Positions 1-64,000 of a DNA stretch of 64,000 bases are shown here, piece by piece. The stretch is from positions 558,001-622,000 of the forward strand of contig NC_017098.1 of assembly GCF_000242595.2 (NCBI RefSeq). The letters are read 5' to 3'. The stretch comes from Spirochaeta africana DSM 8902 (GTDB lineage: Bacteria > Spirochaetota > Spirochaetia > DSM-27196 > DSM-8902). Numbering within the stretch: position 1 is the stretch's first letter; each line of letters starts with the position of its first letter. A program made the position numbers and the translations under genes. Under the pieces are notes generated by a model. That model was given only the letters and a program-made list of their open reading frames with translations, did not search any database and was not told where the DNA came from.

Positions 1-204
1 ACAGAAATCCCCGTAGCGCCGCTCGCGCACCAGATAATGCTGCTCATCGGCCACCGGTTTGCGGGCCCCGGTAATCGTGAGGGTCGTGCCCTCTACCTCG
101 ATACCCAGATCATCCCGGGAAACCCCCGGCATCTCCAGGTCCAGTACAATGCTTCCATCCTTTTCTGTACGGGTCTCAGCCCGTGGTCGCAGCCAGTTTC
201 GCAT
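1..204 (-). CDS. Hsp20 small heat-shock protein, C-terminus cut by window edge
   Basis: This is the N-terminal 68 residues of a second small heat-shock protein, running off the left edge. The start ATG (complement of 202-204) follows a strong AGGAGG at the usual distance. The visible part, starting MRNWLRPRAETRTEKDG, enters the alpha-crystallin domain: LDLEMPGVSRDDLGIEVEG and TLTITGARK match the beta-strand pattern of the neighbouring Hsp20. It lies 46 bp downstream of that gene and is very probably co-transcribed with it. Proteins of this family are ATP-independent holdases that bind unfolding cytosolic proteins. The C-terminal GVL strand and IxI tail cannot be seen. Confidence 0.88.
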   Translation of the reverse strand, partial: MRNWLRPRAETRTEKDGSIVLDLEMPGVSRDDLGIEVEGTTLTITGARKPVADEQHYLVRERRYGDFC

Positions 205-250
205 AACACACCTCCTTGGGTTTATTCTCTTGGTACTCGCCGCAGCCGGC

Positions 251-691
251 TTACTTCCCGGCCGCATCGCTGATCTGGATCTTGCGTGCAGTAGCCGCCG
301 CACTCTTGGGAATGTGCAGACTCAGCACCCCGTTTTCCATTCGTGCCGCTACCTTCTCGCCGTCAATCCCCTCCGGCAGGGTGATGGAGCGCTCAAAGCT
401 CCCGCTCTCTTCCCGGGTTACCCCTGCTTCCTTCTCGCGGGTCTCGCTGTGGCGGGTGCCTTTAATGGTCAGCACATTGCTGGTCAGCGACACATCCACA
501 TCCTCGCGACGTACCCCCGGCAGATCGGCATAGATGTCATAGGCATCCTCGCGCTCGACCACATCCAGCCGCGGATACACATCGCTCCAGCGACCGCCCC
601 GATCCATCAGAAAACTCTCGAACAGGCGATCCAGATCCTGTTCCCAGTCCTGCAGTGCCCGCATCGGGCTGTTCCATGTTACCAGATTCAT
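251..691 (-). CDS. hsp20: Hsp20/alpha-crystallin family small heat-shock protein
   Basis: This 146-residue protein has normal bacterial Hsp20 length. A short N-terminal arm (about 1-40) is followed by the alpha-crystallin domain (about 41-135) with YDIYADLPGVRREDVDV, VLTIKG and the conserved GVL strand (NGVLSLHIPK). It is predicted to act as a cytosolic oligomeric holdase. The ATG is preceded by AAGGAGG. It is the first gene of a two-gene hsp20 unit transcribed leftward. No CIRCE element was seen upstream; instead there is a sigma-54-like promoter at 763-779. The two paralogues probably co-assemble or have different clients (inference). Confidence 0.93.
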   Translation of the reverse strand: MNLVTWNSPMRALQDWEQDLDRLFESFLMDRGGRWSDVYPRLDVVEREDAYDIYADLPGVRREDVDVSLTSNVLTIKGTRHSETREKEAGVTREESGSFERSITLPEGIDGEKVAARMENGVLSLHIPKSAAATARKIQISDAAGK

Positions 692-762
692 AACGCACCT
701 CCTTATCGTGCTGCCCGCTGCATCCCGCAGCCGGCCTTGATTTGTCTCTTCACTAACCTGTA

Positions 763-779
763 TGCAGGAACCGTGCCAA
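763..779 (-). promoter_or_regulatory. Candidate sigma-54 (RpoN) promoter for the hsp20 pair
   Basis: Read on the minus strand the site is TTGGCACGGTTCCTGCA. It matches the sigma-54 consensus TGGCACG-N4-TTGCA at every specified base except one (C for the first T of TTGC). The GG and GC dinucleotides have exact -24/-12 spacing. Initiation would fall near 752, giving a leader of about 60 nt before the hsp20 ATG. An overlapping sigma-70 reading (TTGGCA, 18 nt, TAGTGA) is weaker. Confidence 0.5.
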
Positions 780-991
780 CTTTGAATTTTTCAGGACGAG
801 TCAGCACTATCAATCGAAGGGCGGGGCGCTCGCTGCGCAAATGCAGATACCGCAATAATTTATCCCGCGCCGGTGTCGATCGGCAGACACAGGGTTTTGC
901 TGAGCGTACCCGGAAGACAGTATCGGCAGCCGCCAACCCGCATATCCCTGGGTCTCTGCGAAACGCACCAAACAATCACGATGGCACAAAT

Positions 992-1008
992 TGAGTCATT
1001 ATGACTCA
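992..1008. repeat. Perfect 17-bp palindrome, possible regulator binding site
   Basis: TGAGTCATTATGACTCA is a perfect inverted repeat (8-bp arms, 1-bp centre) in the roughly 500-bp gap between hsp20 and the 1190 gene. It lies about 240 bp upstream of the predicted sigma-54 start of hsp20 and about 80-90 bp upstream of the rightward promoter at 1084. It could be an enhancer site for an RpoN activator or an operator for the rightward unit. Apart from this and the two promoters, nothing was recognised in 692-1189. Confidence 0.45.
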
Positions 1009-1083
1009 TTTAGACTGGGTATATATGACCAGGTTGAGCAAAATACACCGGAGATACATATCTGAAAAAAAACACGCAAAAAA

Positions 1084-1112
1084 TTGGTATTTTCCGATAC
1101 ATGTGCTACTCT
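1084..1112 (+). promoter_or_regulatory. Sigma-70-like promoter upstream of the lipoprotein/cyclase unit
   Basis: TTGGTA, 17 nt, TACTCT. It predicts a start near 1119 and a leader of about 70 nt before the ATG at 1190. No good Shine-Dalgarno sequence is visible directly before that ATG. Confidence 0.45.
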
Positions 1113-1189
1113 GGCGGAGTGGTGCTATTGGGGATTTGCTGTGCCCAATCATCAAGAGAAATCACTCAATCACAAGGTAGTAATAGTCT

Positions 1190-2938
1190 ATGGCGCGAGG
1201 ATTAATATCGGTACTCGCCGGCCTGTGCATCGGGCTGGTGCTCTCCTGTTCCCCGGCGGATATCTGGCAGTCCGATATCCGCTCCTACGTAGAGGACGGC
1301 ATGTCCGCCGTGCTGCTGGAGCGCTGGCAGATATCGTCTGCCGGCATGGTGCGCGCCCACAGCGTACCCGAGCACGAAAACGATCTGCATCTGCGCCTTA
1401 TCAACCCGCGCAACCTCCCCCTGGAGCTTGAACTGGTAGCTGCCGATCCGGAACTCTATGAGGGTGGGGCGGAGCCACATATCGAATATTACGATACCCA
1501 CAATGTGTACATCAATCTTCACCCTGCCCTGGCAGCCGAAAATACCACACTGCGCCTCACCCTGCATGTCTCATCCCCCCAGGTTGCCCGGGAGTTTCCA
1601 CCCATCGAGCTGAACCTGCCCAGCCGCTTTCCGGATTCCTCCATCGAGGTAGCCATCGACATCGCCAACCCCGACGCCCATGTACTGAGCTTTGATCCGA
1701 CCATTACCCAGGTAGATGTTGGCTCAGAACCGATATCGATTGCTCCGCAGACGCCAAGCGATCTTGTCAATAACGACGAAGATTGGGAATGGTATGTAAA
1801 TGGTGCCGGTCCCTATGGTAACGGCAGCAGCTTCGATTTCACTCCCATTAACGCCGGCGACTACATCATCAGCGCCTCTGTAACCCTGGATGGCATCCGC
1901 TACTCCGGCGAGATGCTGATTCGCGTCGTGCATCCCGGCAGCACTACCTATGCGATTTTTTACGATGCCAATGGGGGGAGCGACGCACCCGAGTATCAGC
2001 CGAACATTGAAGCGAATACTTCAGTATTTCTTTCTGGGGATAAGCCGACACGGGCTGGCTATGAGTTTACCGGCTGGAAAAAACAGGGAACTGAAACTAC
2101 ATATCAAGCAGGAGAGGATTTTCCCATGCCTTCCTACAATGTGGTCCTGGTAGCCCAGTGGGAACCGATCGTTCTGGAAGTGACCGAGCTGAACGTACGT
2201 CCTGCTGTCGGCATGGCCCAGGTTTTCTGGACCGACCCCGACTCGCCCCTGCTGGATTATATCAGGGTAGTTGTTACGGGGGGGGAAGACTTACCCGACG
2301 TCATCGCCGTCCCCGGCGAGGAGACCGCCATGCTGCACGGACTCAGTGCGGGCGTTGACTACACGATTACCGTCTATGCCCACTATACCACCGGTGACGC
2401 AGAAGCAGTGACAGCCCCGCTCAACACCCCGACCGAACCCTACCACATCGGCGGCCCTGGTCCGGCTGGGGGGTATATCTTTTATATCAATGCGAATTAT
2501 GAGGCTGACGGGTGGAAATATCTGGAGGCGGCGGGATCAGGGTGGACAGATATTCAGGTGCCCTGGGGGCCAATTGGAATTCATGAGACCAGTGAGGCAA
2601 TCGGTAGTGGATTGGAAAACACTCGAAAGATTGTGGAAAAAGCATCTGATATTAATCCGGAATCTGCAATCGGAAGGGTCACAACACTAAATCTAAACTT
2701 TTATAAAGATTGGTTTTTGCCATCGCAGCTTGAACTGGTAGCTCTGTACCAAGTATATGTAGATTCAGAGTTCGATGTAGGAGACTTCAATACAGGGGAA
2801 TATTGGACAAGCACAGAAGATACTACTGTGGAGGGATTTGAAGAATCTGCTGCTGAAACGGTTCGTTTTTCCAACGGAGATGAGTATTCATTTTTGAAAA
2901 CAGAGGACTATAGATTCCGCCCTGTCCGCAGGTTTTAG
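1190..2938 (+). CDS. Modular surface lipoprotein with InlB-type repeat, FN3-like and DUF1566-like domains
   Basis: This 582-residue protein has a hydrophobic leader ending in LVLSC (Cys about 20), so it is probably lipidated and exported. After an N-terminal beta-rich region comes an Ig-like segment (about 170-245). Next is one Listeria-Bacteroides/InlB B-type repeat (about 255-325, with FYDANGGS, GYEFTGWK and LVAQWEP). A fibronectin III-like domain follows (about 330-415). The C-terminal module (about 420-582) opens with GGPGPAGGYIFY and contains DWFLPSQLEL and EYWTSTED, the pattern of DUF1566-like C-type-lectin-fold domains common in spirochaete lipoproteins. It is first in a five-gene unit, 9 bp before its paralogue. 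The ligand is unknown; a surface binding or sensing role is inferred. Confidence 0.8.
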   Translation: MARGLISVLAGLCIGLVLSCSPADIWQSDIRSYVEDGMSAVLLERWQISSAGMVRAHSVPEHENDLHLRLINPRNLPLELELVAADPELYEGGAEPHIEYYDTHNVYINLHPALAAENTTLRLTLHVSSPQVAREFPPIELNLPSRFPDSSIEVAIDIANPDAHVLSFDPTITQVDVGSEPISIAPQTPSDLVNNDEDWEWYVNGAGPYGNGSSFDFTPINAGDYIISASVTLDGIRYSGEMLIRVVHPGSTTYAIFYDANGGSDAPEYQPNIEANTSVFLSGDKPTRAGYEFTGWKKQGTETTYQAGEDFPMPSYNVVLVAQWEPIVLEVTELNVRPAVGMAQVFWTDPDSPLLDYIRVVVTGGEDLPDVIAVPGEETAMLHGLSAGVDYTITVYAHYTTGDAEAVTAPLNTPTEPYHIGGPGPAGGYIFYINANYEADGWKYLEAAGSGWTDIQVPWGPIGIHETSEAIGSGLENTRKIVEKASDINPESAIGRVTTLNLNFYKDWFLPSQLELVALYQVYVDSEFDVGDFNTGEYWTSTEDTTVEGFEESAAETVRFSNGDEYSFLKTEDYRFRPVRRF

Positions 2939-2947
2939 GAGGAGAAA

Positions 2948-4963
2948 ATGCAGCACATTAAACACCATATCGCCGTACTGACAGCAGTTCTTCTCCTCCT
3001 GGTTGGCTGCAGTTCCCCGTTCGGGGAGTCGGCGGGGGAGTCGCAGACTGGGGTCAGGGTGCGCCTGCAGGCATCGGGCAATTCCGGTGCAGGCAGCCGT
3101 ACGGTGCTGCCGGACATCGGCGAGCAGAACCTGACCTGGCAGGTGACCATGACTCGTGATGAGGATGAACTGGAAAGAACAGCAACCGGCACCGGGGGCG
3201 CGGTGACCCTGACCGATCTACCCCCGGGCACCTACGATATTGTGGTCAAAGGCAGAAACTCCTCGGACGAAGTCGTCGCCACTGGGGATGAAAATGGCAT
3301 AGTTGTCCAGCTTGGCCAGATGGAAGAGATTAATGTTCAGGTTGCCCTGGTCTCCGGAGATCCCGGCTCCTTCAGTCTGACGGTAGAGTTCCCCGCCAGC
3401 CTCGAGATTGACAGTATCTACGCCGTGCTGGAACCGCAGGGAGGTGGCGATGTGCATGAATTTACGGTCGATTCCTTCACATCCGACGGCAGCACCCGGC
3501 TTGCTATCCTGCAGCATGGAGACCTCGGCGCCGGCATGTATCATCTGTTTATGAACTTCCTCAACACGGATAATGAAACGGTCAGCATCTTCATCGAGGC
3601 CATTACTATCATAAATGGCCTGCATTCCGACCGCTGGGTCGGACCCGATGGCCAGCTGCTGGACCGCCGCAGCTTTTCCACCAGTGACTTCCAGAACACC
3701 AATTCACAGCTGGGCGGACTGGAGGTGTTTGGCGGCATCCTCGATCAGCCGTTTGATCCGGGTATTACTGAATATAATCTGATTAGCGTGGGATCAGATG
3801 TGCACCTTGTCTCATACTATGGGGATGCCGGACAACGGCTTACCAAGGAATCTAATGAATCAGGGACTCTCTCCTGGCAATTCTTTGAACCAATTGTATT
3901 CACTGGAGTCGATGAAATTTTTATTATGGTAACTGCACCCAATGGCATCGCAACAACTACCTACGAGATTACTGTTGTCAGCAGTGACAGCGCTCCTCAC
4001 CAGATCACGTACAACGCCAATGGAGGCCATAATCCGCCTGCATTGCAGGAGACTGATCAATCCGGCAGTTTTACGGTTGCTGCGCCCCCCGGGGTTTCGC
4101 GTGTCCGCGACGGCATATCGATGCGCTTTACCGGCTGGAATACCGAGCGGAATGGCGGTGGGGACTCATATAATCCTGGTGACACCCAAAATATCTCTGC
4201 GGACATCACCCTCTACGCCCAGTGGAATGTGATCGGCGGTACCGGCCCGGGAGGCGGATTTGTATTCTACGACAAGGAAAATTACGACGATGGCTGGCGA
4301 TATATGGAGGTCGCCAAGGAATCTGCAGGTACGAGTGTGTGGTTAGATGTAGGTGGCGAACAGAACCCGGCTAATGTCGGTCATACCCTCAATGTGTTCG
4401 GTCAAGGTCGGCATAATTCCCTATTAATGCAGTCTCATCCTGACCATGTAGGTAGTGCAGCAGCAGTGGCTGCTGGATACCCGTCTGTACAAGGTTACAC
4501 TGACTGGTTTTTACCAACAAAGCAGGAGTTAAAAGAGGTTTTTAGTAATAACAAAGTCCCTGATACCATTCCTTTAATGATTGATGACACAATATGGACC
4601 AGTGTGCAATGTACTGAAATTGCTGACGTTACTTTTAGAAATTATCCTACAGGTTTTGCGAATCAAGGTTATAATGGAGCTATAGCCACAAAAAGAACCG
4701 TTCTCCCCGTTCGCGCCTTCGCCGGTCACGACCAGCGCCATGTGGTGGTATACCACCCCAATGGCGCCACGGGCACACCGCCGCTGGATCTGAACTTCTA
4801 TCCGTCAGGGAGTACGGCAACCTTGCTTGATAAAGGCGAGTTAGAGGGGGATTTCGCCGGATGGCATACACATCCGGAAGGCAATGGTGAGCCATATGCA
4901 GCTGGCTCAACACTGCCAATTACTGAAGACACAGTACTCTACGCTCAATGGAATGAGGAATGA
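2948..4963 (+). CDS. Modular surface lipoprotein, paralogue of the preceding gene
   Basis: This is a 671-residue lipoprotein (signal ends LLLLVGCSS, Cys 21) with AGGAGG before the ATG. It has a beta-sandwich N-terminal half, then an InlB-type repeat near 355-425 (ITYNANGGH, RFTGWNTE, LYAQWN). A DUF1566-like module follows at about 427-590 (GGTGPGGGFVFYDKENY, DWFLPTKQEL, IWTSVQ). A second InlB-type repeat ends the protein (YHPNGAT, FAGWHTHPEGNG, LYAQWNEE). The module order therefore differs from the 1190 gene although the parts are shared, which suggests duplication and shuffling. Its stop overlaps the start of the adenylate cyclase gene by 4 bp (ATGA), so the two are translationally coupled. 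It may present a ligand-binding head on the surface (inference). Confidence 0.8.
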   Translation: MQHIKHHIAVLTAVLLLLVGCSSPFGESAGESQTGVRVRLQASGNSGAGSRTVLPDIGEQNLTWQVTMTRDEDELERTATGTGGAVTLTDLPPGTYDIVVKGRNSSDEVVATGDENGIVVQLGQMEEINVQVALVSGDPGSFSLTVEFPASLEIDSIYAVLEPQGGGDVHEFTVDSFTSDGSTRLAILQHGDLGAGMYHLFMNFLNTDNETVSIFIEAITIINGLHSDRWVGPDGQLLDRRSFSTSDFQNTNSQLGGLEVFGGILDQPFDPGITEYNLISVGSDVHLVSYYGDAGQRLTKESNESGTLSWQFFEPIVFTGVDEIFIMVTAPNGIATTTYEITVVSSDSAPHQITYNANGGHNPPALQETDQSGSFTVAAPPGVSRVRDGISMRFTGWNTERNGGGDSYNPGDTQNISADITLYAQWNVIGGTGPGGGFVFYDKENYDDGWRYMEVAKESAGTSVWLDVGGEQNPANVGHTLNVFGQGRHNSLLMQSHPDHVGSAAAVAAGYPSVQGYTDWFLPTKQELKEVFSNNKVPDTIPLMIDDTIWTSVQCTEIADVTFRNYPTGFANQGYNGAIATKRTVLPVRAFAGHDQRHVVVYHPNGATGTPPLDLNFYPSGSTATLLDKGELEGDFAGWHTHPEGNGEPYAAGSTLPITEDTVLYAQWNEE

Positions 4964-6819
4964 AACAGAATAAACAACAGAACAGCAATCGCCGGGTGCG
5001 GCGGCCGCTGGTGGTCAAGCTGATCGGGATTATCTCGCTGATTGTGCTGGTCTCGATGGGGCTGGTGACGGGGCTGGCGACCTGGTTTTTCTCGGAGGAT
5101 TCGCGGGTACGGGCCGAGGAGCAGAACCTGGTAATGAGCGAGGTGCTGGGGTATCAGTTCGAGAGTGAGCTGCGCTCGGTGCATGCTGGGGCGCTGGCGC
5201 TGCTGGATACGGTGCGCGAGTTCGGAGCGGATCCGGCGGTGGAGCGGATTGCGCTGGCGAACTACTTCGATCGCAACCCGGAGGTGGCCTATATCGGGGT
5301 GCCGGGCGAGGCGGGCTTCTTTAACCCGGGGTTCTTTACGGCCTGGGAGCTGGAGCGCGGGGTGGTGAATGTCTTGCTGGAACGCACTGCCGAGGCTGTC
5401 GAGCAGGCGGCGGCGGGCGAGACCCTGGTGCGCAATGCCAGCCCGCTGTTCGGGCTGCCGGCGGCGCTGCTGGCGGTGCCGTATCGGGACATGGGCAGCG
5501 ACAACGCCATGATAGTGGTGTTTTCTACCGAACGACTGCAGGAAATCGTGCAGAGCGGTTCGCCCCATACCACCTTTGCGGTAACCGGCGAGGGCGAGCT
5601 GCTGGCACATCCGGAGTTCGATCTGGTGGAGTTGGGGGTGGATTTGAGCGATACCCCGCTGGTAGGCGAGGCCTTGGGCAGCACGGCCGATACCATGCAG
5701 ATACGCTATCGCAGCGAGGATGGTGTGGACAGCTTCGGGGCGTTTCGCAAGCTGGGGTTCGGTCGCCTGACAGTGGCGTCCAGCATTCCCGGCACCATGG
5801 TGCAGGAGGCGGCCCTGGCGGTTGTGCGGCAGAATCTGTACCTGACCGGTATTGTGCTGCTGCTGTCGATGCTGGCGGTGTGGTTCTTCTCCAAAACGGT
5901 CAGTCGCCCGGTGATGGCGCTGGTGCGGGGGGCACGGCAGATCGAGGCGGGGGATTTCGAGCTGGATCTGGTGCCGTCCACCCGTGACGAGCTGGGGCTG
6001 CTGACCGAGAGCTTTGTGCAGATGGGGCAGGGGCTGGCCGAGCGCGAGCGCATCAAGGATACCTTCGGCAAGTTTGTAAACAAAGAGGTGGCCGAGCAGG
6101 CCCTGCGCGGTCAGCTGGCACTGGGGGGAACCCGGCGTACGGCTACCATTTTCTTCTCGGATATCCGCTCCTTTACGGCAATCAGTGAGCAGCTGGATCC
6201 GGAAGCGGTGGTGGAGTTTCTGAACGAGTACATGACCCTGATGGTCGACTGTGTGGAACGAACCCATGGGGTGGTCGACAAATTTATCGGGGATGCGATC
6301 ATGGCGGTGTGGGGTGCCCCGCTTACCCAGGGCTCGCCCGAGGCCGATGCCCTGCTGGCAATTCGCGCCACCCTGCTGATGCGCAAGCTGCTGCTGCAGT
6401 TTAATCGCGACCGGGGGGGAGAGGGCAGGCCGATTATCCGCATTGGCTGCGGATTGAATACCGGCGACTGCCTGGCCGGGCAGATTGGCTCGGCACAGCG
6501 TATGGAGTACACGGTTATCGGGGATGCGGTAAACCTTGCCAGCCGGATCGAGGCCCTGAACAAGCCGTTGGGGACCGATATCCTTATCTCGGAGCATACC
6601 TGGGAGCTGGTCAGGGAGCATGTAATCGTCGAGCCGATGCCGCCAATCAAGGTAAAGGGCAAGACCGCACCACTCAAGATCTACGCGGTGGTGAACATGC
6701 ATGGGGTCAAGGGGCCGCAGAGTATTGCCGATCTGCGTCGACTGCTGGGGCTGCGGGCCCCGCAGGCCGGGCTGGATCTGAGCAAGGAAGAAGCAAAGTA
6801 TGAGATTCTCCCGGAGTGA
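4960..6819 (+). CDS. Membrane-bound class III adenylate cyclase with periplasmic sensor and HAMP
   Basis: This 619-residue cyclase has a TM segment near 20-45, a periplasmic sensor region (about 46-285), a second TM near 290-310, a HAMP domain (about 312-365) and a class III catalytic domain (about 385-575). Metal-binding aspartates are D401 (FFSDIRSFT) and D445 (KFIGDAIMAVWG). The substrate-selecting pair is K441 and D522 (YTVIGDAVNLASR), the adenylate-cyclase combination; N525 and R529 are the transition-state residues. The enzyme should make cAMP from ATP in response to an envelope signal. It is coupled by overlap to the lipoprotein upstream and the FecR gene downstream, which suggests that these supply or relay the signal (inference). 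Confidence 0.9.
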   Translation: MKQNKQQNSNRRVRRPLVVKLIGIISLIVLVSMGLVTGLATWFFSEDSRVRAEEQNLVMSEVLGYQFESELRSVHAGALALLDTVREFGADPAVERIALANYFDRNPEVAYIGVPGEAGFFNPGFFTAWELERGVVNVLLERTAEAVEQAAAGETLVRNASPLFGLPAALLAVPYRDMGSDNAMIVVFSTERLQEIVQSGSPHTTFAVTGEGELLAHPEFDLVELGVDLSDTPLVGEALGSTADTMQIRYRSEDGVDSFGAFRKLGFGRLTVASSIPGTMVQEAALAVVRQNLYLTGIVLLLSMLAVWFFSKTVSRPVMALVRGARQIEAGDFELDLVPSTRDELGLLTESFVQMGQGLAERERIKDTFGKFVNKEVAEQALRGQLALGGTRRTATIFFSDIRSFTAISEQLDPEAVVEFLNEYMTLMVDCVERTHGVVDKFIGDAIMAVWGAPLTQGSPEADALLAIRATLLMRKLLLQFNRDRGGEGRPIIRIGCGLNTGDCLAGQIGSAQRMEYTVIGDAVNLASRIEALNKPLGTDILISEHTWELVREHVIVEPMPPIKVKGKTAPLKIYAVVNMHGVKGPQSIADLRRLLGLRAPQAGLDLSKEEAKYEILPE

Positions 6820-9595
6820 TGCTCTGGTTACCCTGGTGGTGGTGATCCTGTCGCTGCTGCTGGGGCTGGCCTATTATCAGGAATTACACCGCGTATTCCA
6901 GGCGCGCGATGCACAGGAGCTGGGGATTATCGTGTTCCGGCGGCGTTCGGCCACCCGGCGCCCGGGGGATTCCCTGCGCTGGGGGCGGCTGAGCAACGAA
7001 TCGCCGGTGTATCAGGGGGATGTTATCCGCACCGCGGGGCTGTCAGAGGCGGGGATCCACTTCGAGGACGGTACCAGCCTGGATATCCTGGAAAACTCGA
7101 TGGTTGCCCTGAACTTCGATGACATGCTGCGGGAGTTCGAGTTTCTTGGCGGTACGATTTTTATCGGCGGGGACCGCGAGGCGGCGCGCAATGTGCGGGT
7201 GCGCATGGGGGATACCGTGGTGGAGGCCAGCGCCGATGCCCGGGTAGCGGTCTCGGCCGACGGGAATGAGCTGTCGGTGGATGTCGCCGACGGACAGGCC
7301 GATGTGCTGCGGGAGACAGGTGAGCGCGACACGGTGCTGGCCAACAGTACCTACGTGCTGAATACCGCTACCGGGGAGGCGAGTACCGTAGCCCATACGA
7401 TCCTGCCGCAGTGGCCGCGCCAGAACAGCCGGCTGGTGCATCAGTATCAGGCAGTGCCGGAGCTGCGGCTGCAGTTCGAGCTGGCCGAGCCGGTTACCGA
7501 GGATCTGCCGGTGGTGGTGGAGATTAGCCGTGAGCCGGGGTTTGCCGAGCTGCAGGCTGTACTGCCGGCGGAGCTGCCGGCCGGCAGCCGCGAGCTGGTT
7601 GCCCTGCCGGTGGAGCTGCCGGTCGGGCAGTGGTATTGGCGGGTACGCAGTCGCGATCAGGGTCGTGAGCTGCAGTCGCCGGTTCGGCGCTTCCGGGTGC
7701 TGCACAGCGAGCTGCCCCGGCCGCTGCGGCCGCTGCCGGCGGCGGAGCTGGGGTTTCGTCGTCAGCTGCCGCAGGTCCGCTTTGCCTGGAGCTCGGTTGC
7801 TGATGCCGGGGGCTACATCCTGGAGCTGGCACGAGATGCTGCCTTTACCCGCGAGGTGCAGCGGATACGCTCGGTGCATGCCGGTATTGCGGTGCCGATG
7901 CCGGGAGAGGGTGATTGGTACTGGCGGGTGAGCCCGATACTGCCGTATGAGTATCTGCATGCCCCGGGGGCTACAACCCCGCGCGTGCTTACGGTGCAGC
8001 AGCAGGAGGCTATGCAGCCGCTGCAGGCGGGTATGCCGGCCGATGCAACCCTGTTCGAAATCCAGCAGGTGCAGCAGTCGGGTCTCGCATTCTCGTGGCA
8101 GCCGGAGCGCGAGGCGCAGCGCTATCAGTTGCTGCTCTCGCGCGAAGCGTCGCCGGACCCCGATGATCCCGGGGTTGTCCGACAGGAGACCCGGCAGCCG
8201 TTTGCCCGTGTTGCTGCTGAAGCACTGGGGGAGGAGCTTTCCGAGCAAGCCTGGTACTGGGGCGTGCGCTGGCAGGATGCCGAGGGCAGCTGGTCGCCAC
8301 CGGGGGAGTTCCGCCGCCTGAATCTGGTGGATGGCGAGTTTGCGCTGCGGCTGGTCTACCCTCCGGGCGGTTTCCGGATAGCCGATTCGCTGGCAGCTAC
8401 CAGCCGCTTTACCTGGAGCAGCAATATCGATGCCCCGACGGTGTTCCAGCTGGCCGAGGATCCCCTGTTCCAGCAGGTGGTGTTCGAGCATGAGGTGAGC
8501 GGGGACTCCCTGTTCGGCCGATCCTGGGAGCCGGGGGAGTATTTCTGGCGGATGCGTACCTACAACGTGGATGGCTCGGTATTCCTGGATACCCCGCCGC
8601 GCGAGGTACAGATTGTGCCGCCGCTGGATCGCAGCGAGCTGAGGCAGCCGGCGCCGGGGCAGACCCACATGCTGGTGGATGGCGATACCCTGCAGTTTCG
8701 CTGGGAACCGGTGCCGCAGGCAGACTACTACCGCTTCCAGCTGTTCCGGCCGGGCAGCAGCACCCCGGTCTACGACGAGGGCCTGCTGGGCGAGCCCGCC
8801 GCCATGGTGGCACTGGGGGACATGCCGGACGGGGCGTATCGCGCCGTAATCCAGGGATTTGCCCTGGCCAGCGAGGAATCCACCCGGGTGATCGGCTATC
8901 GGGCGGAGTTTCCCTTTACCAGTCATCGCCTGAGCCCGGTGGAGCTGCAGCAGCCGGCCGACGGGCAGCGGATTGATGGCCTGACCGCCCTGCGCAGCGG
9001 CGTGCGGCTGAGCTGGGATGCCGCCGATGTCCCGGATGAGCTTTCGATCGAGCTGCTGCATAACGGGGAGCCGGTACCGGTAGATGCCTCGCCCCGTCGC
9101 TCGGCGGCAACCGTTGGTCGTCTGCGGCCGGGGCGTTATGTCTGGCGTGCAGCAGCCGAGCTGCAGGGATTTGATCTTTCCAGCCGCGGCAGCCGCAGTT
9201 TTATTGTTGATCAGGTGCCGCCGATGCGCGAGCCGCAGCTGCAGACCCCGCAGCCGGACAGCGAGTTCGGCCCGCAGGAGCTGGCAGGCCGCGACAGCAT
9301 CCGCTTTCGCTGGGAATCCCTGGATGCCGCCAATCGCTACATCATCGGGGTGTACCGGGCCGACAGCGGCGAGGCGGTGGTGCCCCCGCAGGTGCTGGAG
9401 GAGGCAGCCTTCGAGCTGGACGACCTGTCGCGCTTGAGTCGCGGCGAGTTTCGCTGGGAGGTGCAGGGACAGTACCGCGCCGATGACGGCTATCTGGAAC
9501 AGGATGGCCTGCCGGCCGAGGGGCATTTCAGGATTGTACTGCCGGAGCTGATGATCCCGGCCGGTGTGCGGGAGGCAGAGCTCTATGGCCGTTGA
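6800..9595 (+). CDS. FecR-domain protein with repeated FN3/Ig-like modules
   Basis: This 931-residue protein has one N-terminal membrane anchor (about 8-27). A FecR domain follows (about 55-190: VYQGDVIRTAG, EAGIHFEDGTSLDI, GTIFIGG). After it come about six beta-sandwich repeats of roughly 100 residues, each with an F.W core (RFAWSS, RFTWSS, LQFRWEP, IRFRWES) and a closing YWRV-type strand. It is predicted to be anchored in the inner membrane with its bulk in the periplasm. FecR domains in other systems relay signals from outer-membrane proteins. The start overlaps the cyclase by 20 bp and follows a GGAAG Shine-Dalgarno sequence. The 3' end overlaps the barrel gene. A scaffold linking barrel to cyclase is inference. 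Confidence 0.82.
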   Translation: MRFSRSDALVTLVVVILSLLLGLAYYQELHRVFQARDAQELGIIVFRRRSATRRPGDSLRWGRLSNESPVYQGDVIRTAGLSEAGIHFEDGTSLDILENSMVALNFDDMLREFEFLGGTIFIGGDREAARNVRVRMGDTVVEASADARVAVSADGNELSVDVADGQADVLRETGERDTVLANSTYVLNTATGEASTVAHTILPQWPRQNSRLVHQYQAVPELRLQFELAEPVTEDLPVVVEISREPGFAELQAVLPAELPAGSRELVALPVELPVGQWYWRVRSRDQGRELQSPVRRFRVLHSELPRPLRPLPAAELGFRRQLPQVRFAWSSVADAGGYILELARDAAFTREVQRIRSVHAGIAVPMPGEGDWYWRVSPILPYEYLHAPGATTPRVLTVQQQEAMQPLQAGMPADATLFEIQQVQQSGLAFSWQPEREAQRYQLLLSREASPDPDDPGVVRQETRQPFARVAAEALGEELSEQAWYWGVRWQDAEGSWSPPGEFRRLNLVDGEFALRLVYPPGGFRIADSLAATSRFTWSSNIDAPTVFQLAEDPLFQQVVFEHEVSGDSLFGRSWEPGEYFWRMRTYNVDGSVFLDTPPREVQIVPPLDRSELRQPAPGQTHMLVDGDTLQFRWEPVPQADYYRFQLFRPGSSTPVYDEGLLGEPAAMVALGDMPDGAYRAVIQGFALASEESTRVIGYRAEFPFTSHRLSPVELQQPADGQRIDGLTALRSGVRLSWDAADVPDELSIELLHNGEPVPVDASPRRSAATVGRLRPGRYVWRAAAELQGFDLSSRGSRSFIVDQVPPMREPQLQTPQPDSEFGPQELAGRDSIRFRWESLDAANRYIIGVYRADSGEAVVPPQVLEEAAFELDDLSRLSRGEFRWEVQGQYRADDGYLEQDGLPAEGHFRIVLPELMIPAGVREAELYGR

Positions 9596-10793
9596 TACCC
9601 CCTTCGGGCGACGCGCTCGCCACTTGATTGCCATTGCGGTGCTCGGGCTGATCGGCCTGACGGCTTCAGGGCAGGAGCTTGCCGGACAGCAGCAGGCCGG
9701 GCAGGCTGATCCCGCCGAACAGACCGCGACCTATTTTTACGAGCTGGATGCCGACGGCAACCCCGAGTTTACCCAGGTGCTGTCGTGGGAAGCGGTGGCG
9801 CATGTGCGCCGCTACCGCCTGGAGGTGGAGGATGCGGCCGGACAGCTGATCCACGAGCAGACCTCGGTCGAGCCGCAGCAGGAGGTGCAGCTGCCGCCGG
9901 GGGAGTATCGCTACCGGATCGTGCTGTACAACCTGCTGGATCAGCCCGAGCTGGCCACTGGCTGGTACCCGATCCTGATCCGCCAGGCGCTGCAGCCGGA
10001 GATAGCCGGCCTGGAGCCCGGGGTGGTTTATCTGGAGGATGAGCGCTTCGAGCTGCTGGTAACCGGGCAGGACCTGGAGCCGGATGCCGAGTTCATCCTG
10101 CTGGATTACGAGACCGGGCAGCAGCGCTACCAGCTCTCCCTGCAGCAGCTGCAGGAAGACGGGGTTGAACTGCGGCTGCCGGCACGGATTGATGCCGGTG
10201 AGTTTCTTCTGCAGATAACCAACCCCGGCGGGCTGTATGAGCGATATCCCGAGCCGCTGCGGGTGCGCTACCAGAAGCCGATCGACCTGGCCGTGCTGGC
10301 CGGCTGGTCACCGGTTTTCCCGCTTATGGATGACTGGGTAACCCGGATATGGCCCGAGACCGTCTACCCGGTGGGGGCAGATCTGCAGCTGGATGTTATC
10401 TTCCTGAAGCGCTGGTTCGGGTATCTGGGGATCGGGGTAAACCTGACGGCCGCCGGGTTTACCGGCGGGGAGGCCGATGCCCGGGTAGTAACCACCCTGG
10501 GGCGGCTGGACCTGCAGCTGGTGTACAGCTACTACTTCAGCCCGCGATGGCTTGCTACCCTCCGGCTGGGGGGTGGAGTAACCTACACCGACCTGCAGAT
10601 GGAGTATACCGGCGGTGTTACCGGTGAGCCCTTTGCCACCACCGACCCCGGCTACAGCCTGGGGCTGGCGCTGGGCTATGAACCGGTGGGCTGGCTGCGG
10701 CTGGGCCCGGCTGCCCGGCTGCACCTGATCCCCTACCGCGACAACACCGCCCTGTTCTTTACCCCCGGGCTGTACGCCGGCTGGGTGTATTAG
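9585..10793 (+). CDS. Exported Ig-like/outer-membrane beta-barrel protein
   Basis: The start at 9585 is preferred over an in-frame GTG at 9564 because GGGAGG sits at the right distance upstream and a clean signal peptide follows (about 1-31, ending near TASGQE). The protein is 402 residues. An N-terminal FN3-like domain (about 40-125, LSWEAVAHVRRYRLEVED) is followed by an IPT/Ig-like domain (about 130-225). The C-terminal part (about 235-402) has alternating beta-strands and a terminal aromatic strand (LYAGWVY), as in an outer-membrane barrel. It overlaps the FecR gene by 11 bp and is last in the unit. It is the natural outer-membrane partner of the FecR protein, but no specific function is recognised. 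Confidence 0.72.
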   Translation: MAVDTPFGRRARHLIAIAVLGLIGLTASGQELAGQQQAGQADPAEQTATYFYELDADGNPEFTQVLSWEAVAHVRRYRLEVEDAAGQLIHEQTSVEPQQEVQLPPGEYRYRIVLYNLLDQPELATGWYPILIRQALQPEIAGLEPGVVYLEDERFELLVTGQDLEPDAEFILLDYETGQQRYQLSLQQLQEDGVELRLPARIDAGEFLLQITNPGGLYERYPEPLRVRYQKPIDLAVLAGWSPVFPLMDDWVTRIWPETVYPVGADLQLDVIFLKRWFGYLGIGVNLTAAGFTGGEADARVVTTLGRLDLQLVYSYYFSPRWLATLRLGGGVTYTDLQMEYTGGVTGEPFATTDPGYSLGLALGYEPVGWLRLGPAARLHLIPYRDNTALFFTPGLYAGWVY

Positions 10794-10809
10794 CCTGGCA
10801 GGTCTCAGC

Positions 10810-11397
10810 CTACTCGAGAACCAGCATCTGTGAGCCCCGGGCACGGTGGCGGGCGGTAAAGTTGGGGCGCGGCCCGACGGCATAGATGATCGGGAACGGC
10901 TCGCCGCGTCCGTTCACCTCTACCGCCTCGGCGGGCAGTCGCGCCTCGAGCATGGTAGTGACCGGCGTATCCGGACCCGGCGGGGTGCTGCGGCTCACGG
11001 CAGAGCCCTGGACCACCGGCTGCTCATGCAGGCTGTGTCGCCAGCCGCTGCCCAGATGCTCCTCGAACCGGGCCTCGCCATCCTCCACAAACCCGATCAG
11101 CATGCGGGATCCATCCATCTTCTCGGAGCCGAAGCCTACCGAAACCCAGCCCTCGCCGGCTGCCTCTACCGCAACCTGGATCGTGTCCTCGTCCAGGCGC
11201 ACCAGATAGACCGCGACCGCTTCGGTCAGGTGACGCAGAGTGTACTCCTGATCGCTGATAACCCCGTCCAGTTCGACCGTACCGCTGCCGGTTTCTACCT
11301 GGCGATGCGCCGGAAGCTCCTGGGCACCGGCAGCGCCCGCAATAACGGCCAGCAGCAGAAACGCCACTGCATTCACGCTAAGCATTAAAGTTTTCAT
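10810..11397 (-). CDS. Secreted DOMON-domain protein
   Basis: This 195-residue protein starts at MKTLML with a signal peptide cleaved near GAAGAQE. The mature part has the DOMON pattern: a first strand (VELDGVISDQEY), DTIQVAVEAAGEGWVSVGFG, then MDGSRMLIGFVEDGEA. DOMON domains bind haem or sugars in extracytoplasmic redox or carbohydrate proteins; no ligand residue can be assigned here. It is convergent with the barrel gene (16-bp gap) and divergent from the amylase. A longer frame begins at 11418, but the 11397 ATG fits the signal peptide and a -10 box 6 nt upstream. Confidence 0.75.
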   Translation of the reverse strand: MKTLMLSVNAVAFLLLAVIAGAAGAQELPAHRQVETGSGTVELDGVISDQEYTLRHLTEAVAVYLVRLDEDTIQVAVEAAGEGWVSVGFGSEKMDGSRMLIGFVEDGEARFEEHLGSGWRHSLHEQPVVQGSAVSRSTPPGPDTPVTTMLEARLPAEAVEVNGRGEPFPIIYAVGPRPNFTARHRARGSQMLVLE

Positions 11398-11403
11398 GGG
11401 GTG

Positions 11404-11409
11404 AATATA
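11404..11409 (-). promoter_or_regulatory. -10 box 6 nt before the DOMON gene start (leaderless type)
   Basis: TATATT on the minus strand ends 6 nt before the ATG at 11397. There is no convincing -35 box and no Shine-Dalgarno sequence, so the transcript would begin at or next to the start codon. Confidence 0.4.
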
Positions 11410-11469
11410 CCCACGCACCCCCGCGCGCGGCTACAGTCGGGCGAACCTGGTGCGTGCGGTGTATCTGTA

Positions 11470-11498
11470 TTGTATTACTGAGTAAATCTGTGTATTTT
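11470..11498 (+). promoter_or_regulatory. Promoter of the permuted amylase (leaderless type)
   Basis: TTGTAT, 17 nt, TATTTT, then 6 nt to the ATG at 11505. There is no Shine-Dalgarno sequence. This supports 11505 as the start codon and shows that the gene has its own promoter. Confidence 0.55.
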
Positions 11499-11504
11499 GG
11501 TTGC

Positions 11505-13238
11505 ATGAATACAGTAAAACACAATATACATCGGCAATTATGGGGGGGAGCGTGGATCCTATGCCTGATTCTGGTGGTGTCGGCGGTACTGTCCTGCCGC
11601 TCGCCGGTCGGTTCCGATCCGGATGCCGACAACGGAAATAACACCGGGGCCGGGTTAACCGGGCAGCCAACCCGTTACGGCACCCGTGCCGAGCTGGAGC
11701 AGGCCCTGGCCAACCTGCAGGCTATGGGGATAGAGGCCTACTTTGATGTGGTGTTCAACCACCGCATGGGGGCCAATGACTTCGAGCAGATCCCGCGTGA
11801 CGACGCCGATCCGATCTACGCCTGGACGGTGTTCGACCTGCCGGGGCGCGACCGCCATTACACCGCGGCGAACTGGGGTGAGCTGTATCACGACTTTCGC
11901 TGGGACTGGCGCGCCTTTAACGGGACCGATTACTACGGCTTTGCCTCGGACGGCGGCGATATGGCCGTGCGCGGGGAAACCCTGTTCCAGGGCAAGGCCT
12001 GGCCGGATACCTACGGCACACCCTACCTTATGGGTGCCGATGTTGATTACTGGTACCGCCTGAACGAGCAGGGTGAGTACGATCCGTCCGGCAGCAGCTG
12101 GGCAATCCGCGACGAGATGAAGGCCTGGGGGGAGTGGATTATTGGTGAGATCGGGTTTGCCGGCTTCCGGATGGATGCCACCGCCCATGTGGACAACGGC
12201 TTTATCGCCGAGTGGGTTGATCACCTGCAGAACCACGCCTTTCCCGAGCAGGATCTGTTCTTTGTAGCCGAGGCCTGGGTGGGGGATGTAGGCGGCTACC
12301 TGGATGCGGTTGATGAGGCCACCTACCGCGACACCGGGGAGCGCGGAGGTATGGACACCACCAGCCTGTATGCCTTTGATTTCTCCCTGCGGGATGCGTT
12401 TGTGGATCTGGGCAGTGGAAGCAAGGACATGCGCGACTGGGACGGCCTGGCCACTGTCCCGTACCTGGATTCCCGGGCGGTTAGCTTTATAGACAACCAC
12501 GACACCAACCGCGAGGGGAACCCGTATGGAACCCCGCAGGTAATCAACTACAAGAACCAGGCCTATGCCTGGATACTGGCGCGTGAGTGGAGCACCCCCA
12601 CGGTGTATGCCCGCGACTGGGACGAGTTCGGCATGGCCGATACCCTGCGCTCGCTTATCCAGGCGCGCCGGTACTTTGCCTACGGCGACGGGGTAGAGAT
12701 GGAGCCGGGTACTACCGGCGACGCCAACACCGAAGAGGTCTATGCCTATGCCCGCCTGGGCGATCCGGATATCCACGGCACCGGGCTGTGGATGCTGATT
12801 TCGGGCCGCGACAGCGGCGGGGTACATACCCGCTGGATGAACACCGGGCTGCCGGAGGGGACCGAATTCGTGGATCTGACCGGCAATCGCGACGGGACGG
12901 TAACCGCCAATGCTGATGGCTGGGCAGAATTCAGTGTGAACATGAGCGAGGGCGGGGGCTGGTCGGTCTGGGTGCAGCAGGACTACGCCGACCCGGCCAA
13001 CCCTCCTGCGGTTCCGGCCGACCAGGTAAACCGCACGATCTACCAGTTTTTCTATTGGGATGCCTACCCCGGGCTGTGGGGTGAGCTGGCCGACAGCAAC
13101 AGCGGGCTGTACGCCACCGCGGCGGACCTGGCCGATGCCGGGGTTACGGCGGTATGGCTGCCCCCGGCTGCCCGGGCCTTTCAGGGGACCAACGACGTAG
13201 GCTACGGCGTGCGGGACTTCTGGGACCTGGGCGAGTAG
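11505..13238 (+). CDS. Circularly permuted GH13 alpha-amylase, exported lipoprotein
   Basis: This 577-residue protein has a leader ending AVLSC (Cys 31), then a short Gly/Asn/Asp linker, and it enters the GH13 barrel at helix 2 (TRYGTRAELEQAL, residues 56-68). Conserved region I is D81-H86 (DVVFNH). Region II is GFRMDATAH with nucleophile D224, region III is VAEAW with acid E256, and region IV is FIDNHD with D333. Domain C follows. After a Pro-rich linker the normal N-terminal part appears at about 510-577: barrel strand 1 (IYQFFYWDAYPGLW), strand 2 (VTAVWLPP) and NDVGYGVRDFWDLGE, then the stop. In ordinary bacterial amylases DLGE is followed within about 10 residues by the TKYGT helix, so this is a clean circular permutation. 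All catalytic residues are present, so it may be active on starch or dextrins. Confidence 0.9.
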   Translation: MNTVKHNIHRQLWGGAWILCLILVVSAVLSCRSPVGSDPDADNGNNTGAGLTGQPTRYGTRAELEQALANLQAMGIEAYFDVVFNHRMGANDFEQIPRDDADPIYAWTVFDLPGRDRHYTAANWGELYHDFRWDWRAFNGTDYYGFASDGGDMAVRGETLFQGKAWPDTYGTPYLMGADVDYWYRLNEQGEYDPSGSSWAIRDEMKAWGEWIIGEIGFAGFRMDATAHVDNGFIAEWVDHLQNHAFPEQDLFFVAEAWVGDVGGYLDAVDEATYRDTGERGGMDTTSLYAFDFSLRDAFVDLGSGSKDMRDWDGLATVPYLDSRAVSFIDNHDTNREGNPYGTPQVINYKNQAYAWILAREWSTPTVYARDWDEFGMADTLRSLIQARRYFAYGDGVEMEPGTTGDANTEEVYAYARLGDPDIHGTGLWMLISGRDSGGVHTRWMNTGLPEGTEFVDLTGNRDGTVTANADGWAEFSVNMSEGGGWSVWVQQDYADPANPPAVPADQVNRTIYQFFYWDAYPGLWGELADSNSGLYATAADLADAGVTAVWLPPAARAFQGTNDVGYGVRDFWDLGE

Positions 13239-13273
13239 GTCTGCCGCGGCCTGCAGCTGATCTGCCCGGCAGA

Positions 13274-13295
13274 GCCCCCGGCATGATCCGGGGGC
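13274..13295 (+). terminator. Strong hairpin after the amylase gene
   Basis: GCCCCCGG, loop CATGAT, CCGGGGGC lies 35 bp after the amylase stop. No U-tract follows. A second hairpin (GCGCGGCC, GCCC, GGCCGCGC) lies at 13322-13341. Both probably end or protect the amylase mRNA. Confidence 0.5.
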
Positions 13296-13380
13296 GCGCG
13301 AGCGGGGATCCTGTCTGGCATGCGCGGCCGCCCGGCCGCGCTTCCCTGCCTCAATCTGAAATCTCTGAAAGGGCTGTGTA

Positions 13381-13409
13381 TTGAGGCGGGGGCGGTTTCG
13401 CGGTACTCT
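13381..13409 (+). promoter_or_regulatory. Promoter of pepP-purK-purE (leaderless type)
   Basis: TTGAGG, 17 nt, TACTCT, then 6 nt to the GTG at 13416. The geometry matches the other leaderless promoters in this window and decides the start of the aminopeptidase gene. Confidence 0.55.
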
Positions 13410-13415
13410 GTGGGC

Positions 13416-15665
13416 GTGAACAAGCAAGCGATACAGGAACGGTTGGATGGGCTGCGTGCGGCGATGCGCGAGGCCGGGCTGGCGGCGTGGGTGGTGTTCA
13501 GTACCGACCCGCACATGAGCGAGTATGTGCCGCAGCGGTGGCAGGCGCGTGCCTGGCTGTCGGGGTTCGATGGTTCGGCGGGTACGCTGGTGGTTACCGC
13601 CGAGGCTGGTGCGGCGAGCGGGGGCACTGTCGGGGGGCGCGCGGCGCTGTGGACCGATGGGCGCTATTACCTGCAGGCGGACGAGCAGCTGGCGGATACC
13701 GGGATAGAGCTGATGCGCGAGGGCGAGGCGGATACCCCTGATATGGCGGGGTTTCTGGCGGATGTCCTGGGGGGGGATGCGCAAGCGATGCGTGAGCGGG
13801 TGGCTGTCGGTACGGCGGCAGACTGCGTATCGCTGGCGCAGGCGCGGGGGCTGGCCGGCAGGCTGGCGGCGGCCGGGATGGAGCTGGTGCCGGGGGCGGA
13901 TCTGCTGGACCGGGTCTGGCGTGATCGGCCGGGGGTACCGCAGGGTGCGGTGACCGCGTTTCCGGCTGATGCCGCCGGCGAGAGCCGCGCGGAGCGGCTG
14001 GCAGGCTTCCGTGCAGCGCTGGGCATGGGCGCGGGTGGAGCTGCGGCTGGAGCCGGCGCGGGGGCCGCCGGTTCGGCGCGTGGAGACGCAGGGCGTGGCG
14101 CCGGTACGGTAAGTCAAGCCGGCGCGGCGGGCGGTACGGCGAGAGGCACGGGCGGTGCGGCTGGCGCGGCGAAGGGCGCGCCGATAGCTGCGGGCAGTGC
14201 GGCCAGCGGGGCGCGTGTGGATGGTGCGCTGGTGGCCAGCCTGGATGATCTGGCCTACCTGCTGCTGCTGCGCGGGGATGATGTCGCCTACAACCCGGTG
14301 TCGGTGGGGTATGCCCTGATCGAGCAGGATCGGGTGCGGGTGTATCTGCCGGCCGGCAAGCATGCGTCTGCCGGTTTTTTGCTGGCTGACGGGATCGAGC
14401 TGCGCGAGTATGAGGACATTGCACACGACCTGGGGATGCTCCCGGACGGGTACCGGCTGCTGATCGATCCGGCACGGACCAACACCGGGCTGCTGCGCGA
14501 GCTGGGCGAGGGGGTTCAGCTGCGCGAGCGGGCGCTGCCGAGCGTGGCGATGAAGGCACGCAAGAATCCGGTGGAGGTAGCACGGATTCGCGAGGCGATG
14601 CGGATAGACGGGGCAGCGATGGTGCGGTTTTTGCGCTGGATCACCCAGCATCCGGCGGTGGAAACCCTGGACGAGCTGGGTGCTGCCCGCGAGCTGCAGC
14701 GGCTGCGGGCCGAACATCCGCAGTATCGCGGTGACTCGTTTCCGGCGATCGCCGGGTTTGGGCCGCACGGGGCGGTGGTGCATTACTCGGTGACCGAGGA
14801 ATCCTCGCTGCCCTTCAGCCGCGACGGGCTGTTTCTGATCGACAGCGGGGCGCATTACGACTGCGGCACCACCGACATCACCCGGGTTGTCTGCTGGGAT
14901 CTGCCGGGGGAGGCTACTGGTGAGGTGCCGGCGCGAGACGGCGAGGGTAGCGAGACGGCCAGCGCACGGCAAGCCGCGGGCGGTGAGGTAGCTGCTGCGC
15001 CGGTGGCGGATGCGCCGGGTGTAGTAGGTGCGGCAGGCGCTGCAGGCGCGGCGGCTGGTGGGTTCGCAACGGACGCCGATCCCTCGGCGCAAGGCGACCG
15101 GATGCGCCGGCAGATGCGGCGCGACTACACCCTGGTACTGAAGGGGCATATCGCTCTGGCGCGGGCGCGGTTTCCGGCAGGAACCCGCGGGCTTCAGCTG
15201 GATACCCTGGCGCGAGCCCCGCTGTGGCAGCATGGGCTGGATTATCGGCACGGGACCGGGCACGGGGTGGGCTACTGCCTGCCGGTGCATGAGGGGCCGC
15301 AGTCGATCAGTACCCGGTTCATCGATGTGGCGCTGGAGCCGGGGATGCTGTCCAGCAATGAGCCGGGGCTGTATCGCGACGGCGAGTACGGTATCCGGCT
15401 GGAGAACCTGATCCTGACGGTAGCATCGGGTGAGGACAATCAGCCGCCTGCCGCAGCCGGCGGAGGGTTCCTGGAGTTCGAGACTCTGACCCTGTGTCCC
15501 TTCGAACGTCGGCTGATCGAGGTGTCATTGCTGAGTCCGGACGAGATTGAGTGGCTTGATAGCTACCATGCACGGGTCGAGCGCGAGCTGGCGCCGCTGC
15601 TGGATGGCGCGGACAGGGAGTATCTGACAGCGGCCTGCGCGCCGCTGAAGCGGGGGAGTGAATGA
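13416..15665 (+). CDS. pepP: Xaa-Pro aminopeptidase (M24B, three-domain type) with two Ala/Gly-rich inserts
   Basis: The GTG at 13416 is chosen because the family usually starts at a helix like NKQAIQERLDGLRAAM and a promoter lies just upstream; an ATG at 13320 falls inside a hairpin. The 749-residue enzyme removes an N-terminal residue next to proline. Family landmarks are STDPHMSEYVPQRW and GFDGSAGTLVVT. Metal ligands are D476 (IDSG), D487 (TTDITR), H616 (HGTGHGVG), E649 (SNEPG) and E663 (LENL); H612 is also present. Relatives are near 600 residues. The excess is two low-complexity Ala/Gly inserts at about 202-271 and 500-560, both in loops; the second lies between the metal ligands. The gene overlaps purK by 4 bp. 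Confidence 0.9.
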   Translation: MNKQAIQERLDGLRAAMREAGLAAWVVFSTDPHMSEYVPQRWQARAWLSGFDGSAGTLVVTAEAGAASGGTVGGRAALWTDGRYYLQADEQLADTGIELMREGEADTPDMAGFLADVLGGDAQAMRERVAVGTAADCVSLAQARGLAGRLAAAGMELVPGADLLDRVWRDRPGVPQGAVTAFPADAAGESRAERLAGFRAALGMGAGGAAAGAGAGAAGSARGDAGRGAGTVSQAGAAGGTARGTGGAAGAAKGAPIAAGSAASGARVDGALVASLDDLAYLLLLRGDDVAYNPVSVGYALIEQDRVRVYLPAGKHASAGFLLADGIELREYEDIAHDLGMLPDGYRLLIDPARTNTGLLRELGEGVQLRERALPSVAMKARKNPVEVARIREAMRIDGAAMVRFLRWITQHPAVETLDELGAARELQRLRAEHPQYRGDSFPAIAGFGPHGAVVHYSVTEESSLPFSRDGLFLIDSGAHYDCGTTDITRVVCWDLPGEATGEVPARDGEGSETASARQAAGGEVAAAPVADAPGVVGAAGAAGAAAGGFATDADPSAQGDRMRRQMRRDYTLVLKGHIALARARFPAGTRGLQLDTLARAPLWQHGLDYRHGTGHGVGYCLPVHEGPQSISTRFIDVALEPGMLSSNEPGLYRDGEYGIRLENLILTVASGEDNQPPAAAGGGFLEFETLTLCPFERRLIEVSLLSPDEIEWLDSYHARVERELAPLLDGADREYLTAACAPLKRGSE

Positions 15666-17002
15666 GTGTGAATCAGAATGGATCCACCGGTGCGGGGAAC
15701 AGCTCGGCGTACCGCCCGGGAAAGACCCTGGGAATAGTTGGCGGCGGGCAGCTGGGGCGGATGCTGCTGCCCGAGGCGCGGCGTCTGGGGCTGCGGGTTG
15801 CGGTGTACAGCGGTTCGCCGGATGATCCGGCGGTTGGCGGGGCCGATGTGTTTGTACAGGGCAGCCTGACCGATGCCGATGGTATCGCTGCTTTTGCCCG
15901 GGAGTGTGATTACCTGACCATCGAGATCGAGCATGTGTCGCTGGCGGGGCTGCAGCGGGCCGAGGAGGCAGGCTGCCGGGTGTTTCCGCCTTCGAGTGCG
16001 CTGGCAACAGTGCAGGACAAGCTGGCGCAGCGACGCTGTTTCGAGGGATTACCGCAGCCGCGCTTTGCCGAGCTGCCGGATTTTCGCCCGGATGATGAGC
16101 CGGCCTGGCGTGCCGAGGTCTTGAGCCGGGCGCAGGAGTTCGGGTTCCCGGTGGTACAGAAGACCCGCCGGGGCGGCTACGACGGCCGCGGGGTGGCGGT
16201 GCTGCGTTCGCCCGAGGATGTAACCGACACCGACGGGCGGCTGCTGTGCGCCGACAGCTATCTGGAGGATTTTGTTGCGCTGCGGATGGAGCTGGGGGTG
16301 CTGGTGGCACGCTCGGCCGCCGGAGCTGGCGCCGGGGTCGCCGGAGCTGGTGGCGACGGAACCGGGGCTGCGATGGAGGCAGCCACAGACGAGGCCGCCG
16401 GAGCCGGCGCCGACGGAGCCAGCGCAGCCGGGGCAGCCCCTGCCGCGATCGCGGCCTTCCCGGTTACCGAGATGCTGTTCGATCCGGAGCTGAACATCTG
16501 TACCAGTGTGGCCTTTCCGGCCAGGATTGATGCCGCGGTGGCTGCCCGGGCGGTGAGCATTGCCCGATCGGCGGCAGCACGGCTGGGGGTAACCGGTCTG
16601 CTGGCGGTGGAATTATTCATTGATCAGGATGGCGAGGTGCTGTTGAACGAGGTGGCACCGCGACCGCATAACTCGGGGCATGGCACCATCGAAGGGGTTC
16701 CCACCAGTCAGTACGGGCAGCATCTGCGCGCCGGGCTGGGGCTGCCGCTGGGCGCGGTGGAGCCGGTTATCCCGACGGTTATGAACAATCTGCTGGGGGC
16801 AGATGGAGCCGAGGGCACACCGGTTATCACCGGTCTGGCCGAGCTGCTGGCGATCCCCGGCACCGCGCTGCACTGGTACGGCAAGCCGCAGGTGCGGCCG
16901 GGGCGCAAGATGGGGCATGTTACCGTGACCGCCGGCAGGCTGGAACAGGCCCTGGAGCGGGCCGGGCAGGCCGCCGAACTGATTCGAATAGAGGGAGAGT
17001 AA
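15662..17002 (+). CDS. purK: N5-carboxyaminoimidazole ribonucleotide synthase
   Basis: This 446-residue ATP-grasp enzyme carboxylates AIR to N5-CAIR with ATP and bicarbonate in purine synthesis. The N-terminal dinucleotide-like loop is [16 protein letters not shown]-grasp features include [50 protein letters not shown] and the terminal KMGHVTV. An Ala/Gly-rich insert at about 217-262 replaces a short loop between two strands of the ATP-grasp domain (after VLVARSA and before AIAAFPVTE), making the protein some 60-80 residues longer than usual. It is translationally coupled to pepP upstream and lies 1 bp from purE, its direct metabolic partner. Confidence 0.93.
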
Positions 17003-17003
17003 G

Positions 17004-17507
17004 ATGGAAATTCGGGTAGGGATTATTATGGGCAGTGATTCGGATCTGCCGGTTATGCAGCCGGCTGCCGATGTGCTGGAATCGCTGGGGGTAGGCTTCG
17101 AGATGACGATCGTCTCGGCGCATCGCACCCCGCAGCGGATGTATGAGTATGCACAGTCGGCGGCAGATCGCGGGCTGCGGGTGATCATTGCCGGGGCCGG
17201 GGGCGCTGCCCATCTGCCGGGCATGGTGGCGGCGCTCACCCCGCTGCCGGTGGTCGGGGTGCCGGTGCGCGGCAGCAACCTGGAAGGGATGGACAGCCTG
17301 CTGTCTATCGTGCAGATGCCGCGCGGGGTGCCGGTGGCTACCGTGGCGATAAACAACGGGGTGAACGCCGGGCTGCTGGCAGCGCGAATCCTCGGCGCCG
17401 CCGACGCCGAGGTGCAGTCGCGTATCGAGTCCTATCAGGCCTCGCAGGAGCGCGAGGTCATGCAGAAGGTGCAGCGGATGGCCCAGGGGCTGCATCCGAC
17501 CGGGTAA
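17004..17507 (+). CDS. purE: N5-CAIR mutase, class I PurE
   Basis: This 167-residue enzyme converts N5-CAIR to CAIR, the step after PurK. The class I signature is complete: [57 protein letters not shown] and [11 protein letters not shown]. The presence of PurK next door agrees with a mutase rather than an AIR carboxylase. The start follows GGGAGAG. The last 50 bp overlap, tail to tail, the 3' end of the acetyltransferase gene on the other strand. Confidence 0.95.
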
Positions 17508-18030
17508 GATCCGACGGGATGATATCCATGTAGATCAGGTCCCAGCGGGTGCCGCGCTGCAGCAGCGCCTCGCGCTGGCGACCGATCAGCCGGAAGCCGA
17601 CCTTCTCGTAGCAGCGCACCGCCCGCTCGTTGAATCCGAAGACCTTCAGATAGATATTATGCAGGTTCAGGTAGTCGAACCCGTAGCGCACCAGGGTGCG
17701 CATGGCATCGGTGCCGTAGCCGCGTCCGAGGTAGTCCGGTTCGCCGATCACGATCCCGATCTCCGCACTCTGGTTCAGCTGGTCGATGCTCTCCAGCGCG
17801 CAGTTGCCGATCAGGGTGTCGGTGGCGGCATCCACAATCCCGTAGACATGCTTTTTTGAAAGTTCCTTCAGAAAATCCCGCTCATTGGCAAGAGCGATCG
17901 ACTTGCTGGCCACGGTCAGCCCGCGCGCGATCTCCAGATCGTTCAGCCAGGCGGTGTATTTCGGGGCGTCATCGATATCGATGGGTGAGAGGTACACCCG
18001 CTCGCCGCGCAGTTTGGGAAAGTACGGCAT
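17458..18030 (-). CDS. GNAT acetyltransferase, RimJ/RimL-like
   Basis: This 190-residue protein has the GNAT layout of the RimJ/RimL type: an opening [24 protein letters not shown], a central strand ([21 protein letters not shown]) whose GRGYGT forms the acetyl-CoA pyrophosphate loop, [25 protein letters not shown] and a final RWDLIYMDI. It transfers acetyl from acetyl-CoA to an amine; the substrate may be a protein N-terminus, a small amine or spermidine. AGGAGA precedes the ATG. The C-terminal Pro/Ser/Ala tail is encoded in the overlap with purE and may be dispensable. Confidence 0.85.
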
Positions 18031-18077
18031 TTTGGTCTCCTGTAGTGGGTACAGCTGCCAGCTGTTGGCGGCAGCTG

Positions 18078-18803
18078 TCAGCGCAGTTCGAAGGTCACCT
18101 GGACCCGGGCTGAAACCGTGTAGTCACCGGCAGCTATCGGGGTGGACTCGGCACGGGCGTACAGCATCATGTCGGCCTGCTGCCTGGGCATCCCGCCGCC
18201 ATATTCCTCGTTGATCCATAATGCCGGGCCAAGCTCGGCGCCCTGCGCCTCGGCGATACGCCTGGCCTTGTCGCGGGCGTGCTGCATCGCGAGTTCCAGG
18301 GCCTCCAGCTCGGCCTCGGCGGTAGAGGAGACCCCGAACTGGACGTTGCGGACATGGGTTGCCCCGGCCGAGAACACGGTATCGATTACCGCACCGACCA
18401 GGTCGGTGTCCTCCAGGGTAATGCGCACGGTGTTGGTAACCCGGTAATAGGGTTCCTGTGGCTGATCATCGCCTTGGGGGGAGGTGCGCTGCTGCGGGCG
18501 CTGCACCGAGACCTGATAGCCGGTGGTCTGGATACTGTCCCGGGTGATGTTCAGCAGCTCCAGGCTCTGGAACAGGGCCTGCATCCGGTTGGCGTTGTCC
18601 TGTACGGCGTTCTGGGCCTGGGGGTGTTCGGTCTCTACCGCTACCTGCAGCGAGGCAATGTCCGGGCTCAGGGTTACTGCACCCTCGCCGGCAACCGAGA
18701 TACTCGGGGGCGAGCCGGCCTCGGCACTGCCGCGGGCAAAAACTGCCGGGGCGGTCAGGACCAGGGCGGCGATCACCATGATTGGAAGTAGTGTTCTGTT
18801 CAT
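18078..18803 (-). CDS. SIMPL-domain (DUF541) periplasmic protein
   Basis: This 241-residue protein has a signal peptide cleaved near AVFARGS. The mature protein is a SIMPL/DUF541 domain: ISVAGEGAVTLSPDIASLQVAVETE, then IQTTGYQVSVQ, YRVTNTVRITLED and a C-terminal SARVQVTFELR. The family forms periplasmic or outer-membrane-associated oligomers, with roles proposed in oxidative or envelope stress; the biochemical role is not settled. It lies 17 bp beyond the gcvTP stop but has its own -10 box inside that gap, so it may be transcribed separately. Confidence 0.82.
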   Translation of the reverse strand: MNRTLLPIMVIAALVLTAPAVFARGSAEAGSPPSISVAGEGAVTLSPDIASLQVAVETEHPQAQNAVQDNANRMQALFQSLELLNITRDSIQTTGYQVSVQRPQQRTSPQGDDQPQEPYYRVTNTVRITLEDTDLVGAVIDTVFSAGATHVRNVQFGVSSTAEAELEALELAMQHARDKARRIAEAQGAELGPALWINEEYGGGMPRQQADMMLYARAESTPIAAGDYTVSARVQVTFELR

Positions 18804-18809
18804 ATCAGC

Positions 18810-18815
18810 ACTATA
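18810..18815 (-). promoter_or_regulatory. -10 box 6 nt before the SIMPL gene start (leaderless type)
   Basis: TATAGT on the minus strand ends 6 nt before the ATG at 18803. The -35 region would lie in the 3' end of gcvTP and is weak. No Shine-Dalgarno sequence is seen. Confidence 0.4.
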
Positions 18816-18820
18816 TCACG

Positions 18821-22845
<4,025 letters not shown>

Positions 22846-22849
<4 letters not shown>

Positions 22850-23940
22850 TCTCCCAAACTGATTCCCATATCGCGAGCGGTAGCGACGGTGTCGCTGTCT
22901 GTTGGCACCAGCTTCATGGCATGGGCTACGTCTGTCAACGGTACATACTTGACGTAGGGTGGATGCAGACTCACCATTACGTGACGCTGGCCCTCCTCCA
23001 GGGCGCGAACCGCTGCTGCGCCAAATCGCAGCGAGAGCAGGCGGTCGCGGGCACTGGGGGTGCCGCCGCGCAGCAAATGCCCCAGGACCACGCAGCGAGC
23101 CTCCTGCCCGGTCAGTTCCTGCAGCTGAGCAGCGACCTGGTCGCCGATCCCGCCCAGTCGCTCGGCGCGGCCGATCTCCGTTCCTTTTACTGCACGCTGT
23201 CCATCCCGGGGGCGCGCACCCTCGGCCACCACTACAATGGAAAACGCAGCCCCCCGGTCAACCCGGCTGCGCATCTTCTCGGCAACTCTGGATATATCAT
23301 AGGGAATCTCGGGGATGAGCACGGCATCCGCCCCGCCGGCAACACCGGACTCCAGAGCGATCCAGCCGGCGTAGCGTCCCATCACCTCAACCACCATAAT
23401 CCGCCGGTGCGACTCGGCGGTACTGTGCAGCCGGTCGATGCACTCGGTCGCAAAGGTGACCGCTGTGTCAAAGCCAAAGGTTGCTATGGTGTGCTTCAGG
23501 TCGTTGTCGATGGTTTTGGGTACGCCGATTACATTGATCCCGCCGCGCTCGCCGATTTCATGGGCAACCGACAGCGAGCCGTCACCGCCGATGGCTATCA
23601 GGGCGTCGAAGCCTTGATTCTTCAGATAGTCGATGATCTCGTCACAGCGGTCAACGGTCTGCAGACTGCCATCGGCTGCTGCTACCGGGTACTCCAGCGG
23701 ATTGCCTTTGTTGGTGGTTCCCAGAATCGTACCACCCAGATGGGTAATCCCGCTGACCGATTCCCGGGTCAGCCTGACAACGCCGCCATCGACAAAATTC
23801 TGCGGTTCCAGTATACCATTGTACCCCTCGCGGATGCCCCAGCATTCCCAGCCGCGCTGCTGGGCCGCCGACACCACTGCCCGGATAACGGCGTTCAGCC
23901 CCGGGGCATCTCCCCCGCCGGTATTGATTGCCAGTTTCAT
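22846..23940 (-). CDS. pfkA: 6-phosphofructokinase, ATP-type signature with PPi-type lysine
   Basis: This 364-residue PFK phosphorylates fructose 6-phosphate in glycolysis. It has NTGGGDAPGLNAV, GGTILGTTNKGNP, the GGDGS loop (Gly121), PKTIDND (Lys142, catalytic D145), MGRYAGWIAL and LGHLLRGGTPSARDR. Gly at the position equivalent to E. coli 104 favours ATP as donor. Lys at the position equivalent to 124 is typical of PPi enzymes and of the long mixed-signature PFK group; classical ATP-PFKs have Gly. ATP is therefore the more likely donor, but this should be tested. AGGAGGC precedes the ATG. It is the first gene of a unit with gcvTP. Confidence 0.92.
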
Positions 23941-23976
23941 CCTGCCTCCTGTGCGTTTCCCGAGTTTCTCTGTACA

Positions 23977-24013
23977 GTATATGCTTGACGCGGCCGGATT
24001 GCTAACCTACAGT
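23977..24013. promoter_or_regulatory. Overlapping divergent promoters of pfkA and the GAF kinase
   Basis: Leftward, TATACT (complement of 23977-23982) is a -10 box for pfkA, which has a normal Shine-Dalgarno leader. Rightward, TTGACG (23985-23990), 17 nt and TACAGT (24008-24013) end 9 nt before the kinase ATG at 24023, which lacks a Shine-Dalgarno sequence. The two promoters are so close that polymerase binding at one should hinder the other. Confidence 0.5.
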
Positions 24014-24022
24014 ACAGAAATC

Positions 24023-25255
24023 ATGAATCCCGATCTGCACGCGGTGTATGAAACCAGCAAGGCTCTGATTGCAACCGATGACGTGAACAGCGTCCTTGAA
24101 ACAGTGGTTCGATGCGCTATGGATGCCCTCAAACCCTACCGGGTAACCCTGATTCATGTTGATATGGCCGACGGCGAGGTGCTGAACTTTGTCAGCAGCG
24201 CCGATGAGAGTGTGGATATCCTCTCGATTGATTTCCATGAGCTGTGGGAAGGCCTGGGCGGCTATGCCATGCGTGAGCGTACCACGGCCTACTCGCCGGA
24301 TCCTTATACCGAAACCCGCGAAACTGCACTGGTGCGGGAGCGACGATTGTATTCGCAAAGCGGCCCGCTGGTGGTAGCCCCGATGATCTTTCACGGCAAG
24401 GTGCTGGGGGTTCTGACCGCGATCAATCTTATCGGACAGCAGGGTTTTGACGAGAACCAGATTGCACTCATGGAGGTGATCGCCAATCTGGCGGCCTCGG
24501 CCATCGAAATGGCCTCGCTGCGCGAGAAGTCGCATGAAGCAGCCAAACTCAAGTCGCAGTTTATCTCGAACATCAGTCACGAGATCCGCACCCCGTTGAA
24601 CGGCATTCTGGGCATGACCGAGCTGATGGGACAGACCAACCTCAGTCAGAAACAGCAGTATTTCCTGCAGACTATCGAGGACAGCGGCGAAAAGCTGCTG
24701 CTGCTGGTCAACGACATGCTGGATTTTGCTGCCATCGAAACCGGGCAGGTCAGTGCCTCCCGCAATCATGTGGCGGTGCGCAACGTGGTGGCACATGTGG
24801 TGTCCGAGTATCAGCCCAGCGCCCATCGCAAGGGACTGGATCTGCAGTGTCATTTCAGCAGCGATGTGCCTGAGGTGGTTGTCGGCGACGAGACCCGGCT
24901 GCGCCAGATTCTGCTGCATCTGACCGGCAATGCCATCAAATTTACCTCTCATGGCAAGGTTGATCTGCGGGTAGACCTTGATCCGCGGACACACCGGGAT
25001 CCTGGTGCCGTCAAGCTCCGGTTTCAGGTGGTCGATACCGGGGTCGGGATCAGCCCCGAGCAGCTGGCACGCATCTACGAGACTTTCTCTCAGGCAGATG
25101 GATCGCTGACCCGTCAGCAGGGCGGCGCCGGGATGGGGCTGCCGATAACCCAGCGCCTGGTGGATATCCTGGGCGGCACTATCAGCGTACAGAGCGAGTA
25201 CGGCAGCGGTACCCGGTTCACCGTGGTAATCCCGTTTCCGCTGCCCTGGAGTTGA
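24023..25255 (+). CDS. GAF-domain sensor histidine kinase, soluble
   Basis: This 410-residue protein has no membrane segment. A GAF domain (about 8-165, ending in LMEVIANLAASAIEMAS) is followed by HisKA with phospho-acceptor H186 (NISHEIRTPLNGILGMTEL). The HATPase_c domain contains the N box (LHLTGNAIKFTSHG), the G1 box (DTGVGISPE) and G2 (GGAGMGLPI), and ends GTRFTVVIPFP. It should sense a cytosolic signal and phosphorylate a response regulator. No receiver is fused or adjacent, so the partner is unknown. The start is fixed by the promoter at 23985-24013; longer in-frame starts lie upstream of that promoter. It resembles BarA/TorS-type kinase cores. Confidence 0.88.
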   Translation: MNPDLHAVYETSKALIATDDVNSVLETVVRCAMDALKPYRVTLIHVDMADGEVLNFVSSADESVDILSIDFHELWEGLGGYAMRERTTAYSPDPYTETRETALVRERRLYSQSGPLVVAPMIFHGKVLGVLTAINLIGQQGFDENQIALMEVIANLAASAIEMASLREKSHEAAKLKSQFISNISHEIRTPLNGILGMTELMGQTNLSQKQQYFLQTIEDSGEKLLLLVNDMLDFAAIETGQVSASRNHVAVRNVVAHVVSEYQPSAHRKGLDLQCHFSSDVPEVVVGDETRLRQILLHLTGNAIKFTSHGKVDLRVDLDPRTHRDPGAVKLRFQVVDTGVGISPEQLARIYETFSQADGSLTRQQGGAGMGLPITQRLVDILGGTISVQSEYGSGTRFTVVIPFPLPWS

Positions 25256-25279
25256 GCGCCCGGTTGCGATTCGGCTGAC

Positions 25280-25308
25280 TTGACACTGCCGCAGTGCAAA
25301 CCTACCAT
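25280..25308 (+). promoter_or_regulatory. Promoter of aguA-aguB (leaderless type)
   Basis: TTGACA (perfect -35), 17 nt, TACCAT, then 8 nt to the aguA ATG at 25317. No Shine-Dalgarno sequence is present. Confidence 0.6.
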
Positions 25309-25316
25309 AGCGTTCT

Positions 25317-26393
25317 ATGAACCTTCATCCCCGACGACTCCCGGCAGAGTGGGAACCAGTAAGCGGTGTGCTGCTGGCCTGGCCGGATACAGACACCGAC
25401 TGGCGGCACGATCTCGCCGCTGCACAGCGCTGTGTGGCTGCAATTGTGCGCGAACTCAGTCAGGAGCAGCCGGTGCTGCTGGCGGTAAATAACCTGGCCC
25501 AGGCCCGTCGCGATCTGCTGGCGTACGGTGTTGATCCTGCCGTGGTTCGGCTGTATCAGGTCCCCATCAATGATACCTGGACCCGGGACTACGGCCCGAT
25601 CACGGTGCTGCAGCGACCGGACGGCCAGATGCAGGAAACCCCGCTGCTGCTGGACTGGGTCTTTAACGGCTGGGGCATGAAGTTTCCGGCTGATCGTGAC
25701 AATCTTGTCACTCGCCGCCTGGCGGTTGCCGGGGCGTTCGCCCGGACACCAATGGAGACAGTACCGTTTGTACTGGAGGGCGGCTCGATAGAGAGTGATG
25801 GCCGGGGGACGGTGCTGACCACCGCACAGTGTTTGCTGGACTACAACCGCAGTCCGAATGCAGATCTTGCGGTACTGGAGCAGCGACTGCGAAGATACCT
25901 GGGTGCCGAGCGGGTACTGTGGCTGCAGCATGGACGACTGATCGGTGACGACACCGATGCCCACATCGATACCCTGGTGCGGTTTTGCGATCCCGAAACC
26001 ATTGCGTACACCGTTACCGGGGATCCTGATGATGAGCATTACTCCTGTCTGCAGGCGCTCCAGCAGGAACTGCGCGAGCTGCGGACCGCTGCCGGCGATC
26101 CCTACCGCCTGGTGCCGCTGCCGCTGCCATCTGCCCTGTATGCTGCAGACGGCCACCGGCTGCCGGCTACCTATGCCAACTTTCTTATTACCAATCACTC
26201 GGTCTGGGTCCCGCAGTACGGGGTGCCCGAGGATCATCAGGCATTCTCGGCGATGATCGGGCTGTTTCCGGGGCGCAGTATACGCGGGGTCGACTGTCTG
26301 CCGCTTATACATCAACACGGATCGCTGCATTGCATTACGATGCAGCTGCCAGAGGGGGTAATCCATGACGAAACGGAACATGCGCACGAATGA
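25317..26393 (+). CDS. aguA: Agmatine deiminase
   Basis: This 358-residue member of the guanidino-group deiminase (PPAD) family hydrolyses agmatine to N-carbamoylputrescine and ammonia. It shows the family start (RRLPAEWEPVSGVLLAWPDTDTDW), NDTWTRDYGPI, the substrate-binding LEGGSIESDG, DTDAHIDTLVRF with the catalytic His, and the nucleophile C339 near the end (HGSLHCITMQLP). The length is normal. It overlaps aguB by 29 bp, so the complete agmatine-to-putrescine route is encoded as one unit. This implies that putrescine is made through arginine decarboxylase located elsewhere. Confidence 0.94.
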   Translation: MNLHPRRLPAEWEPVSGVLLAWPDTDTDWRHDLAAAQRCVAAIVRELSQEQPVLLAVNNLAQARRDLLAYGVDPAVVRLYQVPINDTWTRDYGPITVLQRPDGQMQETPLLLDWVFNGWGMKFPADRDNLVTRRLAVAGAFARTPMETVPFVLEGGSIESDGRGTVLTTAQCLLDYNRSPNADLAVLEQRLRRYLGAERVLWLQHGRLIGDDTDAHIDTLVRFCDPETIAYTVTGDPDDEHYSCLQALQQELRELRTAAGDPYRLVPLPLPSALYAADGHRLPATYANFLITNHSVWVPQYGVPEDHQAFSAMIGLFPGRSIRGVDCLPLIHQHGSLHCITMQLPEGVIHDETEHAHE

Positions 26394-27294
26394 TACCCTG
26401 ACCGTCGGGCTGGTTCAGCATTCCTGTGCCGGCCTGGGGCGGCCAGCCGACGAGGTGCGGGCGGCCAATCTGGCGGTTGATGAGGCGGCTATCCGCGACT
26501 GTGCTGCCAGTGGCGCCAGATTGATTGTGCTGCAGGAGCTGCATGCCGGCCCCTACTTCTGCCAGACCGAGGATCCGGGCTTGTTCGACCTTGCCGAGCC
26601 GATCCCGGGACCGGGGACCGATTTTTTCGCCTCACTGGCAGCAGAGCTGGGGGTGGTGATCGTGACCTCGCTGTTTGAACGTCGGGCACCCGGGCTGTAT
26701 CACAACACCGCGGTGGTGCTGGACAGTGATGGCCGTCTGGCCGGTCGCTACCGGAAAATGCATATCCCGGATGATCCGGCCTATTACGAAAAGTTTTACT
26801 TTACCCCGGGTGATCTCGGCTTTGAGCCGATTGATACGGCGGTTGGTCGCCTGGGCGTGCTGGTGTGCTGGGATCAATGGTACCCCGAGGCGGCACGACT
26901 GATGGCAATGGCCGGGGCAGAGCTGCTGATCTACCCGACCGCGATCGGGTACGAACAGGGCGACAGCCAGTCGGAACAGGAACGACAACGCCAGGCATGG
27001 CAGATCTCGCAGCGCGGGCATGCAGTGGCCAACGGGGTGCCGGTAATCAGCGTGAATCGCACCGGGTTCGAGCCGGATCCCTCCGGGGCCACTGCCGGCA
27101 TCCAGTTCTGGGGCAGCAGCTTTGCAGCCGGACCCCAGGGTGAGGTGCTGGCCCAGGCTGCGACGGATCGGTCGGAGAATCTTATTGCAGAGGTAGACAT
27201 GGCGCGGGCCGAGCATGTGCGCCGGATATGGCCGTTTTTCCGCGATCGCCGTATCGATGCCTTCGCTGATCTGAGCCGGCGCTGGCGGGATTAG
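26365..27294 (+). CDS. aguB: N-carbamoylputrescine amidohydrolase
   Basis: This 309-residue nitrilase-superfamily enzyme hydrolyses N-carbamoylputrescine to putrescine, CO2 and ammonia. The catalytic triad is E58 (LQELHAGPYFC), K131 (YRKMHIPDDP) and C168 (VLVCWDQWYPEAARL). The segment PDDPAYYEKFYFTPGD is characteristic of AguB. AGGGGG precedes the ATG, which lies inside the 3' end of aguA, so translation is coupled. The terminal part (WPFFRDRRIDAFADL) also matches the family. Nothing is odd. Confidence 0.95.
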   Translation: MTKRNMRTNDTLTVGLVQHSCAGLGRPADEVRAANLAVDEAAIRDCAASGARLIVLQELHAGPYFCQTEDPGLFDLAEPIPGPGTDFFASLAAELGVVIVTSLFERRAPGLYHNTAVVLDSDGRLAGRYRKMHIPDDPAYYEKFYFTPGDLGFEPIDTAVGRLGVLVCWDQWYPEAARLMAMAGAELLIYPTAIGYEQGDSQSEQERQRQAWQISQRGHAVANGVPVISVNRTGFEPDPSGATAGIQFWGSSFAAGPQGEVLAQAATDRSENLIAEVDMARAEHVRRIWPFFRDRRIDAFADLSRRWRD

Positions 27295-27324
27295 AAGCAG
27301 TCCTGACCGAGACCCTGCGAGCGA

Positions 27325-27750
27325 TCAGTGCGTATCATCGGGGGTGCGCGGCCGTGCGGTCAGCGGCTGCTGGGAAAAGTCGGCCTGCTGCAGCAGCTCG
27401 CGCCGGGTGGTGTGCACCACCTCGTCGACGGCTTCGGTGATTCGCTCACGCAGCTGCAGCGAAAAATCCATCAGCAGGTACCAGGCCTGGGCCTCGGGAT
27501 TTCCGGAGTCCGGTCCGGGGCCGCCGTTGCCGGGGAGCAGCAGCATGAACGGCTCCAGCCCCAAGGCATCGGCTAGGCGCTGCAGCGAATCGGCAGACAG
27601 CCATTTGCGACTCTGTTCAATGTCGTTTATATGGCCGGTAGAGAGGTTCGCCCGCTCGGCCAGCTCCTGCTGGCTGTATCCCAGTCGCAGCCGGGCGGTA
27701 CGAGTGTTGTTTGATAGAACCAAATGAATATCAGATTTATTACTTTGCAT
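27325..27750 (-). CDS. XRE-family HTH transcriptional regulator
   Basis: This 141-residue protein has an N-terminal Cro/C1-type helix-turn-helix (about 10-65: TARLRLGYSQQELAERANLSTGHINDIEQSRKW, split over helices 1-4) followed by LQRLADALGLEPFMLLLP. The C-terminal 70 residues are mostly helical and may dimerise or bind a ligand. It converges on aguAB (30-bp gap) and diverges from the hybrid kinase gene at 27864, so it could repress either; this is inference. Upstream, TTGTAA, 17 nt, GAATAT ends 11 nt before the ATG, with no Shine-Dalgarno sequence. Confidence 0.83.
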   Translation of the reverse strand: MQSNKSDIHLVLSNNTRTARLRLGYSQQELAERANLSTGHINDIEQSRKWLSADSLQRLADALGLEPFMLLLPGNGGPGPDSGNPEAQAWYLLMDFSLQLRERITEAVDEVVHTTRRELLQQADFSQQPLTARPRTPDDTH

Positions 27751-27783
27751 GCGTATCTAGAATATTCTCTCCAAACATCATCC

Positions 27784-27813
27784 TTTACAATATGCCGGTA
27801 GCATGCGTACAAT
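27784..27813 (+). promoter_or_regulatory. Promoter of the hybrid kinase gene
   Basis: TTTACA, 18 nt, TACAAT, giving a leader of about 45 nt that contains AAAGGAG before the ATG at 27864. It overlaps the region that would carry the XRE gene promoter on the other strand. Confidence 0.5.
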
Positions 27814-27863
27814 GTAGCTATTAGCGTACGAGATGGCAAACATCGGGCAAAGGAGATGGATTG

Positions 27864-29288
27864 ATGCGGGGAAACAGGGGGAATCTGCCGGCTCCGCCCT
27901 TTGGCTGGGCAGAGTTCAGACAGAATAGCACCGGCACGGTGCAGTTTCAAGCAGCTCATCCCCTGTTTCACTCCTACAGCGGCTTTCCGGCTGATCTGTT
28001 GGAGCGGGATCCGCTTGCTGCGCTGCGAAAACTGGGGCTGGCTGCTGATCGGGTCGCTACCCTCATGCAGCGGGGTTCGGCAGCCCCGCCGCTGGAGACC
28101 GTTCCCCCGGCTGCGGCAGTGCACTGTGGCGCCTCCATGCGCGTGCTGGCCTACGCCGCATATCCAGGTTCCTGCACGGTGGTCATCTGGAAACAGGAAC
28201 TCCCGATTGCAGAGCTGGTACGCAACCCTGATATCGAGCACTACCTGGTGCATCTTGCACATGAGTTGCGAACCCCGTTGACTGGGGTGGTGGGGATGAC
28301 GGAACTGCTGCAGGCTACCAGCCTGGACCCGCAGCAGCTGATGTTTCTGGTGCAGCTGCAGGAAAGTGCACAGCGTCTGCAGCACGTGCTGGATGATACC
28401 CTGCACCATCTGCCAACCCAGGCAGTCACTGATCCGCCGGGACGGGGCGAGGCCCCCGCGTCGGTTCTGCGCACGGCAGCCGCACCGTATCTGCGCCTGG
28501 CGGAACGCCGGCAGCTGGCAACGCATGTAGACATCGAACCCGGGCTTGAGTTGCCGGCATCCTGTCCGACCAGCCTGTTAGCCAGAATCTGTTCAGCGCT
28601 GATGAGCAATGCCGTGCAGTACACCGAACAGGGTGCGGTGTCGCTGCTCGCCGGGTTTGCATGGTACCCCAATCGCCAGATACAGCTGGAGATTTGCGAC
28701 ACCGGTCCCGGTTTTGACACCGCGTACCTGCCCGGCAGCGGATGCCGGACCGATGGCGATACCCGGACCGGCGGGCTGCAGCAGGTGTATTCCCTGGCAG
28801 AAAGGGTGCGCGGCAGCGTCACCCTGAACAGCTCTCCCGAGGGAACCCGTGTCAGGGTGCTGCTTCCCTGCAGTGCAGTTACCCGCGTACAGCGGCTGCC
28901 AGCGCATCTTACGGTTATCATTGTAGGGTATGAGGGTGCCACCAGACGCAGCGTGTTCAGCTGGCTGCGGCGACTGGGGCATGTGCCGGCGGTGGTTTCC
29001 CCGGGGCATCAGACCGAGGCGGCACTGGAGCAGGCATCCTTTGATGCAGCAGTGATCCTGGAAAGCAGTCGCGCTGCCAGTGAGCCGGTGCTGTCGCTGC
29101 TGCCGGCCATTGTGCCGGATTCCATCCCGCCCGAGCTGCTGCAGCAGGCATGCTACTGCATGATGCCGGCAGCGCCTTCCTTTGATTCGCTTGCCGAAGC
29201 CCTTGCACAGCTGCGCTGGCTGATTGATACCGGGGCTGCCAGGTACCGGAACACCGTCCCGGCATTGGCGGCGGACCGGGTACGGTAG
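27864..29288 (+). CDS. Hybrid histidine kinase with degenerate C-terminal receiver
   Basis: This 474-residue soluble protein has a PAS-like N-terminal region (about 15-125) and HisKA with H133 (VHLAHELRTPLTGVVGMTEL). The HATPase_c domain has LMSNAVQYTEQG (N box) and EICDTGPGFD (G1), but G2 is weak and ends GTRVRVLLP. The last 120 residues have a receiver-like fold (LTVIIVGYEGATRRSVFSWLRRLGH, FDAAVILES). However, the acidic pair (VGYEG instead of DD) and the phospho-Asp position are missing. It is probably a kinase with a non-phosphorylatable pseudo-receiver. AAAGGAG precedes the ATG. It stands alone between the XRE gene and the Old Yellow Enzyme gene. Confidence 0.8.
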   Translation: MRGNRGNLPAPPFGWAEFRQNSTGTVQFQAAHPLFHSYSGFPADLLERDPLAALRKLGLAADRVATLMQRGSAAPPLETVPPAAAVHCGASMRVLAYAAYPGSCTVVIWKQELPIAELVRNPDIEHYLVHLAHELRTPLTGVVGMTELLQATSLDPQQLMFLVQLQESAQRLQHVLDDTLHHLPTQAVTDPPGRGEAPASVLRTAAAPYLRLAERRQLATHVDIEPGLELPASCPTSLLARICSALMSNAVQYTEQGAVSLLAGFAWYPNRQIQLEICDTGPGFDTAYLPGSGCRTDGDTRTGGLQQVYSLAERVRGSVTLNSSPEGTRVRVLLPCSAVTRVQRLPAHLTVIIVGYEGATRRSVFSWLRRLGHVPAVVSPGHQTEAALEQASFDAAVILESSRAASEPVLSLLPAIVPDSIPPELLQQACYCMMPAAPSFDSLAEALAQLRWLIDTGAARYRNTVPALAADRVR

Positions 29289-29294
29289 TATATT
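29265..29294 (+). promoter_or_regulatory. Promoter of the Old Yellow Enzyme gene (leaderless type)
   Basis: TTGGCG, 18 nt, TATATT, then 6 nt to the ATG at 29301. It lies over the 3' end of the kinase gene. No Shine-Dalgarno sequence is present. Confidence 0.5.
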
Positions 29295-29300
29295 GGCGCA

Positions 29301-30386
29301 ATGGCAGTACTGTTTGAACCACTTGTCCTGCGCGGACTTTCCCTGCGAAATCGCATTGGCATGTCGCCGATGTGTATGTATTCCTGCGATAACGGCATGG
29401 CCACCGACTGGCATCTGGCGCATTATGGCTCCCGGGCTGCCGGCGGTGCCGGCCTCATTCTGACCGAGGCCACGGCAGTGGCCCCTGTGGGGAGGATATC
29501 CCCGCAGGATCTGGGTATCTGGTGTGATGACCAGATCGCTGGTCTGCGCCGCATTGCCGCCTTGGTGCGTGCCCAGGGCGCGGCCGCCGGGATCCAGCTC
29601 GCCCATGCCGGGCGCAAGGCCAGTACCCGCCGGCCCTGGGAGCGGGAGCCGGGCGTGCCGGCGCTGGTGCTCCCTCCCGATGGCGGCTGGCAGCCGGTTG
29701 GCCCCAGCGCACTGCCGTACTCTGCAGGGTACGGGCAGCCGGCCCCGCTTTCTCAGGAGCAGATTGGCGAGGTGGTGGCGGCGTTTCGTGCCGCAGCGGT
29801 ACGCGCACATGCAGCCGGGTTCCAGATTGCCGAGATCCATGCCGCGCATGGCTATCTGCTGCACAGTTTCCACTCTCCCCTGGCAAATACCCGTACCGAC
29901 CGGTACGGCGGCAGTCTGGAGAACCGGATCCGGATAACCCGGGAGGTGATTCGGGCCGTGCGCGAGGTCTGGCCCGCAGATATGCCGCTTATGGTCCGGA
30001 TCTCTGCCAGCGACTGGGTGGAGGGCGGCTGGACCATCGGTGACAGTGTCGCTGCCGCGCGGCTGTTCAAGGCTGATGGCGCCGACCTTATTGACTGCAG
30101 TTCCGGCGGCACGGTACCCGAACAGCAACTCACTACCGGGCCGGGCTATCAGGTCCCGTTCGCCGAGGCGGTGCGACAGGAGGGTGAAGTCCCGACAGCC
30201 GCGGTTGGCATGATAACCGCGGCCGAGCAGGCCGAGACCTATCTGCGCGAGGGTCGCTGTGACATGGTGCTGCTGGGGCGCGAGCTGCTGCGAGATCCGT
30301 ACTGGCCGATCCATGCAGCCAATGCGCTCTCCGGGCCGAACAGCGGCCCGATACCGGTGCAGTACGAGCGGGGGCGCTACACATAG
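29301..30386 (+). CDS. NADH:flavin oxidoreductase, Old Yellow Enzyme family (YqjM-like)
   Basis: This 361-residue FMN-dependent ene-reductase fold begins LFEPLVLRGLSLRNRIGMSPMCMYS. The Cys in MSPMCMYS is the FMN-tuning cysteine of the YqjM (thermophilic-like) class. GIQLAHAGRKAS carries the substrate-binding HAGR motif, and EIHAAHGYLLHSFHSPLANTRTDRYGG is the barrel core (read here in two conserved blocks). The C-terminal VGMITAAEQAETYL and DMVLLGRELLRDPYWP complete the FMN phosphate site. It probably reduces activated C=C bonds with NAD(P)H; the physiological substrate is unknown. It is monocistronic, with the next gene 175 bp away. Confidence 0.92.
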   Translation: MAVLFEPLVLRGLSLRNRIGMSPMCMYSCDNGMATDWHLAHYGSRAAGGAGLILTEATAVAPVGRISPQDLGIWCDDQIAGLRRIAALVRAQGAAAGIQLAHAGRKASTRRPWEREPGVPALVLPPDGGWQPVGPSALPYSAGYGQPAPLSQEQIGEVVAAFRAAAVRAHAAGFQIAEIHAAHGYLLHSFHSPLANTRTDRYGGSLENRIRITREVIRAVREVWPADMPLMVRISASDWVEGGWTIGDSVAAARLFKADGADLIDCSSGGTVPEQQLTTGPGYQVPFAEAVRQEGEVPTAAVGMITAAEQAETYLREGRCDMVLLGRELLRDPYWPIHAANALSGPNSGPIPVQYERGRYT

Positions 30387-30560
30387 TCTCGTAATCTGGT
30401 CTGAAGTCGGTGGCAGGCGGTAGAATAAATAAACATGTTATGCTATTTTCCCCCTGATCTGCGGGGCATGTCTGCCCGGCACAGCAGATTAACATCCCAA
30501 ATACTGATGCCGCTTTCCCTGGTCATGTGCACTGACCGTGGCGGCTATCTGGAGCTGATT

Positions 30561-30866
30561 ATGAGCCTGTTTCGTGATGATACCAAGAATCAGAATACCG
30601 ACAAGATTCCGGTGTTCAAGTCCGATGATTTTTTACATATTACCGTGTTTGCAGCCATGGTTTTGTTTGTTATCGCCGGTTTTCAGGGGCGTTTGGGGCA
30701 ATTCCAGGTTAACAGCGACCGTACGGAGTACTACGAAGAGCGCGCAGGGTTTCTGGAAAAAGAGAACCAGCTGCTGCGTGAGCGCCGCAATGAGCTGCTC
30801 GACCGTGTCAGGGAGCTGGAGGATACAGGACAGGAGCTGCCCTCCTGGCGACAGTTCAGTCAATAA
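30561..30866 (+). CDS. Small single-TM protein with coiled coil (FtsB/DivIC-like layout)
   Basis: This 101-residue protein starts at MSLFRDD, with GGAG 8 nt upstream. An in-frame ATG at 30435, with TAGAAT 8 nt before it, would add 42 residues that do not look protein-like. A cytoplasmic tail of about 30 residues is followed by one membrane helix (HITVFAAMVLFVIAGF) and a coiled coil (ERAGFLEKENQLLRERRNELLDRV). Size and topology recall septum proteins of the FtsB/DivIC type, but the sequence is too short to say. It lies 53 bp before metH. Confidence 0.55.
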   Translation: MSLFRDDTKNQNTDKIPVFKSDDFLHITVFAAMVLFVIAGFQGRLGQFQVNSDRTEYYEERAGFLEKENQLLRERRNELLDRVRELEDTGQELPSWRQFSQ

Positions 30867-30918
30867 CATTGCCCCTGTCTGGTAGCCCTTTCCGCGCAAG
30901 TATGGCAACATACACATC

Positions 30919-34857
<3,939 letters not shown>

Positions 34858-34884
34858 GCCCTCCGTGTTCGGGCCGGCTGCCGT

Positions 34885-34905
34885 CCCGGTGTTCTCAACA
34901 CCGGG
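34885..34905 (+). terminator. Hairpin after metH
   Basis: CCCGGTGTT, loop CTC, AACACCGGG lies 27 bp after the metH stop. The stem is perfect but no U-tract follows, so it may be a weak terminator or an mRNA 3'-end stabiliser. Confidence 0.45.
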
Positions 34906-34939
34906 GCGTGCATATATGCTTTTAGCGACTGGACTCATC

Positions 34940-34968
34940 TTGTCTTCGGTATCAGTGGAACGTATACT
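34940..34968 (+). promoter_or_regulatory. Promoter of the two small overlapping genes (leaderless type)
   Basis: TTGTCT, 17 nt, TATACT, then 6 nt to the GTG at 34975. The near-consensus -10 box and the same geometry as other genes here are the main reason to accept the tiny gene downstream. Confidence 0.55.
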
Positions 34969-34974
34969 ACACCT

Positions 34975-35097
34975 GTGACAGAACGGCTTCAGCAGATATT
35001 TATCGCACTGAACGAGGAGCATCAGCGTTCACGCTGGATTCAGGATAAGGACCTGTGGGATATCCGGGTGCTACAGGAGTTGCAGAACAATGTCTGA
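34975..35097 (+). CDS. 40-residue small protein, unknown function
   Basis: The frame GTG-ACA-GAA encodes a 40-residue, highly charged, helical peptide (MTERLQQIFIALNEEHQRS, then RWIQDKDLWDIRVLQEL). It is supported by a good promoter 6 nt upstream and by an 8-bp overlap with the next small gene. Size, helical character and overlap recall toxin-antitoxin or nucleotidyltransferase-associated gene pairs, but no family is recognised. It could also be the remnant of a larger gene. Confidence 0.5.
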   Translation: MTERLQQIFIALNEEHQRSRWIQDKDLWDIRVLQELQNNV

Positions 35098-35266
35098 CAC
35101 CGACAAACCCGCAATACATCCCGATTTTGACGGCCACCTCGAGTATAGCCTGCGCGATAAAACCCCTGACGAAAAGCTTGCCTGGCTGGAAATGATGATG
35201 GAACTCCAGACCGAGCTCCGCCGTATCTCCCGCCGTCAGCAGACATCCGTTCCCTCGGGGATGTAA
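35090..35266 (+). CDS. 58-residue small protein, unknown function
   Basis: The ATG at 35090 lies inside the end of the preceding small gene (ATGTCTGA overlap), so translation is probably coupled. The product has HPDFDGHLEYSLRDKTPDEK, then a helix LAWLEMMMELQTELRRISRR. The phrase TPDEKLAWLEMMMEL resembles the short C-terminal helix of small proteins found beside nucleotidyltransferase-like toxins; this is a weak resemblance from memory. No Shine-Dalgarno sequence is needed if coupling occurs. The 158 bp after it, up to the convergent gene, contain nothing recognised. Confidence 0.5.
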   Translation: MSDTDKPAIHPDFDGHLEYSLRDKTPDEKLAWLEMMMELQTELRRISRRQQTSVPSGM

Positions 35267-35424
35267 AGCGTATACCGGTTCGAATTGTCGGGAAGGACGG
35301 GATTCTTGAGCCGCTGGCCAGCGTTGACATCCCGGAACAGCCCGGCAGACAGCACGCGGCGGGAGCGCACCATGCACCACCTGCCGGGGTTGCGAAAGTT
35401 CGGTCTGTTGAGGAGCCGGGGCAC

Positions 35425-36018
35425 CTACTGTCGGGTAAAGATTTCCTGGGTGTCGCTGCCAAACGGGTCGGTCATGGTGAGGGTGTCTTCGCTGATCGTG
35501 TAGTTGCTGGATGCTGGTTGTCCGAACATCGCTTCCATCTCGGCTTCCAGCTCGGAGAGGTAATCATCGATTGTGGTTTCCAGAATCTCATCCTCGATAT
35601 GTGCAATTGCCTCTTCCCGGGTCATTCCCTCCTCGTCAATCAGCTCCTGGATCAGTGCCTCGATCATTTCCTCCAGCTCGGTGAGCATGGCTTCCAGATA
35701 TTCCTGCACCGGTACACCGTTAACAGCGGTAAAATTGATGGTCATGGTAGTGGCGGTAGCGCTGTAGGTTCCGGCAAGGGTGAGGGTTTCGTGATCCGGG
35801 TCATCGCTGCTGATTGTGGTGGTAAAGGTTCCGTTGTGGCGAATGATAAGGGTCTGCTCCTCGGTGTACTCCCCATCAAACTCCGAACGATACCAGGTTC
35901 CCACCAGTCCGTAGGGGTCGGTGTCCCCGGTGTCGTTGTCTCCTGCCAGATCGCATCCGGCGGTCATGGCGCCAGCAGCGAACAGGGTCGCCGCTGCCAG
36001 AATAAGTATCCTTTTCAT
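35425..36018 (-). CDS. Lipocalin-like/hypothetical lipoprotein with acidic helical insert
   Basis: This 197-residue protein starts at MKRILILAAATLFAAG, with a lipobox ending MTAGC (Cys 22) and GGAGGTG before the ATG. The mature part begins LVGTWYRSEFDGEYTEEQTL and has GTFTTTISS, LAGTYSATATTMTINF and a final YTISEDTLTMTD, the repeated beta pattern of lipocalin-like DUF domains (a GTW start). Between them lies a very acidic helical stretch rich in Glu (about 105-165), which may be a coiled coil. It is probably anchored in the periplasm or outer membrane. Function unknown. Confidence 0.72.
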   Translation of the reverse strand: MKRILILAAATLFAAGAMTAGCDLAGDNDTGDTDPYGLVGTWYRSEFDGEYTEEQTLIIRHNGTFTTTISSDDPDHETLTLAGTYSATATTMTINFTAVNGVPVQEYLEAMLTELEEMIEALIQELIDEEGMTREEAIAHIEDEILETTIDDYLSELEAEMEAMFGQPASSNYTISEDTLTMTDPFGSDTQEIFTRQ

Positions 36019-36177
36019 GGCTGCACCTCCATCATATAGTATATAGCAAAATACAGAAAAAACCGGTTTTTCGCTGCGAATGCAGGAATATGCGGTCTGA
36101 CAGTGATTCGATGCAAATATGACTGGATAATTGCAGGGTTTTGGCCTTATATTATGAGGGATGAAGGGAGGTTTTCC

Positions 36178-36921
36178 ATGAAATTCTGGAGAATCAGTAT
36201 TGTTATGCTGACACTGGTAGCGCTGGTGTTCGCCGGATGTGCAACCACACCGGAAGAACCGGACCCGGTAACCGACGCACCCGAGGAGGTTCGGGCACAG
36301 GATCCTGTCCCGGACGATGAGGTGGCCCGCCCTGAGACAGAGCGCAACACTGCACTGGATCTGCGCACCCGGATATCCGAGCGAGGTGTTGCTGATCAGG
36401 ATCCGCAGAACATGAGCGCGGCTGATCAAGCATTTGATCAGGCTGGGGATCAGCTTGATGTAGACAATCAGGCAGCAAGGGATCTGTATCTCGAAGCAAT
36501 CAGTGGGTATCGCGCCGTACTGCGAACCGCGTTTGGCAGTCAGAATGCTGAACTGCGCGAGTCCATTCAGTCCGTGCGATCCGAAGCGGACGAGGTGCGA
36601 GCACAGCGTGCTGCAGCTGATCGCTACGCAAGCGGGGTAACTGCCTGGGACACTGCAGAGGAGTACACTGCTGCAGAGGACTACGACTACGCCCACGATG
36701 CCTATCAGGACGCCAACCGGTACTTCACCGATGCTCGCGATCACGCTCGTGAACGCCGCCAGGCAGCTCTCGATGCCCTGGAACGCAGCCGGGCCGATAT
36801 CGAGGAGACCGAGCAGCGTATTCGGGATCGTGAGCAGCAGGTTGCCAGTGAAACCGAGGACGACGAAGAGCTCGCCGAGGCTGAGCGACGTCTTGCCGAA
36901 GAGATTGAGGAGGACGAGTAA
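36178..36921 (+). CDS. Coiled-coil envelope lipoprotein
   Basis: This 247-residue lipoprotein has a signal ending VFAGC (Cys 20), and the ATG follows GGGAGG. After an acidic, Pro-rich stretch comes an all-helical repeat region containing aromatic-rich TPR-like motifs (AEEYTAAEDYDYAHDAYQDA). A long Glu/Arg coiled coil ends the protein. It overlaps the following LysM gene by one base (TAATG), so the two are coupled. The pair resembles the treponemal membrane protein type of lipoprotein plus LysM partner, but I cannot confirm homology. A cell-wall or envelope structural role is likely. Confidence 0.72.
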   Translation: MKFWRISIVMLTLVALVFAGCATTPEEPDPVTDAPEEVRAQDPVPDDEVARPETERNTALDLRTRISERGVADQDPQNMSAADQAFDQAGDQLDVDNQAARDLYLEAISGYRAVLRTAFGSQNAELRESIQSVRSEADEVRAQRAAADRYASGVTAWDTAEEYTAAEDYDYAHDAYQDANRYFTDARDHARERRQAALDALERSRADIEETEQRIRDREQQVASETEDDEELAEAERRLAEEIEEDE

Positions 36922-37655
36922 TGATGGTACGACGATTAATTGGAATTGCCGTCATGGCTGCTCTGTCACTGGCGGTGGTTCAGATGGTTACGGCTCAGAA
37001 TCTGCTGGATAATCCGGAGATGCGTCAGTCGCGCGAGTATGAGCGGCTGGCGGCCGAGGCGCTGGAAGAAGGCGACTATGAAGATGCTATCGAGTATTCG
37101 GAGCTTGCTGCCGATTACGCCCGTCGCGGGCAGGAGACTGCCGAACGTATGGCTCTGGGCTTTCGTGCCAACAGCATGCGCAACCGGGCTGACAGCCGGC
37201 TGTATTACGCCCGCCGGATTGGTGTTCCAAGCCGGGATCAGGAGGCGTATGACCGGGCTGCCGCTGCCTATGAGGATGCGGTGGCTTACCTGAACGACGA
37301 GGAATATCAGCAGAGCATAAATAAATCCCAGGAGGTACTGGATATACTGGCAGATTTCCAGCCGCGACGCTTTGTTGCGGAACGTCCAGAGGCTCATGAG
37401 CCGGCGGGAGACAAGCCGCGCTACTATATCGTGCGACTGATTCCCGAGCGACGCGACAGTTTCTGGCGGATTGCCGAGTATGACTTTATCTACGGGGACC
37501 CCTGGTTGTGGCCGCGCTTGTACGAGCGCAACAAGCACATGCTGCACGATCCGGACAACCCGCATCTCATTCACCCGGGTATGATGTTCGAGATCCCGAG
37601 CCGCAACGGCGAAGAGCGGGCCGGCATCTGGAATCCCCAGGATGCAATTGAGTAA
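36921..37655 (+). CDS. Exported TPR-like/LysM protein
   Basis: This 244-residue protein has a signal peptide cleaved near VTAQN. The N-terminal half has TPR-like helices (EYERLAAEALEEGDYEDAIEYS, YEDAVAYLNDEEYQQSINKS). The C-terminal domain is a LysM-type peptidoglycan-binding module (RYYIVRLIPERRDSFWRIAEYD, WLWPRLYERNKHML, HPGMMFEIPS). It probably binds the murein and holds the coupled lipoprotein or another partner. This LysM arrangement at the C-terminus with the phrase GDPWLWPRLY is common in spirochaete proteins. Confidence 0.82.
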   Translation: MMVRRLIGIAVMAALSLAVVQMVTAQNLLDNPEMRQSREYERLAAEALEEGDYEDAIEYSELAADYARRGQETAERMALGFRANSMRNRADSRLYYARRIGVPSRDQEAYDRAAAAYEDAVAYLNDEEYQQSINKSQEVLDILADFQPRRFVAERPEAHEPAGDKPRYYIVRLIPERRDSFWRIAEYDFIYGDPWLWPRLYERNKHMLHDPDNPHLIHPGMMFEIPSRNGEERAGIWNPQDAIE

Positions 37656-37676
37656 AGGAGCACCGGTATTTTCACA

Positions 37677-38201
37677 TTGAAATGTGAGGCCGTACCAGAG
37701 TACGGCTGTCGTGTGCGATTGCGGTACACCTGGCGAATTTTTGCCGGGTGCGCCGCACTTTTTTTTGGGGTGGTGCTGCTCCAGCAGTACTCTGCTGCGG
37801 CGGTCATACTCTGTGCGGTGTGCGGTGCGGCGGGGCTGTACAGTGAACGCTGGCAGTTTGATACCCGCCGCGACAGGATACGGTGGTTTGTCGGGGTAGC
37901 CGGTATCGGGCGACGGGTAGAGCGCCCACTGAGTGGCCTGCAGGATATACGCTTGCTGTCGATTGCGCCTCCCCGCGGGGGAGGGCATCGGGACGCGCCT
38001 GCCGAGGTTGCCCGGCGATCCGGTGATACCCGCCTGGCGGATATCCTGAGCCGGCGTATGGTGCGCCTGGCACTGTATTTTGTCGACGGGGAGTCGTTGA
38101 CGGTACAGGCGGATTCCATTCGGCGGTATGCCCAGCTGCGAGAGCTGGGAGAAAAGCTGTCCGACTGTACCGGGGCCCGCTTTCGCGAGATCGAGATGTA
38201 G
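37677..38201 (+). CDS. Small membrane protein with PH-like cytosolic domain
   Basis: This protein has about 174 residues. Two adjacent hydrophobic segments (about 18-52: IFAGCAALFFGVVLLQQY, AAAVILCAVCGAAGLY) are followed by a soluble region with WQFDTRRDRIRWFVG and LALYFVDGESLTV, a pattern like the PH/YdbS fold. The start is unclear: the frame opens with TTG at 37677, 16 nt after AAAGGAG, while an in-frame ATT at 37668 lies at ideal distance from that Shine-Dalgarno sequence. It is 21 bp after the LysM gene, probably in the same unit. Function unknown. Confidence 0.6.
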   Translation: MKCEAVPEYGCRVRLRYTWRIFAGCAALFFGVVLLQQYSAAAVILCAVCGAAGLYSERWQFDTRRDRIRWFVGVAGIGRRVERPLSGLQDIRLLSIAPPRGGGHRDAPAEVARRSGDTRLADILSRRMVRLALYFVDGESLTVQADSIRRYAQLRELGEKLSDCTGARFREIEM

Positions 38202-38231
38202 GCTGCTGATACAGGCAGGAGAGCAAAAAAA

Positions 38232-38257
38232 AGCAGCGCCGAAGCGCTGCTTTTTTT
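38232..38257. terminator. Bidirectional rho-independent terminator
   Basis: AGCAGCGC, loop CGAA, GCGCTGCT is flanked by eight A on the left and seven T on the right. It serves the rightward envelope genes and the leftward opp operon; the oppF stop codon lies within the T run. Confidence 0.9.
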
Positions 38258-39245
38258 AGTCCCCCTGTTCGCGGCTGTCCAGTTCCATGGCATCGCTCAC
38301 CAGATGGCAGGCTACCTGATGGTTCTCTCCCGACTCGACAAACGGCGGCGGAGTGGTGCGGCATTTATCCATCACAAAGGGACAGCGTGCCGAGAAGATG
38401 CAGCCCTGCGGCGGGTTTACCGGGCTGGGCACATCCCCCTCCAGAATGATTCGTTCCCGTTTGTGTCCGTAGCGGGGAATCGGGATTGCCGACAGCAGTG
38501 CCTTGGTATAGGGATGCTGCGGATTGGTAAAGATGTTCTTGCTGGTGGTAATCTCTACGATCTTGCCGAGGTACATAACCGCAATCCGGTCGCTTATATG
38601 GCGGACAACACTCAGATCGTGCGAGATAAACATGTAGGTCAGTCCAAGTTTCTTCTGCAGATCCTGCAGCAGATTCAGTACCTGTGCCTGGATGGAGACA
38701 TCCAGCGCGCTCACCGGTTCATCGCAGACAATGAACTTGGGGTTCAGCGCCAGTGCACGGGCCACGCCGACCCGCTGCCGCCGCCCGCCATCAAGCTCAT
38801 GCGGGAAGGCGTTTACCAGTTTCGGGCTCAGACCGACCAGCTTCATCAACTCGCGGACCTTGTCTTCGCGTTGGGATTTCGGGTACAGCTTGAAAACCTC
38901 GAAGGGTTCATTGATGATCTCGCCGATGCTCATGCGCGGATCGAGCGATGCGAAGGGATCCTGGAAGATGAACTGCATGTCGCGGCGCAGATAGCGCATC
39001 TGCCGGGAGCTCAGTTCGGTGATGTTCTTGCCTTCGAACAGTATCTCCCCGTCGGTCGGCTCGACCAGACGCAGTACTGTCCGGCCGGTGGTGGACTTGC
39101 CGCAGCCGCTCTCGCCAACAATCCCGAGGGTTTCCCCTTTATTGATGGAGAAGCTGATGTCATTCACCGCCTTCAGCATCCCCTTTTTGGTATAAAAGTA
39201 TTTCTTGAGGTTGCGTACCTCGATAAGGGTTTGATTCTCGGACAT
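38256..39245 (-). CDS. oppF: Oligopeptide ABC transporter ATP-binding protein OppF
   Basis: This 329-residue ATPase is the second nucleotide-binding subunit of an Opp/Dpp importer. Walker A is [14 protein letters not shown], the Q loop lies in [16 protein letters not shown], Walker B is [14 protein letters not shown], and the C-terminal oligopeptide extension is present ([20 protein letters not shown], with Cys ligands of the FeS-like motif). The signature reads [10 protein letters not shown] instead of LSGGQ, a variant I believe occurs in one OppF subfamily. It is last in the leftward oppA-B-C-D-F unit, 2 bp after oppD, and ends in a strong terminator. Confidence 0.94.
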
Positions 39246-39247
39246 GC

Positions 39248-40249
39248 TTACTCCTCGTCGTAGCCTGGTACCAGGCCCTCGTAGATCATACAGTGTACGC
39301 TGTGGCCGGGGGCTGCCTCGGTGGCGGCCGGAACCCGCTCCCGACAGATCGGCTTTGCCATGGGGCAGCGGGGGTGGAACTTACAGCCGGTGGGCAGGTC
39401 GGTCGGATCCGGCATCAGCCCCTGGATTGGCGACAGGCGATCAACATCCTCGTCCAGACTGGGAATCGAGCCGAACAGCCCCCTGGTGTAGGGATGCTTG
39501 GGGTTCTCGAACAGGGACTTTACGTCGGCGGTTTCCACTACTGTGCCAGCATACATAATTGCCACATGATCGCAAACCTCTGACACAACCCCAAGGTCGT
39601 GGGTAATCAGGATCATTGAGGTCTGAAACTCTTCGCGCAGCTCCTTCATCAGATCCAGAACCTGCGCCTGGATGGTGACATCAAGCGCGGTTGTCGGTTC
39701 GTCGGCAATCAGCAGTTCGGGGTTGCAGGACAGGGCAATCGCGATGCCGACCCGCTGTCGCATCCCGCCGCTGAATTCATGGGGATAGTCATCGGTTCGC
39801 TCGGCCGGTATACCGACAATCTTGAGCATCTCCTTGGCCCGCAGGCGGGCATCTGCCCGGGAGAGCCCCTGATGCAGCATGACCGCCTCCTCGATCTGGA
39901 AACCGACGGTGAGCACCGGATTCAGCGAGGTCATGGGATCCTGGAAGATCATCGATATCTTGTTGCCGCGAATGGTGCGGATCTTGTCGAGTTTCTTGGT
40001 GAGCAGATTCTCGCCATGAAACAGGATCTCGCCCTCGGTAACCCGCCCTGGAGGGTCGGGCACCAGGCGCATAACCGCGAGCGCTGTGGTGGTTTTACCG
40101 GCACCGGTCTCGCCAACCAGCCCCAGGGTCTCGCCCTTCTTCAGGCTGAGGTCGAGGTTCTCGACAGCGGTTACCACCCCCTCATCGGTGGCGTACTCGA
40201 CACGAAGGTTGCGAATATCCAGCAAATTTGTGTGCAGTTCCTTACTCAT
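39248..40249 (-). CDS. oppD: Oligopeptide ABC transporter ATP-binding protein OppD
   Basis: This 333-residue ATPase has Walker [16 protein letters not shown] loop [12 protein letters not shown], signature [10 protein letters not shown] and Walker [15 protein letters not shown]. The C-terminal oligopeptide-transport domain has [19 protein letters not shown]. It pairs with OppF to power the permeases OppB and OppC. A Shine-Dalgarno AAGGA precedes the ATG. It lies 19 bp after oppC. Confidence 0.94.
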
Positions 40250-40268
40250 ACAGTGTCCTTCCTGCTAC

Positions 40269-41213
40269 TCAGGTTTTCAGGCGCGGATCCAGGGCATCGC
40301 GCAGGCCATCGCCCAGCAGATTCAGGGCGAAGATGGTGATCATGATCGCTACCCCGGGAAAGGTGGCAACATGCGGTGCCTGACGAATCAGGTGTCGTCC
40401 ACCGGACAGCATGGCACCCCATTCCGGGGTTGGCGGCTGGATTCCCAGGCCGATAAAGCTCAGGCCTGCTGCCGACAGTATCGCAGTAGCTACCCCGAGG
40501 GTGCCCTGGACAATGATCGGCGCCAGACAGTTGGGCAGCACATGCTTGAAGATGATCCGGATATCACGCGCCCCGATAGCCCGGGCGGCCTCGATAAACT
40601 CCTGCTCGACGATCGACATGACCGATGCCTTGACGATACGGGCATAGACCGGGATAGTGCTGATGCCCACGGCGATCATGACGTTCACCAGTCCGCCCCC
40701 GAACGCGCTGACAATTGCAATCGCCAGCAGGATCGACGGGATGGCCAGCAGGACATCCATAACCCGCATGATGGCGTTGTCCAGGACCTTGCCGTAGTAA
40801 CCGGCTACTGCACCCAACAGGCCGCCGACGATTACCGAGATGCTCACCGCAACAAAACCCACCTGGAGTGAGACCCGGGTGCCGTAAATTATACGACTCA
40901 GTACATCGCGTCCCAGCTCGTCGGTTCCCAGCAGGTGAGCCCTGCTGGGGCTCTCGGCAATCCGCTGCAGATTCTGGGTCCGGTAGTGGTAGGGGGCAAT
41001 AACGTCGGCCAGCAAGGCGGTTATCACTATCAGGATGATCACCGCCAGGCCGGCGAGTGCTGTCCGGTTTTTTTTCAGTCGACGCCATACCTCGCCCCAC
41101 TGACTGCGGCGCTGTACTGTCCCGGCCGGTGCATGAGGGGTTTCCTCAGGGGGCTCCAGCGGGGTTTCTGACATGTCCCTGGCTTCCATTTCGTTGTCAA
41201 TTTCTGTTTTCAT
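40269..41213 (-). CDS. oppC: Oligopeptide ABC transporter permease OppC
   Basis: This 314-residue inner-membrane permease has a cytosolic N-terminal tail of about 45 residues, a first TM (ALAGLAVIILIVITALLADVI in part), then HLLGTDELGRDVLSRIIYG. The remaining TMs carry the EAA loop (EFIEAARAIGARDIRIIFKHVLPN), where the ATPase docks. It ends in FALNLLGDGLRDALDPRLK, typical of OppC/DppC. It lies 24 bp after oppB in the same unit. Confidence 0.94.
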   Translation of the reverse strand: MKTEIDNEMEARDMSETPLEPPEETPHAPAGTVQRRSQWGEVWRRLKKNRTALAGLAVIILIVITALLADVIAPYHYRTQNLQRIAESPSRAHLLGTDELGRDVLSRIIYGTRVSLQVGFVAVSISVIVGGLLGAVAGYYGKVLDNAIMRVMDVLLAIPSILLAIAIVSAFGGGLVNVMIAVGISTIPVYARIVKASVMSIVEQEFIEAARAIGARDIRIIFKHVLPNCLAPIIVQGTLGVATAILSAAGLSFIGLGIQPPTPEWGAMLSGGRHLIRQAPHVATFPGVAIMITIFALNLLGDGLRDALDPRLKT

Positions 41214-41237
41214 GGTTTGATTACTCCACAGATGCGG

Positions 41238-42164
41238 CTACTTGTACTGTGCCTTGATGCGCGGGTCGATGTAGGCATACAGGATGTCGACACCCAGGTT
41301 TACCAGGCTGAACGCCACCGCCAGCAGCAGAACCCCGGACTGTACCATCGGGAAGTCTTTTTGCCGGATAGCATCAACCATCAGGCGACCAACCCCGGGC
41401 CAGGCGAATACGGTTTCGGTAAGCACGGCGCCGCCCAGCAGATACCCGAACTGCAGCCCGACTACCGTTACAATCGGGATCAGGGCATTCTTGAGTGCAT
41501 GACGGTTAATCACGATGTTCTCCGACAACCCCTTGGCACGGGCTGTACGGATATAGTCCTGGCGAACGACCTCCAGCATGCTGGATCTGGTCATACGGGT
41601 TATGAGCGCCATCGAGCTGGTTCCCAGGGTAATGGCCGGCATAACCAGATGCCGGAAGGAGCCGTAACCGCTGGAGGGAAACCAGCCCAGGGTTACCGAG
41701 AACAGCAGGATCATCATCAGGCCCTGCCAGAAGTTGGGCATCGAGACCCCTATCAGGGCAAACCCCATGGATATATTGTCGAACAGTGAGTACTGCTTGA
41801 TTGCAGATATAATGCCGATCGGAATCCCGATCGCCACCGAGATCAGTACCGCCGCCGCTGCCAGCGACAGGGTGGCGGGAAAACGCCCGAACAGTTCCTC
41901 GGCAACTGGGCGTCGGGTTACCAGCGAACGGCCAAACTCGCCGCGCAGGGCATTGCCGATAAAACTGACGTAGCGCACAGCAAAGGGATCGTTCAGTCCC
42001 ATGCTTTCCCGCAGAGCCTCAACCTCAGCCTCGGGAGCGCGCTCGCCCAGCATAATCTTGGCCGGATCCCCGGGGGTAAAATACATAATCGAGAAAACCA
42101 CAAAGGAGACACCGAGGATAACCGGGATCAGCAGAAACAAGCGGCGTAAAATGTATCTATGCAT
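41238..42164 (-). CDS. oppB: Oligopeptide ABC transporter permease OppB
   Basis: This 308-residue permease starts MHRYILRRLFLLIPVILGVS, with FTPGDPAKIMLGE as in OppB/DppB. The EAA loop is YIRTARAKGLSENIVINRHALKN (read in two parts), and it ends VDILYAYIDPRIK. About six TM segments are visible. It is separated from oppA by a 71-bp gap that carries a hairpin. Confidence 0.94.
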   Translation of the reverse strand: MHRYILRRLFLLIPVILGVSFVVFSIMYFTPGDPAKIMLGERAPEAEVEALRESMGLNDPFAVRYVSFIGNALRGEFGRSLVTRRPVAEELFGRFPATLSLAAAAVLISVAIGIPIGIISAIKQYSLFDNISMGFALIGVSMPNFWQGLMMILLFSVTLGWFPSSGYGSFRHLVMPAITLGTSSMALITRMTRSSMLEVVRQDYIRTARAKGLSENIVINRHALKNALIPIVTVVGLQFGYLLGGAVLTETVFAWPGVGRLMVDAIRQKDFPMVQSGVLLLAVAFSLVNLGVDILYAYIDPRIKAQYK

Positions 42165-42203
42165 AGATAATCCTTACGAACATACAATAGGATGGAAAAG
42201 AAA

Positions 42204-42227
42204 GCCCGTCCCGCATGCGGGACGGGC
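42204..42227 (-). terminator. Intercistronic hairpin between oppA and oppB
   Basis: This perfect 24-bp palindrome has 12-bp arms beginning GCCCGTCCCGCA. On the minus strand it is followed by TTTCTTTT. It lies after the oppA stop and before the oppB start, so it is a leaky terminator or 3' stabiliser that would give more oppA than oppBCDF message. Confidence 0.75.
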
Positions 42228-42235
42228 GAAACGCA

Positions 42236-43765
42236 CTAGTTGTTGAACACCTGATACAGCTTGTGGTGCCCGGCGGTATGCGGGACAAAGCCCTCGACCC
42301 AGTTGCGGGTCGCGTTCAGCTCGTCACGAAAGGCCAGGAATACCCACGGAGCTTCCTCGAAGATGATCTCCTGTGCACGGTAGTAGGCATCGCGGCGGAC
42401 TTCCGGATCCGGATCGGTTTTACCCAGATCCAGCAGGCGGTCTACCTCGTCGTTTGCCCAGAAGGTGCGGTTACCGGCATCGCCAAACTCACTGCTGTGA
42501 AACAGCGAGTACAGACCGTAGTCAGCATCACCGGTTACGGCAACCCAACCCAGCATGAACATGTCATGCTCGCCCTGGGCGGTGCGGTCCAGGTAGGGAG
42601 CGAACTCCATGATCTCGATGTTCAGATCGATCCCGACCTGAGCCAGCTGCTCCTGGAAGATCTCGGCATAGCGGATGCGAACCGGGTTGTCGTTGGTCCA
42701 GATGCTGGTGCGGAACCCGTCGGCATAGCCTGCTTCTGCAAGCAGTTCACGAGCCTGATCAGGATCGTAGCCGTAGCCGGGCAGGTCGTTGTTGGCGAAC
42801 AGCACATTCGGTGCCAGCGGACCGCGGGCAGCAGTAGCATATCCGCGGAAAGCTACGTCGGTAGCGGTCTCTACATCCACGGCCAGGTTGATGGCGCGGC
42901 GAACGCGTACATCGTCAAAGGGCTCCTTCTCAACGTTGAAACCCATGTAGAAGGTGGTCAGACCCTCGGACTGGATCGCATCAATGCTGTCCATTTCTAC
43001 CAGGTTGTCAAAGTCGTTCGGCCCTACATCGTAGATAATGTCGGCTTCACCGGTTTCCAGGGCTATCGCGCGGTTGGTGTCCTCCGAGATAAAGCGGAAG
43101 CGAACCTCACGGGAAGCTGCTGGTCCCAGGCGGTAGTCTTCGAAGCGCTCCAGGGTAATGGAGTCACCTGAACGCCACTGTACGAACTTGAACGGACCGG
43201 TACCAACCGGATTGCGGCCGTAGTCCTCGCCGCCGGCCTCTACCGCCGTACGGTTCAGGATTGCGGTAGCCGGGTGGCCCAGATGGGTGATGAACGGACC
43301 GAACGGAAAGTCCAGGATCATGCGGAAGGTGTAGTCGTCGATAACCTCAACCCGATCCAGGGCTGCAACCAGGAAGGCAGCCGGGCTGTTTACCTCGCGC
43401 ATGCGCTCAAAGGTGAACTTGACATCATCTGCGGTCAGTTCCTCACCGTTGTGGAACATGACGCCCTCACGCAGGGTGAACAGATACTCGGTTTCGCTTT
43501 CTACGGTGTAGTCGCTTACCAGTCCCAGCTCAACCTCCAGATCCTCGGTCTGATACATCAGTGTTTCGTAGATCTGGTTCATTACGCGTGCGGATGCCTG
43601 GTCGTTGGTTGCCTGCGGGTCGAGCGAGCGAGCATCGGCCGGGCTTACAACCACCAGCACATCAGTGTTCTGCGGTTTTGCATCACCTGTCTGATCGGCT
43701 CCACAACCGATAATCAGAACTGCGACAAGCGCACCGAGAAGCGCGATGAGAATCCCTTTTCTCAT
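42236..43765 (-). CDS. oppA: Oligopeptide/dipeptide-binding lipoprotein OppA
   Basis: This 509-residue solute-binding protein of family 5 has a lipoprotein signal (VLIIGCGAD, Cys 21). Family features are SLDPQATNDQASARVMNQIY, YLFTLREGVMFHNGEELTAD and GRNPVGTGPFKFVQW. It delivers peptides (or a related solute) to OppBC; substrate preference cannot be read. GGAGAC precedes the ATG. It is first in the unit, with its own promoter at 43800-43829. Confidence 0.93.
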   Translation of the reverse strand: MRKGILIALLGALVAVLIIGCGADQTGDAKPQNTDVLVVVSPADARSLDPQATNDQASARVMNQIYETLMYQTEDLEVELGLVSDYTVESETEYLFTLREGVMFHNGEELTADDVKFTFERMREVNSPAAFLVAALDRVEVIDDYTFRMILDFPFGPFITHLGHPATAILNRTAVEAGGEDYGRNPVGTGPFKFVQWRSGDSITLERFEDYRLGPAASREVRFRFISEDTNRAIALETGEADIIYDVGPNDFDNLVEMDSIDAIQSEGLTTFYMGFNVEKEPFDDVRVRRAINLAVDVETATDVAFRGYATAARGPLAPNVLFANNDLPGYGYDPDQARELLAEAGYADGFRTSIWTNDNPVRIRYAEIFQEQLAQVGIDLNIEIMEFAPYLDRTAQGEHDMFMLGWVAVTGDADYGLYSLFHSSEFGDAGNRTFWANDEVDRLLDLGKTDPDPEVRRDAYYRAQEIIFEEAPWVFLAFRDELNATRNWVEGFVPHTAGHHKLYQVFNN

Positions 43766-43799
43766 AATAGTCTCCTTTTTGCGGGAAAATTGACTCTAA

Positions 43800-43829
43800 A
43801 GTGTACAACCGAGCCAGAGTGTCGGTCAA
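43800..43829 (-). promoter_or_regulatory. Promoter of the opp operon
   Basis: TTGACC, 18 nt, TACACT on the minus strand, followed by a leader of about 28 nt that holds AAGGAGA before the oppA ATG. This contrasts with the leaderless genes in the window. Confidence 0.55.
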
Positions 43830-43878
43830 TAAGCTGAGGGTTTGCGACAGACAAAACCCGGGGTATTGCGGCGGTTTT

Positions 43879-44655
43879 TTACGAGATTGCCCCGGCGGCA
43901 AAGAATTCACGAACCGGAGTCGGTCCTTCGACCACCGCACAGGCCGGCGATCCCTGAAAAATACAGCCGCCGTTGTGCAGAAAAATCAGTTCATCGGCAA
44001 TCCGGTGGATGCTGGCCAGTTCATGGGTTACTACTACGATGGTCATGGAGTACTGCTGCCGAAGCCGCAGCAGCAGCGCATCCAGTTCGGCGGCAGTGAC
44101 CGGATCCAGCCCTGCCGATGGCTCGTCGCAGAACAGGACAGCCGGGTTCAGAATCATGGCTCTCGCCAGGGCCGCCCGTTTTCGCATGCCGCCTGACAGC
44201 TCGCCCGGCAGTTTCCAGAGGTCATCTGCCAGACCGACGCTTGCCAGCTGACGGTGCACCAGCTGCAGGATCATATCGTCCGGCAGGTCGGTATGCTGCT
44301 CCAGCGGCATGGCGACGTTCTCGCAGAGCGAAAGCGAGTTGATCAGGGCACCCCCCTGGAACAGTACGCCGATTTCGCGCAGCAGCATGTCGTAGCTGTT
44401 CTCGCCCAGTCCCAGAAGGTCATGTCCCAGCAGTTCGATCCTGCCTGCCAGCGCTGGTGTCAACCGCAGCATGGTCTTGAGCAGTGTCGATTTGCCGCAG
44501 CCGCTGCCGCCCAGTATAACCGTTATGCGCCCGGCAGGGATCGAGAGAGAAAGATCCTGCAGTACCGGGGTCTCCCCGTAGCCGGCAGCAACCTGTTGCA
44601 GTACCACTGCAGCCGGGGATCGGTCTGCGGCGGTACCGGGATTACGGGTATTCAT
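43879..44655 (-). CDS. mlaF: MCE-transporter ATP-binding protein (MlaF type)
   Basis: This 258-residue ABC ATPase has Walker A LGGSGCGKSTLLKTML, Q loop EIGVLFQGGALINSL, signature ELSGGMRKRAALARA and Walker B VLFCDEPSAGLDPVTA. The phrases LFQGGALINSLSLCENVAMPL and GGMRKRAALARAM are characteristic of MlaF/MKL-family ATPases that drive MCE lipid transporters. GGAGGACC precedes the ATG. It is last of four genes, 9 bp after the permease. Confidence 0.93.
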   Translation of the reverse strand: MNTRNPGTAADRSPAAVVLQQVAAGYGETPVLQDLSLSIPAGRITVILGGSGCGKSTLLKTMLRLTPALAGRIELLGHDLLGLGENSYDMLLREIGVLFQGGALINSLSLCENVAMPLEQHTDLPDDMILQLVHRQLASVGLADDLWKLPGELSGGMRKRAALARAMILNPAVLFCDEPSAGLDPVTAAELDALLLRLRQQYSMTIVVVTHELASIHRIADELIFLHNGGCIFQGSPACAVVEGPTPVREFFAAGAIS

Positions 44656-44664
44656 GCGGTCCTC

Positions 44665-45741
44665 CTATAGCAGTGTCAGGCTGAACAGCGCGTCCAGCAC
44701 CAGCACCGCAAAGATAGCTGCCACCACCGACTTGGTGGTGGCACGGCCGACCCCCTCTGCACCGCCCTCAACCTGAAAACCGAAATGGGCTCCGATCAGG
44801 ACAATCACCCAGGCAAATACCACCGTCTTGCTGTAACTGCGCACCAGATCGCGCAGCAGGATCACCGAAGCGCTCTGCTGCAGGTATGTTGTCGGATGGA
44901 TGTCCAGATATCCCATGCCGATAACCGCACCGCCCAGGACCCCGGCGGTGATCGCCAGGGTAAGCAGCAGTGGCATTACCAGGGTTATTGCCATCAGCTT
45001 GGGCACCACAACATATTTTACCGGGTGCAGCCCCATTACCTTCAGGGCCTCCAGCTCCTCGGTAACCCTCATGGTTGCAATCTCCGAGGCGGTTGCCGAT
45101 CCGGTTCGGCCGGCGACAATAATGGAGGTCATGATCGGTCCCATTTCGTGAATCAGCGCCAGGGCAATCAGATCGGCTACCAGCATGCCGGCACCAAACT
45201 GCTGCAGCTGGATAGCCGCCTGTAGTGCCAGGATAAAACCGAGGATTGCCGACAGCAGACCGATTATCCCGACCGCCTCGACACCCATGGTAAAGCAATG
45301 AGCTATGACCGAGCCGGATCTCCGATCCTGCGGATGGAAGATCCCGGTGATGCTCCAGTACAGGCTGTCGGCGGCAAGCTGAAAAAAGGCACGCAGGGCC
45401 AGGATTCTGGCCAGGGCCGCAGCCCCGGTGCGTTCAAGAAAACGGGGGTGCTGCGGGACTGGCATCGGGCCAGGCTGGACAGCCTCGCTGGCGGTGTAGA
45501 TCTGGCGCAGCTGCTCCGGCAGGCTGTGCAGGGTTTCAGTGCGCAATCGGTGATGCCTGTGCAATAGCTGCTGCAAAAACAGCGCGCCGGCCGGATCCAG
45601 GGCGGTTACCCGGCTCAGGTCCAGATGATCGGGAACCTGTTTCTGAAAGCGATAGTGCAGCTGTGCAGCCGCCTGGTAATCCAGTCTGCCAACAAGGCGA
45701 ACGGTGCCCTCCTGTTGTTCGATCTGCATATCGGTCCCCAT
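44665..45741 (-). CDS. mlaE: MCE-transporter permease with N-terminal STAS domain (MlaE type)
   Basis: This is a 358-residue protein. Residues 1 to about 95 form a STAS-like domain (VRLVGRLDYQAAAQLHYRF, LDLSRVTALDPAGALFLQQL), in place of the separate MlaB of E. coli. The rest is a MlaE permease with about five TMs and the signatures GVEAVGIIGLLSAILGFILA, LIHEMGPIMTSIIVAGRTGS, EIATMRVTEELEALKVMGL and a final VDALFSLTLL-type helix. It exports or imports phospholipid between the membranes with MlaF and MlaD. The start overlaps the preceding stop (TGATG), so the two are coupled. Confidence 0.92.
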   Translation of the reverse strand: MGTDMQIEQQEGTVRLVGRLDYQAAAQLHYRFQKQVPDHLDLSRVTALDPAGALFLQQLLHRHHRLRTETLHSLPEQLRQIYTASEAVQPGPMPVPQHPRFLERTGAAALARILALRAFFQLAADSLYWSITGIFHPQDRRSGSVIAHCFTMGVEAVGIIGLLSAILGFILALQAAIQLQQFGAGMLVADLIALALIHEMGPIMTSIIVAGRTGSATASEIATMRVTEELEALKVMGLHPVKYVVVPKLMAITLVMPLLLTLAITAGVLGGAVIGMGYLDIHPTTYLQQSASVILLRDLVRSYSKTVVFAWVIVLIGAHFGFQVEGGAEGVGRATTKSVVAAIFAVLVLDALFSLTLL

Positions 45742-47771
45742 CAGTTCAGCAAATAGCTCAGGCGCAGCACCAGACGGTGGCTGTAGTTCAATTCAAAGAG
45801 ATCGCTCTGCGGGGTATTGCTCACGATGAAGCGATAGTTCAGTGAGAGCGGTCGCAGCAGCAGCCAGTTGAGTCCGGTACTCCATTCCAGGATGATATTC
45901 TCTCCTTCCAGCAGCGGGAACAGCAGATCCGCGGTGGTGTTCAGCTGTACCCGGCGCAGCGGACGGAACCCTCCCATGGCCGAAACCTCAAGACCAACCG
46001 AGGTGTCGTCCTCCAGATCCTCGTAGCCATCGCTGGTAACCCGTTGTACCCCGCGGTTGAATTCCTGCCTCAGCCCGAATCCGCTGCGCAGGGTCAGTGA
46101 GGCGCGCGGGGCATTCAACAGCCGCAGATTCAGCCCGACACCCTCGCGCATCAGCAGCGGGAACAGCGGCGGTTCCAGTACCACCGGGTCTGCATCCTCG
46201 GGAAGGTTCCGGTCGTATACCGGGAAGAAGTGGGTGTTCAGGTCGAACCTGGCGTACACGCCAAGATTGCGATAGACATCCAGGATGCCGGCGGTGCGGA
46301 GGTCAAAGTCATCCTCGCGAATTTCGATCCCCGAGTCCTGGTCCCAGCCCAGTCCCAGCTCGGAAAACTGCAGGATATTCAGGGTGGTGCGACGCTGCTG
46401 GTACCGTAGCTGGTTGTCCAGCTGGCCGGTAAGGGTGGCCGAATAAGCCCCGTCTGCACCGTAATTGCGATGGCTGCCGATAAAGTTCAGCACCGCATGC
46501 AGCGAACTGCTGAGGTTCCAGTTGCCAAAGGGCAGAGCAATCAACTCGTCATCGATGATACCGGCGCCGATCATCCGGACCGGACCTTCGGTAGTATCGA
46601 CCACTACCGTCAGGCGCTTCCATTTTCCCTCTTCTATCTGAATGGTGGTAAAGTTGCGATAGGTGTTGAAGGGTTCGTTGTCCAGGGTGATCTTGTACAA
46701 TCCTGGCGGAAGGTGGATCACATCCGGGCTGTCGCCCAGTTCCTCGCGGGCCGGGAAGCGCGATATATAACTGGTTCCCTCTGCATCGAACACCTCAAAC
46801 AGGATGTCCTGCGGGGTTCTGCGCTCGTCGATGATCTCTACCGTGAGCTCTCCCCAGTCGGGGCGAACCAGGGTGCGGTAGCCCCGCCGCACCTGTACCC
46901 CCCGTTGCTGCATCTGCAGCTCCGCCGAACCGCTGCCGTACAGCAGATGATACTCGCCGGCAGGCAGTGCCAGGTCTTCGCCAAAAACCCCCTGGTATTC
47001 GCGTCCCTGCCGGTCGATTGCAAGAAAGCTGGCGGTTTCACGGATGCCGCTGATGCTTGGCATCAGCAGTATTCCGTGCCCATCCGGGGCGTCTGCTGCT
47101 TCCAGATCGTGCTGTTCATCATCGGCGGCAGCGGTGCGTCGGGCAGCCGCCGGCCGCTCGTCAAAATGGGCATAGATCAGGTCGATAAAGATATCGAACT
47201 CCTCGAGTATCAGTTCGTTCAGGGTCTGGACATAGAGCTCCATCGAGGTTGAGTACAGGGGCTGCATGCGATTGCTGCGGTGCGACAGTATCGTCTCGCC
47301 GCGCCCGTCGCGCAGGGTAAGGGTCATGTCCAGGGATGCCTCGCTGAGGGCCTCGGAACGAACCAGCTCAACCCGGTGTACCTGCATCGCAATCTCGAAA
47401 TCCGGACGGGAGTCCAGAAAATCCATGCTGGCACTGCGGAAGCTGTTGTATGCCTGCAGGCGGGTGGTGAGCAGACGCGGAAAAAAATCGCTTAAGCGAC
47501 CAGCCCACAGATCCCGCTCGCTGTAGCTGATCTGCGGACCGAAATGACGGACTACCATCTGGCGACCGCTGTAGGTGCGCGGGATTTCCGGTGTCTGTAT
47601 CCAGACCCGATAGGGCAGCGGTTCCTGGCGAACAAGATCGCGCGACTCGGTATAGTCCAGATAGTCCAGGGTGTAGTAGTAGGTTGGCAGCTGCTCCGGG
47701 GTAAGGCAGCCGGCCAGCAGCCCCAGGAGCAGGAGTAATGCCAGCAGCTTGGTAGACCGGAAGGTTCTCAT
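45741..47771 (-). CDS. Fusion of PqiC-like auxiliary lipoprotein, Ig-like modules and outer-membrane beta-barrel
   Basis: The start at 47771 is chosen for AGGAG at the right distance; a GTG two codons upstream is possible. It encodes 676 residues with canonical lipobox LLAGC (Cys 22). Residues about 25-205 match the ABC-transport auxiliary lipoprotein fold of PqiC/YmbA (YYYTLDYLD, GRQMVVRHFGPQISYSERDLWAGRL, FEIAMQVHRVELVRSEA). About 230-400 are two or more beta-sandwich modules. About 420-676 are amphipathic beta-strands ending LVLRLSYLLN, as expected for an outer-membrane barrel. It sits between the MCE protein and the permease, so it is the likely outer-membrane end of this lipid transporter. 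This domain fusion is unusual. Confidence 0.82.
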   Translation of the reverse strand: MRTFRSTKLLALLLLLGLLAGCLTPEQLPTYYYTLDYLDYTESRDLVRQEPLPYRVWIQTPEIPRTYSGRQMVVRHFGPQISYSERDLWAGRLSDFFPRLLTTRLQAYNSFRSASMDFLDSRPDFEIAMQVHRVELVRSEALSEASLDMTLTLRDGRGETILSHRSNRMQPLYSTSMELYVQTLNELILEEFDIFIDLIYAHFDERPAAARRTAAADDEQHDLEAADAPDGHGILLMPSISGIRETASFLAIDRQGREYQGVFGEDLALPAGEYHLLYGSGSAELQMQQRGVQVRRGYRTLVRPDWGELTVEIIDERRTPQDILFEVFDAEGTSYISRFPAREELGDSPDVIHLPPGLYKITLDNEPFNTYRNFTTIQIEEGKWKRLTVVVDTTEGPVRMIGAGIIDDELIALPFGNWNLSSSLHAVLNFIGSHRNYGADGAYSATLTGQLDNQLRYQQRRTTLNILQFSELGLGWDQDSGIEIREDDFDLRTAGILDVYRNLGVYARFDLNTHFFPVYDRNLPEDADPVVLEPPLFPLLMREGVGLNLRLLNAPRASLTLRSGFGLRQEFNRGVQRVTSDGYEDLEDDTSVGLEVSAMGGFRPLRRVQLNTTADLLFPLLEGENIILEWSTGLNWLLLRPLSLNYRFIVSNTPQSDLFELNYSHRLVLRLSYLLN

Positions 47772-47779
47772 ACACACTC

Positions 47780-48838
47780 CTAAAAACGGATCAGGCTTGA
47801 GGGATCCTCGCTTATTATGCGCGAGAATTCGCTCAGGTCTTCCAGTATTTCGTTCAGGATCTCCATTGATCGCAGCACATCGCGGCTGGAACGGATTATG
47901 GTCATGTCCATACGGTTAAAGGTCGTACCGAACTGCTCCAGCAGCACAGCGGTTTCGCCAGCAATCTCGGCCAGCGGCACCTGCGCAATAGTGTCGGCAA
48001 TCTCTGCCAGATTATGCGATATCTCGGCTGATCGTTCGGCGGTGGTTGCCGCATTCTGCAGTATACCGATCCATTCCGGCGACTCGGTCAGTTCCCGTAT
48101 GCGGCCGGTAATCTCCTGGAGGTCGGCAGCGCCGGCAGCGATTGCCTCCAGGCTGGAATCGAACTGCGGGCTGCCGGTGACGGCTTCCAGCCGGGCCGAG
48201 ATGACCGCCGCCGAGGCAGCCAGCTGCTGCAGATCCTCGGTAATACTGTCCAGGCGCACAATGGAGGCAGCAAGCGGTTCGCCGGCCTCGGCCAGGGTTT
48301 CATCGACGTGGGCCAGGATGCTGCGCACGCGCTGCTGATTGTCGGGACCAAGCAGCAGATTGATGTTGTTCAGGGTCTGTTCAACCTTGGCAATGATAAT
48401 CTGAGCATCTCCGGTAATGTTGTCAAACAGGGAGGTGCCCGGGGTGATATATGATTCCGGCGGCAGCAGGGCGGCTGCCCGTGACCCGCCTATAAGCTCG
48501 ATCTGCCTCCCGCCGGTTATCCCGGTCATGGTGAGCTGGGCCTCGACATCGGCCTTGATCGGCACCCCTTCCTGCAGACTTAATACGACGGTTACCCGTC
48601 GTGGTTCCTCGGGATCAAAGCGTATATCATCAACCCGACCAACCTGAATGCCCTGGTACAGTACCGAACTGCCCAGCTGCAGTCCGCTCACCGGCTGATC
48701 CAGAAACTCTATGTAGTAGATGTCGCGAGACTGCAGCAGTGCATCCCCCAAAACCCAGATAAAGAAGCCGATTGTCAGAATTCCGCCGACCAGCCAAAAG
48801 ATCCCGAGCCGAATTTTCTGTTCTGTGGTCAAGCGCAT
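47780..48838 (-). CDS. mlaD: MCE-domain substrate-binding protein (MlaD type)
   Basis: This 352-residue protein has an N-terminal TM helix (LGIFWLVGGILTIGFFIWVL) and then an MCE domain (about 38-120: YYIEFLDQPVSGLQLGSSVL, YQGIQVGRVDDIRF, MTGITGGRQIELIGG). A long periplasmic helical tail follows (about 150-352) with heptad-like repeats and an Asn/Leu-rich end. Such tails form a tube that conducts lipid across the periplasm. First of four genes. The promoter ends 6 nt before the ATG. The next gene starts 9 bp after this stop. Confidence 0.93.
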   Translation of the reverse strand: MRLTTEQKIRLGIFWLVGGILTIGFFIWVLGDALLQSRDIYYIEFLDQPVSGLQLGSSVLYQGIQVGRVDDIRFDPEEPRRVTVVLSLQEGVPIKADVEAQLTMTGITGGRQIELIGGSRAAALLPPESYITPGTSLFDNITGDAQIIIAKVEQTLNNINLLLGPDNQQRVRSILAHVDETLAEAGEPLAASIVRLDSITEDLQQLAASAAVISARLEAVTGSPQFDSSLEAIAAGAADLQEITGRIRELTESPEWIGILQNAATTAERSAEISHNLAEIADTIAQVPLAEIAGETAVLLEQFGTTFNRMDMTIIRSSRDVLRSMEILNEILEDLSEFSRIISEDPSSLIRF

Positions 48839-48844
48839 GCTGTA

Positions 48845-48873
48845 ACTTTCGTACAGTGGGAGGGGTGTGTCAA
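48845..48873 (-). promoter_or_regulatory. Promoter of the MCE operon (leaderless type)
   Basis: TTGACA (perfect), 17 nt, GAAAGT, then 6 nt to the mlaD ATG. The -10 box is weak, but spacing and distance equal those of the other leaderless genes. Confidence 0.5.
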
Positions 48874-48902
48874 TACAAGGGAAATGCAGCAGCAGGATTC
48901 GA

Positions 48903-48932
48903 ACCGCTGTCGGCTGTGGTGCCGACAGCGGT
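48903..48932 (-). terminator. Hairpin downstream of the 48938 gene
   Basis: A 12-bp perfect stem (ACCGCTGTCGGC with GCCGACAGCGGT) and a 6-nt loop lie 5 bp beyond the stop of the small barrel gene. There is no U-tract. The neighbouring GGATTCGAACC resembles a tRNA T-loop, but no tRNA can be folded around it. Confidence 0.45.
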
Positions 48933-48937
48933 CGTGG

Positions 48938-49543
48938 TCAGAAGGTCAGTGCGATGTACGGGAACAAGAGCAGGGAATGATCGACTGCCAGGTAGATGCT
49001 GCTTACGATATCCACTACGTCGTAATCAGCCATTACGCCTACAGCCAGACCAACGTTGTCAAGGAAAGAAATTCCAGCCTGTGCCTGACCTCTCAGGCCG
49101 GCCCCCATGTAGAATGTGGTGTTATCACCGGTGCCAATGAGATAGGCGATGCCGGCGCCACCGGCAGCTTGCAGGTGGAAGCGATCAGCGAACTCGCCGC
49201 GAAAGCCGACACCCAGCATGTAGCTCATGTTGAGCATAGGATCTGCCAGGTCCCCCGAAAAAGCAGGCGAGCTGCTTCCGTTGGAGAGTTCGGTTTCTCC
49301 ACGGGTAAGCCAGTTTGCGGTGCCTCGCCCGAAAATGCCTATGGAAGATCGAGCCTGCAGTATACTGTACTGCACACCGCTGCCGCTCAGGGTAGTGGTT
49401 GCGGTTGTGGTATCGTTGATGCTTTCTACCAGCTGATATCTGGCAAAGCCGAAGCCCAGGCTGTGATAATGATTGGTAGAATACCCGCTGGCAGCAGCAA
49501 GGAAAAATATGCAGGCAGCCAGGCAGAAGGTTTTGGATTGCAT
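48938..49543 (-). CDS. Small outer-membrane beta-barrel protein
   Basis: This 201-residue protein has a signal peptide cleaved near ASGYST. The mature part alternates hydrophobic and polar residues in strands joined by short turns (HSLGFGFARYQLVE, MLGVGFRGEFADRFHLQAAGG, YMGAGLRGQAQAGIS) and ends in the aromatic strand LLLFPYIALTF, the usual C-terminal signal for barrel assembly. It is probably an 8-stranded porin-like barrel. Function unknown. It is similar in size and style to the 50070 gene. Confidence 0.7.
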   Translation of the reverse strand: MQSKTFCLAACIFFLAAASGYSTNHYHSLGFGFARYQLVESINDTTTATTTLSGSGVQYSILQARSSIGIFGRGTANWLTRGETELSNGSSSPAFSGDLADPMLNMSYMLGVGFRGEFADRFHLQAAGGAGIAYLIGTGDNTTFYMGAGLRGQAQAGISFLDNVGLAVGVMADYDVVDIVSSIYLAVDHSLLLFPYIALTF

Positions 49544-49607
49544 GTAAGCCTCCGGTTGTTTTATCGGTAATTATGCAAATTACGCAGAAATATGCAATCT
49601 GTTCATA

Positions 49608-49640
49608 TAAAAAAACCGGAGTGGTCAGAGCACTCCGGTT
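49608..49640 (-). terminator. Rho-independent terminator of the 49662 lipoprotein gene
   Basis: On the minus strand a 10-bp stem (AACCGGAGTG with CACTCCGGTT, 7-nt loop) runs directly into a run of T. It lies 22 bp after the stop codon. Confidence 0.9.
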
Positions 49641-49661
49641 ATGGCAAGCGATCGCAGCAGC

Positions 49662-50030
49662 TTACTGCTGGATTGCGGCGCCCTCTACCTCAACGGTTCC
49701 CCAGGAGAGGAACGGGACAAATGAACTCAGAATGAAGTCCACAAAGGTGTATCCATCGCGGATTGTCATGTTGGTGACTGCGTTTGCATCGGCAGCAGTC
49801 AGCGCTGGTTCCAGAATGATGTCCAGCTGTTCGGTCGGGTTGTCGCCCAGTACGAACAGGGACGGGTGAATGATGTAGATGTAGCCTTCATCTACCGCAA
49901 TATCGCCGCGAGCTTCGCCGGTAACCGAGGCATATGCCAGGTTACCGTCGGTTGCGGTGTAGGTTGTCATACAGCCGGACAGAGCCACGGCTGCAGCAAG
50001 AATAATCAAGCCAAGCAGAATTTTTTTCAT
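49662..50030 (-). CDS. Small lipoprotein, unknown function
   Basis: This 122-residue protein starts at MKKILLGLIILAAAVALSGC (Cys 20). GGAGGATGG precedes the ATG, which is better than the in-frame ATG at 50042. The mature part has a beta-rich centre (DIAVDEGYIYIIHPSLFVLG, DGYTFVDFILSSFVPFLSWG) and ends with VEVEGAAIQQ. The size and the late hydrophobic LSSFVPFLSWG segment recall small TRL/Bor-like lipoproteins, without clear homology. It ends in a strong terminator. Confidence 0.7.
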   Translation of the reverse strand: MKKILLGLIILAAAVALSGCMTTYTATDGNLAYASVTGEARGDIAVDEGYIYIIHPSLFVLGDNPTEQLDIILEPALTAADANAVTNMTIRDGYTFVDFILSSFVPFLSWGTVEVEGAAIQQ

Positions 50031-50069
50031 ACCATCCTCCATTGAACACCCCTGCTCTGACCAGGGCTG

Positions 50070-50606
50070 TTACTGTTTGTTTCTCAGGGGATACGCCCCT
50101 AATAATCTTCCAATAAAAACTGTCCAGCCATGCGTCGAGTGATACGACGCACCGATACCGATGCCGCTGATAGGGCCAAGGGGAAGCCGGACATGCGGGG
50201 TAATGCGATACACTGGCGAATCATCATAGCCGAAGGCCCAGCCGACGTCGCCGGTAACATATACACCGAACAGTTTTGACTGTGCGCTGCTCAACCTCTC
50301 GAACAACGGGAGCTCAAGCCCGACCGAGGGGGTAAACCCCGCGTCCCAGGTGTAGCCAAGGTTGGCACGCAGGCGCGGGCGTACCAGGCCCCGACCGTAG
50401 CCATATGCCAGTCCGAGGCCGAGATACCTGGAGGAAATAAAACTGCGTACCGGTTCATCGGCATCAGCAGTAAAATCCCATTCCGTGTTTACACCGAAAT
50501 AGTGAGGCAGATAGCGATCGGATGTGGCCGATGCAGCTGCAGGTGCCCATAGAAATATACACAGCAATACACAGACTGTCACAGACAGTCTTCCGGGGGA
50601 GTTCAT
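50070..50606 (-). CDS. Small outer-membrane beta-barrel protein
   Basis: This 178-residue protein starts at MNSPGRLSV, with a signal peptide cleaved near AAASATS. An in-frame ATG at 50627 would only lengthen the leader. The mature part has barrel-like strands (YLGLGLAYGYGRGLVRPRLR, LFGVYVTGDVGWAFGYDD, GIGIGASYHSTHGWTVFIGR). A perfect TTGACA is found on the minus strand at 50638-50643, with only a weak -10 (TCCAGT) at 18 nt. Function unknown. It is 39 bp upstream of the 49662 lipoprotein gene. Confidence 0.65.
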   Translation of the reverse strand: MNSPGRLSVTVCVLLCIFLWAPAAASATSDRYLPHYFGVNTEWDFTADADEPVRSFISSRYLGLGLAYGYGRGLVRPRLRANLGYTWDAGFTPSVGLELPLFERLSSAQSKLFGVYVTGDVGWAFGYDDSPVYRITPHVRLPLGPISGIGIGASYHSTHGWTVFIGRLLGAYPLRNKQ

Positions 50607-50728
50607 ACCAAGCATCACTGGAAGCATAGCGCAGCCGGAATGTCAAATCAAATTATTCGTAAAAAAATTGTCCTGGTGCCCGGGTGGCAGACCCGGCAGG
50701 GTCTGCGGGCACAACAACAGGTAACCGA

Positions 50729-50757
50729 TTGACGCGTCCAATCCGCCATCATACACT
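50729..50757 (+). promoter_or_regulatory. Promoter of the CDF-ccdA unit (leaderless type)
   Basis: TTGACG, 17 nt, TACACT, then 7 nt to the ATG at 50765. No Shine-Dalgarno sequence is seen. Confidence 0.6.
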
Positions 50758-50764
50758 GCAGACA

Positions 50765-51685
50765 ATGAAACTGCATGAGAAATCCGCCGATACGGCTGTC
50801 GCCGGTCTGGTATCGGTGGTAGTGAATACTGCGCTGTTTGGAGTCAAGCTATGGGTCGGGATGCTGTCCGGCTCGCTGGCGATTATCGCTGATGCCTGGC
50901 ACACCCTGTCCGACAGCCTGTCCTCGGTGGTAGTTATCCTGGGGGCACTGGTGGCCAGCAAGCCAGAGGACGAGAACCATCCCTTCGGGCATCAGCGGGC
51001 CGAATGGATCGCCGCCCTGATTATAGCTGCTTTGCTGGCCATGGTTGCCCTGAATTTCGGGGTGGAAGCGGTGCAGCGCCTGCGCGAGGGTACCACCGCC
51101 CGGTACGGACTGGCAGCGGTGGCGGTGACCACTGCCTCGATTCTGATCAAGGAGGGGTTGGCGCAGTACTGTCTGCACCGGGCGCGTCGCAGCGGTTCCG
51201 AGGCCTTGCGTGCCGACGCCTGGCACCATCGCAGCGATGCATTCAGTTCCGTGGTTATCCTGGCAGGTATCCTGTTGGGATCCCGCTTTTTCTGGATTGA
51301 TGCCGTCCTTGGGCTGGCAGTTGCACTGCTGATTATGGCTACCGCGATATCCCTGCTGCGCCGGGTCAGCAGCCTGGTTATGGGAGAGTCGCCGGACAGC
51401 GAGCTGGTGCAGAGCCTGAGCAGGGTAGCTAATCGGGAGGCTGGACATGATGTGCTGCTGCATCATGTGCATCAGCATGTGTACGGCAACCACCGCGAGG
51501 TTACCATGCATATCCGGCTGGACAACGAGATGTCTATTGCCGAGGCCCATGAGATGGTCGATCGGATCGAGATGCGAATGCGACGTGAGCTGGATGTGGA
51601 GCCAACAATACATATCGAACCACGCCGACGGGTAGAGAGCCGATCGGCTGTCGACCCACACCTGAAAGGCCGGGTGAACCGATGA
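50765..51685 (+). CDS. Cation diffusion facilitator metal exporter
   Basis: This is a 306-residue CDF protein with six TMs. The two metal-site motifs are DAWHTLSD (D43, H46, D50 in TM2) and DAWHHRSD (TM5), and the cytosolic C-terminal domain has HHVHQHVYGNHREVTMHIRLD with several His. His-Asp sites of this kind fit Zn or Fe/Mn export by proton exchange; the exact metal cannot be read. The start at 50765 is set by the promoter just upstream; longer in-frame starts lie before that promoter. It overlaps ccdA by 4 bp. Confidence 0.92.
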   Translation: MKLHEKSADTAVAGLVSVVVNTALFGVKLWVGMLSGSLAIIADAWHTLSDSLSSVVVILGALVASKPEDENHPFGHQRAEWIAALIIAALLAMVALNFGVEAVQRLREGTTARYGLAAVAVTTASILIKEGLAQYCLHRARRSGSEALRADAWHHRSDAFSSVVILAGILLGSRFFWIDAVLGLAVALLIMATAISLLRRVSSLVMGESPDSELVQSLSRVANREAGHDVLLHHVHQHVYGNHREVTMHIRLDNEMSIAEAHEMVDRIEMRMRRELDVEPTIHIEPRRRVESRSAVDPHLKGRVNR

Positions 51686-52599
51686 ATGAAGTGACCGCTG
51701 TTACCGCTGTTGTTGCCGGTGTTGTTTCGTTTCTGAGTCCGTGCGTGCTGCCACTGATCCCCTCGTATCTCTCGTTTATCGGCGGCACCAATGCGGCTCA
51801 GCATGGGCGACGGGTGTTGCTGCATACCGTTTTTTTCGTGCTGGGTTTCTCGGTGGTGTTTACCCTGCTGGGGGCAGGTATTGCTGCCGGCGGAAGCATG
51901 CTTACCGCATACGCTCCGGTGTATGAATTGATCGCCGGCAGCCTGATCATGCTGCTGGGGCTTAACCTGATCTTCGGGTTCATGCCGCTGCTGTATCGGG
52001 AGGCACGGGTACATGCCAGACGCTCGCCGGCTGGTCCCCTCGGCGCATTCGCGATCGGTACGGCGTTTGGTGCCGGGTGGACCCCCTGCATCGGGCCGAT
52101 ACTGGCATCGATTCTGCTCCTGGCAGGGATGGAGGGGGGCGCCATGGCCGGGATTGCCTATCTGGCGCTCTACTCACTTGGACTGGGGGTACCGTTTCTG
52201 CTGGCAGGGGCATTTCTGCGGCATTTCAGCCGCTTCCAGCAGCTGTTGCGTCGGCATACCGGCCGGATACAGACCGGCTCGGGGGTGCTGCTGACCGGGC
52301 TGGGCGCGCTGATTGCCTCTGGCAGGTTCCAGCTGTTTACCTCCTGGCTGCTGTCTGCCGGGGGGCGTCTTGAGCAATGGGGGCTGCAAAACCCGGTGGC
52401 TGCCTCGGCTGCGGCTGCAGCCCTGTTGTGCGCGGTTGGCTGGGCAGGTGTAGGAGTACAGCTGCTGCGACGGCGACGACCGGGGCTGGCCGCCGCCGGC
52501 AGTGCCGGGGTCGGAACCCTGCTGGCCGTACTCGAGCTGGCCGGCGTACTGAATCTGCTGGTGCTGCTGGGGGGCTACCTGCAGTTCCAGGGAATATAG
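51682..52599 (+). CDS. ccdA: CcdA-type thiol-disulfide transmembrane electron carrier
   Basis: This 305-residue member of the CcdA/DsbD-beta family has redox cysteines C21 (FLSPCVLPLIPSYLSFIGG) and C136 (GAGWTPCIGPI). It moves electrons from cytosolic thioredoxin to periplasmic or exported thioredoxin-like proteins. Six core TMs are followed by an extra C-terminal region of about 60 residues with two more hydrophobic segments. The TlpA-like gene just downstream, convergent with an 8-bp gap, is its natural electron acceptor. The coupling to a metal exporter upstream is unusual but may be only operon convenience. Confidence 0.92.
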   Translation: MNEVTAVTAVVAGVVSFLSPCVLPLIPSYLSFIGGTNAAQHGRRVLLHTVFFVLGFSVVFTLLGAGIAAGGSMLTAYAPVYELIAGSLIMLLGLNLIFGFMPLLYREARVHARRSPAGPLGAFAIGTAFGAGWTPCIGPILASILLLAGMEGGAMAGIAYLALYSLGLGVPFLLAGAFLRHFSRFQQLLRRHTGRIQTGSGVLLTGLGALIASGRFQLFTSWLLSAGGRLEQWGLQNPVAASAAAAALLCAVGWAGVGVQLLRRRRPGLAAAGSAGVGTLLAVLELAGVLNLLVLLGGYLQFQGI

Positions 52600-52607
52600 C
52601 GGGTCTG

Positions 52608-53522
52608 CTACTCGAGTAAGGAACGCAGCTGCCCGCGCAGTACAGCGGCGCTGACGGCGCCAACCCGACGGTGCACCACCCGGCCATCGCTGTCCAGAAT
52701 AAAGGTTGTCGGTACGACACGCACCCCGTAACGGGCCTGGAGCATGCCGTCGGTATCCATCAGCTGCAGGAAACCCGGGTCATAGCGGGAGGTGAAGCCG
52801 GCTACCTGCTGCGCGCTCTGCTCGGTATGGGTCAGGTTGATGCCGACCACCTGGATTTCACTGCCGAATTCCTGTTGAAGGGTAACCAGTTCCGGGAATT
52901 CGGCCCGGCAGGGCGGACACCAGGTTGCCCAGAAATTCACTACCGTCGGGCTCCCCTGCAGGTCGGCCAGCGATACCCGCTCGTCGCTGTTGTGCAGTAC
53001 TGCCTCCAGGGTTGCCAGGGAAAAGTCCGGTGCCTCGGCGCCAATCCTGATCCCGGACGTCTGCCCAGGGCGCTGCTCCAGCAGGGAGGCCAGTCGTTGT
53101 CCCGGGATCCAGATCAGCAGTCCCACGGCAAGCATAATACCGAGACTGCGTTTCAGCTGGAGTGTGTAGCGGCTGCTGTCCCGCAGGGTGGCTCGATGCC
53201 GGACCGCCACGTAGACGGCAGCGGCGATCAGACCGGCGAGAGTGCCGGCCGGCCCACCGGGAAGATACAGCAGGGCAATCGGTGCCGCCAAAACGGTTCG
53301 CAGGGAAAACAGCAGCGGCGAGAGCTTCCAGACAACCACAAACACCAGCACGGCGGTAAATCCGGTATCTACCACGGCCGATGACAGACGGGCAGGTTCG
53401 GTTTCCGGCAGATTCCGCGATTCTCTGGCCAGGGTGGCGTAGAGCCATCCCGCCAGCAGGGCTGCGGCGGCAGCTGCGGCCGTCAACAGATAGGTGAATG
53501 GCAGAGATAATAATTGAGTCAT
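52608..53522 (-). CDS. TlpA/ResA-like thioredoxin with four-TM membrane domain
   Basis: This is a 304-residue protein. Four hydrophobic segments (about 8-30, 51-71, 77-107, 126-141) precede an AhpC/TlpA-type thioredoxin domain (about 158-304) with APDFSLATLEA, the active site WCPPC (C202, C205) in NFWATWCPPCRAEFPELV, and the cis-Pro loop VRVVPTTFILD. It should reduce disulfides of exported proteins with electrons from CcdA. The membrane part includes a Gly/Pro turn (YLPGGPAGTLAGLIAAAVY) resembling LGT/diacylglyceryl-like polytopic domains seen in some TlpA fusions; this is uncertain. The promoter lies within the 3' end of the kinase gene. Confidence 0.87.
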   Translation of the reverse strand: MTQLLSLPFTYLLTAAAAAAALLAGWLYATLARESRNLPETEPARLSSAVVDTGFTAVLVFVVVWKLSPLLFSLRTVLAAPIALLYLPGGPAGTLAGLIAAAVYVAVRHRATLRDSSRYTLQLKRSLGIMLAVGLLIWIPGQRLASLLEQRPGQTSGIRIGAEAPDFSLATLEAVLHNSDERVSLADLQGSPTVVNFWATWCPPCRAEFPELVTLQQEFGSEIQVVGINLTHTEQSAQQVAGFTSRYDPGFLQLMDTDGMLQARYGVRVVPTTFILDSDGRVVHRRVGAVSAAVLRGQLRSLLE

Positions 53523-53528
53523 CTACTC

Positions 53529-53557
53529 AAGATACCGTAATCACTCCCGGATGCCAA
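53529..53557 (-). promoter_or_regulatory. Promoter of the TlpA-like gene (leaderless type)
   Basis: TTGGCA, 17 nt, TATCTT on the minus strand, then 6 nt to the ATG at 53522. It is embedded in the last codons of the PAS kinase gene. No Shine-Dalgarno sequence is present. Confidence 0.55.
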
Positions 53558-55397
53558 CCGGAAGATGGCAGGTGACGCTGGTACCCTCCCCGGGGGTGCT
53601 GCGTATTTCCAGTTCTCCACCAACCTCCTGCAGCAGTCGCTGGGCGATAGTCAGTCCAAGGCCGACCCCACCGAAGGTCCGGGTAAGCCCGGTATCGGTC
53701 TGGAAAAAGGGTTCACAGACCCGTGACAGTGCATCGGTCGGTATCCCGATGCCGCTGTCATGCACGGTAACAGAAAGTTTGGCGGTCGGCGAGGGGGCAA
53801 CAGCTGCCTCAACCTGGATTGTTCCGGCAGTGGTGAACTTGATGGCGTTGTGCAGGATGTGTGACAGGATCTGGCGCAGCCGCCCCGGATATCCCTCTAC
53901 CCATTCCTGCTGCAGCCGGGAATAGTCAACGGCAAAATCCAGTCCCTTCTCGCTGGCCTGGGCGGCATAGCCGTTGGCAGTGCCATCGAGGACCGAGGGG
54001 ATGTGAAAACGCATGCGCTGCTGCTGCAGGCTGCTGCTGTCCAGGCGGCTGAAGGCCAGAATCTCCTGCACCACATCGTACAGACGGTTCCCGCTTTCAC
54101 CGATCATCTGCAGCAGCTCCCGCTGCGATTCACTGACCTGCGGGTCGCTTTGCAGCAGTTCCACCACCCCGATAATCCCGTTGAGCGGGGTGCGCAGTTC
54201 ATGGCTCATGTTGGCAATAAACTGATCCCGCACAATGTTGGCAGCATCGGCCTGATCCAGGGCTGCCTGGAGTTCGCTCTCCATGCGTACCCGGTAGGTG
54301 ATGTTGCGCGCGGTTTCCACCACGCCAAGAAACCTGCCGCTGGGAGTCAGCACCGGGTGGGCGTGAATAACCCATGTCTCGCCATTGGGTTTGGTGTGCT
54401 CCCACCAGTCCGCCTGTCGGGTACGGAAGCAGTGCACCACCGGGCAGCCGGTACAGGCCTTGTCCGGGGTGTTGGACCACAGGCTGTAGCAGTGTTTGCC
54501 GATGAGCTCGCCGGGGGCGGCGTTCATGGTTTGTTCAGCCGCCCGGTTGGCCCAGGTAATCCGCATATCATCGGCAGCGTAGTACATAACCATATCCGAC
54601 ACGGCTGCCAGTATCTGGGAGAGCTGCAGCTGACTGGTCTGCAGTGCGTCCTCGGCCATCTTTGTCTCGGTGATATCCCGGGCTATGGCATGAACCACAA
54701 CCGGTTGCTGGCGGGAATCCTGCTCGTAGGCGATCTGCAGTTCAACCCAGACCTGGCTGCCGCCGGGTTTGTGCAGGCGCAGCCGGAAGCAGCTGTGCTC
54801 CGGCAGTTCGGCTGCCAGCACCCGCTGTACCAGATGGCGGTCGTCGCGGTGGACACAGCGGTACAGCAGTCCCGCATCGGCATACAGCTGTGCCGGCTGC
54901 AGCCCGACCAGCTGCTCGACAGAGGGGCTGAGATAGCGGAATCGCACCTGCGGGCGCAGCTGCAGGCGGCAGAAGGTGTCGCGAGAGAGGCTGTCGAACC
55001 TGCCGAAGTCGCTTTGCTGCAGCGTCAGCTCTGCCTCGGTCTGTTTACGTTCGGTGATGTCCTCGACGATGGTGGCAAACCTGTCGTCGCCGGCGGCAAA
55101 GGCATGTACCCGGAACCAGCGACCCAGGGGTTGCGAGAAGTCTTCGAACTGTGTCGATGTTCCCCCGCCGGCTACCTCCCCGTAACGGGGTATCCAGTCG
55201 GCCTGATCCTCCGCGATGTCCGGCAGCAGCTCGGTAACCCGCCGGTCGATGATCTGCTCGGCTGGTGCACCGAACAGATCAGCAAAGGGGGCGTTACAAT
55301 CGAGGTAGATATAATCGATTGCCCTGCCGGCCGGATCGCGCACCATCCGGTGCAGTGCACAGGCGAGCGGCATGGCCTGCAGCAGATCGGGGTTCAT
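53541..55397 (-). CDS. Multi-PAS sensor histidine kinase, soluble, with Cys cluster
   Basis: The start MNPDLL at 55397 follows GGAGGAC; a longer frame starts at 55421. The protein is 618 residues with three PAS domains (about 10-125, 140-255, 265-385). The third carries C303, C315, C318 and C323, including ACTGCPVVHC, a cluster found in a PAS subgroup and able to bind metal or an FeS centre (inference). HisKA has H399 (NMSHELRTPLNGIIGVVEL). HATPase_c has ILHNAIKFTTAG, HDSGIGIP and GGVGLGLTIAQRLL. There is no receiver. The partner regulator is not in the window. Confidence 0.9.
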   Translation of the reverse strand: MNPDLLQAMPLACALHRMVRDPAGRAIDYIYLDCNAPFADLFGAPAEQIIDRRVTELLPDIAEDQADWIPRYGEVAGGGTSTQFEDFSQPLGRWFRVHAFAAGDDRFATIVEDITERKQTEAELTLQQSDFGRFDSLSRDTFCRLQLRPQVRFRYLSPSVEQLVGLQPAQLYADAGLLYRCVHRDDRHLVQRVLAAELPEHSCFRLRLHKPGGSQVWVELQIAYEQDSRQQPVVVHAIARDITETKMAEDALQTSQLQLSQILAAVSDMVMYYAADDMRITWANRAAEQTMNAAPGELIGKHCYSLWSNTPDKACTGCPVVHCFRTRQADWWEHTKPNGETWVIHAHPVLTPSGRFLGVVETARNITYRVRMESELQAALDQADAANIVRDQFIANMSHELRTPLNGIIGVVELLQSDPQVSESQRELLQMIGESGNRLYDVVQEILAFSRLDSSSLQQQRMRFHIPSVLDGTANGYAAQASEKGLDFAVDYSRLQQEWVEGYPGRLRQILSHILHNAIKFTTAGTIQVEAAVAPSPTAKLSVTVHDSGIGIPTDALSRVCEPFFQTDTGLTRTFGGVGLGLTIAQRLLQEVGGELEIRSTPGEGTSVTCHLPVGIRE

Positions 55398-55528
55398 TCT
55401 GTCCTCCGGAACGTCCATCACCCTGAATTATCGTACAAAATGCCTGATGGTTGTGCGCTTTTCTTCGATTTTTGGCTGGAAATAGTGTAAACTGGTTCTG
55501 GAAACAATGAGGAAGGAGCTGCACGTAA

Positions 55529-56590
55529 TTGAGGAAAAGTAAAAGAGTGACGATTAACGATATAGCCCGGGAAACAGGCTACTCCAAGACCACGGTGTCG
55601 TTCGCGTTCAACTCGCCCAAACGGCTGCCGCAAGCAACGGTAGACAAAATCCTGACTGCGGCGCGGGAGATGGGGTATGCCCCGGATCCCCTGGCGCGCA
55701 GTATGGCAACGCGACGCACCGGCACGATCGGGCTGCTGCTGCCGCAGGATCTGCCGATCATCGCCGAGAATCATCTGTTCAATCAGCTGCTGTGCGGTAT
55801 CGGCAATGTCCTGGAGAAGGATCATCGCTCGGTGCTGCTGGTGCCGCCGGTGGGCGGCAGTATGGCCGATGCGATTGCCGGAGCGGTGGTAGACGGGTTT
55901 ATTACCTGGGGGCTTGAGCGTGAACACAAGGCGGTGTCGGTGCTGGAGCAGCGCGGGGTGCCGTATGTAATGCTCGACGGCGACCCGGCCGATCAGATGC
56001 CGTGCGTGAATGTGGACGACCGACAGGGTGCCCGACGGGCGATGCGGCGGGTGCTGCAGGATGGCCATCGGCAGATTACCATCCTGACATTCCTGAACCC
56101 CTACGGACTGGAGTATCAGCGCTACTACGGTACTATTCGTAACCGGATCGAGGGCTATCAGGATGCATTGCAGGAGTTCGGCCTTAGCCTGGAGTCGCCG
56201 GGGATACGCCTGGATATGGGGCATGTAACCAAGATCGACGGACGGGCTGCTATGCAGCGGTTGTGGGATCACGATGGCGGGCGATCGACCGCCCTGGTAT
56301 CGATGAGCGACGCTGCGGCGGTCGGGGCGGTGGAGTATTGTCTGGAGAATAATATCCGGGTACCGGAGGATTTCTCGGTTATCGGGTTCGACGATATCCC
56401 GGAGGCCGCCATGCTGCGTCCGGGGCTGACTACCATTGCCCAGCCCGGGGTGGAGAAGGGGGCTGCTGCCACCCGGATCCTGCTGGATCTGCTGAACGGG
56501 CGGACGGTGCAGGATCAGGTGATGCTGGAGACCCGGCTTGTTGAGCGCGGGTCGGTGGGACCGGCTGCAGTGGCCGCCCTGCGGGCGTAA
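55529..56590 (+). CDS. LacI-family transcriptional repressor
   Basis: This 353-residue protein has a TTG start with AAGGAG 10 nt upstream. The LacI helix-turn-helix is complete (VTINDIARETGYSKTTVSFAFN, read as two helices, and the hinge DPLARSMATRRTGTIGLLLP). The periplasmic-binding-protein-like core ends with GFDDIPEAAMLRPGLTTIAQP. It probably senses a sugar or related metabolite; the target is unknown. Just upstream, AAACTGGTTC (near 55489) is a partial palindrome that could be its own operator. It converges on the yfcC-like gene, so regulation of that unit is only a possibility. Confidence 0.9.
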   Translation: MRKSKRVTINDIARETGYSKTTVSFAFNSPKRLPQATVDKILTAAREMGYAPDPLARSMATRRTGTIGLLLPQDLPIIAENHLFNQLLCGIGNVLEKDHRSVLLVPPVGGSMADAIAGAVVDGFITWGLEREHKAVSVLEQRGVPYVMLDGDPADQMPCVNVDDRQGARRAMRRVLQDGHRQITILTFLNPYGLEYQRYYGTIRNRIEGYQDALQEFGLSLESPGIRLDMGHVTKIDGRAAMQRLWDHDGGRSTALVSMSDAAAVGAVEYCLENNIRVPEDFSVIGFDDIPEAAMLRPGLTTIAQPGVEKGAAATRILLDLLNGRTVQDQVMLETRLVERGSVGPAAVAALRA

Positions 56591-56600
56591 GCCGGCCGGC

Positions 56601-58079
56601 TCAGAACGGGCCGTAACCCGTCTGTACTGCAATCCACAGGAACAGCATGGAAATCGCAAACATCGAGCCCTGCAGCAGGATCGTCCAGCGCACCCAACGG
56701 GGATAGCTGACCACGGTAAATCCGAGGCCGATCAGCAGCAGGGCGTTTGACGGGTACAGCATATTGCTGAACCCGTCCCCGAACCCGAAGGCCAGCACCG
56801 CTGTCTGGCGGGTGATGCCAACCAGATCGGCCAGCGGCGCCAGAATCGGCATCATCAGGAAGGCCTTGGCGCTGGCGGATCCGATAAAGAAGTTCATGCC
56901 CAGGGTTACCAGGTAGACAAAAAATGCCGCCCCGAAGGTGGTGCTGCCGGCAATCAGCCCGGCAGCGGTCTCCAGGATGGTGTCGGTAATCCCGCCGGCA
57001 TCCACGATGTGGCGCACACTCAGGCTCATCAGAATCAGCAGCACCGCCGGGAGCATGGAGGCGGCCCCGCCCAGAAAGCCGGCAGCAACCCGGCGGTGCG
57101 GCATGCCCGAAAGGATGCCGGCGCCGATCCCGCCGACAAGAAACAACAGTGCCATCAGCGGAAAGGCCAGGTCGCTCAGAACCGGGTTACGGGCAGTAAT
57201 AAAAATGAACACGAACGCCAGGGCGATACAGCCGCCGAACCAGCGGGCTGCGCGGTACATCGGGGCCGGAAGCTCCTGGCTGCCATGGGGGACTGCTGCG
57301 GCTTCGCGCTCCAGCAGCTCGCGGCGCCGGGTGTCCTGACGGTAGACCGGGGAGCGCTCCGGGTTCGCCTCTACCCGCCGGGCGTGTCGCCGGACGAACA
57401 GCAAGACCGCCCCGTAGGTGAGCAGAAAGAAGGGTATCCGCAGCCAGGCCCCGGAAAACAGCGGCAGCTCGGCAATCCGCTGGGCAACCCCGATGGTAAA
57501 GGGGTTACTGACGGCTGCGGCAAATCCGAAGGCCAGCGGCAGCAGGCTCATCCCCAGGCCGGTCAGTGAGTCCCAGCCCAGCTTCAGTGCCAGGGGTACA
57601 ATAAACACAATCAGGGGAACCATGGCCTCGTAAATCCCCAGTACAGAGGCCACCGCCATAAAAAAGAAGATAATTATCGCCATCAGCAGGTATCGCCGCT
57701 GATAGAAGCGCCCCACCAGGCGGTTGAGTACCGCCTGCAGTACCCCGGAGCGCTCCAGCACCGCAAAGGACCCCCCGACAAAGATCAGGAACACGATGAT
57801 GGTAATCGCCACCACGGCACCGGGGGCGAACAGCACCTCTACCGGTGCGGTGAACCAGCGCCAGACCGGCGGGGCCTGGTGCTCCGGTGCAAGCTGGTAG
57901 GATCCGGGGATAACCATCTCGCGGCCGTTCACCAGTTCACGTTCAAAGCTGCCAGCCGGCACCACCCGGGTGAGCACCCCGGAGAGCAGCATCAGCCCCA
58001 GCAGGATCCCGAAGGCCAGCAGGAATGCTCCGCGGCCGATGCGCAGGCTGGATTGCGGTGGTGTGTGTCGGGTTGTCAT
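56601..58079 (-). CDS. YfcC-family (C4-dicarboxylate/amino-acid type) membrane carrier
   Basis: This is a 492-residue polytopic protein with about 12 hydrophobic segments. Family-like phrases include LSGVLTRVVPAGSFERE, IIVFLIFVGGSFAVLERSGVL, FAAAVSNPFTIGVAQ and FFIGSASAKAFLMMPILAPL. YfcC/DcuC relatives carry dicarboxylates, peptides or arginine/ornithine-like amino acids. Because it overlaps an M20 peptidase gene by 4 bp, uptake of a small peptide or N-acyl amino acid that the peptidase then hydrolyses is plausible (inference). Confidence 0.85.
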   Translation of the reverse strand: MTTRHTPPQSSLRIGRGAFLLAFGILLGLMLLSGVLTRVVPAGSFERELVNGREMVIPGSYQLAPEHQAPPVWRWFTAPVEVLFAPGAVVAITIIVFLIFVGGSFAVLERSGVLQAVLNRLVGRFYQRRYLLMAIIIFFFMAVASVLGIYEAMVPLIVFIVPLALKLGWDSLTGLGMSLLPLAFGFAAAVSNPFTIGVAQRIAELPLFSGAWLRIPFFLLTYGAVLLFVRRHARRVEANPERSPVYRQDTRRRELLEREAAAVPHGSQELPAPMYRAARWFGGCIALAFVFIFITARNPVLSDLAFPLMALLFLVGGIGAGILSGMPHRRVAAGFLGGAASMLPAVLLILMSLSVRHIVDAGGITDTILETAAGLIAGSTTFGAAFFVYLVTLGMNFFIGSASAKAFLMMPILAPLADLVGITRQTAVLAFGFGDGFSNMLYPSNALLLIGLGFTVVSYPRWVRWTILLQGSMFAISMLFLWIAVQTGYGPF

Positions 58080-59449
58080 GCTTCCTCCCCGGGGCTGTTG
58101 CCGGTCAGACGTTGTATCAGATCGCGGTAAAACCCGATCATCCTCAGATAATCGGTGATTGCTATCCGTTCATCAACCCCGTGGATCATGGCCAGCTCTG
58201 CGGGTCCCATTGGCAGCGGCAGAAAGCGGTAGATGGCATCGGCGACTGCCCGGTAATGCTTGCTGTCGGTAGTTGCGGTAACCAGGTACGGGGCGATGAC
58301 TGCATCGGGAAAGGCGGCGGTCACGCTGTCCTGCAGCCCGCGATACACCCAGCCGTCTACAGGGGACTCCGGTACCGGCTCGCTGGACCCCTCGGGAAGC
58401 AGGGGCGTAATGCTGATCGCCGGATCACGAACCACCCGCTGCAGGCGGCGCAGCACCCCGGCGATGCTGTCGCCCGGCAGCAGTCGCAGATTGATGACCG
58501 CCGAAACCTCTGCCGGCAGGACATTCGGTGCTGCCGATCCGCTCAGCATGGTGGGGGCCTGGGTGGTGCGGATCATGGCGTCGGTTTTGGGGTTGGCCGC
58601 CAGTACCGGGCGCAGCAGCGGCCAGAACAGCCGCGGAAAGCGCAGCAGGGGGCGCAGCAGGGCCGGCGCTGCCGGAGCCAGCTGTCGCAGAAACCCGGCC
58701 ACCACCGGGCGCAGCCGCGCAGGGAACGGCCGGCGCTCCAGCCGTCGCAGCGCCCGGGCCAGACGCCCCGCCGCGGTTCGCCGCTGCGGCATCGAGGCAT
58801 GCCCGTCGCTGGCGCGACAGCTGAGCTGCACGTCCAGATAGCCCTTCTCGGCGGTGCCGATCAGTGCGACCGGGCGCCGAACCATGCCAATGGTGTCGTG
58901 GACCACGGCTGTGCCCTCATCGATCACCGCCGCGGCCTGTATCCCGCGCTGCTGCAGCAGCGCTGCGATCCGCGCGGCCCCGCGTGTCCCGGTTACCTCC
59001 TCGTCGCCGCCAAAGGCCAGGTACAGGTCGCGCTCTGGCTGGAACCCCTCGGCCAGCAGCGACTCCACGGCCTCCATGATTGCCAGCAGACTGGCCTTGT
59101 CGTCCAGGGCCCCGCGCCCCCAGATACAGTCGTCGTGTATCTGTCCGCTGAATGGCGGCAGGCGCCAGTCGTCCGCAGCCCCGGCGGGGACGACGTCGTA
59201 ATGCGCGGCCAGGATAATCGGTGCCAGGGTTTCCGAGCGCCCCGGCAGTCTGAACAGAAGCCCCGGGGCACCGGGGCTCTCGCAACTCGATCCGGAGAAA
59301 ACCAGGGGAAAGCTGTCGGCCAGGAACTGCTCGAAGCGGGGAAAGGCCTCGGGATGGGGTTCCCGTGTGCGATCGGCGTGGCTGATGGTCGGGATGGACA
59401 GGGCGCTGGCCAGGCGCCGGGCGGGCGCGGGGGTGGAGCTGGGTTTCAT
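58076..59449 (-). CDS. M20-family metallopeptidase (carboxypeptidase/deacylase)
   Basis: The start MKPSSTPAPARRLASA at 59449 fits the family and a TATACT box 6 nt upstream. The 457-residue protein has the M20 zinc signature: AAHYDVVPA (His and Asp), DDCIWGRGALDDKASLLA (bridging Asp) and AFGGDEEVTG (catalytic and metal Glu). SDGHASMPQ belongs to the dimerisation/lid domain and MIHGVDERI to the last metal ligand. It resembles the carboxypeptidase PM20D1/CPS1 subgroup, which hydrolyses dipeptides or N-acyl amino acids. No signal peptide is seen, so it is cytosolic. It is coupled to the YfcC-like carrier. Confidence 0.9.
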   Translation of the reverse strand: MKPSSTPAPARRLASALSIPTISHADRTREPHPEAFPRFEQFLADSFPLVFSGSSCESPGAPGLLFRLPGRSETLAPIILAAHYDVVPAGAADDWRLPPFSGQIHDDCIWGRGALDDKASLLAIMEAVESLLAEGFQPERDLYLAFGGDEEVTGTRGAARIAALLQQRGIQAAAVIDEGTAVVHDTIGMVRRPVALIGTAEKGYLDVQLSCRASDGHASMPQRRTAAGRLARALRRLERRPFPARLRPVVAGFLRQLAPAAPALLRPLLRFPRLFWPLLRPVLAANPKTDAMIRTTQAPTMLSGSAAPNVLPAEVSAVINLRLLPGDSIAGVLRRLQRVVRDPAISITPLLPEGSSEPVPESPVDGWVYRGLQDSVTAAFPDAVIAPYLVTATTDSKHYRAVADAIYRFLPLPMGPAELAMIHGVDERIAITDYLRMIGFYRDLIQRLTGNSPGEEA

Positions 59450-59455
59450 GGGTTC

Positions 59456-59461
59456 AGTATA
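59456..59461 (-). promoter_or_regulatory. -10 box 6 nt before the M20 peptidase start (leaderless type)
   Basis: TATACT on the minus strand ends 6 nt before the ATG at 59449. A partial -35 (TGGGCA) lies 18 nt further. No Shine-Dalgarno sequence is present. It is divergent from and overlaps the trkA promoter. Confidence 0.45.
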
Positions 59462-59470
59462 GGGGAAAGA

Positions 59471-59500
59471 TTGGTGCAATGCCCAGCGATATGATAGAGT
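59471..59500 (+). promoter_or_regulatory. Promoter of trkA-trkH (leaderless type)
   Basis: TTGGTG, 18 nt, TAGAGT, then 7 nt to the ATG at 59508. It overlaps the divergent M20 peptidase promoter. Confidence 0.45.
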
Positions 59501-59507
59501 AGGTGCA

Positions 59508-60914
59508 ATGAAGGTTATAGTTCTTGGTGGCGGATCGGTGGGGTCGCAGATTGCGCAGCAGCTGATAGACGACAGATATGATGTGGTGGTGATCGAGCAG
59601 GATCCCGAGAAGGCCAGGATTCTGACCAACCGGCTGGACTGTACGGTGTTGAACAAGGCTGGCAACAGTATCGAGGTTCTGCGCCAGGCCGGTACGGAGA
59701 CGGCCGATGTCTTTGTGGCGGTTACCGGTTCGGACGAGGTGAATATGGTGGCCTGCGGTCTGGTGGCCAGTGAGTTCTCGGTGGCACGCCGCATCGCCCG
59801 GATTCGCAACATCAGTTACTCGAACGCCGGGATGACGGCCCGGAACTTTCTGGGGATCGATGCCATCGTGAACCCCGAGGTTGAGGCGTCGCGTGAGCTG
59901 ATTCAGAGCATTGAACATGGTGCCATGAGCGATGTAATCATGTTTGCCCACTCGGCATTGCAGATTCGCAACCTGCCGGTTCCAAAGGGATCTGTGGTGA
60001 TCGGGCAGGCGTTGATGGAGGCGTTTCGGGACATCGAGGTGCCATTTCTGGTAGCGGCAATCTACCGGGACAATGACTACCTGATTCCCGATGGTCGCAC
60101 CGAGATCCGCGAGGATGATATTCTGTACATGGTGGGGGCTCAGCAGGATCTGGAGCAGGTCTTCGGGTTTTTTGGCAAGCACCGCACCAGTCTGGACAAG
60201 GTGGTGATCGTTGGCGGCGGCAAGGCTGGTGTACTGCTGGCCGAGCATTTGCTGCAGCGGTCCGAATCTGCCGTGGCAGGGCAGTCTTTCCTGCGACGGC
60301 TGCAGGGATCGATGTTCCGCAAGAGTGTGGTACTGGTTGAGCGGGATCCCAAGAAATGCAAGCAGCTGTCGCAGCAGTTCCCCGAGGCATTGGTGGTCCA
60401 TGCAGATATCTCGGAAGAGGGGGTGTTTGCCGAGGAAAACCTGGCCAACTCGGATCTGGTGCTGGCGGTAACCGACAATCAGGAGCTGAACATCGTGACC
60501 GCGCTGTATGCCCGCTCACTGGGTATTGCCCGCTCGGCGGTGCTGGTAAACAACACCAACTACACTGCGGTCTGCTCGCGGCTGGCTATAGACGCGGTAA
60601 CCAGCGTCAAGCAGGCGGTGATCAACTCGGTGCTTCGCAACGTCAAACGCAGCGGTGCCCAGAGTGTGCACAGCCTGTTCGACGGGCGGCTGGAGGTGCT
60701 GGAACTGACGGTGGGTGAATCGGCACCGATCGCCGGGCGGGCGCTGCACGCGGTGAAACTGCCAAAGGATACCCTGATCCTTTCGGTGAGTCGCGGCAAA
60801 CAGCACCTGATTCCGGACGGGTCGTATGTACCGGCGCCGGGTGACACCATTGTGGTGATCGGGCGCAGCGAGCATGCGGCGGTGATCCAGGCTATCTGTA
60901 CCGAGGGTCTATGA
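59508..60914 (+). CDS. trkA: Potassium uptake regulatory NAD-binding protein TrkA
   Basis: This 468-residue protein has two RCK units. Each starts with a nucleotide-binding strand-loop (VIVLGGGSVGSQIAQQL at the N-terminus; VVIVGGGKAGVLLAEHL near 230), with TrkA-C domains after each (DDILYMVGAQQDLEQ; GDTIVVIGRSEHAAVIQ). It is a cytosolic ring that gates TrkH in response to NAD(H) or ATP/ADP. It overlaps trkH by 4 bp. Confidence 0.94.
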   Translation: MKVIVLGGGSVGSQIAQQLIDDRYDVVVIEQDPEKARILTNRLDCTVLNKAGNSIEVLRQAGTETADVFVAVTGSDEVNMVACGLVASEFSVARRIARIRNISYSNAGMTARNFLGIDAIVNPEVEASRELIQSIEHGAMSDVIMFAHSALQIRNLPVPKGSVVIGQALMEAFRDIEVPFLVAAIYRDNDYLIPDGRTEIREDDILYMVGAQQDLEQVFGFFGKHRTSLDKVVIVGGGKAGVLLAEHLLQRSESAVAGQSFLRRLQGSMFRKSVVLVERDPKKCKQLSQQFPEALVVHADISEEGVFAEENLANSDLVLAVTDNQELNIVTALYARSLGIARSAVLVNNTNYTAVCSRLAIDAVTSVKQAVINSVLRNVKRSGAQSVHSLFDGRLEVLELTVGESAPIAGRALHAVKLPKDTLILSVSRGKQHLIPDGSYVPAPGDTIVVIGRSEHAAVIQAICTEGL

Positions 60915-62359
60915 ACTACTCACTGGTGATTCGCATTGTAGGGGTGCTGGCCTGTCTGATGGCGCTGCTACTGCTGGTGCCAGCGCTGGTGGCGCTGCTG
61001 TACGGGGAGATGTCCGAGCTGCGGGTGTTTCTGCAGGTGGCCGGGCCGGCTGCTGCCGGGGGCGGAGTGCTGCTGCTGCTCAAGCGCGGCACCGGTTTCA
61101 GTCTGACCAGCCATGACGGGTTTCTGGTGGTGGCGCTTGCCTGGCTTACAATGGCGCTGATCGGTGCGGTCCCGTTTGTGCTGTCCGGGGCCATCCCGGG
61201 GTATACCGACGCCTTTTTCGAGACCATGTCGGGCTTTACCACCACCGGGGCAACCATTCTGAACGATATCGAGGCTCTGCCGCGCTCACTGTTGTTCTGG
61301 CGATCCTTCACCCACTGGCTGGGGGGGATGGGGATTATTGTGCTGACCGTGGCGATATTCCCGCTTTTGGGGTTCAAGGGGCTGCAGCTGGTGCGGGCCG
61401 AGGCGCCGGGTCCTTCGGTGGACAAGCTCACCCCGAAGATCGCCCACAGTGCCAAAATCCTCTGGATGCTGTATATCGGGTTGTCGCTGGCCGAGACCCT
61501 GCTGCTGCTGGCTGCTGGCATGGATCTCTTTGATGCACTGACCCATACCTTCGGGACCATGGCCACCGGGGGCTTCTCGCCGCGTAACGCCAGTGTAGCG
61601 GCCTACGACTCGGCGGCAATCGATGCAATTATCACGGTGTTCATGCTGCTGGCCGGGGTGAACTTTGTCCTCTACTACAGCCTGCTCACCCGCCGGTTTG
61701 ACAATCTGCGTCGGGATACCGAGCTCAAGGTGTATCTGGGGATCTTTGCTGCGGCCACCCTGATGACCACGCTGGTACTGTTTCGCACCAGCTATGACAG
61801 CCTGGGGGAAAGCCTGCGGTTTGCCTCGTTCCAGGTGGCCTCGATCCTGACTACTACCGGGTATGCCACCGCCGACTACCTGCTGTGGCCGACGGCCGCG
61901 ATGGCGGTGGTGTTCCTGCTGATGTTTGTCGGGGGGAGTGCCGGTTCGACCGGCGGGGGCATCAAGGTGGTACGCCTGACCGCGTTGTTCAAGCAGGGGA
62001 TGAACGAGATGAAGTATCTGCTGCATCCCCGCGGGGTGTTTACGCCGCAGTTGAACCGTGCCCCGCTGCGCAAGAGCATGGTGCTGGGGATCGCCGGGTT
62101 CGTTTTTCTGTATCTGCTGCTGCTGCTGATAACCACATTGGTTGTGGCCCTGAGCGGTTCTTCGCTGCTGACCAGCTTTTCCACCGCGCTGGCTACCCTG
62201 GGTAATATCGGCCCGGGATTCGATGCCATCGGTCCGACCGAGAACTACGCTGCCTTTCCTGACTGGCTCAAGTGGTACCTCTCGTTTATTATGCTGACCG
62301 GGCGTCTGGAGGTGTACACCATTCTGATCCTGTTTACCCCGCGCTACTGGCAGAAATAG
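60911..62359 (+). CDS. trkH: Potassium transporter membrane subunit TrkH/KtrB
   Basis: This 482-residue channel-like protein has four pore-loop repeats: SGFTTTGATIL, TFGTMATGGFSPRN, TTTGYATADY and TLGNIGPGFDAIG, each with the selectivity-filter Gly. Between repeats 3 and 4 lies GGSAGSTGGGIKVVRL, the conserved intramembrane/cytosolic loop. It takes up K+ (or Na+/K+) under the control of TrkA. It ends with FTPRYWQK as in the family. Confidence 0.94.
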   Translation: MNYSLVIRIVGVLACLMALLLLVPALVALLYGEMSELRVFLQVAGPAAAGGGVLLLLKRGTGFSLTSHDGFLVVALAWLTMALIGAVPFVLSGAIPGYTDAFFETMSGFTTTGATILNDIEALPRSLLFWRSFTHWLGGMGIIVLTVAIFPLLGFKGLQLVRAEAPGPSVDKLTPKIAHSAKILWMLYIGLSLAETLLLLAAGMDLFDALTHTFGTMATGGFSPRNASVAAYDSAAIDAIITVFMLLAGVNFVLYYSLLTRRFDNLRRDTELKVYLGIFAAATLMTTLVLFRTSYDSLGESLRFASFQVASILTTTGYATADYLLWPTAAMAVVFLLMFVGGSAGSTGGGIKVVRLTALFKQGMNEMKYLLHPRGVFTPQLNRAPLRKSMVLGIAGFVFLYLLLLLITTLVVALSGSSLLTSFSTALATLGNIGPGFDAIGPTENYAAFPDWLKWYLSFIMLTGRLEVYTILILFTPRYWQK

Positions 62360-62395
62360 GCTGATTTTCCCGGGCGAAACCGCTACATTGGAGCC

Positions 62396-63667
62396 ATGAG
62401 CAAACCGATATTTTACTGTGCACTGTTTTTGATGCTGGTAGGGGGAGTGCTGGCCGGCAACGGTCTCGAGCATGAGGCTGCTGCCACTGCTGATGATGAC
62501 AGCGAGCTCGCCGAGGCCGCCGAGCCCGGCGAGGCCGCTGAGGCCGGCGTGACCATTCAGTCCGCCGAGGCTGCGGAGCCCGTTGAGCCCGCCGAGCCCG
62601 CCGCAGAGGATCTGCGGCCGGACGATTATCGCAACTGGTCGATCCTGCCGCTGCCGGTTACCGGGTATAATCCGGATCTCGGGGTAATCCTGGGTGCCTC
62701 GGCGATTCTGCTGTATGGCCCTGATATCGGGGTGCCCGAGGAGCTGGTTACCGGTGCGGCGTCAAATACCGCCTCGCTGATCGCGATGTACACCACCAGC
62801 GGCTCGTTTGTGCTGGGGGGCGGTGTACGGCAGTATCTGATGCAGGATCGCTGGCTGCTGGATGCCGGGGTTTCCTTCCGGCGCACGCCCCAGGATTACT
62901 GGGGGATCGGTCCGGCTGCGGGTGCAGCGAACCCGGAAAGCTACACAGCGGACTCCTATTCCCTGCGGCTGGGGGGAGGTCGGGAGTTTGTACCGAATCT
63001 CTACCTTGGCTCGCGGTTGAGCTATCGCTACTATGCCCTGGCAGAATTGGAGACCGATGGGGAACTGATCGGCCAGGGTGTGGGCAATGGCAGTGAAACC
63101 GGGCAGTTTCCGTCGCTGGGCCTCTGGCTGCGCTATGACTCAACCGAGGGCAATGCATCCCCGTATCGCGGGATACTGGCCGTGGTCGAGCTCGACGGCT
63201 ACGCAGGGCTCTGGGGAAGCTCGCTGGACTATTCGGTACTCCGGGTTGACCTGCGGCAGTACACCCGGGTGCATCGGGAGCAGGTGCTGGGGGTACAACT
63301 GCTGTACCGACAGGGTTTCGGTGATGTGCCGTTTTTTGATCTGCCGGGTCTGGGCGGCGACAATATCTTTCGCGGGTATCCCTCCCGCCGGTTCCGGGAC
63401 ATGACGGCAGTCTCGCTGCAGGGCGAGTACCGGTTGCCGCTGCCAGGGCGCTTCGGGCTGGTCGGCTTTGCCAGCGTAGGACAGGTGGGGTCGTCACCGG
63501 CCGACCTGCGACTGCTGGCCGGCGGTACGGCCGGACTGAAGCTTGCCGGCGGCGCCGGGGTTCGCTTCCGGGTGGGGGATGCCCGTCAGGGACTGAATCT
63601 CCGGGTGGACGCTGCCTTCAGTGCAGAAGGGTTCGGGCCGTATATCAATGCCGGAGAGGCGTTTTAG
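62396..63667 (+). CDS. BamA/TamA-superfamily outer-membrane barrel without POTRA domains
   Basis: This 423-residue protein has a signal peptide (to about 20, VLAGNG), then an acidic Ala/Glu-rich linker (about 25-70: repeats of AEAAEP type) and no POTRA domains. The barrel (about 80-423) has strands like GVILGASAILLYG and the conserved surface-antigen motif IFRGYPSRRFRD, which matches the RGY/RGF element of BamA loop 6. It is probably an outer-membrane assembly or translocation pore, or a patatin-less surface antigen. A TACATT box 6 nt before the ATG suggests its own leaderless promoter. Confidence 0.8.
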   Translation: MSKPIFYCALFLMLVGGVLAGNGLEHEAAATADDDSELAEAAEPGEAAEAGVTIQSAEAAEPVEPAEPAAEDLRPDDYRNWSILPLPVTGYNPDLGVILGASAILLYGPDIGVPEELVTGAASNTASLIAMYTTSGSFVLGGGVRQYLMQDRWLLDAGVSFRRTPQDYWGIGPAAGAANPESYTADSYSLRLGGGREFVPNLYLGSRLSYRYYALAELETDGELIGQGVGNGSETGQFPSLGLWLRYDSTEGNASPYRGILAVVELDGYAGLWGSSLDYSVLRVDLRQYTRVHREQVLGVQLLYRQGFGDVPFFDLPGLGGDNIFRGYPSRRFRDMTAVSLQGEYRLPLPGRFGLVGFASVGQVGSSPADLRLLAGGTAGLKLAGGAGVRFRVGDARQGLNLRVDAAFSAEGFGPYINAGEAF

Positions 63668-63712
63668 CCAGGGGAATGCCGGCCGTACCCTGCAGCAATG
63701 CCGGGACCGAGG

Positions 63713-63741
63713 TTGCGGTGGTGCAGGCGTCCGGTTAAGAT
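63713..63741 (+). promoter_or_regulatory. Promoter of the DtxR/MntR-type gene
   Basis: TTGCGG, 17 nt, TAAGAT predicts a start near 63748 and a short leader with AGGGGG before the GTG at 63763. Nothing else was recognised in the 95-bp gap after the BamA-like gene. Confidence 0.45.
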
Positions 63742-63762
63742 AGGGCGAATCAGGGGGTGCCG

Positions 63763-64000
63763 GTGCCAAGCAGTACCGTTGAACAATACATCAAGATTAT
63801 CTATCTCCAGGCCGAGCGCAGTCGGCGCTCACTGGTACAGATGAAGGAGCTTGCCGCCGAGATGGGGGTTACCCCGGGGACCGCGACCTCTATGGTCAAG
63901 CATCTGGCCGAACGAGGGTTGATCCTCTACGTGCCGCGCAAGGGGGTGGAGCTGACCGATGCCGGGCGCAGCCTGGCACTTACCATGGTGCGGCGTCACC
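63763..64000 (+). CDS. DtxR/MntR-family metal-dependent repressor, 3' end outside window
   Basis: The first 79 residues of a winged-helix regulator begin MPSSTVEQYIKIIYLQAERS with a GTG start. The recognition helix region reads MKELAAEMGVTPGTATSMVK, followed by the wing RGLILYVPRKGVELTDAGR. This is the DtxR/MntR pattern; the metal-binding dimer domain lies outside the window. Such proteins repress iron or manganese uptake genes. An alternative GTG at 63757 would add two residues. Confidence 0.85.
   Translation, partial: MPSSTVEQYIKIIYLQAERSRRSLVQMKELAAEMGVTPGTATSMVKHLAERGLILYVPRKGVELTDAGRSLALTMVRRH

Follow-up and report, generated by a model that had tools for sequence, protein, structure and literature searches.

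An operon of Spirochaeta africana DSM 8902 encodes, in a single chain, a PqiC-like lipoprotein joined through a beta-rich middle to a predicted 12-strand outer-membrane barrel. The likeliest role of the barrel is that of an anchor, holding the PqiC-like collar in the outer membrane around the tip of the MlaD needle. The fusion offers a concrete candidate for the way in which MCE lipid bridges are fixed to the outer membrane. A barrel-bearing collar lipoprotein that occurs in nearly all of Cloacimonadota and is naturally split in some relatives also offers structural work a covalently defined outer-membrane terminus.

The operon and its genome

The window, meaning the whole stretch of DNA analysed, comprises 64,000 nucleotides (positions 558,001 to 622,000 of NC_017098.1) of a genome that consists of a single contig of 3,285,855 bases. 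On its reverse strand mlaD, the fusion gene, a STAS-fused mlaE and mlaF follow one another, tightly packed:

47780..48838 (-): MlaD-type MCE protein, 352 aa, with one MCE domain (PF02470 1.9e-15, residues 48-118) and a long tail ending SEDPSSLIRF
45741..47771 (-): fusion protein, 676 aa, PqiC/MpcA-type lipoprotein plus beta-rich middle plus outer-membrane barrel (ORF, Pfam, model, structural matches)
44665..45741 (-): MlaE-type permease with an N-terminal, MlaB-like STAS domain, 358 aa (PF02405 2.7e-67, STAS_2 9.4e-05)
43879..44655 (-): MlaF-type ABC ATPase, 258 aa (PF00005 4.7e-29)

The open reading frame of the fusion extends over 45741..47777 (-) and gives 678 aa from a GTG, or 676 aa if the ATG at 47771 is the start. 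A GGAG site precedes this ATG and overlaps the mlaD stop, and at the other end the stop of the fusion gene overlaps the mlaE start as TGATG. For the ATPase the top NCBIfam match is the MlaF model, with a score under that model's equivalog cut-off. The tail of MlaD (residues 125-352) contains 3.5% aromatics and by composition reads as helix-rich; Pfam found no barrel family in this protein. Three small envelope-type genes lie upstream of mlaD (window 48938-50627, -): one encodes a secreted protein of 201 aa, possibly a small barrel, another a lipoprotein of 126 aa and the third an OMP_b-brl protein of 185 aa. None of them was seen beside homologous operons.

Neither MlaA (PF04333) nor MlaC (PF05494) was found in the complete genome, which is consistent with a direct bridge. 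LpxC was not recognised there either; the function of E. coli Mla in LPS asymmetry is therefore not simply transferable, and with none of the three proteins found, E. coli is no straightforward guide to what the system carries or what it is for. Judged from its gene content, the host is apparently a diderm without classical LPS that nevertheless has two MCE operons, one of them the bridge described here. The second operon (L037, G000:C1:2306000-2324000, 7310-10752) is different: genes of the MlaE, MlaF and MlaD types are followed by one for a TPR-repeat lipoprotein in place of the PqiC-like one.

Domain structure of the fusion protein

The chain divides into the following parts:

47706..47771 (-): signal peptide and lipobox (LLAGC), residues 1-22 (sequence; conserved Cys22)
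47163..47690 (-): PqiC-like domain, residues 28-203 (PF03886 1.7e-14; PqiC 8q2d Z 19.6, rmsd 2.0, 154 aligned)
47094..47156 (-): linker of low confidence (low pLDDT), residues 206-226, the split point in some relatives (split genes L107, L108, L109, L111, L112)
46557..47078 (-): all-beta middle, residues 232-405 (strands in model; no family over cut-off)
45747..46520 (-): 12-strand outer-membrane barrel, DUF481-like, residues 418-675 (model; Tsx/NanC/KdgM/OMPLA matches; DUF481 in relatives)

The structures discussed are those of an AlphaFold2 model built from 55 homologues, which replaced a 19-sequence model (pLDDT 73). Its mean pLDDT is 85.7 and its pTM 0.54, with uncertain placement of the domains relative to one another.

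Cys22 is invariant in the 19 full-length fusions and nearly so among 55 rows, some of which are split genes for the barrel half only. Residues 52-188 match PF03886 (ABC_trans_aux) at 54.2 bits against a curated cut-off of 26 (E=1.7e-14), and residues 28-203 of the model superpose on PqiC-fold structures (6osx, Z 20.4; 8q2d, 19.6; 8q2c, 19.5; 2iqi, 19.3). Score, fold and lipobox together place this half among the PF03886 PqiC-type lipoproteins. A single-sequence PDB search with the fusion returned chance matches only, plus one weak PF03886 entry. The all-beta middle probably forms two Ig-like sandwiches in the model, and Pfam has nothing over cut-off for it (PEGA, E=0.12).

Across residues 418-675 the model predicts 12 long strands, whose in/out hydrophobic alternation exceeds that of all 5000 strand shuffles. 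Residues 418-673 match solved barrels, with Tsx (Z 13.5) ahead of NanC and KdgM (both 12.8), OmpG (12.2) and OMPLA (11.4). Outer-membrane proteins usually end in Y or F; the fusion ends in LRLSYLLN, and a terminal Y or F occurs in 32 of the 40 homologous barrel ORFs read. DUF481 (PF04338), a predicted 12-strand barrel family (TC 1.B.75, PMC4827864), resembles the barrel half in strand number and matches 39 of 55 relatives at E<=0.01, passing the curated cut-off in L060 (28.5 bits) and L107 (28.9 bits). The match of the window protein, however, stays below it (17.0-19.5 bits vs 21.1), and proteins of the DUF481 family consist of a barrel alone, ~277 aa long. An OMPLA-like phospholipase activity was considered and rejected: no phospholipase family was matched, and Tsx, NanC and KdgM score above OMPLA.

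Most of what the earlier note on this DNA had proposed for the chain stands. The ORF and LAGC22 confirm a single 676-residue protein with a lipobox; the PF03886 score and the PqiC superpositions (Z 19.5-20.4) bear out a PqiC/YmbA-like N-terminal part, and the 12 modelled strands with barrel matches up to Z 13.5 a C-terminal membrane barrel, so that neither of the outcomes named in the note as refuting it has come about. The position between mlaD and mlaE with translational coupling agrees with the GGAG and TGATG overlaps. The Ig-like modules hold in part: the region is all-beta with two sandwich-like units in the model, but no Pfam family reaches its cut-off.

The inner face of the modelled barrel is on average 66% polar and 31% charged, and it is more conserved than the hydrophobic outer face. 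This bears on the idea that the barrel is itself a lipid portal, one protein both docking the needle and conducting lipid through the barrel or sideways out of it. Fusion to the collar in a one-to-one ratio would suit such a role, as would a 12-strand fold that the barrel has in common with many proteins, the outer-membrane lipid enzyme OMPLA being one of them, and the very high conservation of Y506, R508, P538, G546, G564, G566 and G593 in the barrel. Yet 12-strand barrels of known structure are narrow, and one barrel per collar subunit would put the barrels off the needle axis. The polar lining speaks against a greasy lipid tunnel in each barrel, while a lateral or between-barrel route is still compatible with it. 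A portal of this kind is therefore unlikely, and the lipid entry or exit pore suggested by the earlier note is not borne out.

The nearest solved folds are small-solute channels: Tsx, NanC and KdgM are 12-strand barrels that pass small polar solutes. The barrel could accordingly be a nutrient channel or receptor in a system that imports from outside and has no part in membrane upkeep, and mycobacterial MCE systems do import lipids (PMC10665443). Sugars or nucleosides, the cargo of Tsx/NanC/KdgM-type channels, fit a MlaE/MCE transporter poorly, however; a fold by itself does not give function, and the near-universal single copy in Cloacimonadota is more housekeeping-like. We regard a nutrient channel as quite improbable.

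Distribution

Within the spirochaete order, 4 of 46 genomes have the full-length fusion. Besides the window genome, three genomes of this order, belonging to one family, carry it in the same operon slot at ~30% identity. Among 393 genomes sampled evenly across Spirochaetota, the full-length protein occurs in the window genome only. A scan of genome contigs with the single protein as query gave no match. When a profile was used instead and one genome per species was scanned, full-length homologues appeared in metagenome-assembled genomes whose titles name Cloacimonadota, Neomarinimicrobiota and, once, Armatimonadota. Any profile match is present in 111 of 125 genomes of Cloacimonadota (the phylum of G441), most of them whole-length in one ORF, and in 16 of 199 genomes of Neomarinimicrobiota (the phylum of G442). 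The genome titled Armatimonadota (L050, equal to G443 in the search of the G441 phylum) groups with the Cloacimonadota set, and its title is probably wrong. The fusion is thus typical of Cloacimonadota and not general across Spirochaetota, other families of the order having a stand-alone lipoprotein.

Homologues of the fusion at 26-37% identity are found in about 50 other loci from three phyla, and the order D-fusion-E-F is kept wherever the contig is readable. A chance fusion, or a sequencing error uniting two unrelated genes in the window genome, has in its favour the stand-alone lipoprotein of sister families and nothing else. The probability left to it is negligible: the genome is a single contig, and the recurrence of the same fusion in three phyla, in the mla operon wherever readable, rules it out.

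In trees of MlaE and of the fusion the window protein sits on an end branch of 1.6-1.7 that meets other long branches, and its placement is not secure. The fusions from spirochaetes are found among Cloacimonadota and Neomarinimicrobiota rows, which suggests, short of proof, lateral transfer of the fusion into spirochaetes. Many Cloacimonadota have a large gene directly 5' of mlaD (L049, L053-L056, L058, L060, L061, L062, L068). The one in L060 (L060:3-4967) is of SprA type (PF14349, 5e-17), a component of type 9 secretion and gliding.

Split and stand-alone forms

The two halves are separate neighbouring genes in five of the Cloacimonadota loci read (L107, L108, L109, L111, L112), and match tables point to a few further split loci. 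One gene of each pair encodes the lipoprotein, at 200-217 aa, and the other the beta-plus-barrel part, at 516-526 aa and headed by a signal peptide of its own; in L107 the genes overlap by four bases. Because the split pair holds the same slot and the barrel gene bears its own signal peptide, lipoprotein and barrel would seem to be separable modules that are kept together. The operon slot shared by fused and split forms points to joint action of the two halves in a single complex. In L109 a 95-aa ORF (L109:3833-4120) lies between the two genes of the pair. The lipoprotein half in L113:3258-5495 is broken across two frames, by sequencing error or in a decaying copy, unlike the clean splits.

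In three other families of the spirochaete order, exactly the place of the fusion gene in the operon is taken by a stand-alone lipoprotein of 194-220 aa, and none of the loci read from these families has a barrel gene next to it. The motif around DPSxL at the C-terminus of the neighbouring MlaD is kept, with variations, beside fused, split and stand-alone lipoproteins alike, which makes it a candidate docking peptide. A strict scripted DPSxL pattern is found in 48 of 53 MlaD tails beside a fused lipoprotein, 3 of 5 beside a split and 3 of 11 beside a stand-alone one; its misses are mostly close variants or motifs farther from the end.

Comparison with known MCE systems

The closest described counterpart is Mpc of Brucella abortus (MpcE/F/D/A), in which MpcA is a PqiC-like lipoprotein that pulls down MpcD, E and F (PMC12436622). 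Both systems combine a STAS-fused MlaE-type permease, a MlaF-type ATPase, an elongated MlaD-type protein with a single MCE domain and a PqiC-like lipoprotein, without MlaA or MlaC. MpcA, however, is described without a barrel, whereas the window protein adds ~450 residues including the 12-strand barrel, and the lipoprotein gene is last in Brucella but lies between D and E in the window. With D, A, STAS-fused E and F together and an A component that is not small and barrel-less, the window operon is a variant of the Mpc-type system and not Mpc itself. The four-gene, self-contained bridge proposed in the earlier note is confirmed as an operon, but a D-A-E-F bridge had already been described (PMC12436622).

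In E. coli, PqiC assembles as an octameric collar that anchors the PqiB needle; the collar is ~100 A wide and its pore ~40 A (PMC10897342). PqiC shares with the fusion protein a lipobox, the PF03886 domain, the fold (Z ~19.5) and an MCE-needle partner (PMC10897342), but it has ~187 aa and no barrel. PqiB has three MCE domains, where one was found in the window MlaD, and PqiA is not an ABC transporter. The MlaA and MlaC of E. coli Mla have no counterpart in the window genome.

MlaD of Veillonella parvula is modelled as a hexamer with six barrels at the needle end (PMC10665443). This system, too, is an MCE bridge that has outer-membrane barrels of its own and does without MlaA and MlaC (PMC10665443). 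There a 10-strand barrel sits on the MCE protein and no lipoprotein is present, whereas in the window a 12-strand barrel sits on the collar lipoprotein and the MlaD sequence carries no recognisable C-terminal barrel. PelB-PelC (PDB 9h80, 5t11), both among the structural matches, also pairs a ring lipoprotein of the same fold with an outer-membrane barrel, but as separate proteins, with many PelC per PelB and a polysaccharide cargo.

The Mpc-like four-gene core and, from Veillonella, MCE bridges with barrels are thus already known. What the window protein adds is a barrel carried by the collar lipoprotein; the literature searched, which included few subscription papers, yielded no description of a PqiC-like lipoprotein in fusion with a barrel. 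This third layout joins those with a collar only and with a barrel on the MCE protein. Cloacimonadota are placed near the FCB group. In the Veillonella survey, MlaD of FCB-group bacteria has no barrel (PMC10665443). If Cloacimonadota do lie near FCB, the fusion may provide such lineages with a barrel.

Proposed mechanism

We consider it fairly probable that the operon encodes an MCE lipid transporter of the needle type, akin to Mpc and Mla, that the fusion forms its outer-membrane end, and that the barrels anchor it and are not individual lipid tunnels. MlaE2-MlaF2 with the STAS domain would sit in the inner membrane, and the long tail of the MlaD hexamer would span the periplasm. The PqiC-like domain would form a lipidated collar that receives this tail, a contact we infer. 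Each collar subunit would bear its own 12-strand barrel via the beta-rich spacer and, if the collar is octameric like PqiC, some eight barrels would ring a patch of outer membrane. The needle would face this barrel-fenced patch and lipids would move between the two, both cargo and direction being conjectural. The barrels would chiefly anchor and orient the collar, and perhaps disturb the membrane locally.

By simple arithmetic, eight barrels of an assumed ~30 A would form a ring with a diameter of ~106 A and a central space of ~46 A, dimensions similar to those of the PqiC toroid; the octamer is borrowed from PqiC, and the dodecamer formed by PelC, which has the same fold, counts against it. 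A bolder version is possible but doubtful: about eight barrels, each contributed by one collar subunit, would together make a ring that serves as a dedicated outer-membrane portal, and lipids would enter or leave inside or between them. If true, the barrel ring would supply the terminus that the Pqi and Mpc models lack or define poorly.
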